Assembly: GCA_944472135.2 (NCBI GenBank)
Contig: OX235265.1
Location: 45,791,459-45,855,458, forward strand
Length of the DNA stretch: 64,000 bases
Direction: 5' to 3'
From: Trichobilharzia regenti
Taxonomy: Eukaryota; Platyhelminthes; Trematoda; Strigeidida; Schistosomatidae
The notes below the pieces were generated by a model. That model did not search any database. It worked only from the letters and a program-made list of their open reading frames with translations, and was not told the origin of the DNA. Shown here piece after piece: positions 1 through 64,000 of this stretch. The stretch's first letter is position 1. The number at the start of each line of letters is the position of its first letter. The position numbers and the translations under genes were made by a program.

Positions 1-675
1 CTTCAAGTTTAACTTAGCCGGTTAAAGTAACAGACTGAGATTGGTTAGATTATTGATGTACAAAAAATGTACATAGTTAAAGCTTAAATATGAATAGATG
101 GTTACTATACAATTCATAGTAATTCTTTTTCAATCAATACTAGATTGATGATGAGTGTGCAAAACTCTATAGGACACCGACAACTGGTAAATTGAAAAAA
201 TCTATATATATATATACATCAATCACAGTAAACATCATTACAAAGATTGTGACTAATGCATATGTTAAGTACTCGGATACCATTCAAAAAAGATTAATAA
301 TACACATTGTAGTCCTCATTGTCAGTCGAAGGCGTCATTACAGTTAAAATATGATGGAGATTGACAAAATGCATAGAACTGTGGACAGAAAAGGTTCAAA
401 TCAATTCTGGAAGTCAGACAGACTCCTTTTTGGCGGCAATTCTTAAAGTAGACGGATTCTAGGCTATATAATTCAAACAAAAATATGATGTCACACATTC
501 CTTTATTGTGTTTCCAAATCTCTTGGTGGTTTTCGTTAGCCCAGCTGCTGGTGTGAAGTATGAAAACCGACAAGACTAAATCTGTGCTGTGTATATTTAT
601 CTGTTTGATATAGAAAGTTTACGATTTTGAGTAAAAATAAACCTTGTCGAAGATAATACAGATACAATGTCACCG
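1..675. other. No recognised gene; one weak open frame on the minus strand
   Basis: AT-rich DNA with a short (TA)n run near 203-215. An 83-codon minus-strand frame (573-322) has protein-like composition (Cys, Trp and aromatic residues) and follows a possible splice acceptor near 578, but its entry phase does not match the last exon of the coiled-coil gene. I see no second exon for it and do not call it a gene. Confidence 0.4.
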
Positions 676-1005
676 AAATGATAATTAGTTGGGGGATTTC
701 ATGATGAGCTGACACCAGTTAGACAACCATTAGAAAACCAGCACCGGAGTAATGGACGGCTGTTTCGTCCTAATTTGGGACTTTTCACGGTGCGCACCCA
801 CCGGGGTTCGAACGCAGGAGCTTTCAGTTACATGGCGAGCTCGTAGACTATCAAGCTACTGGAATCCATTCCAAACTAGGACGAAACAGACGTCTAGAAC
901 TCCCAGGTTTTTCAACGCTTCTCTAACTAATGTAAGCTCATGATGAAAGCCTCCAATCAATCAAACACAATCCCTACAAAACCAAACACTTAATAAATGA
1001 TAATT
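676..1005. mobile_element. HH-SINE inverted pair with 11-bp target-site duplication
   Basis: The left half is a minus-strand copy (about 698-870): tail, decayed hammerhead, B-box-like ggttcgaac, then A-box region. It is joined head-on to a plus-strand partial copy (870-992) that starts inside the hammerhead stem II loop and runs to the tail. The direct repeat aaatgataatt is at 676-686 and again at 995-1005, outside both halves, so the pair was apparently inserted as one unit. Confidence 0.75.
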
Positions 1006-1382
1006 GATATAAATTAGCCTGTGTTCATCACTGATGGTATAATCAACTAAAGATGGAATGCCATTTGAAGAACATGGAAAGTGGTCACAGAAACACTGAA
1101 ATATGTTAGGTCTTGACTGGTTATGCAAATAAAAAACACATTTGTAAGGAGCTGAGAAAAAGTCTATTTAAAAAAAATTAGCTGATGATTTTGGTTGACA
1201 TATGCTCAGGTTTTTCTAGGTAAATGGTATTCAATGAGAACTCACGAAAATCCTACCTACATATAATTTAGTTTTTTATCAGTAATACATCCTGAGATGT
1301 ATCTTATCAATTTACCGTGAATGATATAGACAATAAAGAAGGATGAGGACTGAACAGAGATCCATGAAGATATTTCTTTCAT

Positions 1383-1490
1383 TCCTTTGCATTTTGAAGT
1401 TTCAGTAGCAGTGCTGTTGTTTTTACAGAGAGACGTTGCTAACGTCATGCCTAACCTTCCCACTCTACCAGAAGATTTAGAAGTACGCCA
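1383..1490 (-). repeat. R-SINE fragment
   Basis: It matches the body of the tRNA-headed R-SINE seen at 4812-5045 and 48913-49115, with shared blocks such as gtttcagtagcagtg and gcctcatgc-like text. It is cut off before the tRNA-like head where the RTE-A tail starts. Confidence 0.6.
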
Positions 1491-1494
1491 GTCA

Positions 1495-2250
1495 AGCGCG
1501 CATTCTACCGGTCTGTCTGTCTGTTTTCGACATAGAACTTTCCATCGATGTGCACCAGTTAAAAGTCGCCACACTCCCACCTTGTATCACAAAAACAATA
1601 GAAGAAAGTAGAAGTAATGCATAATAGAGACAGTAAACACAAGTGTGAGACATAGGAATAGTAATAACGAAGAACAATATGGTTTCATTTGAAATCATAA
1701 GTCACAAGGAGTGGATGCATCTGTGCCAACCAGTCATTGAGAACGATTTTGAGCCATATTACCAATTGTTTCCAACCATTGGTTTTTACCGTCCCGATGA
1801 CCCCAACCGATCAGGAAGTCTACACCTTCCTATGTGACTGGCTTAGACTAACTGTTGTGGATTTCATTGACTGGTGAGGCCATGTTTTGGTTTGACAGCC
1901 GCCAGCTCTTTTCCAGCCTAACCCTATGTCAGCTAGCATTGCCGATTGTCGAGGAAGGCGATCACTAGACAGGAATGCGTAACACACGTCCTAACCATCT
2001 CAGTCGATGTAACTTCAAAGCCTCGTCGATTGATTTCCCCTCCCACCTACCTAGCACTCGACCGGTGCCTAACCTCAATATTTCTCACCTTATTATACTA
2101 CTTCACACGGGAGATGGAATACAGGCATCTATGATCGAAGACAGCTAATCTTTTCCTGTCTTCCACTCTCAATGGCCAGGTCTCACAGCTAGCCATAAAG
2201 GAGGACGGAGCGGACTGCTGAGCAGGACACCGGTGAACTACAAGACACTG
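1495..2250 (-). mobile_element. RTE-A retrotransposon, 3' fragment
   Basis: Inverted copy of the 3' end of the near-complete element at 45113-48912. Read on the minus strand it encodes decayed C-terminal reverse-transcriptase-ORF text (W-L-G-H-V-L-R-like and R-S-Q-W-like blocks) followed by the 3' untranslated region ending at cgaaaacagacag. The terminal CAGA repeat lies at its left end. Frames are broken by stops and indels, so it is a dead copy. Confidence 0.8.
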
Positions 2251-2617
2251 GTTTAAATTTCCAATCATTCGAAATAGTTTAACTAGAAAATAGCTCTATA
2301 CAGAAGTAATTTCTTACTCACACTAGATAACATCTAGTATAATAACAATGAAGTTCTAATGTAAACAATTCCAACCTCTAGAATTCCGAAATCATATATA
2401 CGAAAAATAATTAAACATATCTCCCCTCACGTGCGTATAAATTAAGTCCGACAATTATTCCACACACACACACACACGTAGAAACATACATACACAAACT
2501 AATAAATTATACGTATTTAACAATTCTCTTCCCAAATGTTGAACACACATAGATGACAGGAGACATCTAGCATTCTATAGAGCTGACCTTAAGGGGGATA
2601 TTGTGTTTAGTTATAAC

Positions 2618-2652
<35 letters not shown>

Positions 2653-2886
2653 ACTAAATAAATAAATAAAAGCATACTAAGACAATGAAATCTGATGAGT
2701 CTTAGGTCAAATTGTATAGTGGACTTGAACTCACGAAGAAAAAAGAATAATACTATTAATTCATGCCGTAACTGATCTACTCCACACACATACACGTTAA
2801 AGATAAGTCAAGGAGATAAATAATTTTATGAAATATGATAAGGGTATGAAATACACAATCCGAGAATAAGTTCAAATCACAATTTA
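2251..2886. other. Non-coding stretch with CA and TA microsatellites
   Basis: Holds a (CA)n run near 2461-2476 and a (TA)n run at 2621-2648. No supported coding sequence. Confidence 0.6.
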
Positions 2887-2983
2887 CAAATCAGTTAGTA
2901 TTTTCAGGCATTGGTTTTGTAGGGATTTTTGTTTGATTGCATGGAGGATTTCATCATGAGCTCACATCAGTTAGAGAACCACT

Positions 2984-3035
2984 GGGAGTACTGGACAGCT
3001 GTTTCGTTCTAGCTTGGGACTCTTCAGCATTACTC
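2984..3035 (-). ncRNA. Hammerhead ribozyme motif with intact CUGAAGA core
   Basis: On the minus strand the order is: stem I strand GAGTAATG, core CTGAAGA, stem II GTCC with loop CAAGCTA and GAAC, then GAA, the self-complementary stem III ACAGCTGT, cleavage position C, and stem I return strand CAGTACTC. Stem I pairs 7 of 8 positions; stem II has one C-A mismatch. All core nucleotides of a type I hammerhead are present. Activity is inferred, not shown; the loopless stem III suggests a weak monomer, as described for schistosome hammerheads. Confidence 0.75.
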
Positions 3036-3052
3036 TTCATCCCGGTGGATGC

Positions 3053-3098
3053 GTACTGATGAGGAGTCCTAGACTAGGACGAAACAGCTGTCAGGTAC
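3053..3098 (+). ncRNA. Degenerate hammerhead motif
   Basis: Second arm of the same palindrome. Stem I strand GTACTG, core ATGAGGA (the invariant C of CUGANGA is A), stem II GTCC/GGAC perfect, GAA, stem III ACAGCTGT, then C. The core change should abolish cleavage. Confidence 0.65.
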
Positions 3099-3176
3099 TC
3101 CCAGCTAGTTTTCCAGTGGTTCTCTAACTGATGTCAGCTCATGATGAAATCCTCCATGCAATCAAATCAGTTAGTA

Positions 3177-4805
3177 GTTTACAATCTACACAGTTCGGGT
3201 GGTAAAATTTCATTGTAGTTTCTTTCCTTTGGAAACCAAGTTAATCCGATCAAGATATATGATATGCTTCATATCATAGATGGTAATCAAGAAAGCAAGC
3301 AAATTTGCATAAGAGTATATACTACTAATTGATTGGGATGAGTAATTGTATACTACTCACATCAACTTGGTTACCAAAGGAAACAACGATGGAATTTCAC
3401 CACCAGTTGAATTGTGCAAGTTGCAAATCGCTAATTAAATTTCACTAATAGTATGACCAATTGCATCAGGTAGTTAGTCCCAAACCGGGTAATTTGAACT
3501 GATTCGGCTCTCTGAGCTGAGTCAAACCGGGAGGAGCACACCACTAATGAGATCGACCCCAAACGAGAGAAATGGCCGACCGGTGTTTAGATCACCACGA
3601 CCTGGTTGGCTAGCAAGCACTGCTGGTTGATGTTAGTGGAATGCAGTTACTCAGCTTGATCAATCAGCGGTGTATACTTTTAACCTAAGAATAACCTAAA
3701 ACATCATACACGCTTCGAGGATTAGGTGACAAAACCAAAAATATGCCATTTTGGAGTCAATTATCGGGAATAGAGGATACACAGTCTTTGGCAAAGGTAA
3801 GACGAGGCTTCGTGAAGAGAGAGAGAGAGAGTTAAACAAACAACGTATTTTCTTACACACTCTGAAAATTATTCGAAGTTGGCTAAGTGATTTAACTCTA
3901 AATATATTCACACTCCAACAAAACTGTTTGGTCAAACAGGAAGGAGATTCTGAAGACAGTTTGAAGTGCACTATCCAACTGACAACTGTAAAGGCATATT
4001 TACCCTACCTCTTCATCATTTATATTGAATTTCATGACACGGAGAGGTAAGGAAGCAGGATTTAACCACATAACCTATATGACGAATGATGTCTTGACCC
4101 GGGTGTAGTAATCAGCTGTAATTTCACGTCAATATATATGTAAATAAAAATAGTTAAGTGCCATATAATAAAGAAAATCAAAGACTTGAAATACAAAATA
4201 GTCGCACACACGCACACACTATCTCATTCTCCCACCCACTAAACATGTGCATGACATGGAAACTGCAAGTGAATACAAAAAGACTGCATACACGTAAGTG
4301 TAAGTCAGTTAGCCGCTCCTATTTTATACAGACACGATAGTTCCGCACAGATAGAGCATGTTGATTAATGGTGCACACTAATGTAGCCAATGTGCATTGA
4401 TAACATGCACCAAAAAAGAATAACTGGGATATTCTACAATTGCAGTTTACAACTGATAGCTACCGACCCTCTCCTCACAACAAGGCGTTGGGATTTGCAC
4501 ATTACAACGTGCCTGACGAACCTTTCAGTTGAAAACGATGTTTTCTGAAAAGGTGACCCTCCACTATAATAATCAGAGTTCACAGAATAACATGACATAG
4601 TCTTTTGAAGTTTTATTTCGAGCTAAATATCAACGCTTTCAATATCTACAACAATTTACGTACCATATTCCAAATTACTATTACTAGATCGTGTTTATGA
4701 TATAAAAATATCAAAAAAGAAGAACAAACACAGACTCGAAACTAAATAAAGTTCCAAAACAAACTGACCAAGTTTCAAACTAGAACTGTGCACAAATCTT
4801 TTTAT
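3177..4805. other. No recognised gene
   Basis: A slightly GC-richer block at about 3465-3660 (containing ccaaaccggg and gtcaaaccggg) looks like an old repeat that I cannot classify. A 99-codon plus-strand frame at 3751-4050 includes a GA-dinucleotide run and has no convincing splice context. Nothing else is supported. Confidence 0.5.
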
Positions 4806-4811
4806 TATTCC

Positions 4812-5045
4812 TTTACGTTCCCAGTGGAATATAGGGCTTCAAACTAGAGGCTTGAGGTTTCAGTAGCAGTGGTGTTTATCTTTAAGTGACGGAGTTATTA
4901 GCCTCATGCCCAACCTACCCATCTTTACCAGTCTTATTGCTGACTTAGCGAGGTAAAGGAGTGCGTCCGTGGCCGGTGATCGAACCCCGGCCCACCTGAC
5001 GCGTGGTCGGCGAGCATTTCACTGTTGTGTCACGGACTCACAACT
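4812..5045 (-). mobile_element. R-SINE, near full length
   Basis: On the minus strand it starts with a tRNA-like head whose B box reads ggttcgatcacc, continues through a body of about 120 bp, and ends in gaagccctatattccac followed by an A-rich end. That tail is the same as the RTE-B 3' tail, the usual sign that a SINE borrows the LINE machinery. About 235 bp. Confidence 0.75.
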
Positions 5046-5290
5046 CTGCACAGATAGGCAGGTAATTCAAGTTACCATACACCATATAATGCAGTACACA
5101 AAGGTAGAGAAGAGAAAAAAAATTAAAAACTACAGTGAGCAGATATATGTAGGAGAAATAATAGTAACATCGGAAAACATGAGTACTCAGTTGACGCGGG
5201 TAATGCAAAGCTTGAATGCATCTGCACCACTGAGAACAGTTTTGAGCCATATCTATAACGGTCTCCAATTACTGTAACATCCTAAGTACC
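5046..5290 (-). repeat. RTE-A 3' tail remnant
   Basis: The part at 5195-5280 matches RTE-A tails (minus strand encodes M-A-Q-N-x-S-Q-W-like text, compare the copies at 17390 and 44460). The rest to 5046 is diverged. Confidence 0.5.
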
Positions 5291-6360
5291 AAAAACACAC
5301 CACAGGATTTCCACTGAAGATGTTTAAAAGCCAAGGTAGATTGTCAGCATCAACGCCAAAAAGGACAACAGCATAGATGAGACTGTGTGCCGCCTGGTAA
5401 CAAGCCTATCCTTAAATCGAGTAAGTCAAAACTAGGGGGGAGGGGGGTACAACTGCATCAGATCGACTAGACTGCCCCGATTAGTGCCATTTAATTTGTC
5501 GGCACTCTGTTTACAACTAAAGCACCTAAACAGTAGGACTGTTTGTCAGAATGTTTAAAATGATTAAGATTATTTTCAATTTCATTTCATTTACTAGTCA
5601 CAAAACAAAAATTATTTTTAAACTAGAATAACACTGAAATTTGAAGTCTTACATAACCATCATCTTAAAAGTAAGGACAAGAAGTAGTAGAAGAAGAAGC
5701 AACACATGACAGTTTGTTTTCCACTAACTATACACAATCAACCAGTCAACAAAATGTATGACCGACGGACTGATCGCATACACTGTTTGTTTCTTTTTCT
5801 TCCTTAGGAATAAATAAAATATTACTGATACATACCGATACATAATGACTGAAGCAACAGCAACTGTCTGTCTAGTTGGCTAAGCTTCTAAGAGAAAAAC
5901 AAAACAATACAGTAAACATTCAATACGGGATACACATTAAATCGTACCTTTAAGAGGCAGTGATTCACAGTGCAGGAAAGAAATCAACAACCATTAAACA
6001 AACAAGGAACACTGTATAACATTCACAAATATATAAGTGAATAGTATAAACCCGAAAATTTACTAATTGTTTATTAACTGTTTGCAAGCAGCACAGATGA
6101 CAAAACAAAAAAAACTAAAACCTCAATATCATCACTGTTATCATGTCAGTGAAGCCAAGATGACGTCTTTGATATATGTAAGTTTCGGTGAAAGTTTCAC
6201 TACACACATATAGAAATAATCATATAAAGACTTGTGAAGAAACAAGGATTATTGTGATTTTCTTTTATGATCTATTAGGGTGTTGAGGACTAATACTAAG
6301 TGATAATATTGGCTGATGGTAGTGCCAAAAATCTAGAATTGACGGCAGAAGTCAGAATTA
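5291..6360. other. No recognised gene or repeat
   Basis: AT-rich sequence with short homopolymers. No open frame with splice context and no clear match to the repeat families of this window. Confidence 0.5.
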
Positions 6361-6364
6361 TTAT

Positions 6365-7190
6365 TATTATTACTATTTCCTTTGATTCCTAGAGGCTTAA
6401 GCCGCGCGTCTCCATTGCGTTCAGTTCTCTGTCAGAGTTTTCCCCTGGTTTCACATGCTTTCATCTCCTCTTCACATCACCTCCTCAAAGTCACCCTCGT
6501 ATTGATGAACAACTCGCCGCTTCCCTTTCGGGTTCCATCCGAACAATGGCTTGTCTAGTGATGTCACTTGATCGTTTGTCTCCTCAGCGTATGGCCAATC
6601 CATCTCCATTTCTTCCTGCCTATTCGTTTCGCAATCGATTCCTGGTTAGTTCGCTCATTGCCAGAGATCCCTGTTTCTGATCTTTTCTGGTCATCTGATC
6701 TTGAGTATTGAGCGAAGACAACTGTTAATGAAGGTCTGAAGTTTGTTTGAGATGCTCTTTATGACGCCCTGGCCAGGTCTGTGATCCGTATAGTAAGTAG
6801 CACTGACTTCACATCGGAGTTGAAACTCCGGATCTTATTTTCATTTTGATGCTGAGTAGTGCTGTTCACCTCCACACAGACTTGAGAGTAATGAAAGCTT
6901 GTCTTGCTTTGATATCCTCGTCAGTTCCGTGTGCCTGTAGTTGAAACGATGCTTCCCGGGTAGTTGAAGTAGGTTGTTTCTTTCAGGTCCCTCCCATTTA
7001 TTCTGATTGTTATCTGTTGGTGTTGGCCGAGAATCTTTATCACCTCTTTTTTCTCAATGTTCACCTGAAGTCCTGTCTTCTCTGGATGCTTCTTCTGCCA
7101 ACTTACTGCTGTTCACTTGTATATCTTCCAGTCTGTGGAAAATCAGACATATATTATCAGTGAAGTCCAGATCCTCCAAGTTTTTGTGAA
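6365..7190 (-). mobile_element. RTE-B retrotransposon, 3' fragment
   Basis: Starts at its 3' end with a TTA-rich run and tcctttgattcctag, the complement of the RTE-B tail. The minus strand reads decayed C-terminal ORF text (W-R-W-I-G-H-like and R-R-L-C-E-E-like blocks, as in the copies at 9595 and 41985). Multiple stops; dead. Confidence 0.7.
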
Positions 7191-7199
7191 GGTCAAGTG

Positions 7200-7330
7200 T
7201 TCGACCCCCAGTGGTGAGGTAATGGATGCGTACCGCCGATTAGTCCAAATTTACGATGAAACAGATGCTGGCTTTCAATGGTTCTCTAACTGATAGCAGT
7301 CCATGATTAGTCTTCAGATCTATCAAATCC
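7200..7330 (+). repeat. HH-SINE 3' fragment
   Basis: Contains a decayed hammerhead (stem II and GAAA recognisable at 7240-7265), then caatggttctctaactgat and the tail. Not visibly paired with an inverted partner. Confidence 0.6.
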
Positions 7331-7734
7331 TTACAAGCTCTAATACTTGAAAATTATACTGACAGATGAAATGAATAAAAATACAAAAATGCTGTAACCA
7401 GTGTGCGCACGACAGACGACGCAGTCCAACCAACGACAAAGATATACATATTCATGCATTTTCCGAAGAGACAAATGTACCATATGCCTAATTATACTGT
7501 TTATGGATGTCTACACTGTCCATAGACAGAATGAAAATCGAAAACATGGTTCAAAACTGGAAGTTAAGTAACTAAACCATCGAATCATAGCTTGAGTCTA
7601 CAACTGAAAAAAAAATGTTTCTTCTCCTCAATACTGTCATCTGAGTAGACACAAGTACATAAATTTAGTGTGAATTTGTGCTACAGAGTCAATGCATACA
7701 ATGTAATGAAAGTTTATGTAATACGTTAATACTC

Positions 7735-8185
7735 ACTGCCTTCACGTGGCGGAGGTGTTCTTCACCAAAGTGAGAGGGCGAAAGCGGATGACCGGCGCTC
7801 TTCACCGGGTTGACTGTTCATTGGATGACAGTCTAGGGGAGATGGCTAAACCCTGATTCCAAACCTCCAACGACTGGCGTATGAAGCTCACTGGAGCTCA
7901 CCGGCAGACGTATGGACAAAGGGCTTATTGGATGCCCTGGATGATTGGCCCCATTCAAAAAGGCGAATGAACCGGACTCCGGTCACCGGCTGCCAATTGA
8001 TAGTGGACTCTCTACTCCACTCCTACTGCCTTGTAGGTGACACTTGGTTGTGTAAAGGCTAGAGCTGCACTCTCAAACAAAGGCCGAGCGATGCTGGGGA
8101 CATCACTCGTACCCAATTCCCATGAAACTTCATGGTTCATGAAGCCGGCTCATCCTCCCGTAGGAGATAGCCGAAGTAAAGTAAA
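7735..8185 (+). repeat. Rep-D, unclassified repeat
   Basis: GC-richer block sharing ordered text with 22200-22605 and 59045-59385: a cacgtggcggaggtgttc-like opening, a caaaagtga-like block, then ccctgattccaa. It resembles the 5' leader of schistosome RTE elements in composition, but no coding sequence follows it here. Family unknown. Confidence 0.5.
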
Positions 8186-8261
8186 AAGTAATACGTTAAT
8201 AATAACCAGAATGACAACGAAAGGTTGACTGACTAACCATCCAGTCCAGAGAATGCATCCT

Positions 8262-8492
8262 TTTCTTTCTTCCTTTCTTTGCGTTTCGAATGGAGCCTAA
8301 GGCTTCAAAAGCTTTTTAAGGTTTTAGTAGCAGTGATGTTTTTTACGGGTGTCGGCGCTAGCCTCATACCCCCCAACCTCCCCTATATACCGGGTTTATT
8401 ACTAGCTAAGCGATTATGAATGCATCGACCGGGAATCGAAGCCCATAACCACATACATACATGGTTGGCAGCCATTTAACCATTGAACTATT
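8262..8492 (-). mobile_element. R-SINE copy
   Basis: Same layout as 4812-5045: tRNA-like head on the right (accgggaatcgaagcc region), body with gttttagtagcagtg, and tail ending in the diverged RTE-B-like end at 8262-8310. Confidence 0.65.
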
Positions 8493-9590
8493 AACCTAAG
8501 AGAATGCAAAACAGCACGAAATTCTACTTTCCATCTGTCTGAAGTAATTTTGTTAGATTGTTAAATAAGTTTAGATTTGTTCGTATGAATGGATACAATT
8601 CATCTGCATAAACTTTAGTCACAATCACTTGGTCTTAATAACATAAATACATACCACTTGAAGAAACAATTTACACTGAATGAAACCTTTAAAATATTTC
8701 ATGCTGACAGTATGATATTTATCTCAGACTGAATCTTAAAAGTATCCGAATTCAAACATTATCTGTTCTTAAAAAAGCACAGAAAAACAAATAAAGAGAA
8801 AAGCAATGAAACCACAGTGACAAGAAAAAACAGAAACATTAAATTAAAATTTCTCAAAAGTCTGCTTTCAAAATATGAATAATGACATTTACACTGTTTT
8901 AAATAAATGTTGACTCCTACAGACAGGATAATAGTTTCCAACCAATGAATCTGAGCCCCTTGACGGGATGCCAATAAGTTAGTCTACACTTCAATATATA
9001 TGACTCACAACAACAGTCAAAAACTTCATGAACGAACTGATTTTTTTTTCTTCTGGTCACTTCTAACACCTCTGAAAGTTAGTTCATTTTCAGCTATGCA
9101 ATGCTAGGCGAAGAAGTTGGTGGCACGGTATGTGTACCGAAGTCCTAGTCATCTTAACTCATGGAACTTTACGACCTAATCAGTTGGCTCCCCTTCGTTA
9201 CCTAAAATTATGCGTAACGTCTTTATTACGTATCAGTGTGCTCTACTTGAGGTAGACATCTATGGTCAAAAACGTCTAGCTTCTCCTTGGTCCATTGCTG
9301 AGACGAAAGCAGGAATATTGTTTGATTTACCTATTCGTTGTCACAAAAATGTTACCCTCATTCATTCAGTTAACTAACAAAAACTAAAATGGATTTGATG
9401 GGAAGACGACTATATGAGATAGTGTGAATATTCTTACATTTACTCACATTGATTGTATTCATAAAATAGTGAGAGTTATACCAACTTGTTTATTTTTAGT
9501 CATGTATACAGGTCGCACATGATTCTAATTCTGTCGGTTATTCTCATTTATCCGACGGTGGTAATTTGTGCTCTTATTAATGCTGTGTAT
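8493..9590. other. No recognised gene
   Basis: AT-rich, no supported coding sequence. An adenine-rich minus-strand frame at 8974-8759 is low complexity and hydrophobic only because of T runs. Confidence 0.5.
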
Positions 9591-9594
9591 GAGT

Positions 9595-10067
9595 TCTTCT
9601 ATAGGGATAAGAAACTTGACGGGTGGGTCACAAAAAATATTTCCAACAGCCTGTTGCACACCTTTATCAACAACTGTCTTCGCTCTATACTGAAGATCAG
9701 ATGACCGGGCCAGAAAGAATCACCAACAAGAAAATATGGGAACAAACAAAACAAAAACAAACCAATCGCCAACCGACAAATATGAAAGAGAAAGTGGAGA
9801 TGGATTAGACACTCACTCGCTGAGGAGGCTGCCACTGGGTGACATCGCGCGCGCATCAGGCCATCGCTCGAGTGGAACCAATCCGAAAGGGAAGCGGCAT
9901 GTGGGACGTCAGTGCAAGGATGACATGGAAGAGATCGTGTGAAGAGGAGCTGAAACGGTATGGACTAACTAACTTGGATGCAGGTGAAAAGTACAGAAGA
10001 AGGTAGAAGCAACTGGAGACGTGCAGTTGAAGCCCTATGTTCCACTAGGAACCCAAGGGAACAATAA
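9595..10067 (+). mobile_element. RTE-B retrotransposon, 3' fragment
   Basis: Encodes broken C-terminal ORF text including E-K-V-E-M-D and K-G-K-R-H-V-G-R-Q, and ends with gaagccctatgttccac, an aacccaaggg block and (AAT)n. The tail is the reference form for RTE-B and for the R-SINE ends. Confidence 0.8.
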
Positions 10068-10585
10068 TAATAACATTCCCATTTATCTGACGGTGATAAT
10101 TTGTGCTCTTATTAATGCTGTGCATGAGTTTGTTTGAGGGATACATATATACACCAAGCAAATTGTGGGTTTATATACTACATGTGTAAATATTAGGATT
10201 TTGATTATTGTGGCAATACAAAATTACCATTACATTCTTACATTGTGTTGGCTTTATCCCGTGTATAAGTTCAAGTTAGTACTCAGTGGGGGAATTACTT
10301 CTTAATTCAACTGCACATACACACAGCATTGGGTTGGCAGACTGACTGATACAGATATAACCGATGATGACTGAAGAATTCACAGCAGGATTCGAACTAG
10401 CAACCTCCATAATTAATAAAAAGACAACTTCAAGTAGTAGTGATCGAATAGAACATTCTTTGTTGTAAAATCAATGTCTCAAAACCCGATCGATAGGTGC
10501 TACATTCTTGTGATGATTAGACTGACCATATTCCGACGACCTAACGAGCTACACTTGCTGGAACTAGTGTACCTGCAGATCTTAT
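10068..10585. other. No gene; possible old SINE
   Basis: A B-box-like ggattcgaactag at 10386-10400 hints at an old tRNA-headed SINE, and 10075-10135 repeats text from 9540-9600. No coding sequence. Confidence 0.35.
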
Positions 10586-10589
10586 CGCA

Positions 10590-10925
10590 ACCAGAAAGGT
10601 CGTTTGGATAGCGGTTAAACTATAAACTGTTACATTCATATCGTCAGTCGTTTACATTATGTGAAGCCTGTGGACGAATAGAGTAGAGATTTCACAGCAG
10701 TAAGGCGTTTACCTCAGATGAGCAGCAAGCAATCTATGCAGCTTCTGTACTATGAAGAGGAAAGGACTAGAAAAGATTGAGCCCGATTATTATACACTCC
10801 AACTTACTTTGAGATGGGAGGTAAGATCCTAATACGGATACAGCTCCATAAACCACTTCACACAAGCCGTGTGAGACTGGCCTTAAGCAGTTATCCTCTG
10901 GGCTTTGAGGTCATACAATACTAAT
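10590..10925 (+). repeat. RTE-A 5' leader remnant
   Basis: It matches the start of the near-complete RTE-A in order: tttggatagcggttaaac (also 45231-45249), then a gtgtgagactggcc block and ttaagcagttatcc, compare 45427-45452. Heavily diverged and interrupted. Confidence 0.55.
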
Positions 10926-11082
10926 ACTCTTTCTATTTCAGATACTCCACCAATAAGAAATCAACTTCCACAGAAGTGATGACACCATCGATAGACTTTC
11001 ATAAGCACACAAAAGCCGACATTTCAAAGTTAATAGAGTCGTTAAAAAACAACAACAATTAAAGCAGAACAACAGGACTAAC

Positions 11083-11415
11083 CTTACTGCTACGTATACT
11101 TGATGCACCACTAAGATCATCTACACTACGCACAGAATTGGTTGGTGAAACACAATTTCGTTGATTAGAATATGCATCCACCCGTTTACTTCGATGATTT
11201 TGAACAGGATTCAATGGTTTGACAAATAAACCAGAATGAGTAAGTCGACGATTGACCATGGCAGCAGTCGATGTAGGAGGAGGAGGAGGGGGATTTACAT
11301 TTTCATTATCAGATGATGTTTCACCGCCGCTATTTCTTCCATTGCGCGTTTCAACATAGCGATTATGGATTTTATTATGATTTGAAAAAGCTTCAGGAAC
11401 ACTGTTACGATATTC
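11083..11415 (-). CDS. Coiled-coil gene, exon 13 (C-terminal low-complexity)
   Basis: Acceptor ctttaag before GAA-TAT-CGT, entry phase 0. Visible residues 936-1046 are Asn/Ser/Arg-rich with a six-proline run after D-N-E-N-V-N and no recognisable domain. The exon can end in two ways. A strong donor AAG|GTTAGT at 11083/11082 would keep phase 0 and require another exon further left. Reading on gives seven more codons (VSPVVLL) and a stop at 11061-11059. No AATAAA appears on the minus strand in the next 1.5 kb, which slightly favours splicing. Proline-rich and Ser-rich segments suggest a disordered region for protein binding; that is inference. Confidence 0.75.
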
Positions 11416-11979
11416 CTTAAAGATAGATAAAGAAATATTAAATAATGAAAATATACCAATATATTTATAAGAAATAAACATAGATGTCAAGTTTAAATCT
11501 TGCATAAAGAAAAATAGCTCGATCTCTGGCAACGTTTAGGGTGAGTAATTCCGAAGAGTCACAAAATGAGGCGAAACAGTTGTCCGGTACTCCATGGTTT
11601 TTAACACATCTTCAACTCATGGAATAATGATGCAATACGGATATATTAATTTCAAGATAGAAATCCGTGTTTGGCATTGGACAGGTAGAGCAGTGACGTC
11701 AAACTCATAGACAAAGACCACTAAATCTAATCACAACTGGATTTCGAAGCCATGCGAACCGTAGTGAAGTGAATAACTGGTCAACCGTTAGGTGTCCATT
11801 GGCTGAAGACAGACTGGTAAGGCTAAACATCTTAGGTTTGAATCTGCCACGAGGCAAGATTCCAATATCACTTTCAATAAGAATCCACTACATTACAACC
11901 CAAATACTTTTTCAACAGTCTGACCAACAATAAAAGTCAACTTGAAGTCAAAGCCATCAACACTGAGAAGGTTATAAAG

Positions 11980-12522
11980 TATATCCTAACTTGTTACAGT
12001 ATTTCATCATGAGCTGGCATCAGCTACAGAACCATTGGAAAACCAACTGGGAGTACTGGACAGCTGTTCCGTCCTAGTTTGGGACTCTTCACACTACGCA
12101 CCCACCGACAGGGTTCGAACCCAGGACCTTCTACTTACAAGGCCAGCGAGCTCGTATACCATTAAGCCACTGGGACCCGATCCAATGGCCCTTGAATTCT
12201 AACTTCTGACAATTCACGACATAGCACGACCGCTAGCCAATGCCTTCGGCGAATATTTGTCCTCACACCCGACCTTCTGTACCCTACTGGTCACGACTTC
12301 TCACTAGAACCCCAGGTAACTACCTACCTGAATAGGGGCAGTCGCTAGTGAGCATCTCATCGATATTCAAGTGTTAGTTTGTAGGGATTTCGTCCCAAAC
12401 TAGGACGAAACAGCTGTCCAGTACTCCCAGTTGGTTTTTCAATGATTCTCTAACCAATGTCAGCTCATGATGAAATCCTGTAATCAATCAAATCCCTACA
12501 AACCAACACTTTTATATCCTAA
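11980..12522. mobile_element. HH-SINE inverted pair with 10-bp target-site duplication
   Basis: A near full-length minus-strand unit (about 11998-12398, with tRNA-like A and B boxes around 12110-12175) is followed by a plus-strand partial copy (12398-12510) that begins at the hammerhead stem II. The repeat tatatcctaa lies at 11980-11989 and 12513-12522. Sits in the intron between exons 12 and 13. The minus-strand hammerhead has GTGAAGA and GGAA in place of CUGAAGA and GAAA, so it should be inactive. Confidence 0.75.
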
Positions 12523-12999
12523 TTTACCGAAATGACCTAGTAGCTTGACTACCAATTGACTAATTCAATGGTTTTTCAATATCGTTAACGGTATCTACAA
12601 GTACTTCTTATAATATTCTAAGTAATTTAATACAGACGTAAAAATGCAAGCTCATTTTGAACACTTTATACGGACATTTATATGTTGAAACTAGTTAACC
12701 ATAACTAAGTGCTCAGTTAATTACAGAGTACTCACTGGTGCAATAGCATCTTTAGGTGACTGAAGACAGTCGATAGGAAACAATTAACGTAAATTTAGTG
12801 TTTCTTGACAAGTATAACAAAATTATACATACAATATCATGGGAGCTGATGTCTTCTAAAGTAAGCCGAAATTATTTCAGATACTGAACAGGGTAAAAAT
12901 GTGTTGAGGTAACGAAATTAAACTTTTGTGACTAATAGTTCAGATGTTACTCAAACTCATGTTATCATCTAGTGTCTCGGTATACTTTAACAAGGTTTT

Positions 13000-13640
13000 G
13001 TGGCTGAATTATTAAAATTACAAGCAGCACAGATAAGAAAGTTAAAAAAAAGCCAGTCAATATCAGAAAAACAAACCATACAGACCTTCATTGCACTGAA
13101 ATTAGTGTGGAAATCTGCTGCTCTCTCATTCAGTGTAGAGAACAAGATTCAACTTCGCAACACTAACGTCAAGTCAGTTCTTCTATATGGTTCAGAGACT
13201 TGACGTGTCACCAAGAGAATTTCGACCAGCTTATATTTATTGACTTTCATCAATAGCTAACTTCACTCGGTACTGAATATTAGATGGTGGGTCAGAAATG
13301 ATCGGCGACAAGGAACTCTGGGAGACAGCGAATCATCAACCAAGAGTCTATCGTTCAACAAACATTCAGAAGGAAACAGACATGGATTGCACGTACACTG
13401 AAGATGACACCAATGAGTCACATCCCGCGTCAGACAAACCCTCAAGTGGTATCCGAGTAAGAAATGACGGTTTGGGAGTCAGTAGCAGGATGATATGGGG
13501 GAGATCGTGTGAAGAGGGAATGAAAGCTTATAGCCAATCGTCAAGCTAGCCAAAAAAAATACTCCGCACGACAAGGTGCAATAGAACTATGCTACCGAAG
13601 CCGTATGTTTCGTTAAGAATTCGAAGGAATAATAATAAAC
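13000..13640 (+). mobile_element. RTE-B retrotransposon, 3' fragment
   Basis: Reads K-S-V-L-L-Y-G-S-E-T near 13180-13200, the block that follows the RT domain in RTE ORFs, then broken downstream frames and the tail gaagccgtatgtttc with (AAT)n. Dead copy in the last visible intron of the coiled-coil gene. Confidence 0.75.
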
Positions 13641-13894
13641 CTCAGTGTTTAAAGTTAGAAAGGCAATGAAATGACAGTATAGCTCAGGAACACTTGGTAC
13701 TGGTACACTTGACTATATTTTACAGTTATCATCACTTTTCAACAAAAACAATCGTGCAAACTTCCAGTAATTTCAAGTCACCATCAAACAATACAGAAAA
13801 CAAAGATATTTCAGCATATTAACAACACAAACTAGAGAACATGAGATGTATTCGCCAATCACTAACGACAATGAATAAAAATGCAGAAACTTAC

Positions 13895-14425
13895 AATTTT
13901 TCTCTCTGAAGACGATAACGCATGATGTACACCGTTCTGAAGGCCGTTGGTGGTGAGTGAGTACGACGACCTACAAGGAGTAGTTTCTTTTTCAGAGACT
14001 ACAGATTTGATAAGATTAGGATGGGTGGTTAACACATAATTCATGGCTTTACTATCTACAGATGCTGAAATTAACGCTTCACCCAGAGATTGTATATCCT
14101 TCGGTAATGGCTGATAACCAGCAGCCAACGGTGAAGGAGTTGAATCTGATTCAAAGTTATTCCTGTTTTGGATAGATTTAATTTGAGAGGTGTGTTTCGG
14201 ATCATTCGATAAAGCGGATGGAACAAGTCGACTGACACTAGTATTGTTATTTGCTGTTGTATTGTACATAGTAGACTGACTGTTGGCACTATTTGATATG
14301 GAAGACTCTTTTGTGTGATGATAATGATGATGTCCTTTATGACTTCGACTTTTGATTTTATTCGACAGATTGTTATCAGTAGTTATTTGACTTAAGGTGC
14401 CGACAATATCAGTTGAATCGATCGC
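13895..14425 (-). CDS. Coiled-coil gene, exon 12
   Basis: Acceptor ttttttcag before GCG-ATC-GAT and donor ATT|GTAAGT, 177 codons, phase 0 to 0. Visible residues 759-935: Asn/Ser/Thr-rich, with a His cluster (H-K-G-H-H-H-Y-H-H) and no stop. The middle (L-P-K-D-I-Q-S-L-G-E-A-L-I-S) is the least repetitive part and may be a short folded or binding motif. Frame agrees with both neighbours. No family recognised. Confidence 0.85.
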
Positions 14426-14659
14426 CTGAAAAAAATAAAATACACATAGCTTTACAAAGGCAATTGAGATATATTTCTGTTATGCAAGAGTGTGATAGTG
14501 CAAAAAAGTTAGACACCAAAAGTCTCCTATCAAAAATTAAATAGCTGACTGCATATCATCTAATCCCCCTAATATAATGAAGTAGCCTATACTTATACTG
14601 TCTAGGGCATAAAGTATTTAAATTATCGACATAAAATTCACCACCCGGACAACTGTTTA

Positions 14660-15595
14660 CTGCGACGTGCCTAATAAGCAGTTCCACGATACATGAGCGA
14701 AGTAGCTGAAGACACGTTGACCGCTTCACTTATTTGGGAAGTACCATCAGCCAATGCCAACGGGTTGATCTCTGACGAAATCTCAGCTGAGTACGGATAC
14801 AGGGGCTCGTTTCGCATTTGCCAGTTTACGCCGACTCTGGTGTAGACGAGATGTTCGACTATCGACCAAAGGGCGGGTGTACTGCTCAACAGTCCTCTCC
14901 ATCCTCCTTTATGGCTAGCTGTGAGACCTGGCCACTGAGAGTGGAAGACATGAAAAGACTAGCTGTCTTTGATTATAGGTGCTTGCGCTCTATCTCCCGT
15001 GTGAAGTAGTATAATAAGGTGAGAAATATTGAGGTTAGGCGACGGGTTCTAGGCGAACAGGGGAAATCAATCGACGAGGCTTTGAAATTACATCAACCGA
15101 GATGGTTAGGACGTGTGTTACGCATTCCTGTCTAGTCATCGCCTACCTTGACAATGGGCAATGTTAGCTGACACAGGGTCAGGCTGGAAAAGAGCAAGTG
15201 GAGGTCAAACCAAAACATGGCTTCATCAGTCAATGAAATCTACAACAGTTAGTCTAAGCTAGCTACGTAGGAAGGTGTAGAATCCCTGGTTGGGGTCCTC
15301 GGGACGGTAAAAACGAATGGTATGAAACAATTGGTGACATGGCTCAAAGTCATCGTTCTCAGTGGCTGATGCAGATTCATCCACTCCTTGTGACTTATGA
15401 TCTCCAATGAAACTGTTTTGTCCTTCGTTATTACTCCTCCTTTGTCTCACACCTCTGCTCACTGTCTCTATTATGCTTTTCTTGTACCTTCTTCTGTTGT
15501 TTTGTGTGCTACACGGAGGGAGTGTGACGACTTGAACTGGTGCACATTTGTGCAAAGTTCTATGTCGAAAACAGACAGAGAGACAGCTGAAGACA
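14660..15595 (+). mobile_element. RTE-A retrotransposon, 3' fragment
   Basis: Begins near the F-T-Y-L-G-S block after the RT domain, passes through L-W-R-x-R-D-like and W-P-L-R-V-E-D-M-K text, and ends with cgaaaacagacag. Several frameshifts (for example around 14700, 14900 and 15140). Lies in the intron between exons 11 and 12. Confidence 0.8.
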
Positions 15596-16227
15596 CACAC
15601 ACACGCACAAAATGTCTGAACACAGGTCATCAACTACCGATAGAATATCTATCATCATTGGGAAGAGAAAACAAACATACACCGTAGTCTTCACATATGA
15701 AGATTTAGCAACAATGAGCAAATAGTTTATAATTGGAAGAAGTCCAGAATTCAAATCAATCCACCAAGGTTTCTCGATCAACCACTTGCAATCCCATACA
15801 CCTGGGTATCGAGCCACACCTATTTGTATGAGGGATGATTATGTTACCCTGGAGTACCCGAACCTAATTATGTGGAGTGCCATTCGGACAAACGACCCAT
15901 TGGTTGGAAGTCGAGCGCCTAGGTCAAGGAGGCACAACTCCATTGTCAAAGTAATTAATAGAGATTGATTCGTAACTTTTATTTCGATTTTTTTGTGTTC
16001 CACATGAGTTTATGTAGATATGCGGAAATCAGTAAGTAAAAATCCAAATCAGAAAATAAATATACACATTTTAAACAGTGAAATACTCCAGAATTAGTTT
16101 AACACCAAACAAAAATTGTGTTAAATAAAACAGATGTGAAGCGCATCTGGCAATCTTAGCTTAGATGGAATATTTTCTCCAAAATGAACCAGATGCAAGA
16201 GAAAAAACGTTCAACTAACTAACTAAC

Positions 16228-16310
16228 CTGTGTTTCCACTGGATAGCTTGATCGTAAATGTGAAGGCTGTTGACGATTGCGCAAATGTAATTCTTTAAGA
16301 CGATTAGGAT
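16228..16310 (-). CDS. Coiled-coil gene, exon 11
   Basis: Short exon of 83 nt. Acceptor tctctattag, entry phase 1 (the split codon gives Asp), donor CAG|GTTAGT, exit phase 0. Visible residues 731-758, basic (D-P-N-R-L-K-E-L-H-L-R-N-R). The matching phases of a split codon on one side and a clean codon on the other are good evidence that it is real. Confidence 0.8.
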
Positions 16311-16424
16311 CTAATAGAGAAAAAAAGTGAAGAAATAAAATAAGGAAAAATTACACACACACGCACAATTATATTATTATGAATATTATAGCTATTATTC
16401 AAATGAAGAATTGGCGTTTTCAAC

Positions 16425-16630
16425 GCGGTATGATAGCTGACCACTCGGGAGATTAGGGTTCTATTGCCGACTAACGAACGCACTCCAACACCTCGCCTAC
16501 CTAGTAAAAGGTTCACAAAAGAAGCAAACTTAGGCGTGAGATCAGCAAACATACCCAGTAAAAACCCAGTACCGCAACTATTGAACCTTCGAAGATTGAA
16601 GCCCTATTTTCCACTCTGAACGCAAAAAAA
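16425..16630 (+). repeat. R-SINE copy
   Basis: Head-side text tgatagctgaccactcggg and agggttctattgccg, then the body, then gattgaagccctattttcc, the RTE-B-type tail. Diverged. Confidence 0.5.
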
Positions 16631-16899
16631 AATTGTTTTCTTTTTTCAAATAAAAACGCGTGCTCCAAAAAATAGAATACATTATTAACAATGATGTAAA
16701 CGGAAGAGAAGTAAGGGGATAGTAAAAGAATAGGGGAAGGAACAAACCTAAGCATTTTTGTAAAGTATATCCACGGTGATATTCATTAGGAAACAAGGCA
16801 ACTGCAGCATGTTCACCGCTGAATTTAGGTTTTGAAGCATAAGTGATAACATTTCAAACCGCTGTGCCGGATGGTCGATGCCCCCCATCACACACACAC

Positions 16900-17165
16900 A
16901 CACACTCAATGTGCTGAATGCATCAATAGACGCAAATGCTTCTGTGGTTTGATGGCAAAATGTCCACCAACCACACACTTCGTTCCGGTTCGATTTCCCG
17001 TCGACGCCCCCCTACACTTAGTCTAATTTACTAGCCATTAGTCAGTCCAGAAAAGAGAGCAAGTCGGGTATGAGGCTAAAAACCGCACCTCGTAAAAAAA
17101 ACATCAACATTAAAAATTCTAAAAAGCTTGAAGCCTTATGTTCCCCTCGAAATGCTAGAAATGAG
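16900..17165 (+). repeat. R-SINE copy
   Basis: Head with A-box-like ggtttgatggc and B-box-like ggttcgatttcc, body with gtatgaggct, and tail gcttgaagccttatgttcc. Second R-SINE within 500 bp and in the same orientation as the previous one. Confidence 0.6.
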
Positions 17166-17389
17166 AAATCAAACAGAACTATCTCAGCCATGCCACAATG
17201 GTGAGATGTAGGTGTTTGTTTGTAATCACAAGAAACATCACTAGACTGGTGCGATATTAAAATATGCTGAATTAAGTTCAAGGAAGTAATAATAATGGTG
17301 ATAAAATAATCAACTTCAACGGGTATCAATAGCTACATAAAATGTGGGATGAGAGATACGACTATAACATATTATTTTAATTTTGATCA

Positions 17390-18890
17390 CGGAATCTGTT
17401 TGTCTGTCTGTCTGTTTTCGACATAGAACTTTGCACAAATGTGCACCAGTTCAAGTCGCCACACCGTGTAGCACGCGAAGCAAGAGAAGAAAGCACAAGA
17501 AAAGCATAATAGAGACAGTGAGCAGAGGTGTGAGACAAAGGAGGAGTAATAACGAAGGACAAAACAGTTTCATTGGAGATCATAAGTCACAAGGAGTGGA
17601 TGAATCTGCATCAGCCATTGAGAACGATTTTGAGCCATGTCACCAATTGTTTCCAACCATAGATTTTTACCGTCCCGAGGACCCCAGCCTGGAAGTCTAC
17701 ACCTTCCAACATGGCTTAGACCAACTGTTGTGGATTTCATTGACTGGTGAAGCCATGTTTTTGTTTGACCGCCGCTAGCTTTTTTCCAGCCTGACCCTAT
17801 ATCCGCTAACATTCCTCGTCGAGGGAGGCGATGACTTGGCATACGTAACACATGTCCTAACCATCTCAGTCTTTGTAACTTCACAACTTCGTCAATTGAT
17901 TTCCCCTCCTTACCTAGAACTCGACGCCTAACTTCAATATTTCTCACCTTATTATACTACTTCACACGGGAAATAGAACGCAAGCACCTATGATAAAAGA
18001 CAGCTCGTCTTCTCATGTCTTCCACTCTCAGTGGCCAGGTCTCACAGCTAGCCATAAATGAGGACGGAGCGGACTGTTGAGCAGTACACCCGCCCTTTGG
18101 TCAATAGTCGAACATCTCGTCTACACCAGAGTCGGCGTAAACTGGCAAATGAGAAACGAGCCCCCTGTATCCGTACTCAGCTGAGATTTCGTCAGAGATC
18201 AACCCGTTGGCATTGGCTGATGGTACTTCCCAAATAAGTGAAGCGGTCAACGTGCTCTACCACTTCACTTCCTATTTTTAAACTAGGCATCGATGTAGTC
18301 CAGTCCTGTAACATCATCTTGCATTTGGTGGGAGCGAATCGCACTCCAAACATTCGTAGACTACAGCTCAAGGTGTTTAGAAGACTCTGCATTTCGTCAG
18401 CGTCTTCGCCTAGGAGGACTATATCGTCTGCATATTCCAAGTCAACGAGATTATTCCCTGGTAGCAAGTCAATCCCTGAGTCATTGAAGTCACTTAAGGT
18501 TAAGTCCATTAACACATCTATGATGAAGTTGAATAGAAAAGGGGATAATGGGTATCCTTGACGGACACCACTAGTCGTCACCAGTTCAGATGACAGCTCG
18601 CCGTAAGCCCTCACCTAGCTGTATGAGTACGAGTAGAGTGCCTTAATCAGTGCAATATATTTTCTCGGAATTCCCTTTACAGCCAAGCATCTCCAGAGAA
18701 CTTCTCGATCGACAGAGTCGAATTCTGCCTTTAGGTCAAGAAATATAATGACTGTTGGACGCCGTTAGGAATTCCTATGTTCTAGAATTGGTTGGAGGGT
18801 GAAGATATGATCGACACACCCTCTTCCTGGTCTAAAGCCTGCCTGGCTCTCTCGTGTTTGTGTCTCCCGAGTACCACTCAGTCTACGCAT
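17390..18890 (-). mobile_element. RTE-A retrotransposon, 3' half
   Basis: The longest truncated RTE-A. The minus strand encodes the RT palm (G-V-R-Q-G-Y-P-L-S-P-F-L and L-E-Y-A-D-D-I-V-L-L at 18560-18420), the thumb region (R-F-T-Y-L-G-S) and the C-terminal tail ending L-L-V-T-Y-D-L-Q before a natural stop. The 3' end carries a TCTG (CAGA) repeat at 17396-17414. The 140-codon frame 18614-18192 is open; the rest is broken. It lies in the 6.7-kb intron between exons 10 and 11. Confidence 0.9.
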
Positions 18891-18894
18891 GATT

Positions 18895-19480
18895 ATTATC
18901 ACGGAATGATATCAGTTAGAGAACCATTGAGATTCAGGAAGAACTGGACAGTTGTTTCGTTCTAGTTTCGGACTCATCAAGAGTATGTGCCCACTTGGAT
19001 TCGAACCAAGGACCTTCTAGTTAGTTACAAGGCAAGTTTGTAGACCATTCAGCTACTGAGATCCGACTCCATAGCCACTTCAAGAATTCTAACTTCTACC
19101 AATTCGTGACTTTACAAATCAAATCATGAAAATTAATCTAATGCTTGCAAGTGATCGGAGTTCTAGTGGAAATTCGTGATGTGTGGACACCCAGTCAGAA
19201 ATGAGGCCGAACATTCGCCGCAGATGACATTGGCTGGTGGTCGCGTTAAAATCACAAATTGGTAGAAGTTAGAATTCATGGAGTGCCGCCTATGGAGTCA
19301 GGTCTCAGTGGCTGAATGGTCTACAAGCAAGAAGGTCTTCGTTTCGAATCCCGGCGGGGAACATAATCATGATGAGTCCCAAACTAGAACGAAACAACTG
19401 TCCAGTACTACCTGGTTTTCGATAGTTCTCTAAATGCTATCAATCCGTGATCAAAACTGAAACAAATCAAATCCCAACAA
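18895..19480. mobile_element. HH-SINE inverted pair
   Basis: Minus copy 18895-19130 (B box ggattcgaacc, hammerhead core TTGATGA with stem II GTCC/GAAC) followed by plus copy 19160-19480 (A box tggctgaatgg, B box gtttcgaatcc, hammerhead around 19365-19410). I did not find a clear target-site duplication. Confidence 0.7.
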
Positions 19481-19499
19481 ACAGACAGACAAAAATTCA

Positions 19500-20515
19500 A
19501 CATTAAATAATTTTCCCCATGCCAACAGCTCATATAATAGTCAAATCACACCCCCCCCCCCAGCCTCTAGACACTAATGCATCATCACTGGAATTATGTG
19601 TCACTACTGTTTTAAACTCAAGTGACAAATGGAATTCATTGTATTGTATTACATTACAGACAAAAACAAGAAGAGGGTACAATCATACAAAAAATGCATT
19701 GTATGAATACATCGATATAACTGTGGATAATAAAATAAACTGTCCTTCAAGCATTAATCAGTTATTATTAAAATACTGCCTCACTCTATTTGGTTATATG
19801 AAATCACACAGACCATGCCATACATATTTTCTTCCTATATACCATTTGGTCAATGGAAGATTCTTGCAAGATTCGCCAGTAATCAAACACACATAACACT
19901 TAAATCAAAGAGATCGAATATATCACAAACACAATGAATGAATCAAAAATACGAAATAAACAAACTTTGAGACTTTGAAGCAAAAAAAATTATGCTACCT
20001 CAAAGACAGAAGCATATCAAGTGTCGCAATACTTAGAAGCATAGGATGGTATATGTAATGTGTATATTATATATGTATAAAACAGAGAGAGAGAGAATGA
20101 TGAACATCACTTATCTTCAACATCAATGTACATCACACAAACACATACATACATACAAACATAGGTACACAACATCCCTAAAAATGTGTCAACAGTATAT
20201 CATATGATTTAATTTTTTACATAATACACAAGGCTAAATAAACCACCACAATAATCCATCATGACATTTCAGGTGTTTCTAAACGAATAATACATATTAA
20301 ACCATGCAATAAGAAATCAATAATTCATATTGGTACTTCCCAGTTTACCTATCTATACATATATATAATCATCAAAAACACCTTCACAATAATGATAATA
20401 TAATGAGTAAAAAACGAGCACTGAGTGTGAATGTATTTGAATTCAAGTATAACTTTTAATCAACGCTTCTATGTAAGATTGTACTAAACACTGAAACACA
20501 TATATATTACCTAAC
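19500..20515. other. No supported gene; one 125-codon open frame
   Basis: A plus-strand frame at 19519-19896 has fairly normal amino-acid composition but no splice partners, no recognisable motif, and sits inside an intron of the minus-strand gene. A C10 run lies at 19551-19561. The rest is AT-rich. Confidence 0.4.
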
Positions 20516-20519
20516 CACC

Positions 20520-21259
20520 TAAAACGTGATAGGATTTCATGATGAGTTGACATTGGTTAGAGAACCATTGGAAAACCAACTGGGAGTACTGGACAGCTGT
20601 TCCGTCCCCGTTTGGGACTCTTCATTAGTATGCGCCCACCGCTAGGGTTCGAACCCAGGACCTTCTGGTTACAAGGGTAGCGAGCTCGTAGCCCATTAAG
20701 CCACTGGGACCCGATCCAATGGCCAGCCCATGAATTCTCGCTTCTGCCAATGTCTTCGGCGAGTGTTTGTCCTCACACCCGACCTTCTGCACCCTACTGG
20801 ACACGACAACATCTAATCCCTACAAACCAACACTTGAATATCGGTGAGATGCTCACTAGCGACTTCCCCTATTCAGGTAGGTAGCTACCTGGGGTTCTAG
20901 TGAGAAATCGTAATAGTAGGATGCAGAAGGTCGGGTGTAAGGACAAATACTCGCCGAAGGTGACATTGGCTAGCCATCGCACTAAGTTGTGAATTGGCAG
21001 AAGTTAAAATTCATGGTCTGATCACTGGATCGGGTTCCAATGGCCTAATGATCTACGAGCTCACTAGTCGTGTTACCAGGACGTCTTGGGTTCAAACCCT
21101 GTCGGTGGGTGCGCACTGATGAAGAATTCCAAATTAGGACGAAACAACTGCCCAGTACTCCCAAGTTTTCCAATGGTTCCGTAGCTGATGCCAGCTCATG
21201 ATGAAATCCTGCAACCAACCAATCAAATCCTTACAAACCAACACTTAAAACGTGATAGG
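20520..21259. mobile_element. HH-SINE full-length inverted pair with 14-bp target-site duplication
   Basis: The most complete pair: minus copy about 20530-20835, plus copy about 20833-21245. Both contain tRNA-like A and B boxes, the stretch around the ggtcgggtg block, and the hammerhead region. The direct repeat taaaacgtgatagg is at 20520-20533 and 21246-21259. Total insert about 710 bp. Hammerhead cores are mutated in both halves. Confidence 0.85.
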
Positions 21260-21695
21260 CCGGAACTTCAGAGTTAATTGATCGAAAGTCAAGAACTAGT
21301 GAACTACACACAGATTTATTCAGCTTCATGTACTGCAGGTAGGAACTCTAATAACTGAGGTAGTCATCCACATCAAAAAAGGATAAGCCAGTGGGAATAT
21401 ACAGTGATTTATAATTTAAAATTCAAGCAATCTAAGAGATGTTGGTTACAACCATTGGAAAATATTCTGAAATCATAGATGATCTACGCTCTCTTGAAGA
21501 TGCTTGTACATTTTACAGATAGATTACGGTCAGAGTTTTCAGCGAGAAAGTTATACAGTTTATAATTTGGTGGCCAGCAGAAATATACACTGCAGGCGAC
21601 AAAATATATATTTACAATAGCACTAGACTGACTAATTTTATTATGGCACAAATTGCAAATATTTGCTTTGATTATAATTGGTGACTAGCAGTGGA

Positions 21696-21740
21696 ATCCG
21701 GGATGTGCATTTCGTCCTATTTGAGACTCGTCAACTGGAG
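21696..21740 (-). ncRNA. Hammerhead motif, Sm-alpha type, degenerate
   Basis: Minus strand: CTCCAG, core TTGACGA, GTCT with loop and AGGAC region, GAAA, TGCACATC, CCGGAT. The invariant core C is T. Stem I has two mismatches. Probably inactive. Confidence 0.6.
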
Positions 21741-21848
21741 GTATCTCCATTGCCCAGTGAGTGATGACGTCCCCACCAAGGCTCGAACCCAGTGCCCATA
21801 GTTCGAGTCTCCGTGGGAACATCACCACCCCCTGGGGAATGCAGGTAC

Positions 21849-21893
21849 ATCCAGTTGACGAATCCCAAATAAGACGAAATGCGCATCCTGGAT
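21849..21893 (+). ncRNA. Hammerhead motif, Sm-alpha type, degenerate
   Basis: Stem I ATCCAG/CTGGAT is perfect, core TTGACGA (C to T), stem II ATCC/AGAC decayed, GAAA, stem III ATGCGCAT (self-complementary), cleavage C. Layout identical to HH-SINE but with a different stem I and stem III sequence. Confidence 0.65.
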
Positions 21894-22199
21894 TCCACTG
21901 CTATTCACCATCCAACAAATAAATTCGAATCGATGCACCTGCACAAGAAGTTGACACGTCAACCTGAAACCGAGCACTTCGGTCCAATCAATCGACGGGA
22001 AAATCTAAAATTGAATTCAATTCGCTTTGACTGTTGAGGCTGTGGTTTAATATTTTGGAAGTAAGACACTTAAACAAACAAAACAGAATTAGGTATCACA
22101 GTTTTTAACCGCAAGATGGCGTCATAACATCTATAAACAACCTAGTACAATCGAGTGTACAAAGACTTCCGTCTTCCTCTTGAAATGCCCTTATGTGCC

Positions 22200-22605
22200 A
22201 GGTAAGTGATGTTTACTAACTTCACACCACGGTGGGGGTGTTCCCCCACAAAAGTGAATGGGTGAATTCGAGCGTCTAGTACTTATAACTGGACTGGTGG
22301 ACATGCTAGTCTACCTACAAAAGCTGGAAAATCTTGATTCTAACCCGTTTATGGACATAGACTCCAGAATCCGAAAGGATCGAATAGCATATGATGCTGT
22401 TTTGTGCTTCAGAAATCATGAGAACAGATGACCTGACTCTGCTTCACAGCCTTTTAAATCAAACTTTAGGTCAAAGATTCAGAGGGTGGTGGTCTCTTGA
22501 GACAGCCACCTGCTTCGGTCTGTGTTCCCAGCCATCTCACAAACTACTAGTTATGTCTGGCATACCCCTTGGTGCTTGTAATGTACCAAATTTGTTTTAT
22601 TAAGT
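22200..22605 (+). repeat. Rep-D, unclassified repeat
   Basis: Shares ordered blocks with 7735-8185 and 59045-59385 (ggtgggggtgttcccccac, caaaagtgaatgggtgaat, ccacctgcttcggtctg). Contains a 70-codon open frame at 22391-22603 that is not conserved in the other copies. Confidence 0.5.
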
Positions 22606-23013
22606 ATTGGTAGTAATAATAATAACTCGTTTGCTCTTCAGATAATACACGAAACGACGCCATCAGTTCAAAAATTAAGTAAATTATATTCGAAAAAACA
22701 TGACCTGCTCAGGGACTGTTCTACACTCATCAGTAGAAGCATAACAGGAAGAGCTGTCAACTGAAAATACAATTAACAAACACAAAGTAACTGAGCAACT
22801 CTTGATGAAAATGGTATACTGATACACGAATATGCCCACTTCCTCGAGTGGACAGGTTAACAAAATACCGAAAAAATTCTGCTAACATATGTTTACACCA
22901 CATTACAATCAATGAAAAAATACAATTGAAAAACAAAAGACAAGTAATTATTTAAATAAATAAACGACAGAAACACGCAAAAAGACACACACACAAAAAC
23001 AAAACAAAACTAC
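22606..23013. other. Intronic AT-rich stretch
   Basis: No coding sequence. Ends in the A/C-rich intron sequence just downstream of exon 10's donor. Confidence 0.5.
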
Positions 23014-23169
23014 CAGAAGATAAAGGTGGACTATTCCTTGAACTCTTTGAAGCTGTTGAAATATGCCCAGTAGTTTGACAAGAAGCTTGTGACAGCAATT
23101 TATCATTATAAAATCCGTTAGTTTGTACATGATGATTAGCAGTGGTTAGTTTATTAGTATTTGCAGATC
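23014..23169 (-). CDS. Coiled-coil gene, exon 10
   Basis: Acceptor cacatttcag, entry phase 1, completing a Gly codon begun by the previous exon. Donor TCTTCTG|GTAGTT, exit phase 1. 156 nt, visible residues 679-730: Ser/Thr/Asn-rich (S-A-N-T-N-K-L, then S-K-S-S-R-N-S-P-P-L-S-S), no structure expected. Other frames give a hydrophobic run that is an artefact. The phase fit to exons 9 and 11 fixes the frame. Confidence 0.8.
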
Positions 23170-23654
23170 CTGAAATGTGAAGATTAGCAACAGGATGAGA
23201 GTTAGAAAATCAAACGTTACACTGTGAAAAGATTCAATAAGTTATAAAAAAGAACAACCATGAATGACTACCGAAGAGGTTAGTGCACTAATTAAACAAA
23301 CAAACAAAAAGGAATATACACGTGGATTATTATGAATAGTGTTATGGTTTACGAGAAAGTTGACAGCCGAGGAAATCAACACCAATTAGAGCAATGCGAT
23401 AAAGGCAAGAAGCAAATAGACACACATTATTTCAATGGGAACCAGTGAAATAGATACACGTAGATAATTGGATGTAAGAACACTACATCCATATTTGCGG
23501 CTGATTAAAAGGAATTGAACACAATCCGTTTTTTTTTCATAGTATTTAATGTGTGCAGAGGAAAGTAACTGTGGATAAATGACAAAAAAACCTATTGTGT
23601 ATTTATCGATCCTTTATCAGTGTTATGAAAACGATTAACTTATACAGACTGAGA

Positions 23655-23936
23655 TTTACTGGTGGTTTGAAAATGATTGATTGAGTCTATCCCTAATATC
23701 CTGATAAGTAGTTTCCACGATTTGACGGAGTTTCAACATAGAGCTTTGCACACTGCATAAACCACATGAATGTATAGAAAAGAGACTCAGAAGAAAAATA
23801 ATGAGCAGAAATCTGTGGGAGAAGGAACAGTAACATGGGAAAGTATGATGGTTTAGTGGATATGAGAGATTATAAAGAGTACATAAATCTGAGCCACTAA
23901 GAACGACTTCGAGGCATATCACCAACATTTACAAGC
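23655..23936 (-). repeat. RTE-A 3' tail, left part
   Basis: Diverged RTE-A 3' sequence (gagccac, gaacgacttcgaggcatatcacc order as in 17600-17650 and 1735-1775), interrupted by the PLE palindrome and continued at 24209. Confidence 0.6.
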
Positions 23937-24208
23937 TATTGGTTCTTAATTCCATATTAGTTTGTTTATTAGATGTATCACACAGTGAAACAGTATTGTA
24001 TACTGGATGACGTTTCGAACACAATTTATTGTTCATAATCATATCAATTGTGGTCACACGACTTTGATATGATTATGAACAATAAATTGTGTTCGAAACA
24101 TCATCCAGTATACAATACTGTTTCACTGTGTGATACATCTAATAAACAAACTAATATGGAATTACTTACTACCACAGTGCCCAAGTTTTACACATATATT
24201 GGTTCTTA
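23937..24208. mobile_element. PLE-derived palindrome with 12-bp target-site duplication
   Basis: Arms at 23947-24047 and 24064-24164 are inverted repeats identical at 100 of 101 positions, with a 16-nt loop. After the right arm, gtgcccaagttttacaca encodes V-P-K-F-Y-T, the same block as L-P-K-F-Y-T in the PLE at 28450-29620, so the insert includes the start of a PLE coding region. The repeat tattggttctta (23937-23948 and 24197-24208) flanks the insert. The arms contain cgaaacgtc/cgaaacatc, the 3' half of PLE hammerheads. Best read as an inverted pair of PLE pseudo-LTR pieces plus a stub of the ORF. Confidence 0.75.
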
Positions 24209-24780
24209 GTATCACTAGGACTCCGATCAGGAAGTCTGCACTTCCTTGATTTGCCGGCTTAAACCAACTGCCAAAGAATTTATGATCAGATGACAGGTTG
24301 TGGTTTGAGAACCCCTAACTTCACTCTTTTCCAACTTGGTCCTACATGTAGTAACACTAATCAAAGGAGAAAGCAGTGAATTGGTATGGGAGCAGCACGT
24401 GTTCCAGCTATATGAATGAATAAAGGTGAACAACATCACCGATTGACATTACCCGTCTAACCTAACACTCCACGCCTAACCTGAATATAACTCACAATAT
24501 TATACCACTTAATACGGGAGATAGAACGCTAACGTGTCTGCGGGGTAAAAGGCAGATAGACTCTTCACATATCTTTCATTTACAATGACTATGTCTCATA
24601 AACACATAGTAGGAGAGAATGAGGACTGATGCCCAGTAGTACAGCTATCCTTTGATCAATAATCAGTCGGATATCCCGACTACCGCGTATAAGACATAAG
24701 TTGGCATATGCAACACGATAATACCAGATTTCTACCAATTCACCGTAATTTAGAGTAGTCATCAATGAAAACAAGATTTA
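24209..24780 (-). repeat. RTE-A 3' fragment, right part
   Basis: Continues the RTE-A copy: ggaagtctgcacttcc (as at 1811 and 17693), then a block containing cacttaatacgggag, then diverged upstream text. All frames are broken. Confidence 0.65.
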
Positions 24781-24784
24781 CTCA

Positions 24785-25015
24785 GTTTTACGAGTTGATC
24801 ACGGATTGGTATCAGCTAGAGAATCATTGGAAACCAGCACTGGAGTACTGGACAGCTGTTTCATCCTAGTTTGGGAATCATCGGCAGTACGCACCCACTG
24901 GGGTTCGAATTCATGAGTCATTGAATCAGGTCCCAGTGGCTGAATGGTATGGGAGCTTGCCTTGTAACCAGAAGGTCGTGGGTTTGAGTCGTGATGAACT
25001 CGTAAAGACAAAACT
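24785..25015. mobile_element. HH-SINE inverted pair, compact
   Basis: Minus part 24795-24915 (hammerhead and B box ggggttcgaattc) joined to a plus part 24920-25010 (A box tggctgaatggt, B-box region gggtttgagtcg). The flanks share atttactca (about 24775 and 25038), a possible but weak target-site duplication. Confidence 0.65.
24845..24890 (-). ncRNA. Hammerhead motif with perfect stem I, one core change
   Basis: Minus strand: GTACTG, core CCGATGA (U4 to C), TTCC, loop CAAACTA, GGAT, GAA, stem III ACAGCTGT, cleavage C, then CAGTAC. Stem I is perfect at six pairs. It shows that the ancestral arrangement was GTACTG-CTGANGA. It lies in intron 9 in the sense of the coiled-coil gene transcript. Confidence 0.65.
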
Positions 25016-26565
25016 AACCGTTACAAATCAAACTACAGAAAATTTACTCAATTTCTCAAATATTTTCCAAACAAATGACTGATTATTGAAAAATAATGCA
25101 ATCATTCAAATGATTTAAATAATATTCACTGACAGAAAAATAGATGGATGAATGGATAGATAGATAGCATGATTACAGAGTCATACTATTTTTGATTATA
25201 TGAATAAACTTTTTAGTTAAATAGTGTTAAAATTATTAAAATAGTAGTAGTAGTATTGTAAAAACAGAAAGATACCAGCCGAAATATACAAAAACATACA
25301 TATATTGAAATCTATGCATAACTTGTAGGTGAATTCATTCAATTAGACAAAATGTACAACATTGCTACGCGTATTATTAGAGAGACACGTTGTGTTGTAT
25401 TTTAATTCAAAAAAACAAAGTAATAATAAACTGTATGATTAATTATCCAGTACAGAATGTTACGATAAACGAGAATACCAATACACCAATGATCATAATA
25501 AAGAATACTGATATTGGAACGAACAGTGACACAATAGCAGTAGCAGTAGCACCAAATGGAATGTGTCTAACACAAATATATATACACACACAAACAGAGT
25601 TGCTTCAACATTCAATATGTAGATGAAATGATAACGCACACACGCACACGCACACAGACACACGCAAACGAACACAGACTTCACTATTACTGAACAACTT
25701 AACATGTCAAAACAAAAAACAAAACAAAAAATAATGAAGTAATAATTAGATCTTGTTTCTTTTTTGCTCTCTCTCTCTCCCTCTCGATCGACAGACAAGA
25801 CCTATCAGCATCATCATCACCATTGTCATTATTATTATTATTATTATTACTATTATTTTTAATGTGGTAAAAGCAAATGTATAGTATCCAAATGCTATTC
25901 TCTATTGAATAGAACCGAAAAGAGGTTAAGCGTGACCTGAACACGAAATATACTATATCGATTAAGCTTAGGGAATGCTTATAGGTATAGATATATAGAT
26001 ATAGGTGAAACACATTCCATGCAGATGACATTTATTTTTTCTTTCAAGTGAAGAATTTAAGAATAACATCATGATCCACTTATGTATATATACATAACTA
26101 GAATTACAATATCGGTGTACTGGATAACACGTTATATAAACTGCGTGTGTGTACAAGGGTAACGCGTGTAGTGTCAAGCAGTCTGTCTAACTCAACAAAA
26201 TGAAAATGACACTTTTAAAGGACTTGAGGCAATTACAAGAATTCCACGAGAACAGTTGGTACAGAGAGAATCGGGATGATGCAACACACCAGTAGCATGT
26301 GCAATATATATATATATATATAGGTCAGATCACAATAAGCTGATTATGAGCTAAGGTTATGTTGTAGACATAGGTCCTTTAGACACAGCGAAAAATGTCT
26401 TCAGTTCAGAATGAGGCAACGTAGCAGGATCTGATGGAACGACTCAAGTGATGTTATTGATGATAGTGACTATGTTGACTAAGGTCCCGAGATAGTCCAA
26501 ACGATCTGGTGCAGGTCGTTGAACATCTCAATGGGAATATATATATATAGAGAGAGAGAGAGAAG
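25016..26565. other. Intronic DNA with microsatellites
   Basis: CA-rich run 25635-25675, ATT run 25826-25857, TA run 26303-26322 and AT/GA compound run 26536-26563. Open frames here are low complexity and come from these repeats. No gene. Confidence 0.6.
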
Positions 26566-26569
26566 ACGG

Positions 26570-27155
26570 AGGTTATGAAAATAACTAACCAACCAACAAC
26601 AACAACAGCCACAACATCCAGTGCCAATCACCACCAACGGAAGGGATTTGAAAGAGGTTACGTCATTCACTTATCTAGGGAGCATTGTCTCAACTACAGG
26701 AAGTCGGAACATACAAGGATGTCAAATCGAGAATCAGGACGGCGCGAAACACATTCATCAACCTGAAACAACCAATCTGGAAATCTTCGTCACTCAGCAT
26801 CAACAACAAAATTCGGTCAAATCACCAACAAGAAACTATGCTAACAGACAAAACAAGAACCAATCCCCAACCAACAAATATGCAAGAGAAAGTGGAGATG
26901 GATAGGACAGTCGCTGGGCAGGCCACTGGGTGACATCGCGCGCGCGTTAGGCCATTGCTTCAGTGGAACCAGGCCGAAAGGGAAGTGGCGAGTGGGACGT
27001 CAGTGCAAGGGTGACATGGATGAGATCGTGTGAAAAGGAGTTGAAGCAGTATGGACTAACATGAATGCAGGTGAAAAGTACAGCAGAAGACAGAAGCAAG
27101 TGGAGACGTGCATTTGAACCCCTCTGTTCCACTAGGGAACCCAAGGGAACAATAA
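26570..27155 (+). mobile_element. RTE-B retrotransposon, 3' fragment
   Basis: Encodes K-E-V-T-S-F-T-Y-L-G-S-I-V-S, the thumb block, then frameshifted C-terminal text (E-K-V-E-M-D, W-R-R-A-F-E-P-L-C-S-T-R) and the tail ccctctgttccactagg, followed by TA repeats. Among the better preserved RTE-B fragments. Confidence 0.8.
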
Positions 27156-27159
27156 TATA

Positions 27160-28445
27160 TATATGCCTTATCAAAATCTGTTATCAATCCAATTGGTGTA
27201 AACCACATAGGGAGGTACAGACTACTTGCTTAAAATCCTTCAGACTCTAAGAAACAATGAATGTAGAATGTTAGAAGCATGGTTCAAAATGTTCTTCATG
27301 GTACAGATGCATTCACTCTTCATGAACTGCTATATCTATCATATTCTCAATATCTTGCCCCCACCCCACCCATATACTCGTTCTTCCACCACTAAATCTC
27401 AGTTCATTAAAAGGTTCCCTTGGATATTAATTCTCTATCTTTGGGTATATCACGATTGTCAGCTCATCTTTTTCATTTTTCTGTTTCATTTAGTAGATTT
27501 CCATCTCCGTCTCAAAAAATGAGACGGACTTTGCTCCGCGCAGCCCAGCGTAGTATAACACAAGAGGTGTGGATTGGATTGTTGTTAACTTACACTGAGT
27601 GAAAATGCCAGTCCAGTATATACACAGTACAATGAACTGTACAAAAGCAATGTGAACATTATAAGAAGCACTTATTAATAATTCATTATTTCGTATAAGA
27701 ATTAAACTTAGTAAATTCATTGATATTATTTGCATTTCACAATACAACAATCACGATAAAAATCTATGTCCCATGCTATAGCGCTTGCTTGTAGGTTTGT
27801 CTGTGTGTGTGTTCGCAGACAATTGCGATACTGACCAGTCGTGAAGAAAACCCGCCTAAGTTGACATGAATTAGAGATAAAGTCATATATACATATACAT
27901 AGTACTTGTAGCTAAGATGAATGAATTATTGAATACTGTGTATACAATAAGACAAGGAAGTTAATTAATAAAGCTTCAAACAGGTAACTCAACTACACTG
28001 TCGTCCAATGATGCATAAAAAATGAGCTGATTAATCTGTCCAGAAGATTTGAGAATGTAACACTACTAACTTAATACTTTCACACAAGTGTATCACAACA
28101 CTAGTTTTTGTAGAAAATGAATGAATGCTAATCGACAGAAAAGAATGAAGGGTGAAGATGAATTGAATAAAAGTTAGTTGAAAAAGAACTCCGAATTTCA
28201 ATGACTAGTAGTAGTGAAATTGACTTATGAGATGATTCATCTTGAGACCGCCTCTCCCCCCTCTCCATTCACACCCCACAACCACTGATTCATCTTAGCA
28301 CCATGTCTCTACTAGTCTTTGCTATCGACAAACTATATCATTAATAATGACAATCGATCTGCGAAAATGTATATTAAAGTCAATATCTTCAATTACCGTT
28401 AATGTTAAAAAAAATAATTCATCCTTACTTCAAACATAATGCATT
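27160..28445. other. No recognised gene
   Basis: Intronic AT-rich sequence with a pyrimidine-rich patch at 27345-27400. No repeat family match seen. Confidence 0.5.
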
Positions 28446-28449
28446 TCAT

Positions 28450-29620
28450 GAACATCAACTAATAGTGAAATATTGATCGATATGATTCAACGGTACAGAA
28501 GAGATTAAAACTATAAGATACACAAGTTTTCCCCACCTATTCATAATAGTGTCCACAGGTTGTTGTTTTTTTATTAAAATTTCCTCACATGAGCCCGTTT
28601 CAATCACTTTATCGACCTTGTTGATATAATCTGATGAGTCCATGTCTACCTATTGTGTTATCCTTATCTGATTTGGTGGCAGTCAATAAGCTCGTGGCAT
28701 TCTTCAAGCTCTTATAAGCTGCTGTCTCTTTTTGTGTTAAGTTGTCTCTAAGCTTCCTTATGATGTTTTGGTGTTAATGTACATTATGCTCTGACTTGTT
28801 CAGCAGTAGTTCTGTCTACAAATGTTGGTTTGTAGGGATTTGGTTGGTTACAGGATTTCACCAAATTAGGACGAAAGAGCTGTCCAGTACTCCCAGGTTT
28901 TCCAATGGTTCTCTAGCCAATGTCAGCTAATGATGAAATCCAGTAGTTCCGTCTATTTCCCTCGATGTTACTTTTATACTAAACATGATATCTTCAGGTT
29001 TCAATCTATTAACGGGCTCTATTGAAGTTTAATCATTTTTTCAAATATTTTCATTTCATCAAAACTTGAGGCTCTTGTCGAGAGGTTAACTACCAACTTT
29101 GTTTTATCGATGGCTGACACTATTTTATTAGCAGGTTATTCCACCCACCCAATCCCACACTTTAATTAGTGGAACATTTCGATTTGAGTATTTTCGGATT
29201 TATTGAACGCAGATGAACTTACCTTTTTAGGTTGTTTCGAGTGTGATTTCTTAATGACCCTTTTCATTTACTTTATTTTTAAGATCGGTTTACAGCTGTT
29301 CAATCCCATGCCTGATGAAAGTTAGTTTACTGATAATTATGTGGATTTCTCTTAAACAGGAGTCTACCAGGTAGGTGTTCACCTTTCTTATTGTAACCGG
29401 GACGCGTATACGAAGATATCTAGGCATAATTCCACTTTTTAAGCATTGAATGTTAAAAATAGAATAATTCCTTAATCTTGCTTCTCTTTGTGATAGTTGT
29501 ATGAGTTTATTGACTAGTCTTCGAAAAGGCAGACCATAGGTATCATTAAGGTAAGTGTAGAACTTGGGCAGTGTGTTTTGAGTCTGGATTTCAGTGCCCA
29601 CGTTATACAATTACATTAAC
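28450..29620 (-). mobile_element. Penelope-like element, N-terminal coding fragment
   Basis: Minus strand. An open 106-codon frame (29610-29290) contains L-P-K-F-Y-T-Y-L and R-L-V-N-K-L-I-Q-L, followed after frameshifts by K-L-R-D-N-L-T-Q-K-E near 28750 and S-D-Y-I-N-K-V-D-K near 28630, the order seen at the start of PLE proteins before the reverse transcriptase fingers. RT and GIY-YIG parts are missing. An HH-SINE is nested inside at 28818-28941. Confidence 0.7.
28805..28954. mobile_element. HH-SINE short palindrome nested in PLE, 13-bp duplication
   Basis: Left minus-strand stub tgttggtttgtaggg...ggatttcacc is joined to a plus-strand 3' half starting at aaattaggacgaaag. The repeat agtagttctgtct (28805-28817) recurs with one change at 28942-28954. 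Removing the insert restores a continuous PLE sequence, so it entered after the PLE. Confidence 0.8.
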
Positions 29621-29624
29621 AAAC

Positions 29625-30110
29625 ATTGATTTTAAATCTCCAGAAATAAATTACACACTTGAAATTATAATTACTATTATTATTGTAGTAGTAGTAATAC
29701 TGACAGCTTTATTCCGAACACTTATGTTCAGTATAGAATTTTCAGCCTGGTCTTATCTACTCTTTACACACAAAATCTTCAGGCAAAACAGTCTTCTACA
29801 GCGTCGTCATTCAATGGATTTTAGTTCAATCAGTGGCATGTTCCAATTCCCCAACTTATTTTCCCAGTTTGAAATAGGCTAAGCGGTTAGCCGAACGCCA
29901 TTTAAAAATGCACATGAGTACAGATTATCCTTTAAAGAAGTAAATAGTATACTGAAGTCAATTCGGCGCATTGTGCTCTACGGGGAAATTAGGTAAACCA
30001 ATAATTTAAGTAGGTTGTTGTGGAAACACACAGTCAACCGGTTAATAATCAAGACACAAAGAAATATATATATATATTCTTATGCAAAACATAAAAGAGA
30101 AAACACTGAC
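29625..30110. other. Intronic AT-rich stretch
   Basis: Some hydrophobic text on the plus strand without support. Ends at the donor of exon 9. Confidence 0.4.
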
Positions 30111-30423
30111 CTGAGTCAACTGGCTGTGACACCGGAGAGACTTGACTTAAGTCTGTATAAGCTGATGAATCGGCATCCGTATCTTGTTCGTGAACAGCAT
30201 AACAATCACCATTGTCAACATATTCATTGGTATAACCATTTGTATGTTGATGACTCTTTCCAGTGATTGAAGGTGCTGTCATCATATGCTTGTTGTTATT
30301 ATTATTGTTATTACCGTCATTATTATTGTAATTATTATTACCATTCATATTAGTGGTGTTATTTGCTTCTGCTATATTTGGATAAACGCCTATCAAAGAA
30401 TTCATTTGAGTCAATGACTGTTG
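30111..30423 (-). CDS. Coiled-coil gene, exon 9 (Asn-rich)
   Basis: Acceptor ttatttgtccag before CAA-CAG-TCA, entry phase 0. Donor GACTCAG|GTCAGT, exit phase 1. Visible residues 575-678. It has an AAT/AAC-coded polyasparagine stretch (N-N-N-Y-N-N-N-D-G, then seven N) and an acidic patch (H-E-Q-D-T-D-A-D). The Asn run is coded by a trinucleotide repeat and may vary in length between individuals. Low-complexity, predicted disordered. Confidence 0.85.
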
Positions 30424-30689
30424 CTGGACAAATAAACAAGTAGACAGAAGAAAAAGGGAAATAGGAAAACAAAAGTAAGTAGTGATTAACTAAATAGCTA
30501 ATAAACTCAGTAATCAAGTCATTTTTTACGCATCATGCAATTTAAATGACAACTCCATCAAAAAAACTAAACGGAAAAAAATAATAATTTCAATTTTTTT
30601 ATGTTGACAAAACTGAGCAACTCTTATCATGCATGGATAGTATGTTTATTTAATGAAAACACGACAGAATATGAGGAAAAGTATTTTTC

Positions 30690-31110
30690 TAGTGTTAGTT
30701 TGTAAGCATTCGATTAGTTTCCAGTTTGACCACGGATTGGTAATTAAGTTGGTTTCATCTTAATTCGGGACTCTAGCAGTATATGCAACCATGAACCTCA
30801 CTGGGAAGGGGAATCGAGCCTGGGCCCTTAAAGGTTACTGCTAGACTATCTCGTTGACGTTTCAGCAACTGGGTCGGAATTCCAACCTCTGCCAATTCGT
30901 GATCAGAAGTGAGAATTCATAGGCCATTGAATTACTTCTCAGGGGTTGAACAACCAATTAGCTCGTCTAGTTAACCCGAAGATCTAGGGTACAATCCATA
31001 GTGAAATCATGGTGGTGTACTGTCGAAGAGACCCCAAAAAAACGGTTGTCCGGTTATCATCTAGTTCTCCTCAATGATTCTCTAACTGATATCAGTGCGT
31101 CATCAAACTT
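30690..31110. mobile_element. HH-SINE inverted pair, diverged
   Basis: Minus copy 30700-30900 (gggactctagcag = hammerhead strand, B-box-like gaatcgagcc) then plus copy 30900-31110 (A-box-like ggttgaacaacc, hammerhead region gtactgtcgaagagacc). Older than the others by divergence. Confidence 0.6.
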
Positions 31111-31212
31111 GAACAGAAGGTGGAAGAAAGTAGTGCGGAAAACAACTTTGTCTTTATTTCAAAATCAATTAACAATAATGAATCTTCAAGTTGATTATTA
31201 AAATATAAGTTA

Positions 31213-31605
31213 CAGGATTTCATCATGAGCTGACATTAGTTAGAGAGCTATTGGAAAACCTGGGAGTGCTGGACATCTGTTTCGTCCCAGTCTAGGACTC
31301 TTCATCAGTACGCACCCATCAGTAGGTTACAGCAGGTCGGGTGTAAGGACAAATACTCGCCAAAGACATTGGCTGGAAGTCGCGCTATGTCGTAAATTGG
31401 CAGAAGTTAGAATTCATGAACTGGCCATTGGATCGGGTCCCAGTGGCTTAGTGGTATACGAGTTCGCTTTGTAACCCCGGTGGGTGCGTACTGACGAGGA
31501 GTCTCAAACTAAGATGAAACAGCTGTCCAGTACTCCCAGGTGGTTTTCCAATGGTTCTCTAACCAATGTCAGCTCATGATGAAATCCTGTGACCAATCAA
31601 TTTTT
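31213..31605. mobile_element. HH-SINE inverted pair
   Basis: Minus part 31213-31325 and plus part 31326-31605. The plus hammerhead reads GTACTG, ACGAGGA, GTCT, loop, AAGAT, GAAA, CAGCTGTC, CAGTAC: stem I perfect, core C to A. Immediately followed by a fragment of the 37385-type repeat at 31606-31715. Confidence 0.7.
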
Positions 31606-31715
31606 TATTTTTCATTACAGCTTGATTCCACACTGTATTTTTGGTACAAGTACGAAATTTTCAGCATGGATATCGGTAGCCCAAATTTTGCAGGCCGACT
31701 ATAGATACACTTGAA
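31606..31715. repeat. Fragment of an unclassified repeat shared with 37385
   Basis: Shares cacactgtatttttggt, gaaattttcagcatg and aaattttgcaggcc with 37395-37475 in the same order. Confidence 0.6.
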
Positions 31716-32280
31716 TAAAATATAAGTGTTTTTTAATCATTCATCATTGATATCCTGTATAGCCTGTATTATCGCATGCATGAGCTGTTTCCTCTTAGGT
31801 TGAATGATTAGTTGATACATGTTAAAACGTGAAAATAAATAAAGTTATGCTAACTGACACAACAATTATCATATTTTTAATTAAGATGAGTACGATGAAA
31901 ATAATGCTAACAAAAAAAAGAAAGAAAAACAAAAACAAACAAACAATGAATAGTAGCAGACATGCGCTTTCACCAGTCTATAAGACGGGGGGAATGATTC
32001 ATTCTCTGATGATGCTCCAGTGAAAATGACATTAAAAATTGTTTATGAGAAAAATTAAGATTTCAGTTATATATATATAAGTAAATGAAATAAAATGCAT
32101 AAAGAAGACGAGCAAATGCAATGATTCATGATTTAAAATGTAGGGTAGGCGGCTAGAGTCTTTCACCCCTTTTGGTACACTACATTCACGTAAGTAGAAG
32201 ACATGCAGATACTTTTGTTGAAAGTATGAACAGAGAACAGGGAATACTCTGCATAACATACTGCCTACAGATACACATAC

Positions 32281-32358
32281 TTTAGAATCTTGCTCCTCCT
32301 CCTCCTCCTCATTTTCCTCTTCCTCTTCCTCCTCCTCTTCTTCTTCTTCTGACAGAAT
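32281..32358 (-). CDS. Coiled-coil gene, exon 8 (poly-Glu)
   Basis: Acceptor ttaaacag before ATT-CTG-TCA and donor AAA|GTATGT, 78 nt, phase 0 to 0. Visible residues 549-574: I-L-S, then almost all Glu with one Asn, ending Q-D-S-K. The phase and strong donor make it a plausible exon, but the GAA/GAG run is a trinucleotide repeat, so it could be skipped without disturbing the frame (cassette exon). It would add a strongly acidic segment between the coiled coil and the Asn-rich region. Confidence 0.65.
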
Positions 32359-33120
32359 CTGTTTAACATTAGACGGATATTTACCAAGATATTACGACGA
32401 AAACACAAATTCGCTACGCACACACATACACACACATGCATCAGAGATCATAGTGCTCAGAACTTATTATTATTATCACCATTAATAATAAAAACAAAAA
32501 CTTGATAGATTATGAGAATGCGTTATACGAAACCCATATTTTGTCCAAAGGCGTAAGGAGCGTCAGGTTCAGTGCACCATTCGAATTGTTCGGATACAGA
32601 ACTTTCCAGACCCCTCCCCACGTAGAGCTGAATGTCCCATCAGTCCAGTTGAAAGCACCAGACGTTTGGATTCGCCCTTTCACTTTTTAACGGAGCACCC
32701 CCGCCAATTGAAAGCAATGTATATGACTTACCTGGCAGAGGCGACGAACGCGTGGTCACATAAGAGGATTTTGAGAGGAAGACTAAAGTTAACCCACCCT
32801 AAAGTGAAAACTTCTCCTGACTAAAATGATAAGTGATAGTGGTATAAGTTACTCAATAACCACTTGTATTTCTATGCAGTTGGATGGTAAGAAACCTATA
32901 ATGTGTGAAGGCTAGTGATGCATGTTATCTGGAGCAGGACTTCAACGTGTGGTCCAATCGGTTTGAAGTCAAGAGACTAGACCAATGAGCTACAACTCCA
33001 CAAAAGCATATATGATACCTGAATGCAAAGCTGCAGTATAAAGGAATAGAAAAGTAGGCACACAGTAGGCCTGAAATGCTTAGCCAGCTTCTTAGCAATT
33101 TTATCCTATTATAATATATT
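32359..33120. other. Intronic DNA, possible old tRNA-like repeat
   Basis: On the minus strand around 33000-32935, tagctcattgg matches an A box, suggesting an old SINE head. No coding sequence. Confidence 0.3.
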
Positions 33121-33124
33121 ATTA

Positions 33125-33905
33125 TTGTTATTGTTCCCTTGGGTTGAGAATGGAACATAAGGTCTCAACAATACATCTTAAATAGGTTCTTTTTACTGTT
33201 GTACTCTCTATCTGGGCCTACGATTACTCATAATCTCTCACTTCCTCCTCCTCCTACAGTCTTCTCCAAGTCACCCTCGTATTGACGACCCACTCATTGC
33301 TTCCCATTCAGATTCAACTCGAACAATGGCCTGTAGTGTGCGCGATATCATTCGACGATCTCCTCAGTGTGTGCCTTATCCACCTTCATATTCTCCTACA
33401 TATCTGTTGCACGATAGATTCTTGGTTAGTTTATTCCCATAGTTTCTTGTTTCTAGTTCACTCTGGTCGGCTGGCCATTGGATCTTCGATTTGAATTGGT
33501 AAAGGTAGCTGTTGATAAAAGTCCGAAACTTGTTGAAAATCCTTTTAGTGCAGTGCACTGGAAGTTTTTGACTCATACAGAAGCACTGACTAACTGACTT
33601 CACATTTCTGTTGAAAATCCGAATATTCTTCTTGATTTTGGCTAAGTCCAGTCCGATTCCACATTGATGAAGGCGTGTATCTTGTCTTTCTGATTCTACC
33701 TGGCTGGCTGACTTTTAACATCTTCATCCGTCCCACCACCTGTGGTTGAAACAATGCTTTCTATCAAGTGAAGGAATTAACCTCGTTCAGGTTTCCCCCA
33801 ATGGTAGTGATTGGTTCTGGTTGTTGTTGTCGCTGTTGATTGGTTGTCTATGTTTGTCAGGTTCGCCTTCTCTATTTTCACCTGAACTTCGTCTAGTTTA
33901 CTAGC
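33125..33905 (-). mobile_element. RTE-B retrotransposon, 3' fragment
   Basis: Left end is the complement of the RTE-B tail (tgttcccttgggttgag... gaacataagg). The minus strand reads broken thumb and C-terminal text (for example V-S-Q-C-F near 33580, as in the copy at 42400). Many stops. Confidence 0.75.
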
Positions 33906-34123
33906 CCTTTACAAGACGAGAAAAAGAACGAGGGTTTAGCACGGAGCAAGCGACCCTAACCCCGGGGAATCAATCAAACTGCTGCAGAAACTTCAACGCA
34001 CCACAAAAATACTAAGAATACAAAATGTATTTAATCAATTGATCTGAAATGATGAGGCATGATTAGAAACCCGCGTTGGTTGACAAAAGTGTGCTGTAAG
34101 ACAAATAAGAACATCCTCTGTCC

Positions 34124-34154
<31 letters not shown>

Positions 34155-34950
34155 CCTCAAGCAAATGCCATTCCCAATGTAACTATCACCAACTGAATGT
34201 TAGATGCTGCTCAGTATAACCCACATGTCATTAGTGTTGATAAAAATTTTGACATTAATGTGTAATATGATTAATACTAAACCATCTACCATTAACGATA
34301 CTGTAGTGGAGCCCATTCCTTGTGTACATTTATCTGTTATGATGTAGGTCGTATGTGGAGCTGACGACAAAGCCATTAAACCAAAATGAATACGGATGAA
34401 ATGTTGGTGGTAAGCAGATGATTAATTAACCAATTAGAAAAATACTATGAAAAACGGAACGTAGCAAATTCAGGTTGAAAGTATAAGGTATGTGTTGCCA
34501 GGCTATTTCAACTTGTGGTGAGAGCTGGCTGTTAGCCAAAATTGGTGGACAGTAATTTGCGTCAATCTTTATGTCCACAATATTGGTCGTGAGAAAAATG
34601 AGAACAAAGGCTCTGGCTCTGGATACAGTTAGGATATAGATGATCTGACATTCAACAAACAGCCACAAAAAGATGCAAGGTTAACTTTCTGTGGGAAACA
34701 ACCAATCACAAGACTGTGTTTTTCTGCTTACAATAATCTATAATATGTACATAAAAATCTATAAATATGTGTTGATTTCCTTAATGAATGCCTGTTGCTT
34801 GGTCCTTGTCTTCTGTTGTTACAAACTGATCAAAATAAATATGTTTGAATTCCAGTTCACTCTTAATTCTGCGTTTACATGACCCATTAATAATAACATG
34901 CATTATACTGTCAGCAGATATAGTCTAATAAAAAAAATTCCAAACAACAC
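33906..34950. other. No recognised gene; TG microsatellite
   Basis: (TG)n at 34123-34149. No supported frames. Confidence 0.5.
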
Positions 34951-34954
34951 CATC

Positions 34955-35602
34955 TCTGAAAACACCCAGCCAAAAATAACAACAAGCACGAATCACTATC
35001 ACTGGGAGGAATTTGAAGGAGACCACTTTTAGACAGCATCATTTCAACCACAGGCGACAGACAGCACAGATGACGATATCACAGGCAGGATAGAAAAGAC
35101 CAGGTTGGACATTCATTAATCTGCTTCATTCAGTCTAAGTAACAAAATTCAGATTTTCAATACTAATGTCAAGTTTGTCAGTGCGTGAGTACAGTTCCCA
35201 GACTTAGCACGTCACGAAACAAAATACCTTCATCAACACTTCTCAATTTATACCGAGGATGGGGACGCCAGAAGGCAAATGGCAACAAAGAACTCTGACA
35301 ACAAACCAATCAGGAATCTATCGCCCAGTGAATATGCAGAGGGAAACAGAAATGGATCGGGTACACGCTGAGGAGACTGTTGAATAACATCACACAACAT
35401 ACCCTCGAGTGGAACCCGCGTGGAAAGTCAGGGGTTGGTCATCATGTATCATCTGATGGGGACATAGAAGAGATTGTGTGATGAGGAGGAGATGAAAGTT
35501 TATGGTCAATCGTGGAGCTAGTTAAAAAGGGACTTTAGAGCGCAGTAGGTGCTGCTAAAGCCCTATGTTATCCTTGGAACCCAAGGGAAAAGTAGTCATC
35601 AA
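34955..35602 (+). mobile_element. RTE-B retrotransposon, 3' fragment
   Basis: Starts in the region upstream of the thumb block, ends with aagccctatgttatcc, aacccaaggg and (AAT)n-like sequence at 35600-35630, close to the donor of exon 7 (38 bp away). Frames broken. Confidence 0.75.
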
Positions 35603-35640
35603 AATAATGATGATAATAATAATAGTAATAATATCTCTAC

Positions 35641-36285
35641 CTGATCGAATTGTTCACGTAGTCGAATAGCATATTCTTCTAATTCTTGTGTTCTAGAAGC
35701 TAGACGACTTAAATGTTTTGAATCTGTGCGTAACTTTGATAAATGACGTTTACGCTTGGAGTAGCCTAAATTTTCATTATTTTTATTCCCATTCATAGTA
35801 GATCTCGGCTTATAAGCAGCTTCACTTGAATGATTAACTATAGCACAAGAATAATGTTCAGGCTGATTCACTGGTTGTTTCATTTCATATGGATAAATAG
35901 ATGATCGAATCTGATGAGACTGTGAAAAATCTTCATTGTCATCATCATGATGATCACTATCCTCCCAATCTTCAAGAGAATCACTTAAGCGTCTTTGATG
36001 ATTAACTCTGGCATTTTTAGAAAGTACACTATTGTACTGATGATATAGACGATGATGATGATGCTGATGATTGTGATCCAATGGTCCAATTACTGGTGCA
36101 CTTCTTCTTGGTTGACTACTACTATAATGACAATCGATTGATTTACTTTCAGAATTCTGTTTTAATGAATCCACTAGAATTCTAGTCGTTTCTAATTCAC
36201 GTTGTAAATCTGAATTACGCTCTGCGACACGAGCACGTTCTGCTTCTAGTCGACGGCATTCAAAGGTTGTTTCCACTAACTGTTG
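35641..36285 (-). CDS. Coiled-coil gene, exon 7 (largest exon)
   Basis: Acceptor ttttttacag before CAA-CAG-TTA and donor CAG|GTAGAG; 645 nt, phase 0 to 0, visible residues 334-548. It opens with a helical coiled coil (E-C-R-R-L-E-A-E-R-A-R-V-A-E-R), passes through a His-rich linker (H-N-H-Q-H-H-H-H-R) and an acidic patch (D-S-D-H-H-D-D-D-N-E-D), and ends in a second short coiled coil (R-T-Q-E-L-E-E-Y-A-I-R-L-R-E-Q). No catalytic motif. Such a layout fits a scaffold or cytoskeleton-associated protein; that is inference only. Confidence 0.9.
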
Positions 36286-36389
36286 CTGTAAAAAACAAAA
36301 AGACATAACAGTAGACGAGAAATTTCAAAATAGATTAAATATTGTCACTGATGAAAGTATTAAATAACAATGATTTGTTATTATTTAAT

Positions 36390-36560
36390 TGGTGGATGGT
36401 GACTAGCAGTGGAATCCAGGATGCCCATTTTGTCCTATTTAGGACTCATCATCTGGATGTACCTGCATTACCCAGTGAGTGATGATGTTCCCACCGAGGC
36501 TCGAACCTAGTGCCCATAGTTTCAAACGCCAATCAACAGGAAAATCTAAAATTCAATTAA
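36390..36560 (-). repeat. Sm-alpha-like hammerhead repeat
   Basis: Same subfamily as 21680-21905 (gactagcagtggaatcc start, B-box-like gaggctcgaaccta). It is followed at 36665 by a plus-strand HH-SINE, again in the order minus then plus. Confidence 0.65.
36414..36458 (-). ncRNA. Hammerhead motif, Sm-alpha type, degenerate
   Basis: Stem I ATCCAG/CTGGAT perfect, core ATGATGA (C to A), stem II GTCC/GGAC perfect, G12 changed (ACAAAA instead of CGAAA). Two core changes; inactive. Located within intron 6 in the gene's sense orientation. Confidence 0.6.
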
Positions 36561-36664
36561 ATAATTTGTTATGAAATAAAATTGAAAATGGGACTTCGAA
36601 AGATAGTACGGAGTTAGCAGTACTGTCATAATCTATGATCTAACCAATCCCTAATTCTCATGAC

Positions 36665-36990
36665 TGACTGACTACAGCTCGAAGTTGCCTGGATTTCCTA
36701 GTGAGAAATTGTGACCAATAGGGTCTATCAAGTTGATTGTGAGGACAAATACTGACCTACGACACTGGAGTTCATTGGTCAATCACTGGATTCCACGCCA
36801 GTGTGACTGAATGGTCAACAAACTCGCCTAGTAACCTGAAGGTCCTGGTTCCGAGCCTTAACAACGGAGTCATGACTGCGTACTGCTTAGGAGTCTCAAA
36901 GTAGGCCGAAACAGCTGTCCAGTACTCCCTACTGGTAATCATCAGTGGTTCTCTAATTGATACCGATCCATGATCAAATATGAAATATAA
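36665..36990 (+). repeat. HH-SINE copy
   Basis: Contains the tRNA-like head (A box tgactgaatggtc, B-box-like ggttccgagcc) and a decayed hammerhead at 36868-36930 (GTACTG, CTTAGGA, GTCT, GAAA, CAGCTGTC, CAGTAC). Confidence 0.65.
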
Positions 36991-37384
36991 TCTGTTGTAC
37001 AATATATGCTCCTCATGACTTTGCAAATTTATAACCTTTTAGAAAATAGCCAAAGACTACATTTACACACAATTAGTTAATTTTTGGTTTGAATGCAGTA
37101 CATTAGGTTTGACTGAACAGTGACCACCGACTTCATATACTTTGAGTTGAATGGATTCATAACGGTAACTTTGTTTTTGAATGACTTACTCTTCTATTTT
37201 AAAGTCGAGTAGATTAACTTCATTAACTGACTCTCCAAACCTGTAGACGAAGTCATACTGGTTACCTAATGAAAACGCTCATTTTCACAGTCATCAGGCA
37301 ACTTTCTGGCAAAGGTGTTGCTTTGTGCTGACTGACTAACTGTCTATCCACACTAGATCAATGACACGTATGGAAGTGATTTTT

Positions 37385-37570
37385 TTATTATAGCTTGAAA
37401 CCACACAGTATTTTTGGTGCAAGTATGGAATTTTCAGCATGTGATATCGGCAGCCGAAATTTTGCAGGCCAACCATAGATATCAAGTGTGCGTAGGCAGG
37501 GAGTCGAACCCCGGACCATGTGCATGGTCGGCGAGAGTCCTAATCGCTGTGCCACCGACTTGACTAACCA
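37385..37570 (-). repeat. tRNA-headed repeat, different body from R-SINE
   Basis: On the minus strand: A-box-like tggcacagcgattagg, B box ggggttcgactccc, an inverted stem around catgcacatg, then a body shared with 31606-31715. The head resembles R-SINE's, the body does not. Confidence 0.55.
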
Positions 37571-37579
37571 TCTGTAACT

Positions 37580-38020
37580 TTACTTATCTCAAAGATTTTC
37601 TTACTTTTAGATGTATTATCATAGAATGTGATAAATATTCATATACACTTAATATAAATTTAATAATACCCATACCACGGATGTTAAGAATATCTTGAGG
37701 AAATCCAAATATCATGTTTCTTGGACACCTTATGAAAATATTCATCATAATCAAAACAAGCTCTCTTTGAAACATTTCGTTGTATAAGTCACCTGTTTCA
37801 TACAATCTGTTTAACTAACATCTCCGAGGTGGGACGAGTAGTAGTAGTAATAGTGAGCTATCCTGGAATAATGCCTCAAAAATTTTACCAAGAAAAACTT
37901 CCGAATGGAGAACAACTTCACTGAAACATTCTATAGCCTGAAATTCAGCTTTATTTCAGAACTCCTAGTAGGAAGAATGCATCAAACGCCTGGTATATGA
38001 ATATTGTCCACACACTCTTT

Positions 38021-38080
<60 letters not shown>

Positions 38081-39380
38081 TAAAAACGACCAGATTAATA
38101 TGAAGTGTGAATACCACAAAGTTCCAACCTTAGGACTAGTAAGGCAATAAACTACACAACAAGTTAAGCTAAGCAGCCCTGAGACATCCTACATTTCTTT
38201 TTACATTTTAACATATTGCGCAAAAGTTATGGATATTTTTATATGACATATTGTCATATAATCATGAGAATAAAGCCTGAACCGGAATAGTTTATCAGTA
38301 ATAATAAATGGATCAATCCATCAGTTACACATGTATAAAGAATTTTTATGTGGATTTTATGAGTCTAAAGGTATATATATATATATATAGTATCTGCTGT
38401 GAGTGAATAACAATCACACTGAGAAAATAGGTTGTGCACACCAATAGACTGATGGTGTGCTTGGCGCGCGAGTGATGTGATGAACACGCATGTCTGTATG
38501 TGTATACCTCGAAAGGCATCAAGAAGTAGTATGATATATATACAATTTCAATTCAGAAACCATTTCTTTGACAAAATTTGCATTTCTTATAATTTACAAC
38601 TGCATTTTAGTAAGTTTGATTAAGTCTTATTCTCGTTTGCAGAGGGGTACTGTACTACTAATGACTGGATAGTGGAATTTGAAGAAAAGACAACACAATA
38701 TATGAAAAGTGAGGTAAATACCAACCATCCTCCGGTCTTGTCAAATATCAAATCACGTTGTTTTTTATTTAGGTAGAATAGCACTACTTGCAGACAACTA
38801 ATACACAATAACAACAATAATACTAATAGAAGTAGTAGTAACAATGTGATCCACACAGTAGACACTAGAATCTCAAGAGTTTGCAGAAAACATACACAAA
38901 CACACACAAAGAACAGAGTTTTCTATCTATCATCTTATTATTTTAAGAAGAAACACTATAGTACACTGGATGCCATTTAATACGCAAAAGTATAGACATG
39001 TGTGGAATACTACTACAGTATGCCATTTTAAAGAATGCAACTTTTTTGAAAATAAAGTCATTATTACGTAGAGGAATGTTTGATCTCTAAAAATATCTAG
39101 TGTCTTAGCATTTGCTTCATTGGATTTAATTTGATTTTCACTTATCACTTTCTTCGACTTCTGTCTACTGCTTATTCTTGCTACCTTAAATATAACAACG
39201 TCACTGCTTTGTTTGACTTTCTTTCCGCTTCAAATATGCTTCTTGATGTATTTGCCTGAATAGAGATGTCTTTAACGTATACAAAAGTAAAATAAGCTAT
39301 AGGTATATAAAGATTTGTTTTTTGATTTATGCGAATCTTTATAATGCACGTGTAATATTTCCCGTCGTAGTAACGAAACT
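37580..39380. other. Intronic DNA with CT/CA microsatellite
   Basis: (CT)n at 38021-38042 followed directly by (CA)n at 38043-38078; (TA)n at 38373-38389. No supported coding sequence; hydrophobic frames at 38620-38907 come from repeats. Confidence 0.55.
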
Positions 39381-39421
39381 TCGGTGGTTCAGTGGTAGAA
39401 TGCTCCGGGGTTCGGTAACCC
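39381..39421 (+). tRNA. tRNA-Gly-like remnant lacking the anticodon arm
   Basis: Reads ggtggttcagtggtagaat, identical to the D-arm/A-box segment of eukaryotic tRNA-Gly, followed almost at once by a T-arm-like ccggggttcggtaacccg. About 30 bases including the anticodon arm are missing, so it is a pseudogene or SINE head, not a functional tRNA. It abuts the 3' end of the RTE-C copy. Confidence 0.55.
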
Positions 39422-39429
39422 GACAACAT

Positions 39430-40540
39430 TTAGTTATTTAAACGCAGAAAAAACTAGGTACAATATGGCACCAACAAAGATGCGCCACACAATAATAATA
39501 AAACAACATAGATCAAAAGTAAAAATATATGTAGAGAACAGATTAAGAACTTCATCTGGAAGGAAAACAGTCATGCTTAACAAGTTCAAACAGTATTCGT
39601 TTACTATCATCACGAAGGGAAGAAAGAAGGAAATTGCAACACGTTCACAATTGATTACGATTCTTGGTCATATCCAACAACGTTTCGAGTCATCAATTCG
39701 AGCTATCTCACGAACTCCGACCAGGGAGTTGTGACACACCAACCGACGCTAATCTAGCATAAAAATTCTTCACCCCACAATGCCACGTCATGCACTGACC
39801 ACCTCTCCACCTTTCCACCCCGTCCCAGGGCCGGCTGAAGAACAGAGACCTGAACGGAAGCCTCTGGAATGACATTCACAGAACGTGTCCAAGCCACCGG
39901 AGCCGATGTTTCCAGATGACGACACTCAATAAACGGTGATCTCCACTGTGTTCAAACACACACCGCCGAACCTCAGAATTACTCACGCGATGATGCCATC
40001 CATCGAACGAAAGCAATCCTGCGGAGACAGCGATGATCGAACACGCAGAGTCGCCCCACATCCTCGGCCCATTCAGAGAGGCCACGTTTCACAGACGTAG
40101 AGAGACACACCCCGCAACAAAGCATTGTATACCCGACCTTTGACAACCAGGCTAACGTCGCGACGGCTCCAGAGGTGGCTCAAGTTGATGTATGCCAACC
40201 TAGCCTTCATTATACGGTTGGAAATCTCATCCGTCACCCCTCCCTTCACCAGCACTCACACAACTACCCACATACACAAACTTATCAACAACTTCAAGCG
40301 GTTCAGCCTCAAGAGTGAATGCAGGTACACACTCCTGCCAATCTTGTAACATTACTTTGCACTTACACAGCGCAAACCACATACCATACTTACAGACACT
40401 GATCGCCAACTGATTAAGTTCGATTTGGGCAGCCTGCATGCTATCGCACAGTAAGACAATATCGTCTGTATAATCGAGGTTGAGAAGTCTACCTCTAGGT
40501 AGCAGATCTGCACCACCTTCACGAAAACATAATCCCAACC
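39430..40540 (-). mobile_element. RTE-C retrotransposon, 3' half (copy 1)
   Basis: Minus strand encodes L-N-L-D-Y-T-D-D-I-V-L-L (RT catalytic box with A changed to T), C-K-V-M-L-Q-D-W and F-V-Y-V-G-S, then L-W-S-R-R-D-V-S and a diverged C-terminus. Frames are broken at 40230 and 40085. About as related to RTE-A as separate subfamilies are. The 3' end starts tttaaacgcagaaaaaac. Nearly identical to 56600-57690. Confidence 0.85.
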
Positions 40541-40544
40541 TTGC

Positions 40545-40665
40545 TCAGCCGGGAGAGAAAGGTTAGACGCTTGGTAAAATAAAAAAATAACCCACCACTA
40601 GTGAGATTTCAAAGCTACGGGCTTGACGCCCTAAGTTTTCGACTCAGAACGCAACGGAGTAAATA
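40545..40665 (+). repeat. R-SINE 3' fragment
   Basis: Carries the body and a degenerate tail (gggcttgacgccctaag). It abuts the truncated RTE-C end and is only 120 bp from exon 6. Confidence 0.45.
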
Positions 40666-40686
40666 TGAATATACAATAATAATTAT

Positions 40687-40690
40687 TATT

Positions 40691-40760
<70 letters not shown>
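40687..40760. repeat. (TA)n microsatellite
   Basis: About 74 bp of TA with one or two interruptions, ending 27 bp from the donor of exon 6. Confidence 0.9.
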
Positions 40761-40763
<3 letters not shown>

Positions 40764-40786
40764 AGATATACAAATAATGAGCTTAC

Positions 40787-41026
40787 ATTTAATAGATTAA
40801 TTTCTTTTTCATAATTCATACGAGCTGCTTCAAATTCTTCACTCTGCGGAGTCGCTTCTGTACGTGAAAGATTCTCTTCAGCTGATAATAAATTATTCTG
40901 TAATAATCTATTTTGATGTTGTAATTCACGATATTCTTTTTCCAGTATAATCCAATTTTGTTGATTTCTATTACACAGAGTAGTTTGTACAATCAATTCA
41001 TCTTTAGTACAACGTAATTCTTCATT
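40787..41026 (-). CDS. Coiled-coil gene, exon 6
   Basis: Acceptor attcatatag before AAT-GAA-GAA and donor AAT|GTAAGC; 240 nt, phase 0 to 0, visible residues 254-333. Entirely coiled-coil in character with heptad-spaced Leu/Ile (W-I-I-L-E-K-E-Y-R-E-L-Q-H-Q, then L-L-Q-N-N-L-L-S-A-E-E-N-L). The (TA)n tract directly follows in the intron. It is the first exon after the 10.9-kb intron that holds the young RTE-A. Confidence 0.9.
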
Positions 41027-41234
41027 CTATATGAATAAAACAATGAACGGAAGCAACACAGACATAGAAGTGCCAGTTGGTATGAATAAACAACAATAAA
41101 GAAGATGCACAATGCGGGCGGCAGTGAACGAACAACTAAAAGTGGTCAATAGATGTTAACTAAATTAATCGCATAGGAGTAAAATCCAAAGACTATAACT
41201 GTGTGACTAAACACTTCCGGGTGTGAAGCTACAT

Positions 41235-41530
41235 CGATTGATATTCAAGTGTTGGTTTGTAGGGATTTGATTGGTTACAGGATTTCATCATGAGCTGAAG
41301 TTAATTAGAGAACCATTGGAAAACCAACTTGGAGTACTGGACAGTTGTTACGTCCTAGTTTGGGACTCCTCTTCAGTACGCACCCACCGCCACGGTTCGA
41401 GCCCAGGACCTCCTGGTTACAAGGCTAGCGAGCCACTGGGACCTGATCCAATAGCCAACCCATGAATTCTAACTTCTGCCAATTCATTACATAGCGCGAC
41501 CCCTAGCCAATGTCTTCGGCATGGCTAGGA
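41235..41530 (-). repeat. HH-SINE single copy
   Basis: Starts with tgttggtttgtagggatt and runs to the ggcat block near 41520; B-box-like cggttcgagccc at 41392-41403. The hammerhead strand has CGTAA instead of CGAAA. No inverted partner seen. Confidence 0.7.
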
Positions 41531-41984
41531 TACGTGTTGCGCATACTGAACCACCCACCGCCTTCCTAGATGAGAAATATTAGCCAACAAAGCGGTCCAT
41601 GAAGTTTCCAAATATTGAGGGTGTAATCTATGTAATCGAAACGTTAATCATAGCCTGAATATCTCACTAATACTGTTTTTTTCAATACATGGAGAGAAAT
41701 ATATAACATCGAATACGAGAGTATCAGTTTACGTCCTCGGCAATAGATACTCAAAAAACTAATTAACAGGACAAATAAAAAAGGACTGCAGATCTAATAT
41801 TACCCTAAATATAGCAGTGTAAAATAAAGCATGTATTGTTCTCTTTGGGCCGAATATAATATGGACAACAGAAGATGATGATTAATTGTGAGGGACTGGA
41901 TTATGCGTCAGGCTGTACACAGAGAGTAAGGAGACAGGAATACGCTGGACAACAGATACGAAGACTCTAGGTCTCGATTTCGCG

Positions 41985-42865
41985 TGTGGATGATATATGT
42001 CTAATGTCACACAAACTCGAAGAATTGCAGGCAAAAACCAAAAAAATGGCTGGAGAGGCTGACAACGAAGACAGGACTCCAAGTGAACATAGCGAAGATG
42101 GACGTGGTCAAGATAAACAAACCAACCAACAGCAACAACAACAACCAGCACCAGTCACTATCATTGGTGGAAACTTGAAAGAGGTTACTTTTTTCACCTA
42201 ATAGAAAGCATTGTTTCAATCACAGGGGGGGGCGGGACGGGACGGATGAAGATGTCAAAGTCAGCCAGTCAGCCAGCCAGCCAGCCAGAATCGGAAAGAC
42301 AAAATACACGCCTTCATCAATGTGGAATCGGTTTGTAAATCTTCTGGACTCAGCCTACATCAAGAAGAATATTCGGATTTTCAACACAAATGTGAAGCCA
42401 GTTAGTCAGTGCTTCTATATTTGTCAAAAACTTGCAGTTTACGCCACTAAAACGATTTTCAACAGGTTTCAGACTTTTATCAACAGCCGCCTTCGGCAAT
42501 TCCATTTTGAAGGTCAAATGGATGGTCAAAGTGAATTAGCAACATGAAACTCTGGATGGGAGTAAACCAATCAAAAGCCGACTGTGCAACAGATATGTAG
42601 GAGAAAATGGAGGTGGATCGGACATACGTTGAGGATGCCATCGAATGACATCTCGCGCAAAGTAGGCCATCTCTCGAGTGGAATCCAAATGGGAAGCGAC
42701 AAGTGGGTCGTCGTTGCGACGGTGATAAGGAGGAGATTGTGCGAGGACATTAGAAATTACGGGGAATCGTGGAACCAGCTAAAGAAAGCCACTGAGAGTA
42801 CAACGAAATTGAGATGTGTGGCTGAAGCCCTATGTTCTACTTGGAACCCAAGGAAATAATAATGA
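41985..42865 (+). mobile_element. RTE-B retrotransposon, longest 3' fragment
   Basis: Upstream text (K-L-E-E-L-Q-A-K-T) precedes the thumb, then E-V-T-F-F-T, a CAGC repeat at 42262-42290, W-R-W-I-G-H-T-L-R-M-P-S and the end A-L-C-S-T-W-N-P-R-K with tail ccctatgttctacttgg and aacccaagg. Frames broken at several points. Confidence 0.8.
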
Positions 42866-42889
42866 TAACAGCTATATGCTGATTGCGAT

Positions 42890-43070
42890 TATATGGTTGG
42901 AGGCAATCAGCAGGAAGCCTGAGTTTCAATTTTAGCGGTACTCGTCAGCAACATGTATCTATAGTCTCCAAGGAACTAATGTTCTTTCTGAGATTCGAAC
43001 TCATGTCACCCAGTGTACCGATCAGAAACGTTACCATTGAGCTATTACTAAATGAAGAACTATCCCAAAC
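42890..43070 (-). repeat. tRNA-headed SINE candidate
   Basis: Minus strand has tagctcaatggtaac (A box) and gagttcgaatctc (B box) at tRNA-like spacing, followed by about 100 bp without a match to other repeats here. Single copy in the window. Confidence 0.45.
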
Positions 43071-43074
43071 GATG

Positions 43075-43687
43075 CAGTTCCGTTTATAATTCTTAAAACC
43101 CAACTTTTATGTATGCTACTGACAGGAATTTACAGGTAAAATATATTGTGAATAATGTCTTCTAGGAGAACCTCCAATACTGGAGTAACGGATTAAGTTG
43201 CGAAAAGAAATGATGAAAGATATTCACGAAACAATAAAAGAAGCATGAAAGGAAGACCATAGAAGTACAATACAAGGAGCGTGTGTGTAGATAGAGACTT
43301 CAGTGTAAGGTTCGTCCAATGCCCCATAACTGTAAACCAATCTGCTACCAAGCTCCTACAATGTTTCTACTGTGAAAAACCTAGTGAATGAACTCACTTT
43401 TTTCATTGATATATATATATATAATAAGTCAATTATTATACTCAAGACAGACATTATAAATACCCAGGCACAAAGAAACAGACTTATGCCAGCATAACAT
43501 GCAAATAGATTATTTTAATTAGAATTGTCAACAGTATCATAAATTCATCAGAAGTGTGACAGGTAACTTTAATCACAGGTTAGACAAAGAGAATATATTA
43601 GCCAGCCCTCCAAGGTCATCGGAAGGAAAAGAAACAAAAAAGAGTACGTCTACTAATCTAGTGTGAGTGACACAAAATGCAAATATA

Positions 43688-43726
<39 letters not shown>

Positions 43727-44035
43727 GATGGAAGCAATAGTTGTAACAATAGCCTGAAAAATCTGTTCAGTCAAATAAGACTGCCAGATTACTCCTAAAG
43801 TCATATTCTCAGTGCGACAAAAATCCCACTTCAGTTTTACAATGATGTGTCTAGCCAACAATTCTCTACTTTTCTTTTCTTTCCTATAGCATGATTGTAT
43901 ATTCTACAAAGTCACAAACGCATTGGGGGTAAATGCTAATGAACAATTGAGAATGCGTTCTTGTACTTAGCAATAAGCTAGGCATATGATGTTATTATGT
44001 ATATAGTGTTATTCCTTTGGATTCAGAATAGAGTA
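43075..44035. other. Intronic DNA with (TA)n at 43689-43722
   Basis: No supported coding sequence. Confidence 0.55.
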
Positions 44036-44039
44036 CATC

Positions 44040-44715
44040 GGGTTCAAGCGGAACATCTGAAATTTCACCTGTATGGTTGTGAGACCTGGTCACTGAGAGT
44101 GGAAGACATGAAAAGACTAGCTGTCTTTGATCATAGGTGCCTGCGTTCTATTTCCCGTGTGAAGTGGCATAATAAGGTGAGCAACATGGAGGTTAAGCGT
44201 AGAGTTCTAGGTAAACAGGGGAAATCAATCGACGAAGTCGTGAAGCTACAAAGACTGAGATGGTTAGGACATGTGTTACGTATGCCAAGCCATCGCCTCC
44301 CTCGACGAGCAATGGTAGCGGATATATGGTCAGGCTGGAAAAGAGCAAGTGGAGGTCAAACAAAAACATGGTCTCACCAGTCAATGAAATCCACAACAGT
44401 TGGTCTAAGCCACGTAGGAAGGTGTAGACTTCCAGGCTGCGGTCTTAGGGACGGTAAAAATCTATGGTTGGAAACAATTGGTGACATGGCTTAAAATCGT
44501 TCTCAGTGGCGAAGATGCATCCACTCCCTGTGACTTATGATCTCCAATGAAACTGTTTTGTTCTTCGTTATTACTCCTTTGTCTCACACCTCTGCTCACT
44601 GTCTCTATTATGCTTTTCTTGTACTTTCTTCTCTTGCTTCGCGTGCTACACGGAATGTGGCGACTTGAACTTCCGCACATTTGTGCAAAGTTCTATGTCG
44701 AAAACAGACAGACAG
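44040..44715 (+). mobile_element. RTE-A 3' fragment (first of two upstream tails)
   Basis: A 165-codon frame (43997-44494) contains the RTE-A C-terminal region (W-S-L-R-V-E-D-M-K, W-L-G-H-V-L-R-M-P-S-H-R) ending in the I-G-D-M-A block, then the 3' UTR and cgaaaacagacag with (CAGA)n. Confidence 0.85.
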
Positions 44716-44726
44716 ACAGATTTCCA

Positions 44727-44895
44727 ATGAAACTTTTTTGTTCTTCGTTACTACTATTCCTTCGTCTCACACCTCTGCTCACTGTCTCTATTATGCTTTT
44801 CTTGTACTTTCTTCTTTGCTTCGCGTGCTACACTGAGTGCGGCGACTTGAACTTCCGCACATATGTGCAAAGTCCTATGTCGAAAACAGACAGAC
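44727..44895 (+). mobile_element. RTE-A 3' tail, tandem second copy
   Basis: Repeats only the last 170 bp of RTE-A directly after the CAGA end of the previous tail. It is followed by (CA)n at 44963-44996 and then the near-complete element. Confidence 0.85.
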
Positions 44896-44962
44896 AGTAT
44901 GTTCTCTACAGTCTTTTTGAGGAGGCTTTACGACTCGTGATAAAGCAATCCTTCGCCCTTTG

Positions 44963-44996
44963 ACACACACACACACCCACACACACACACACATGA
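44963..44996. repeat. (CA)n microsatellite
   Basis: Perfect CA repeat with one CCCAC interruption between the RTE-A tails and the full-length RTE-A. Confidence 0.9.
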
Positions 44997-45112
44997 TCTC
45001 CGTATTATCCTCGAACCAACTTCGAACTCGTCTCCCATTCGAAAAGTTGCAGTCAACGCTCTCTCGCGCAGGTATATTGTTTTTTCCTTCACGTTCCCCA
45101 ATGGAACACAGG

Positions 45113-48100
45113 GACCGACCGAAAGCTGCTACCTTGACGTGGTGGTCGGGCTTGAACACCGCAATGACCTATTCAAGCTATACTGGCTGAGACTTATGTC
45201 TCTTGAGGTTCTACCATGCCAGGCAGGTTGTTTGGATAGCGGTTAAACAAAAAGCAGCTACCCAATCCAACATCATGTCCAATACAAAATCACAAAATTT
45301 CATGCCGGATCGGCCGTGGCCCGGATTAACAACGACCGCGCTTCCTGCTGCCGTGTCACAGGGCAGGAGTGATAAATATGCTACTGAGACACACCAAACA
45401 AAAAAGAACGAACAAAAACAGGCCGCGTGTGACCGGCCTCAAGCAGTTGTCCCCTGGGCTCTGCGGTCACGCAACCAACTTCCACGGTGTGGGCAGCCGG
45501 GAAGTAACAATCGCCCTCACAATCCGAAATGCACACGAAACCTCTCTATTACTCACTCATCTTTGTCTTCATCTTCATCTCTATCATCTTGCCTTCCTTC
45601 CACTGATGCAACTCCTCGACTTGATAGCTCTCCACTTCCTCTCCACTCTGCGTCCACTAAAAACGATGGAAGCCAAAAAACCACCACCGACAGCCTCTTA
45701 AAGCCGCGCCACCAATTTCATATAGGAGCTCTTAATGTTAGGACACTTTGCCAAATAGGACAACAAGCATCACTAGCCAAGACCCTGGCATCACGAGCCA
45801 TTGATGTATGCTGTGTTTCAGAAACACGCATACAAGACCCAAGTGTGGTTATTCACCTAACCCCACCTGGCCAACAGGTTGAATCTGCAAAATTCACCTT
45901 GAGGGTGTCAGGAGATGCCACAGCTAGTTCACGAGGATTAGCTGGCGTAGGGATAGCTTTGAGTACTAGGGCAGAAAAGACATTGCTTGACTGGATCCCG
46001 GTAGATAGCCGAATGTGTGCTGTCCGCCTGAACGGATCAGTAAGAAGGAGGAAGGACTGCACTACTCGCCGATGCCTTTTCGTAATCTCCGCCTACGCCC
46101 CCACTGACTGCAGTTCAGATGAAACGAAGGATGAGTTCTACCAAAAGCTGTCTAGTTTGGTGCGAAAGGCTAAACGCTCAGACATAGTCGTTCTAGCTGG
46201 TGACTTTAACGCTCAAGTAGGGAAATTGTGTCAATCTGAGAAGGATGTCGGTGGCACCTATGGAGTTCCGTGCCAGCGAACCGACAACGGTGACCGTCTC
46301 CTACAGTTCTGCTCTGATAATCATTTGTTTCTTGTAAGCACTAACTTCAAACACAAGGAGAGACACTGTTTGACTTGGAGACCCCCTTCATCAAACCAAC
46401 GCTGGACACAAATAGACCACATAGCAATAAGCTATCGTTGGCGTGGGTCGGTAGGAGATTGTCGCTCCTTCTGGAACACGTGCGTAGATACCGACCATGC
46501 ACTGGTCCGCGCTCGGGTGTGCTTACGACTGAACGGACGTAGGAAACAGCTGGCGGTAAAACCATCACGTCCCCAGCTCGATCAGGAAACTAAATCCGTA
46601 TTTGAGGAAGAACTAGCTAAACACATATCTGTGTTCGACAGCTGTGCTCACCCTGAAGAAGCTTGGAAAAATATCCAGGCAGCCATAGATACAGCTGTAA
46701 AAGCTGTGAATAAGGTAAACCCAAAGGTGAGTAAAAACCACTGGATCTCCACCGCCTCATCCGAACTGATAGATGCTAGAAGACTTATTCCGGCGAGCTC
46801 CGAATTCAATGAGGAGCGAAAGCTGCACAAGAGGAAACTTACGAAAAGTCTCCGCAAGGACCGTGAACAGTGGTGGGCGACAAAAGCCAAAGAGATGGAG
46901 AAAGCTTCGAGGATAGGCAACACCAGGCAACTCTTTGGACTCATCAGGGAAACGGGTGGGAGAAGACAAATCATTAGTGAGACAATCTCGGAAAAAAATG
47001 GCACTATAATTAGCTCCCAGGATAGACGACTGGATCGTTGGAAAGAGCATTATGAGGAGCAGTTTAATTTGCCCACAGCCACGCTCAACCTTCCGAGCAT
47101 CCAACACCTCCCTGAATGGGATATAGACACAGGTCCTCCGTCACTAACTGAGGTTACTAAAGCTGTCACCAATCTGAAACTAGGCAAAGCAGCGGGACCT
47201 GATGGAATGACTCCAGAGGTATTTAAGTACGGTGGAGACAGCTTACTGTCTGGATTAACTGAGGTACTAGGCAGCGTCTGGGAATCAGAAGAAGTCCCAT
47301 CGGGTTGGTGTAAGTCACTGATTATCCCCATATACAAGAAGGGAGACAAGTCTTCCTGTGATAATCACAGAGGGATTAGCTTGACTAATATAGTATCTAA
47401 AGTCTTAGGCTCAATAATCATGCGTAGACTGAGTGGTGCTCGGGAAGCACAAACACGAGAGAGCCAGGCAGGCTTTAGACCAGGAAGAGGGTGTATTGAT
47501 CATATCTTCACCCTCCGACAGATTCTAGAACATAGGCATTCCTACCGGCGTCCAACAGTCATTATATTTCTTGACCTAAAGGCAGCATTCGACTCTGTCG
47601 ATCGGGAAGTTCTCTGGAGATGCTTGGCTGTAAAGGGAATTCCGAGAAAATATATTGCACTGATTAAGGCACTCTACTCGTACTCATACAGCCAGGTGAG
47701 GGCTTACGGCGAGCTGTCATCTGAACTGATGACGACCAGTGGTGTCCGTCAAGGATGCCCATTATCTCCTTTTCTATTCAACTTCATCATAGATGTGTTA
47801 ATGGACTTAACCCTAGGTGACTTCAGCGACTCAGGGATTGACTTGCTACCAGGGAATAATCTCGTTGACTTGGAATATGCAGACGATATAGTCCTTCTAG
47901 GCGAAGACGCTGACGAAATGCAGAGTCTTCTAAACACCTTGAGCGGCAATCTACGAATGTTTGGCATGCGATTCGCTCCCGCCAAATGCAAGATGATGTT
48001 ACAGGACTGGACTACATCGACGCCTAGTTTAAAAATAGGAAGTGAAGTGGTAGAGCACGTTGACCGCTTCACTTATTTGGGAAGTACCATCAGCCAACCC

Positions 48101-48912
48101 AACGGGTTGATCTCTGACGAAATCTCAGCACGAATACAGGGGGCTCGTTTCGCATTTGTTAGTTTACGCCGACTCTGGCGTAGACGAGATGTTCGACTAT
48201 CGACCAAAGGGCGGGTGTACTGCTCATCAGTCCGCTCCGTCCTCCTTTATGGTTGTGAGACCTGGCCACTGAGAGTGGAAGACATGAAAAGACTAGCTGT
48301 CTTTGATCATAGGTGCCTGCGTTCTATCTCCCGTGTAAAGTGGCATAATAAGGTGAGCAATATTGAGGTTAGGCGTCGGGTTCTAGGTAAGGAGGGGAAA
48401 TCAATCGACGAGGCTTTGAAATTACATCAGCCGAGATGGTTAGGACGTGTGTTACGCATTCCTAGTTATCGCCTTCCTCGACAAGCAATGTTAGCTGATA
48501 CAGAGTCAGGCTGAAAAAGAGCTAGCTAGCGGCGGTCAAACCAAAACATGGCCTCACCAGTCAATGAAATCCACAACAGTTGGTCTAACCCATGTAGGAA
48601 GGTGTAGACTTCCAGGCTGGGGTCTTCGGGACGGTAAAAATCTATGGTTGGAAACAATTGGTGACATGGCTCAAAATCGTTCTCAATGGCTAATGCAGAT
48701 TCATTCACTCCTTGTGACTTATGATTTCCAATGAAACAGTTTTGTTCTTCGTTATTACTCCTTTGTCTCACACCTCTGCTCACTGTCTCTATTATGCTTT
48801 TCTTGTACTTTCTTCTCTTGCTTCGCGTGCTACACGGTGTGGCGACTTGAACTGGTGCACATTTGTGCAAAGTTCTATGTCGAAAACAGACAGACACAGA
48901 CAGACAGGCAGA
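45113..48912 (+). mobile_element. RTE-A non-LTR retrotransposon, near-complete
   Basis: About 3.8 kb: short 5' leader, one long ORF, 3' UTR and a CAGA-type end (48888-48912). RTE-clade elements are usually 3.2-3.8 kb with a single APE-endonuclease plus RT ORF, so size and layout fit. It lies in intron 5 of the coiled-coil gene in the opposite orientation. The leader starts near ggaccgaccgaaagctgc; the exact 5' end is uncertain because of an R-SINE/RTE-B tail-like stretch just left of it. Confidence 0.85.
45275..48514 (+). CDS. RTE-A endonuclease-reverse transcriptase ORF, prematurely terminated
   Basis: First in-frame ATG at 45275, 1079 codons. A Ser/Pro-rich N-terminal linker, then an APE-type endonuclease from about residue 148 (L-N-V-R-T, S-E-T-R-I, L-A-G-D-F-N-A, I-D-H-I-A-I-S, D-T-D-H-A-L-V) to about 405. 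The reverse transcriptase has A-G-P-D-G near 637, F-L-D-L-K-A-A-F-D near 765, G-V-R-Q-G-C-P-L-S-P-F near 822, Y-A-D-D near 868 and F-T-Y-L-G-S near 931. Catalytic residues look intact. Compared with the copies at 15180 and 44330, TGG of S-G-W-K-R-A-S has become TGA, removing about 75 C-terminal residues; a small insertion follows at 48525-48533. Enzymatic domains are uninterrupted, so this is a recently inserted copy, possibly still producing RT. Start choice: no in-frame ATG precedes it. Confidence 0.85.
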   Translation: MSNTKSQNFMPDRPWPGLTTTALPAAVSQGRSDKYATETHQTKKNEQKQAACDRPQAVVPWALRSRNQLPRCGQPGSNNRPHNPKCTRNLSITHSSLSSSSSLSSCLPSTDATPRLDSSPLPLHSASTKNDGSQKTTTDSLLKPRHQFHIGALNVRTLCQIGQQASLAKTLASRAIDVCCVSETRIQDPSVVIHLTPPGQQVESAKFTLRVSGDATASSRGLAGVGIALSTRAEKTLLDWIPVDSRMCAVRLNGSVRRRKDCTTRRCLFVISAYAPTDCSSDETKDEFYQKLSSLVRKAKRSDIVVLAGDFNAQVGKLCQSEKDVGGTYGVPCQRTDNGDRLLQFCSDNHLFLVSTNFKHKERHCLTWRPPSSNQRWTQIDHIAISYRWRGSVGDCRSFWNTCVDTDHALVRARVCLRLNGRRKQLAVKPSRPQLDQETKSVFEEELAKHISVFDSCAHPEEAWKNIQAAIDTAVKAVNKVNPKVSKNHWISTASSELIDARRLIPASSEFNEERKLHKRKLTKSLRKDREQWWATKAKEMEKASRIGNTRQLFGLIRETGGRRQIISETISEKNGTIISSQDRRLDRWKEHYEEQFNLPTATLNLPSIQHLPEWDIDTGPPSLTEVTKAVTNLKLGKAAGPDGMTPEVFKYGGDSLLSGLTEVLGSVWESEEVPSGWCKSLIIPIYKKGDKSSCDNHRGISLTNIVSKVLGSIIMRRLSGAREAQTRESQAGFRPGRGCIDHIFTLRQILEHRHSYRRPTVIIFLDLKAAFDSVDREVLWRCLAVKGIPRKYIALIKALYSYSYSQVRAYGELSSELMTTSGVRQGCPLSPFLFNFIIDVLMDLTLGDFSDSGIDLLPGNNLVDLEYADDIVLLGEDADEMQSLLNTLSGNLRMFGMRFAPAKCKMMLQDWTTSTPSLKIGSEVVEHVDRFTYLGSTISQPNGLISDEISARIQGARFAFVSLRRLWRRRDVRLSTKGRVYCSSVRSVLLYGCETWPLRVEDMKRLAVFDHRCLRSISRVKWHNKVSNIEVRRRVLGKEGKSIDEALKLHQPRWLGRVLRIPSYRLPRQAMLADTESG

Positions 48913-49115
48913 CAGGGCTTCAAGCTAGAGACTTGAGGTTTCGGTAGAAGTGTTGACCATTTTTACAGGATGGGATTGCTAGCCTCATGCTCAACCTTTC
49001 TTCTTTACCAGCATTATTTCTGGCTTAGAAAGATAAAGGAGTGGGTCGGCCGGAGGTCGAACCCCGACCATGTGCATGGTCGTCGAGCGTCTTAACCGCT
49101 ATGCCACCGAAGCAC
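48913..49115 (-). repeat. R-SINE copy attached to RTE-A end
   Basis: tRNA-like head on the right (minus: tggcatagcggttaagac A box, ggggttcgacctcc B box), body, and a tail cut at the junction with the RTE-A CAGA repeat. Minus-strand orientation. Confidence 0.75.
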
Positions 49116-49119
49116 AGGT

Positions 49120-49730
49120 ATATTATGTAAGAACTAGTAATGCTAAATCAGATGTTTAAACCAAAAAAACTGAACCTGAGTTATGAGATGAGTGACTTGT
49201 GCTTGGTAGTCAACTGTCTAGAACTTTAATTTCTTACTGATGTAATAAGAAAAACCATGTCCTAGCTTGTAAACAAAGGTGTGAATTTTACAAAATCTAC
49301 AAGAGCTAGAAATACTACAAAAGCTGTTAAATGAAGCTAGAAAAAGAGGTTTGAAATCGGTTACTCACTAAGTTAGCAAAATTAACAGTTTAATCGAATG
49401 AACTTCAGCTGCAAAATAAAGTACAACTACTTTGCATTTTAGTGAAGAAAATTGAGTAGGAAAAAACCAGAAAACTGTGTATTGTGATTTTCAGAGGAAG
49501 TACTAAGCAAAATTACTCCTTCAAAGTGGTTATATTCAACACTTTTCAAATGCATTGAATAAAAAAAAACATTCCAACGATGAAAGAAGTGGATGATAAG
49601 TGACACTATGTGAAACAAAAGATAATCACTGTTGGTTGCATCAAGATTTTTTGAGTGAGGTGTCCGAATACATAGTGCTTTTTTGAATAAATGGACCCTA
49701 ATGCATGAGAATGTTCACCGACCCTGCAGA
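49120..49730. other. Intronic AT-rich DNA
   Basis: Nothing recognised. Confidence 0.5.
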
Positions 49731-49734
49731 TCAT

Positions 49735-49910
49735 TAAGATTCCATTCCCAGCCGACACACTTCTAAACCTGACTTAGCTTCGGGTAGTAAGCCCCATAAA
49801 AAGGGGAGGTGAGATGTCAGACTAGCGACCGCACTCCGTATAAAAAAAACACCACTGTTACTGAGACTTCAAAACATGCATGAAGCCTTATGTTCCACCC
49901 CGAAAGCAAT
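49735..49910 (+). repeat. R-SINE copy
   Basis: Head decayed; body with ccactgttactgagacttc and tail gaagccttatgttccac. Confidence 0.6.
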
Positions 49911-50039
49911 GAATGAAGAAAAAGACGACAAAGATCCACCACAGTGACTTCCTAAGGTTGTACAAATACAACAAACTCTAGAAAATGACACGAACTTTTA
50001 CTAATTGGAAACAAACAATGAATGCATAGAAAAAACATT

Positions 50040-50315
50040 ACGCAGTGAGGACAAATACTCGCCGAAGACATTGGCTAGTCGTCGCGCTTAGTTGTGAAAT
50101 GGTAGAAGTTAGAACCAATGGGCCTTGGATCGGGTCCCAGTGGCTTAATAGTCTACGAGCTCGCTAGCCTTGTAACCAGAAGGTCCTGGGTTCGAACCCA
50201 GTGGGTGCGTACTGATGAAGAGCCCCGAACTAGGACGAAACAGCCACCCATTGCTCCCAGGCTTTCCAATGATTCTCTAACCAATATCAGCTCATGATGA
50301 AATCTTATAACCGAT
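50040..50315 (+). repeat. HH-SINE single copy
   Basis: A clear tRNA-like head (A box tggcttaatagtc, B box gggttcgaaccca), then GTACTG, ATGAAGA, GCCC, GGAC, GAAA and tail. Stem III is decayed (CAGCCACC). No partner. Confidence 0.7.
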
Positions 50316-50319
50316 TACG

Positions 50320-51629
50320 CTAATTATTTCATGTAAGCGAAAAAATGGAACAAAAATATTAATTTATACAAACCAAAGAGTCAGTGAATAAGCTTAAGTT
50401 TTCAAGGTTGAAGTTAATGTGATTTCGCTGAAACAAACCGATGCACATTATACTTCATAAGTTGAAAATAGTATGAATAGAAAAAATTCGGGGGAAAATG
50501 CTTCCAGTTTTAAAAATCTTTGTAAAGATAAGATATAATATTAAACATTTGAGGATCGTTACGGAAATCAAAGACGACGCACAAGTTACTTATGAACCTT
50601 AAAAGTTAATCCTACACACTGAGTACTAATTACAGATATCATTAAAAATCATATGGTGTGAATATTGACGTAAATCATCGGTAGAAGACGTCAGCAAAAA
50701 TTCCCTTTCAGAACATAGAAGGCTTACTCACATCATGTGTTTGAAAATAACAAAAGTATGTGATGAATTATACTAAGAATAGGCGTTTCTGATCAGATGG
50801 TTGCATCAACAGACGTTTCAACATCAAAACATACGTCAATGTTTTAGTGTACAATAATGTGAAAAACGTTATAGGTCAGTTCACATTCAAAGCACAAGCT
50901 AAAATTTGTAGCAACAGTCACTGAAACTTGTAACCTAAATCCATCTTAAATTTAATTGACTATTCAATATTCACGACTTTAAATAGAGCCATTGATGACA
51001 TGAAGTGAGACAAGAAATGTAAGCTAATTGCATCTTTATCCAGCATTATGTAACCAAATAGTTAGATGAGAATCTACATTTTCAGTCGTTAGTCAATTAG
51101 GCTTGAATTTTTGGGCCTTAAACGTGATTGTTTATGTTGCTTCGACGGAATAAACCTATCAGATGGTTTTTCGAATTTTATAAGCTCAATCAAGCTGTGA
51201 GTCACCTATTCTTGATGAAGTTGAACTATAATAGACAAAGTCAAGCTTTGTCAAAAGTTGACTTTCACGAACCAGTAAGATTTAAGAAAGGTCATTCGAA
51301 ATTAAATAATATTTGCTTTTATGCATTTGATGAGGGTAGGTAGGGTAGAGTATTCTACCTTTTCCCTGCGCATTTTTTTTCTGTAAACCTATACTGTTAC
51401 TACTTAGGGTTACTGTTGTTACGATTAAAGTTAGGGTTAGAGGTAGGTTAAAGAACCAACCATGTTAGGAATGTCAATGGATCTCTAAGTACCGAGAACT
51501 ACAGTCACCTTGGTGAGTACATCTGTCGCATATGGTCTGATTCCTCCATGGATTACGCTAGAAGTAACTAAAACACATTCTCATAACGCATATGAGACAA
51601 TTATCTAGTGTTATATCATGTTTGCAATA

Positions 51630-51666
<37 letters not shown>

Positions 51667-51890
51667 TAATGATTATGCTACTTCTCCGCATCTGAATTGT
51701 GACTGGTTGCTGTTCTAGGTCATTGGTAATTTTGGCTATGGTAGTTTAACTTCGCCTTGTCCTAGCTCACTTTGTATATGGAAAAGGTAAATATAAGATG
51801 ATAAATCCGTAACTAATATGAACTAGTTAGCATTCACATACACACAATAATGAAATTTGAAATAATTCACGCTATTTCAAAATAGCAATA
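50320..51890. other. Intronic DNA, (TA)n at 51631-51664
   Basis: A weak 71-codon plus-strand frame at 51128-51343 without splice support; otherwise nothing recognised. Confidence 0.5.
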
Positions 51891-51897
51891 AACTTAC

Positions 51898-52110
51898 AGC
51901 TTCTGCTAACTCTTGTTCAAGTTCTCGGGCATAACTTTTTGAATCGGCTATTTCCTCGTGCAAGCGAACTAGTTCATCTGAAAGACCTCGTCTATCTGCA
52001 GCTGATGCACTACACGCATCAACTGTTAAAGTTTGCAGTAAATCTGGAGACAATAATTCATCAGAATTGGTTGATGCATGGAAAACTTCAGTTTGTGTGG
52101 CGACATCCAT
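51898..52110 (-). CDS. Coiled-coil gene, exon 5
   Basis: Acceptor atcttatag before ATG-GAT-GTC and donor GCT|GTAAGT; 213 nt, phase 0 to 0, visible residues 183-253. The first part (A-T-Q-T-E-V-F, S-P-D-L-L) is unstructured, the second (L-S-D-E-L-V-R-L-H-E-E-I, A-R-E-L-E-Q-E-L-A-E-A) is coiled coil. It happens to begin with ATG but upstream exons stay in frame, so it is internal; an alternative start here is possible. Confidence 0.9.
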
Positions 52111-52384
52111 CTATAAGATTGAATCATATACAGATAGATAAGTAAAAGATCTATTCTGTCGGTAATATAAATATCAGAGAATATTTTTCTCCAACTGGTA
52201 TCGACTACAGAACTAAACAAAAAAACAAGGGGCTCTTCTATACTAGTTTTAAATGAAGATAAAATCTTTTTGAGTCATGGAGAACATGTCACATGTAGCC
52301 ACAGTGTCAGCTGGAATTCATTGATTTACAGTTCTGGAATAAAGCCACAACAACACAGTCACTATTCAATGTCATCGACGATTT

Positions 52385-52465
52385 AACTTCCTTTTAGCAC
52401 TCCATCTGTAACTTGGGCAAAGGCTTTAGAGTCGTATGTTCCATTCAGAAACCAAGGGAATAATC
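52385..52465 (+). repeat. RTE-B tail remnant
   Basis: Only the end is left: gtcgtatgttccattcag followed by aaccaagggaataatc. Confidence 0.5.
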
Positions 52466-52906
52466 AATAACCGATAACTTCTCATAATACCACACGATGA
52501 TTTGATAGTGAATTAGGTTTGTGGGTACCTGATAAATTTTCCAACAGTCTGTCTTCGCTTCCTGACTAGGATAACAACACAGTTATCAAGTACTTCTTGA
52601 CTTCGAATATCTCCTTGTTGATGTTCCTTTAATAATAAAACTACTTTGAGACTACTCAAATGTCCATAAAACACCCTAAAAACTGAATACATTTCAAAAA
52701 TTAATATCAATAAAATGTTTGAGCATTGTGGACTAGATCAAATAAAGTATAATTATATTTCAATAGTTTACAGACAATGATAAGTTTTGTTATTGGTAAT
52801 ATTTCGAGCAAAATTACTGCCCGTGTTCACACCACTGTTGGAATTGTTTTGTTCACACATTTATGATTTGTACTCATATATACAGTGCATTATTATTATT
52901 TTTTGC

Positions 52907-52980
52907 TCATTCATGTTTTTGTATTCAGAATTATATTCCACGTTCATTCATGTTTTTGTATTCAGAATTATATTCCAAGT
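52907..52980 (+). repeat. Two-copy tandem repeat
   Basis: About 36 bp (tcattcatgtttttgtattc continuing to agaattatattcca) repeated directly twice, upstream of the hammerhead at 53074. Possibly part of a PLE pseudo-LTR. Confidence 0.6.
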
Positions 52981-53073
52981 TGTTGATAGTTGTACTGAGT
53001 CACCATTGTTACATGTATCCGGTGTGACTTTAATGAATATCAATTCTGTTATAAGTCTTTCTTTCCGAATAAA

Positions 53074-53114
53074 TCTGCTGAAGAAGCTGTGGCTTACACA
53101 GCGAAACGTTCAGA
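53074..53114 (+). ncRNA. Hammerhead ribozyme motif of the Penelope-element type
   Basis: Stem I TCTG/CAGA, core CTGAAGA at 53078-53084, one extra A, stem II GCTGTG/CACAGC (six perfect pairs, loop GCTTA), GAA, stem III ACGT, then U and stem I return. Published work reports hammerheads in PLE pseudo-LTRs. The strand is opposite to the PLE coding fragment next to it. Confidence 0.7.
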
Positions 53115-53164
53115 AAAATCTTGTTCTGATTTTCTTAACACGCTGGGATTAATTTAAATAATTT

Positions 53165-54020
53165 ATAATGTTTCTTACCATTTGTTCATGTTGGTTTTTA
53201 GAATGCGCACATTGTTCCAATCGATATTGTGGCTTTTGTCCCATGCATGTGCAGCTATCGATGAATTTTTCTCAAGATTCTTGTAGACTTATGTTCCTGT
53301 TGGTTGACCTTCGGTTAGGCGTTTATGTACATTCACTACTATTTTGAGTGATCTGGACGTTTGCCCCACATATTTAGTCGGACAGTCAGCACAAGATATT
53401 TTGTAAATCAAATTGTTTTGATATATCATTTTTATGGGATCTTTCAGTGGATTTATTTTATTTTTGATTAGATTCGTCGGTTTAAACGTTGTTCGAATGC
53501 CGATATTCTTGAGGTTTCTTTGAATTGCCTCTGATGTACAATTTTTATGTGGCATTGTGACTGTTTTTTCCATTCTTCCATTTTGCTATTCTCCGGTTTT
53601 ACCCTCTTTTTCCTCTTTTTTATATTATCTTTTATAAATTCTTTTGGGTAGTTGTTTTCGAGTAGCATTTTGAATAGGACGTTTATTTCTTTACACTGGA
53701 CCTCTGGTGTTGTTGTAAGCCTACGTATTCTGTCTGCAAGACATTGCGTTAATCCTCATTATACGGTGAGTGGATGAGCTGAGTGATAATCAAGGAATTT
53801 TCCAGAGTGTGTGGTTTTTCTACAGATCGTCGTTTTTATGCTACCATCTATTATTCTTTGTATTTCGCAGTCTAACATAGGCAGTTCCCCGATTTCATTC
53901 TCTATTTCCATAGTAAATTTTATTGAGTCGACATGGCCGTTTATGTGTGAGAAAAGTTTCTCAGTATCGTTTTTTTTCACTATTACTAGTGTGTCGTCTA
54001 CATATCCCCTTTCAAAAATA
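53165..54020 (-). mobile_element. Penelope-like element, RT C-terminus plus GIY-YIG
   Basis: Minus strand: R-G-Y-V-D-D-T-L-V-I-V (RT catalytic box) near 53995, K-F-L-D-Y-H-S-A-H-P near 53790, then after frameshifts L-I-Y-K-I-S-C-A-D-C with K-Y-V-G-Q-T-S-R-S-L near 53400-53340 (the GIY-YIG endonuclease) and H-A-W-D-K-S-H-N-I-D-W near 53240. This domain order is diagnostic for PLEs. At least two frameshifts; dead. It starts just inside intron 4, next to the donor of exon 4. Confidence 0.85.
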
Positions 54021-54031
54021 CTAATACTCAC

Positions 54032-54139
54032 CGTGATTAATGCCATCCGTGTACTTATAATATGTTCAAGTTCGCATAAACGTTTCGTTTTTTCTTCCAG
54101 TAATTGTTTAGCTGATCCTAATTCTTCATCAAACTGCAG
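54032..54139 (-). CDS. Coiled-coil gene, exon 4
   Basis: Acceptor tacttttcag before CTG-CAG-TTT and donor ACG|GTGAGT; 108 nt, phase 0 to 0, visible residues 147-182. Coiled coil (E-E-L-G-S-A-K-Q-L-L-E-E-K-T-K-R-L). A second AG six bases in (ctgcag) could serve as an alternative acceptor, dropping two residues. The PLE fragment begins within a few dozen bases of the donor and happens to be in the same frame, so the last few codons could in principle belong to the insertion. Confidence 0.8.
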
Positions 54140-54159
54140 CTGAAAAGTACCACCACACC

Positions 54160-55120
54160 AGATATAATATAAATATAAAGTATAATAAATAAACGTGATT
54201 TTAGATTAACTACTATTATAATTAATTATTTGGTTACATACCTTCTTAGAGAAGTGAGAAACCGATTGGAAACATGCACGCATTCAATATATGATAAGTG
54301 GATTCGAAGTCCATTCAACACTAATTCTTTTAGTCATACTGGATTGGAATCAGTGGGACAGAACAGATGTTTCATGTGTTTCAAACTAAGCACCACCACA
54401 CTTACTGTCTGAGGACAGATGAAAAATACTACTCAGTCAGTTATCTAAGCTGAGATACAGGTGGAGCATGATTCAAAGCCAAAAGACTCACTGGCTGAAA
54501 GTCAAATGATTAAGCCAGTGAGAGCTCTACATTGCCTATCTTCATACTAGAGATTTTGAATACAGTAAAAACAATGGTTTGTGTAGAATTTTGCCAATAT
54601 AAAATAGGGATAATTTAAGAATGTTGACAGATCATATATCGGGATCCTTATGAACAAGTAGTAGGTTACGTCAAATGATATCATGAACTTTATTGGACAC
54701 TTACACATGATTCAGGCTTTTAATGAAATGAAATGAATCTTTCAAGGTACACACACATCTAGTCGTTGATGAATAGATTTCAACTTTGGTGAACGCCAAC
54801 GCACAACACTGTGCTGCAGAGAGTTAATCATAGGACGACAAATAGGCTTGTATGTTTTCGGCAAGCCAGCCATGTGACGCTAAGGAGACTCTCTCTAGGT
54901 TTTTTGAATCATCTTAAGGAGTGTTGTAAATCAGTTGTTTTTTTTTCTTTAGCAGCTCTCTCAACATATTTCTGATGCGTTTACTCAACTGAATCAGTTT
55001 AATCTTCTTTGAGATTTTCCACTTTAAACGTCAACAGTTCACTTAAAATAGATTTCATCTTTGTAATATATAGCACCCTCTTTGCCCATCAACAACCCGG
55101 CCCTGAGCTTTTATCACGTC
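54160..55120. other. Intronic DNA, possible old SINE head
   Basis: Around 54465-54540 the minus strand has a tggcttaatca A-box-like motif and a gaatcatgctccac end similar to 32935-33000. Otherwise nothing recognised. Confidence 0.35.
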
Positions 55121-55122
55121 GC

Positions 55123-55371
55123 AATATCAGGATTTTGTTACAGGATTTCATCATGACCTGGCATTGGTTAAGCCACTTAATGGTATACGAGCCCGCCTTG
55201 TAACCAGAAGGTCATGGGTTCAAACCCCGGTGGCGTGTACTGCTGAAGAGCCCAGTTGTCCAGTACTCCCAGTTGGTTTTCCAATGGTTCTCTAACCAAT
55301 GTCAGCTCATGATGAAATCCTGTAACCAATCAAATCCCTACAAACCAATACTTAAATATCAGGATTTTGTT
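55123..55371. mobile_element. HH-SINE palindromic unit with 17-bp target-site duplication
   Basis: The repeat aatatcaggattttgtt is at 55123-55139 and 55355-55371. The insert begins with a 31-bp minus-strand stub (acaggatttcatcatg...) that is the inverted repeat of the other side (gatgaaatcctgt), then continues as a plus-strand copy with A box, B box ggttcaaacccc and a broken hammerhead. Confidence 0.85.
55237..55266 (+). ncRNA. Broken hammerhead with intact CUGAAGA
   Basis: GTACTG, CTGAAGA and CAGTAC are kept, but the stem II end, GAAA and half of stem III are deleted. Shows that the source sequence had the conserved core C. Confidence 0.65.
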
Positions 55372-55704
55372 GTTTTGTGAGAAACACCATACATTGCTAA
55401 ATTACTTGCTGATGACGTTTCAAGTACAGTTTATCGCGACAGTATACTGATACGGTTAAAAGCAACAAAATATTGTCAGAAAACTATCAATAATACTTAG
55501 ATATACGACTATACATTAACTCAATCTATGCAATTATATATTATAGCCCGTAAGACATATTATACAAATATTTCGCCTACATATTTAGTGCACAGATCTG
55601 AACGGGACCACCACTGGTCAGGTGATTAAGAAAGGCATTATTTTCAAAAACAGATAAAAAAAACAAATTATTATTATTATTAGTAGTACAATTTTTCAAC
55701 ATAC
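55372..55704. other. Intronic AT-rich stretch
   Basis: Nothing recognised. Confidence 0.5.
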
Positions 55705-55814
55705 TTGTAATTTTGATATGAATAAACGTGCAGATTTTAAGTCATCTTCTAAAACGCTGCCCAAATTTTCACCGGGTTTAAAGAACGACAAGTCTTGGCA
55801 TGAATTATTCAACA
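55705..55814 (-). CDS. Coiled-coil gene, exon 3
   Basis: Acceptor ttgattctaaag, entry phase 1 (split codon gives Val with exon 2), donor CAA|GTATGT, exit phase 0; 110 nt, visible residues 110-146. L-N-N-S-C-Q-D-L-S-F-F-K-P-G then a helical part (D-D-L-K-S-A-R-L-F-I-S-K-L-Q). Correct phase on both sides. Confidence 0.8.
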
Positions 55815-56084
55815 CTTTAGAATCAATAGTGCGTAGTGGGAAAAAAATACAGGGGAAAAAAACAACTGTCTGTTAAACAATTTTTTTAAAGGAAATTCAA
55901 TAAATACTTCATCTTAACACTGAAACAGCAAGGAAATAAGTAAAAAAAAAACATCCGGTTAATTGAACTAGTACGCACTGCTGTATCTCTGCTTTATGAC
56001 ACAGATAAATTGCAGGTGAAAGGAATATGTGATATTTTCCGTGAGGTTTCTTGCATTATCTAGTTTGGTATTATTATATGATTA

Positions 56085-56330
56085 TTTCCTTGGGTTCCAA
56101 ACAGAACATAAGCCATCAACGTCACATCTCGATTTCATCCAGTTCTCTTTCATCCTTTTTAGCTGGTTCCATAATTGCTCGCCATTGTTTACCTCCTCCA
56201 CACGGTCTCCACCATTTTATTCGCGAACTGACGCGCAACTCTTTATTTTCTATTTTTGGCTCTAATTTAGGACCTGGCACGTGATATCACTCAACGGCCC
56301 TATCCAGCAAATTTTTACCTTATCAATGTA
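56085..56330 (-). repeat. RTE-B 3' fragment, decayed
   Basis: Left end tttccttgggttccaa and gaacataag are the complement of the RTE-B tail; the rest matches the C-terminal region weakly. Confidence 0.6.
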
Positions 56331-56595
56331 TAAATCCTCACTAAAAGTACACTTACAATGATTATGAACATTCATTAGTTGGAACATGAGACAAACATGC
56401 CAGAATAAATGAATAAATGAGGCTAGAAAAGCTCCATGACAGTCACAGTATTATAATTTATGATGTTGGCGATTGATGGTCTGAAGTGTTTGGAAGGCGT
56501 TTCTTCGAAAATGCACGTAGGATAAGGTAGATGAAACGTTGGAAAATTAAGACGGTGTGATACCCTAAGTTAAATCTCATCAACTATTCTTTAAT
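56331..56595. other. Intronic stretch
   Basis: Nothing recognised. Confidence 0.4.
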
Positions 56596-56599
56596 TTTA

Positions 56600-57768
56600 T
56601 TTAAACGCAGAAAAAACTAGGTACAATATGGCACCAACAAAGATGCGCCACACAATAATAATAAAACAACATAGATCAAAAGTAAAAATATATGTAGAGA
56701 ACGGATTAAGAACTTCATATGGAAAGAAAACAGTCATGCTTAACAAGTTCAAACAGTATTCGTTAACTATCGTCACGAAGGGAAGAAAGAAGTAAATTGC
56801 AACACGTTCACAAGTGATTACGATTCTTGCTCATATCCAACAACGTTTTAAGCCATCGATTCGAGCTATCTCGCGGACCCAAACCAGGGAGTCGTGAGGC
56901 ACCAACCGATGCTAATCTAGCATAAAAATTCTTCACCCCACAATGCCACGTCATGCACTGACCACCTCTCCACCTTTCCACCCCGTCCCAGGGCCGGCTG
57001 AAGAACAGAGACCTGTACGGAAGCCTCTGGAATGACATTCACAGCACGTGTCCAAGCCACCGGAGCCGATGTTTCCAGATGACGACACTCCATAAACGGT
57101 GATCTCCACTGTGTTCAAACACACACCGCCGAACCTCAGAATTACTCACGCGATGATGCCATCCATCGAACGAAAGCAATCCTGCGGAGACAGAGATGAT
57201 CGAACACGCAGAGTCGCCCCACATCCTCGGCCCACTCAGAGATGCCAGGTTTCGCAGACGTAGAGAGACACACCCCACACTAAAGCATTGTATACCCGAC
57301 CTTCGACAACCAGGCTAACGTCGCGACGGCTCCAGAGGTGGCTCAAGTTGATGTATGACAACCTAGCCTTCATTATACGGTTGGAAATCTCATCCGTCAC
57401 CCCTCCCTTCACCAGCACTCACACAACTACCCACATACACAAACTTATCAACAACTTCAAGCGGTTCAGCCTCAAGAGTGAATGCAGGTACACACTCCTG
57501 CCAATCTTGTAACATTACTTTGCACTTACACGGCGCAAACCACATACCATACTTATAGACACTGATCGCCAACTGATTAAGTGCAATTTGGGCAGCCTGC
57601 ATGCTATCGCACAGTAAAACGACATCGTCTGCATACTCGAGGTCGAAAAGTCTATCTCCAGGTAGCAGATTTACACCACCTTCACGCACATCCTTCAGAC
57701 CTGACTCCAGAATGTCATCGATGGCAAAGTTAAAGAGAAATGGAGAGATTGGGCAACCATGTCTAACC
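56600..57768 (-). mobile_element. RTE-C retrotransposon, 3' half (copy 2)
   Basis: Same as 39430-40540 but with intact L-E-Y-A-D-D-V-V-L-L and about 80 bp more at the 5' side (G-C-P-I-S-P-F-L-F-N-F). The C-terminus is 76 codons open (57038-56808), including S-R-L-P-G-L-G-P-R-D. Both copies share frameshifts and the same 3' end, so they descend from the same or a very similar source. Confidence 0.85.
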
Positions 57769-57769
57769 T

Positions 57770-59040
57770 AGGATATGATGATGATGATGATGTAACAGAT
57801 ATCTAGTTGCAAAAAGTTTGAATAATACTGATATGAAGTATGCACATTTCGCAAAAGAATGGAAAAATAATCAAGATGAATGCACCTGTTGGATAATATT
57901 TAATCATGATAATTTGTCACAAATTACATTCCATAGCCTATTGCATAAGGCATCACTAAAAGCATTCTGATCGATAGCACAAGCTCACATACGCGCACAC
58001 AAGCACGCACGCGCTCATTTAAAATGCTGATTACACACACAGACATACACACGACAAATTGATGTCCGGAAAAATACACCATATGCACGAACATCAATAT
58101 ATGCAGGCAGGCAATCATAAAAATATTGTAACAATTACACAGAGAGAGAAGCAAAAAACACTACCAAAATTTAGACAGAATAAATTATGATGCTTTTACA
58201 TAACACTGGTGTGATCTTCGAGTAATAATAATAATATTAAAAACAATCATAACAAGTATAAAAAAGAAATCAAATACTTATCAATGTTTACGAAGAAAGT
58301 ATTTGATGTGGTTATATATTCACAAATCTCTGCGCCTAGAAATGATGACTAGCTTCCCTTGAGTGTGCATGTGTGTGTGTGTGTGTGTGTGTGTGCGTAA
58401 GCCTCTATGCACTAATAAACAGACATGAAGTAATACTTAAATGTAAATACAATATGAAAAGTATACCATGCGCAACACATCAGATTGAAACGAAACAAAG
58501 TTCAAGCAAACTCTTAACAATGAGAATAATACGAAAGACTAGAATAATGACGTGCAAAATTGTGCACGAAAAAAATGAGTCATATATTCGATTGCCTACG
58601 TCCCGGTAGACGGATATAAAGTGCAGTTCAAAAAAGTGTACTGTCTAGACCAATTAATCACAGCTCAAGTTTCGTCCTACTGATATTGCCAGCCAAAATC
58701 GAAATGATGTAAAAACACATTGGACAACTTTCTCTTTGATTCATTCATAATAAATGTCATTATTAATTAAATCAAGTTAATAATTTGTAAACTAATTCAC
58801 GATTTGGAATTTACATAGTTCGAGGTGAAATTTCACCACACTTCCCTTTCGATCAGATCACAATAAATGATCTACTTGATATACCACTCGACATCAACCA
58901 GTCTCATTACTTGTTGGTATTAAACTTCCCGTTGAGTATCAATAAGCTCTCGTAAACGACCATCTACGGTCGACGGTGGGTAGACTTCAGTCTTCCCACC
59001 AGAAATCCTTTCATGTAGCCACGCGTCTATAGCCTCCACC
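57770..59040. other. Intronic DNA with microsatellites
   Basis: (ATG)n at 57775-57790 next to the RTE-C end, (TG)n at 58367-58395. No supported frames. Confidence 0.55.
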
Positions 59041-59044
59041 AGGT

Positions 59045-59385
59045 AAGTCCTTTTCACAGATTTCATGCGGTGGGAGTGTTCCTCACAAAAAGGAATTGGT
59101 GAATCCGAACACCTGGCGCTTAAAACCTGACTGGGAGCTAGGAAACCCTGATTCCAACCCAATGTACACATAGGGTCAGGAATTCAAACGGATCGAATAA
59201 AGTATAAACGTGTTTTGGTTACCGATAACCACGGGGACGCGGCTCCACTGCCTTGTGAACTAGGCTTTAAGTTAAAAGCTAGTGGAATGATCCCTTAAAA
59301 CAACCACCTACTTCGGTCTGGGTGTCCGGGTAGTATCTTATTCCTCACACAAACTATGTGTGGTACATCTATTGGTGCGCATAAC
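59045..59385 (+). repeat. Rep-D, unclassified repeat
   Basis: Shares gcggtgggagtgttcctcac, ccctgattccaa and acctacttcggtctggg with the other two copies. It sits 65 bp from the donor of exon 2. Confidence 0.5.
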
Positions 59386-59450
59386 AGTAATAATGAATGT
59401 CAATAAAAGAAACTAATATTGCGGCTAATAATTCGTGTTGAGCGACATAC

Positions 59451-59676
59451 CAGATTCTTTATTTTGTAATCCATTTCCATTCAATAATGGACTTGCAGGT
59501 ATTTGTACATCACATTCTACTTCGTCAACGTTACAAACAGACTGATTGATAACATTTGACGTGTCACAAGGATGAGGTTTTTTCATTGAATACTGTAGTT
59601 TCAGTTGTGATAACATTTCACTTTGTTGTCTTGTATCCTTTTCAATCATTTCACGTTCACGTAATTGTTGAGCTAA
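59451..59676 (-). CDS. Coiled-coil gene, exon 2
   Basis: Acceptor ctttatttag before TTA-GCT-CAA, entry phase 0; donor AATCTG|GTATGT, exit phase 1; 226 nt, visible residues 35-109. Starts as coiled coil (L-A-Q-Q-L-R-E-R-E, S-E-M-L-S-Q-L-K-L-Q), then a Cys- and acid-containing linker (V-C-N-V-D-E-V-E-C-D-V) and a Pro/Asn/Gly part. Confidence 0.88.
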
Positions 59677-59684
59677 CTAAATAA

Positions 59685-62175
59685 AGGAAAAGAAGACAAG
59701 AGAAATGCATTAATTGAATGGATAAAATATAATGCGTGAATAATTAGCCAAATGAATATACGTATATCCAGTCTGTCTCCATTACCTCCTAAATATTTGT
59801 TATGTTACTTCCAACTACGTTTACAAATTCATATGTTCGCGCCGGAGCAAGTATACTGGAAGGACAAAGGGGCTGAGCATCCATTCGCTTTGCCTAACAC
59901 ATTTCAAAAAGCCCGCGACTTAAAGATCCTTAATTGGCACTTCTTGGTCGTCTACATAACACACTGTATTTACACGATAACATCAATGGCTTTTAATTTT
60001 ATTCCTATTCCGTATACTTTATAGACCGGATAAGATAGCATAACAATACAAGTATCTTACCCCACAATACTCAATCAAATCATTGAGAGATATACACAAT
60101 CAACTTTCGCATCAAAATAAACAATATTTATTAGCCTGGGCAAATATAAGACATTATGCACTCAGTGTTTCAAGAATTCAAGCGGACACTCAACATCTGT
60201 ATTATCATGAAAGCTTCATGGTGTATTAATGCTAAATAAATTGAGGTAATTCCTGTTACATATCCGCCATAAACATAATTTAGTCACAGTCTATATGCGA
60301 AAATTCAAAAATTTAATATATATATATATATATATCGTTACATAGGCAACAACATATTTATCAAATTATGTTGAATGGAATTCAACGCATGACTCAGTAG
60401 CCAACATGTCAGGTACTATGACCTTTGATTTTAAAGTTGATATCTTTTGTTTAACTGGTTACTTATTTGATTACAATTTTTGCAGTAATTCACATGATCA
60501 CCAGACTAATTGATAAATGGATCAATTTCAACTATTTCGGTAGTGATTCTGTCTCTACACAACATATAAGGATTTCAATTCACAACCTTCACACCAATGA
60601 TCAACTACTGCTCATTGAAAACTGTAAACCCCAAAAATGCATTTTATTATCAGTTGTACCCCCTTTGTTATTCTTACAGTGTATGGATTGCCTCGATGTA
60701 TTATCTGATATTACATTCATTTTTATCTTTTGTTCTACATAGTTGCTCTCCGCGATTTAGAGTTCTAGTATATCCATGCTTGTGCGTGCCCCTTCCACAC
60801 AACTGTACTCCACTATGATATCTAACACTGGAATTCTGACAATACATATTCCGCTTAAGCCTGTTATCCTAAAACCTGGAAAGTGTAGCTATTTACGTGT
60901 GCTGAGTTTTTAAAGATGTGTTTGTGTCATAAACAGTTCCAGAGATGACTTAGTACTTCTTGAATGAATTCTCGCTAACTGTCACGTGTGTTTTTAAGGT
61001 AGAAGGTTAAGTTAAAAGGTGGAAAAGAAGACAATAGAAGTGTTGCTTTTTCATCACCTCTGCTTAAACCAAACATGAATTCCGCCGCCTAATGGGTGGC
61101 CTCATCAACCACACGGTATGGATATGTATATTGTAGGGATAGCTGAGGACATGTATACGCAGGTTGAGTTTCTAGGTTCAGAGAATTATAGTTTAATTGA
61201 TTAGTGAGAACTAATTTGTTGGTAGACTGATAATACGGATCGTTTACTGTGTAAGCCACGAGCTATTTCTTACGCCACATTGCTTACGAAAAGATCACAT
61301 GGTCAAGTGACCACAACGTATACATGAAATGGTAATGGTAGTTTCACCTGGTAAGAATGGTAAGCTGCTCCGGTTGATCCTAATTACAGATGCTAAGATG
61401 CCACATGTCAGCGAGATAGATGATACGCCGACAAAAAAACCTTGACAGACACCAGGAAAATTGGGTGGGACACTTTTGTAAAGCAACTTTGCTTTGCAAC
61501 TTCGCAGTACTAGATGTTATCTGTCCTGTAGGATACCGTGTCATTGTCAGTTAACATAGGTCCACCTAACGAAAATTTGATTCAATAGGAACTGTAATGC
61601 ACTGAGACTACTCCAGTTCTTTTGAAAATCAAGAAGAATCTCTAGTAAGGAAACAGACTGGTTTATGTAAAAAGCTATGGAGCATTGAAAGCATTCCATC
61701 ATTGAAGAATAAGGTCACCATTGTCTGTCTTCTTAAGAGACCTACACAATGTATGTGACAACCATCAAAGTATCAATCTGTTACCACTTGCATCAAAATA
61801 ATAAAAGGTTGAAGCCCATCTTGATGTGATAAAAAAGTGCACTGGGGTAGATATACATTCAGATTCATGGACTGCTATTACGGTAGGCGAAGAACACTCT
61901 CAACCTTTTTGAAAATTTAATACCAACACAACCAAAATCTTACATTAGCATAATAAGCAAGATGACTAAATTTCGCAATTCTACTGACTGATTTATTTCC
62001 CTTGAAGTTAATCGTGCTTTGCAACATTACTGCCTATTCAATAGTCCCCTAAGAAAAAACTGTATGTTGCTTCATGTCATTTGACATTAAAACAGATATA
62101 ACGTTAACATCAGGTGATAATATTCGTAAATACACAACTGGAAGACTGTATAAAATGTGTTAATTGCATTCATTA
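59685..62175. other. Intronic DNA
   Basis: (TA)n at 60316-60335. Plus-strand frames at 59752-60024 and 60467-60742 are open but have no splice support or motif. Nothing else recognised. Confidence 0.5.
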
Positions 62176-62181
62176 GCTTAC

Positions 62182-62283
62182 CTGAGCTTCAACTTCACGT
62201 AATTTTGACTTAAGCTCTTCAATTTCACTACATTTAATACGTCGCTCTTTGAATTCTCTTATTTGACACAACTGTTGATCTAC
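62182..62283 (-). CDS. Coiled-coil gene, first visible exon
   Basis: Acceptor attaattttag before GTA-GAT-CAA and donor CAG|GTAAGC; 102 nt, phase 0 to 0, visible residues 1-34. Charged helix (R-E-F-K-E-R-R-I-K-C, E-E-L-K-S-K-L-R-E-V-E). An acceptor directly before it means the gene continues beyond the right edge; no further exon is seen between 62284 and 64000. Confidence 0.85.
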
Positions 62284-62289
62284 CTAAAA

Positions 62290-62750
62290 TTAATAAATTG
62301 ATAAATACAACAGTTTTAACCAAAAAATATACTTAGTACTCATAAGCAGTAAAGCAGACTCTCCCTAAGTAGTCTTTGACCTTCGACAAAATTTCCCATA
62401 AGTAATTTTCAGATATTAAGAATGAGAGAAATAAGCATGAGTGATCATTTAACCGGTATCTATTTGGGGTGTAAAAATTGCCTTTAGATCTATGGGACAC
62501 TGCTACTTAACCAGTTAGAAGAAGCAGTAACTAGCCCAGAAATAATAGTTCCGAGGTCTATAACCTTCGAATTCTCAACACATATACAAGGCAGAGACAT
62601 AAATAACACCACAGAATCAATATGGCTTAAAACCATTCACAATGACACGGATACATCCTCCCCTTCTTATTATCAAGATTATGAACACCTTAGTTACCCT
62701 TTATTCAATTATCAAATCTCAAGCATACAACTACTACCACCTCATGCAGA
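62290..62750. other. Intronic DNA
   Basis: Nothing recognised. Confidence 0.4.
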
Positions 62751-62754
62751 ATCC

Positions 62755-63060
62755 TATATTAACCCGTGAGATATGAGTTTGGACGTAGCATTGTATATGC
62801 AACTATTTAATGTCGATTCTAATGGGGGAAAAAGAAATTCAAAGGGACTATAATGAGACGAAATGTGGGGAGAATAGTAAATGGAAGGATTTAATGGATC
62901 TGGTAGATTACAAAGAATGAATACATCAGCCCCACTGAGAACGGTTTGGAGTCCTATGACCAACAGTATCAAAGCCAGTGGTTCTTAGAATCCCGATGAC
63001 CCCAACCAGGCAATCCCAATTGTCTTCAAAAAGAATGGATATTCTGACAATTTCATCAAT
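62755..63060 (-). repeat. RTE-A 3' tail, decayed
   Basis: Order of blocks (cccactgagaacggtttgg, ccgatgaccccaacc) as in 1735-1815. Confidence 0.6.
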
Positions 63061-63077
63061 TAGTGTTTAAACTCAAA

Positions 63078-63810
63078 TCACAACACCAACAAGAAACCAT
63101 CATCAAAGACTACAAGAAAATTCATCCCACCATATATAAGAAATATCTCTGAAATAACAGCTAGAATACTGAAACCGTTTGAAATAGATATAAAACACAA
63201 GCCAGTCAAATCACTTAATTCGATATTAAGCAAACCGAAAGATCCAACAGAAAAAGGAGATAAAATTAATACCATTCACAAAATAAATTGTATGAACTGT
63301 AACAGACATCACATCGGCCGAAGTGGGTATCTCTTTCGAATCAGAATCCAGGAACACAAACTAGCTGTGAGAAGACATGATACATATTCTTTCATATCAA
63401 TGCATGTAGATAATTATGGACGTTAATTTGATTTGGATAATGTCGAAATCTTAGATAGATGAAACACCAAAAGTGCCAGAGAATTCCTTGAGCGAATATA
63501 CGATTAACAAACATGTTAATATGGATGAAATCTACCAACTAATTAAAAGTAAATTATGTGACGAGAAAGTTCAAAATCTAAGTCAATCAAAAGTGATCAA
63601 TACAGATGTAAATCGACTACCAGTCACGAAGATAGTTGCCAGGAGACACAATTCTATCATTCATGGAGCATTTAAATCAGTTGATTTTATGCTAAAACTT
63701 GCGCTGAAGATATTGTCCAGAAGGACGACGAAAGCTCCACAATTAAACCAAGCAGCTCAGAGAACACAACTAATCGCAAGTCTACACCTCCCTTTACACG
63801 AATGAAAACA
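63078..63810 (+). mobile_element. Penelope-like element, C-terminal fragment
   Basis: Plus strand: I-P-P-Y-I-R-N-I-S-E, A-R-I-L-K-P-F, H-K-P-V-K-S-L, then I-H-K-I-N-C-M-N-C with H-H-I-G-R-S-G (a GIY-YIG domain with the YVGQ-type motif changed) and I-Q-E-H-K. Stops at 63424 and beyond. It has the same order as the PLE at 53165-54020 but is diverged from it. Confidence 0.75.
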
Positions 63811-63839
63811 ACTGTCAGAGACTTTATGGATTGATGCTA

Positions 63840-63965
63840 AGTTCAAATCTGACCACCCCAAATGTTTTTTCAAACCTAATCTTATATCAGTTAACCTTGC
63901 TCTTCGAGGAAGGCGGCGAATCGATATGTAACACACGTCCTAGCCATATTTACATGTTGCACAGC
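63840..63965 (-). repeat. RTE-A fragment
   Basis: Shares cgaggaaggcg and gtaacacacgtcct with 1950-1995; continues toward the window edge. Confidence 0.55.
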
Positions 63966-64000
63966 TGTATTTATATTCACTAAAACAGTGCCTCGGTGGT

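Follow-up and report, generated by a model that had tools for sequence, protein, structure and literature searches.

Head-to-Head Pairs of Hammerhead Ribozyme SINEs in a 64-kb Window of Trichobilharzia regenti Apparently Form Anew with Every Insertion, Probably through Penelope-like Machinery

Results

The window, by which we mean the whole 64-kb stretch of Trichobilharzia regenti DNA that was analyzed, contains two hammerhead-bearing repeat families, and the pair of inverted copies at 20520–21259 belongs to the main one. Aligning the arms of this family to a tandem consensus gives a period of 405 nt, and the corresponding unit of ∼405 nt is non-coding and composed of a tRNA-like stretch, a type I hammerhead ribozyme (the type assigned to the window hammerheads by matches to Rfam RF00163), and an A+C-rich 3′ tail. 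Unit positions are counted from the hammerhead cut, which we take, on the basis of the known hammerhead core, to lie before CAGTACTCCC in the consensus. At 20520–20533 is the left copy of a 14-bp target-site duplication (TSD), TAAAACGTGATAGG (p = 0.0007), followed by a left arm on the minus strand (20534–20809, aligned to 20798 and extended by eye to 20809) that was copied from a short (S) start, with a TSD-defined outer end at +55, and is truncated inward, the alignment ending at −232. This arm carries a type I hammerhead (20586–20631, minus strand), which matches RF00163 with 36.4 bits (gathering score 34), and a tRNA-like stretch (20632–20727, minus strand) with a B-box-like GGTTCGAACCC, called as tRNA-Arg by ARAGORN and the single tRNA-like gene that the program reports in the window. 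The right arm (20811–21245, plus strand), delimited by alignment, spans one complete unit together with the previous unit's tail and was copied from a long (L) start; its outer end falls at +97 by alignment and at +93 when defined by the TSD, and its inner end at −336 is equivalent to +69 of the previous unit. The previous unit's tail occupies the inner end (20811–20838, plus strand) and matches 21222–21249 at 89%. The right-arm type I hammerhead (21113–21158, plus strand) scores 28.6 bits, under the gathering score of 34, and the right TSD copy was located at 21246–21259 by the direct-repeat test. No open reading frame of at least 110 aa is present inside the pair.

When the unit consensus was doubled and searched with ARAGORN at a relaxed threshold, four tRNA-like calls were obtained (two Thr and two ambiguous). 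From its sequence, the tRNA-like stretch with the B-box-like motif is possibly a Pol III promoter. As in metazoan retrozymes, the type I hammerhead is embedded in a non-coding repeat within the range of 150–450 nt, and the tail is present at both ends of two arms; we saw no arrays of at least two whole units in the window, and an exact 21-mer search of viral contigs gave no match.

A profile search of the whole window, using profiles built from window copies, returned 33 rows, compared with none in the reversed window. The 18 neighboring rows that lie within 800 bp of each other comprise 12 in minus-plus, three in plus-minus, and three in minus-minus order. All three minus-minus cases are two models matching one copy, all three plus-minus cases fall between separate loci (gaps of 97, 357, and 430 bp), and one minus-plus case (36418/36696, 185 bp) consists of copies of two different families. 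With double hits and separate insertions removed, the bias is toward minus-plus, and all 11 abutting pairs, ten from the main family and one from the second, are head-to-head with the minus copy preceding the plus copy and with gaps of −26 to 84 bp within same-family pairs. A first-pass annotation of this DNA had stated that the order is always minus then plus and never the reverse, which holds for each of these 11 abutting pairs, and its description of the copies as mostly paired is a fair one, the ten main-family pairs outnumbering six single rows of that family in the profile search (6280, 7188, 11539, 36696, 41249, and 50042).

The same annotation had listed 36390/36665 as a loose pair. 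The two copies are indeed neighbors, but they look like two insertions rather than one pair: taken together, their flanks share only a 5-mer (p = 0.641), and an older main-family copy apparently lies beside a second-family insertion. The second-family locus (36374–36562) has a candidate 9-nt TSD; tested alone from 36383, its best word is ATTAAATAA (9 nt, p = 0.0047), an ambiguous assignment, as the boundary was set by eye after viewing and the repeat favored by eye was ATTTGTTAT. The abutting pair of the second family (21672–22023) contains two strong hammerheads and presumably resembles Sm-alpha. Its candidate 7-bp repeat GCTTTGA (p = 0.054) depends on a right boundary picked after the repeat was noticed. 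By eye, the S site of the second family is near +38 and the L site near +165, giving a tail far longer than that of the main family.

Direct repeats lie outside the whole pair in six of the ten main-family pairs. In addition to 20520–21259, these are found at 676–1005 (11-bp TSD; S left, L right), 2887–3176 (14-bp TSD; L left, S right), 11980–12522 (10-bp TSD; the left arm a full unit plus previous tail from S, the right arm short with the tail, from L), 28805–28954 (13-bp TSD with one mismatch; L left, S right), and 55123–55371 (17-bp TSD; S left, L right). The longest exact word shared by the flanks is 9–17 nt at these loci, with p values of 0.0003–0.0053 against 3000 random flank pairs (uncorrected), and the duplications measure 10, 11, 13, 14, 14, and 17 bp. 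We thus recovered all six repeats proposed in the first-pass annotation as flanking whole pairs. An outer repeat was not found at the other four main-family pairs, which are an older pair at 18888–19487 (18895; S left, L right), a pair at 24775–24987 (24795; S left, with a broken right arm that ends at −54), an old pair at 30687–31108 (30700; L left, S right), where the flanks share a 6-mer only, given without a p value, and a pair at 31209–31601 (31213) with short ends on both sides. Repeats around a single arm were convincing in none of the nine main-family pairs tested, and the lowest p value (0.05, at 31213) came from a 7-mer that belongs to the unit itself. The earlier expectation that duplications bracket pairs and not halves therefore agrees with the window data (6 of 10 outside the pair, 0 of 9 convincing around one half). 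Because the TSDs lie outside the pair and not convincingly around one half, both halves entered together, and each TSD-flanked palindrome is one insertion. Three single copies were also tested and lacked a clear TSD (41240, p = 0.935; 50045, p = 0.059; 36680, p = 0.934).

Outer ends were taken from the alignment of the arms to the tandem consensus, with slightly laxer scoring for 30700 and further single copies. Of the 20 ends of the ten main-family pairs, 19 fall at 54–77 (S) or 91–104 (L), ranges that were defined after the data were seen, and the sole exception is the right arm at 24795 (−54). The same two ranges account for the ends of the single copies at 7188, 11539, 36680, 41240, and 50045; 6280, an internal fragment, is excluded. 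When the ends are defined by the TSDs, S spans 55–71 (mean 61.7, S.D. 5.2, n = 6) and L spans 93–99 (mean 95.8, S.D. 2.0, n = 6); the offset of about 34 nt between them constitutes the one-sided tail, and the S–L stretch has an A+C content of 76%, compared with 49% for the unit. One S end is combined with one L end in eight of the nine two-ended pairs (the six with TSDs, 18895, and 30700), which at equal odds has a one-tailed binomial probability of ∼0.02, computed by hand; the exception to this rule is 31213, with S on both sides.

The 20 inner ends have an S.D. of 109, and the inner junctions all differ among the ten main-family pairs, although the single end positions −24 and −232 each recur twice. 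Copying of the palindrome as a unit would keep the inner junction, but no junction is common to two pairs, so that such copying is not supported. The view that the pairs behave as single mobile units, advanced in the first-pass annotation, is therefore retained in one respect, as there is one insertion per TSD pair, but not in the other, as the differing inner junctions at ten pairs argue against a palindrome that propagates as a unit. Instead, each insertion seems to form its palindrome anew. As a separate, post hoc observation, six of the 20 inner ends are located between −52 and −24, within or just upstream of the ribozyme (window positions 871, 3033, 3041, 12392, 28861, and 31318), as if reverse transcriptase (RT) stalls on the folded hammerhead, which we record as a lead and not as a claim.

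We compared the two arms of each pair to assess their relationship. Both arms have sequence of their own at 676, 11980, and 28805, where one carries the tail and the other extends further inward; as neither arm is contained in the other, neither was copied from the other. The arms diverge by 21% at 676, 11% at 2887, 10% at 11980, and 17% at 20520. The TSDs at these four loci match perfectly over a total of 49 bp (P = 0.0003 had they aged together with the arms), a value biased by the detection of the TSDs through exact matching, which favors perfect ones. With 28805 and 55123 (little overlap), 24795, and 30700 left out of the comparison, four of six pairs (2887, 11980, 18895, and 31213) have mates that resemble each other more than they resemble other copies on average, which counts against two different RNAs as a general rule; those at 18895 are mutual nearest copies. 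The mates at 676 (ranks 10 of 18 and 13 of 19) and at 20520 (ranks 11 of 17 and 10 of 19) are no closer than other copies, and comparison of their sequences suggests that the two arms at these loci likely had different source RNAs. Two full-length arms (20520 right and 11980 left) reach +69 and +72 of the previous unit, next to S, and because they hold a whole unit plus the previous tail, their template was tandem or circular and not a linear monomer. Tandem transcripts and circular RNA are known for hammerhead retroelements (PMC7229834). The TSDs share 1–6 nt with the template, a microhomology that is subject to bias, as the junction coordinate came from the same alignment.

The window also contains fragments of elements that encode an RT. 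A LINE is represented by a long open frame at 45191–48514 (plus strand) that encodes endonuclease and RT domains, and RT fragments are found at 18192–18614 and 57390–57767 (both minus strand). A decayed piece at 63064–63805 (plus strand) contains a GIY-YIG-like fragment (63064–63426, plus strand) that matches a T. regenti GIY-YIG protein at 71% and is, from its motifs, presumably of Penelope type. A decayed fragment at 53759–54205 (minus strand), which matches a T. regenti protein at 83% over 55% of its length, is from its motifs presumably RT-like; its homologues are annotated as “helix-turn-helix domain” and “unnamed.” For both Penelope-type fragments, a Pfam scan gave no family above cutoff and NCBIfam gave no match. 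The fragment at 63064–63426 possibly represents a helper family present in the genome, but neither fragment was linked to the unit, and no Penelope element carrying the unit's tail was found in the window. Rfam mir-3492 matches occur at 48065–48145 (minus strand; 47 bits, cutoff 44), antisense to the LINE open frame, at 18159–18245 (plus strand; 28.1 bits, under the cutoff), partly antisense to the RT fragment, and weakly at 14722–14801. As matches are antisense to the LINE frame and, in part, to the RT fragment, mir-3492 may represent part of a retrotransposon.

Discussion

The pairs are probably made by Penelope-like machinery that primes on the ribozyme RNA from both target strands, the resulting cDNAs then being joined. 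In such a mechanism, the unit RNA would be used by an RT coupled to a GIY-YIG endonuclease, which would cut the target twice in a staggered fashion, and reverse transcription of the ribozyme RNA would be primed by both 3′ ends, each at a fixed internal position, which is either S (about +55 to +71 after the hammerhead cut) or L (about +93 to +99). The template would be either two RNA molecules or one tandem or circular RNA. The two cDNAs would converge, halt at variable points, and be joined, and the product would be a palindrome of head-to-head arms whose outer ends are fixed and whose inner junction varies, with a one-sided tail and a duplication of 10–17 bp on the outside. The Penelope identity of the enzyme, the priming from both strands, and the choice between two RNAs and one tandem or circular template are what we infer for this scheme, and a Penelope helper for the unit would follow from the footprint. 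The data comprise ten main-family pairs in one 64-kb window, and one of these, 31213, with S at both ends and without a TSD, counts against the scheme; the single copies with S or L ends indicate that a mate arm is not obligatory. A more tentative extension, to which we give slightly less than even credence, is that the hammerhead SINE took over the start region, with its two sites, that a Penelope-type enzyme uses, that dimeric both-strand priming, often on two different RNA templates, would be its normal mode of insertion, and that palindromes would be the default product and never inherited as such. If this is true, self-priming would not be needed to account for the inverted pseudo-LTRs of Penelope elements.

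Several other origins could be envisaged for a palindrome with flanking duplications. A master palindrome that spreads as one mobile unit, as the first-pass annotation held, fits the TSDs around the whole pair, the constant order, and the closer-than-average mates in four of six pairs. We consider it very improbable and reject or at least disfavor it, as the ten main-family pairs have fixed outer ends but no inner junction in common between any two, the mates at 676 and 20520 are no closer than other copies, and the promoter-like stretches point outward in both arms, so that a transcript would not be expected to span the palindrome. Long inverted repeats and flanking duplications are both present, as in a foldback DNA transposon or MITE, but such an origin is scarcely credible: the TSDs of such an element would not vary in length as those here do (10, 11, 13, 14, 14, and 17 bp), which is the ground for its rejection or disfavor. 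In addition, one end is longer than the other by about 34 nt, some copies have a single arm, and the arms are unequal with variable inner ends.

Twin priming yields inversions with outer TSDs, and a LINE-driven SINE insertion that used it to copy a tandem or circular retrozyme RNA would account for those seen here, as well as for the variable TSD length and the previous unit's tail in two arms; a LINE frame with the appropriate endonuclease and RT domains is present in the window. However, twin priming leads one to expect one 3′ end together with random internal priming, whereas the outer ends here fall at the two fixed internal positions S and L, and eight of nine two-ended pairs combine both. 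Moreover, no poly-A or simple-repeat tail was seen by eye at the loci inspected, and the ten main-family pairs exceed the six single rows, and we regard this origin as unlikely. Snap-back or self-priming, in which one cDNA or template folds and is copied back, yields palindromes, has been proposed for Penelope-like elements (PLEs) (PMC3846280), and by a containment test is compatible with seven of the ten pairs, which do not decide the matter. It is nevertheless disfavored or rejected on the three loci at 676, 11980, and 28805, where each arm holds sequence that its mate lacks, and the divergence of the arms (10–21%) compared with the perfect TSDs (0 of 49 bp at four loci, P = 0.0003, with the exact-match bias) argues further against it, and we judge it improbable.

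Both-strand priming by a Penelope-like enzyme has parallels in characterized elements. Penelope elements of bdelloid rotifers have head-to-head inverted pseudo-LTRs, one with an optional 31-bp tail, and TSDs of 8–10 bp, some insertions lacking a TSD, and self-priming was put forward for their palindromes (PMC3846280). Purified PAc, the Anolis enzyme, cleaves the two strands and extends each of them, and two adjacent internal starts delimit a tail of 30–40 bp; the commonest start is at an AC-rich stem-loop 111–118 nt into the ORF, which, with the hammerhead cut at +26, is 85–92 nt from the cut, and the starts are reported to be non-homologous to the target (PMC11167929), whereas the TSDs here share 1–6 nt with the template in the biased comparison noted above. 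The pairs described here resemble Penelope elements (Pen2a_Av and PAc) in their head-to-head repeats, one-sided tail of 30–40 nt, and outer TSD, in the internal RT starts downstream of the hammerhead cut, and in the occasional insertions without a TSD. The distance from cut to start is close to that of PAc but not identical (93–99 for L, compared with 85–92 for PAc); the PAc start may be the inner site, in which case S fits less well, and an AC-rich stem-loop was not predicted for the unit consensus. Unlike in Penelope elements, the repeats here neither enclose nor adjoin an ORF, the palindrome is the entire insertion, and each repeat consists of a tRNA-like SINE unit; the TSDs are 10–17 bp, compared with 8–10 bp in the rotifer elements (PMC3846280).

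The unit is also like metazoan non-LTR retrozymes, which are non-coding elements of 150–450 bp with type I hammerheads, TSDs, and tandem or circular RNA (PMC7229834, PMC7761336) and are present in platyhelminths (PMC7229834). In the available text of these two papers, the retrozymes are described as direct tandem repeats, unlike the head-to-head pairs here, and the terms “inverted,” “head-to-head,” and “orientation” are absent from the main text of PMC7229834. Among schistosome elements, Sm-alpha and Sj-alpha (Ferbeyre 1998 and Laha 2000, cited in PMC8490949 and PMC3653858) are SINE-like and carry a type I hammerhead. The main family differs from them in its 405-nt unit, and palindromic insertion is unmentioned for Sm-alpha and Sj-alpha in the accessible passages of the citing papers. 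The W elements of Schistosoma mansoni are satellite-like, some with type I hammerheads and one Sm-alpha-like, and TSDs and internal inverted repeats are reported for them (PMC8490949); they are satellite repeats, for which the accessible part of that paper describes neither head-to-head pairs with a one-sided tail nor a Penelope mechanism. The first-pass annotation knew of no palindromic form of Sm-alpha, and our search likewise revealed no prior palindromic pairs of Sm-alpha or hammerhead SINEs among the matches listed in the literature searched, PMC8490949 being a near precedent in schistosomes and PMC3846280 presenting the same architecture for the pseudo-LTRs of Penelope elements. The pieces are known separately, and no paper that joins them was found among those listed matches.

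A 2020 review notes that animal ribozyme retroelements have no motif revealing an autonomous helper, and it suspects PLEs from the common type I hammerheads and from co-occurrence (PMC7761336). In the pairs described here, the insertion footprint itself points to PLEs as the mover of ribozyme SINEs. The pairs also bear on the inverted repeats of PLEs, in that those at 676, 11980, and 28805 cannot arise by copying one arm from the other.

A minor feature of the unit concerns the use of two RNA molecules as template. The stem III hexamer of the hammerhead is perfectly palindromic in 6 of the 15 copies, among 21 examined, that have a match to a loose pattern, of which at least the match in the right arm at 20520 is to the wrong site, and one idea is that two RNAs might dimerize through this hexamer.
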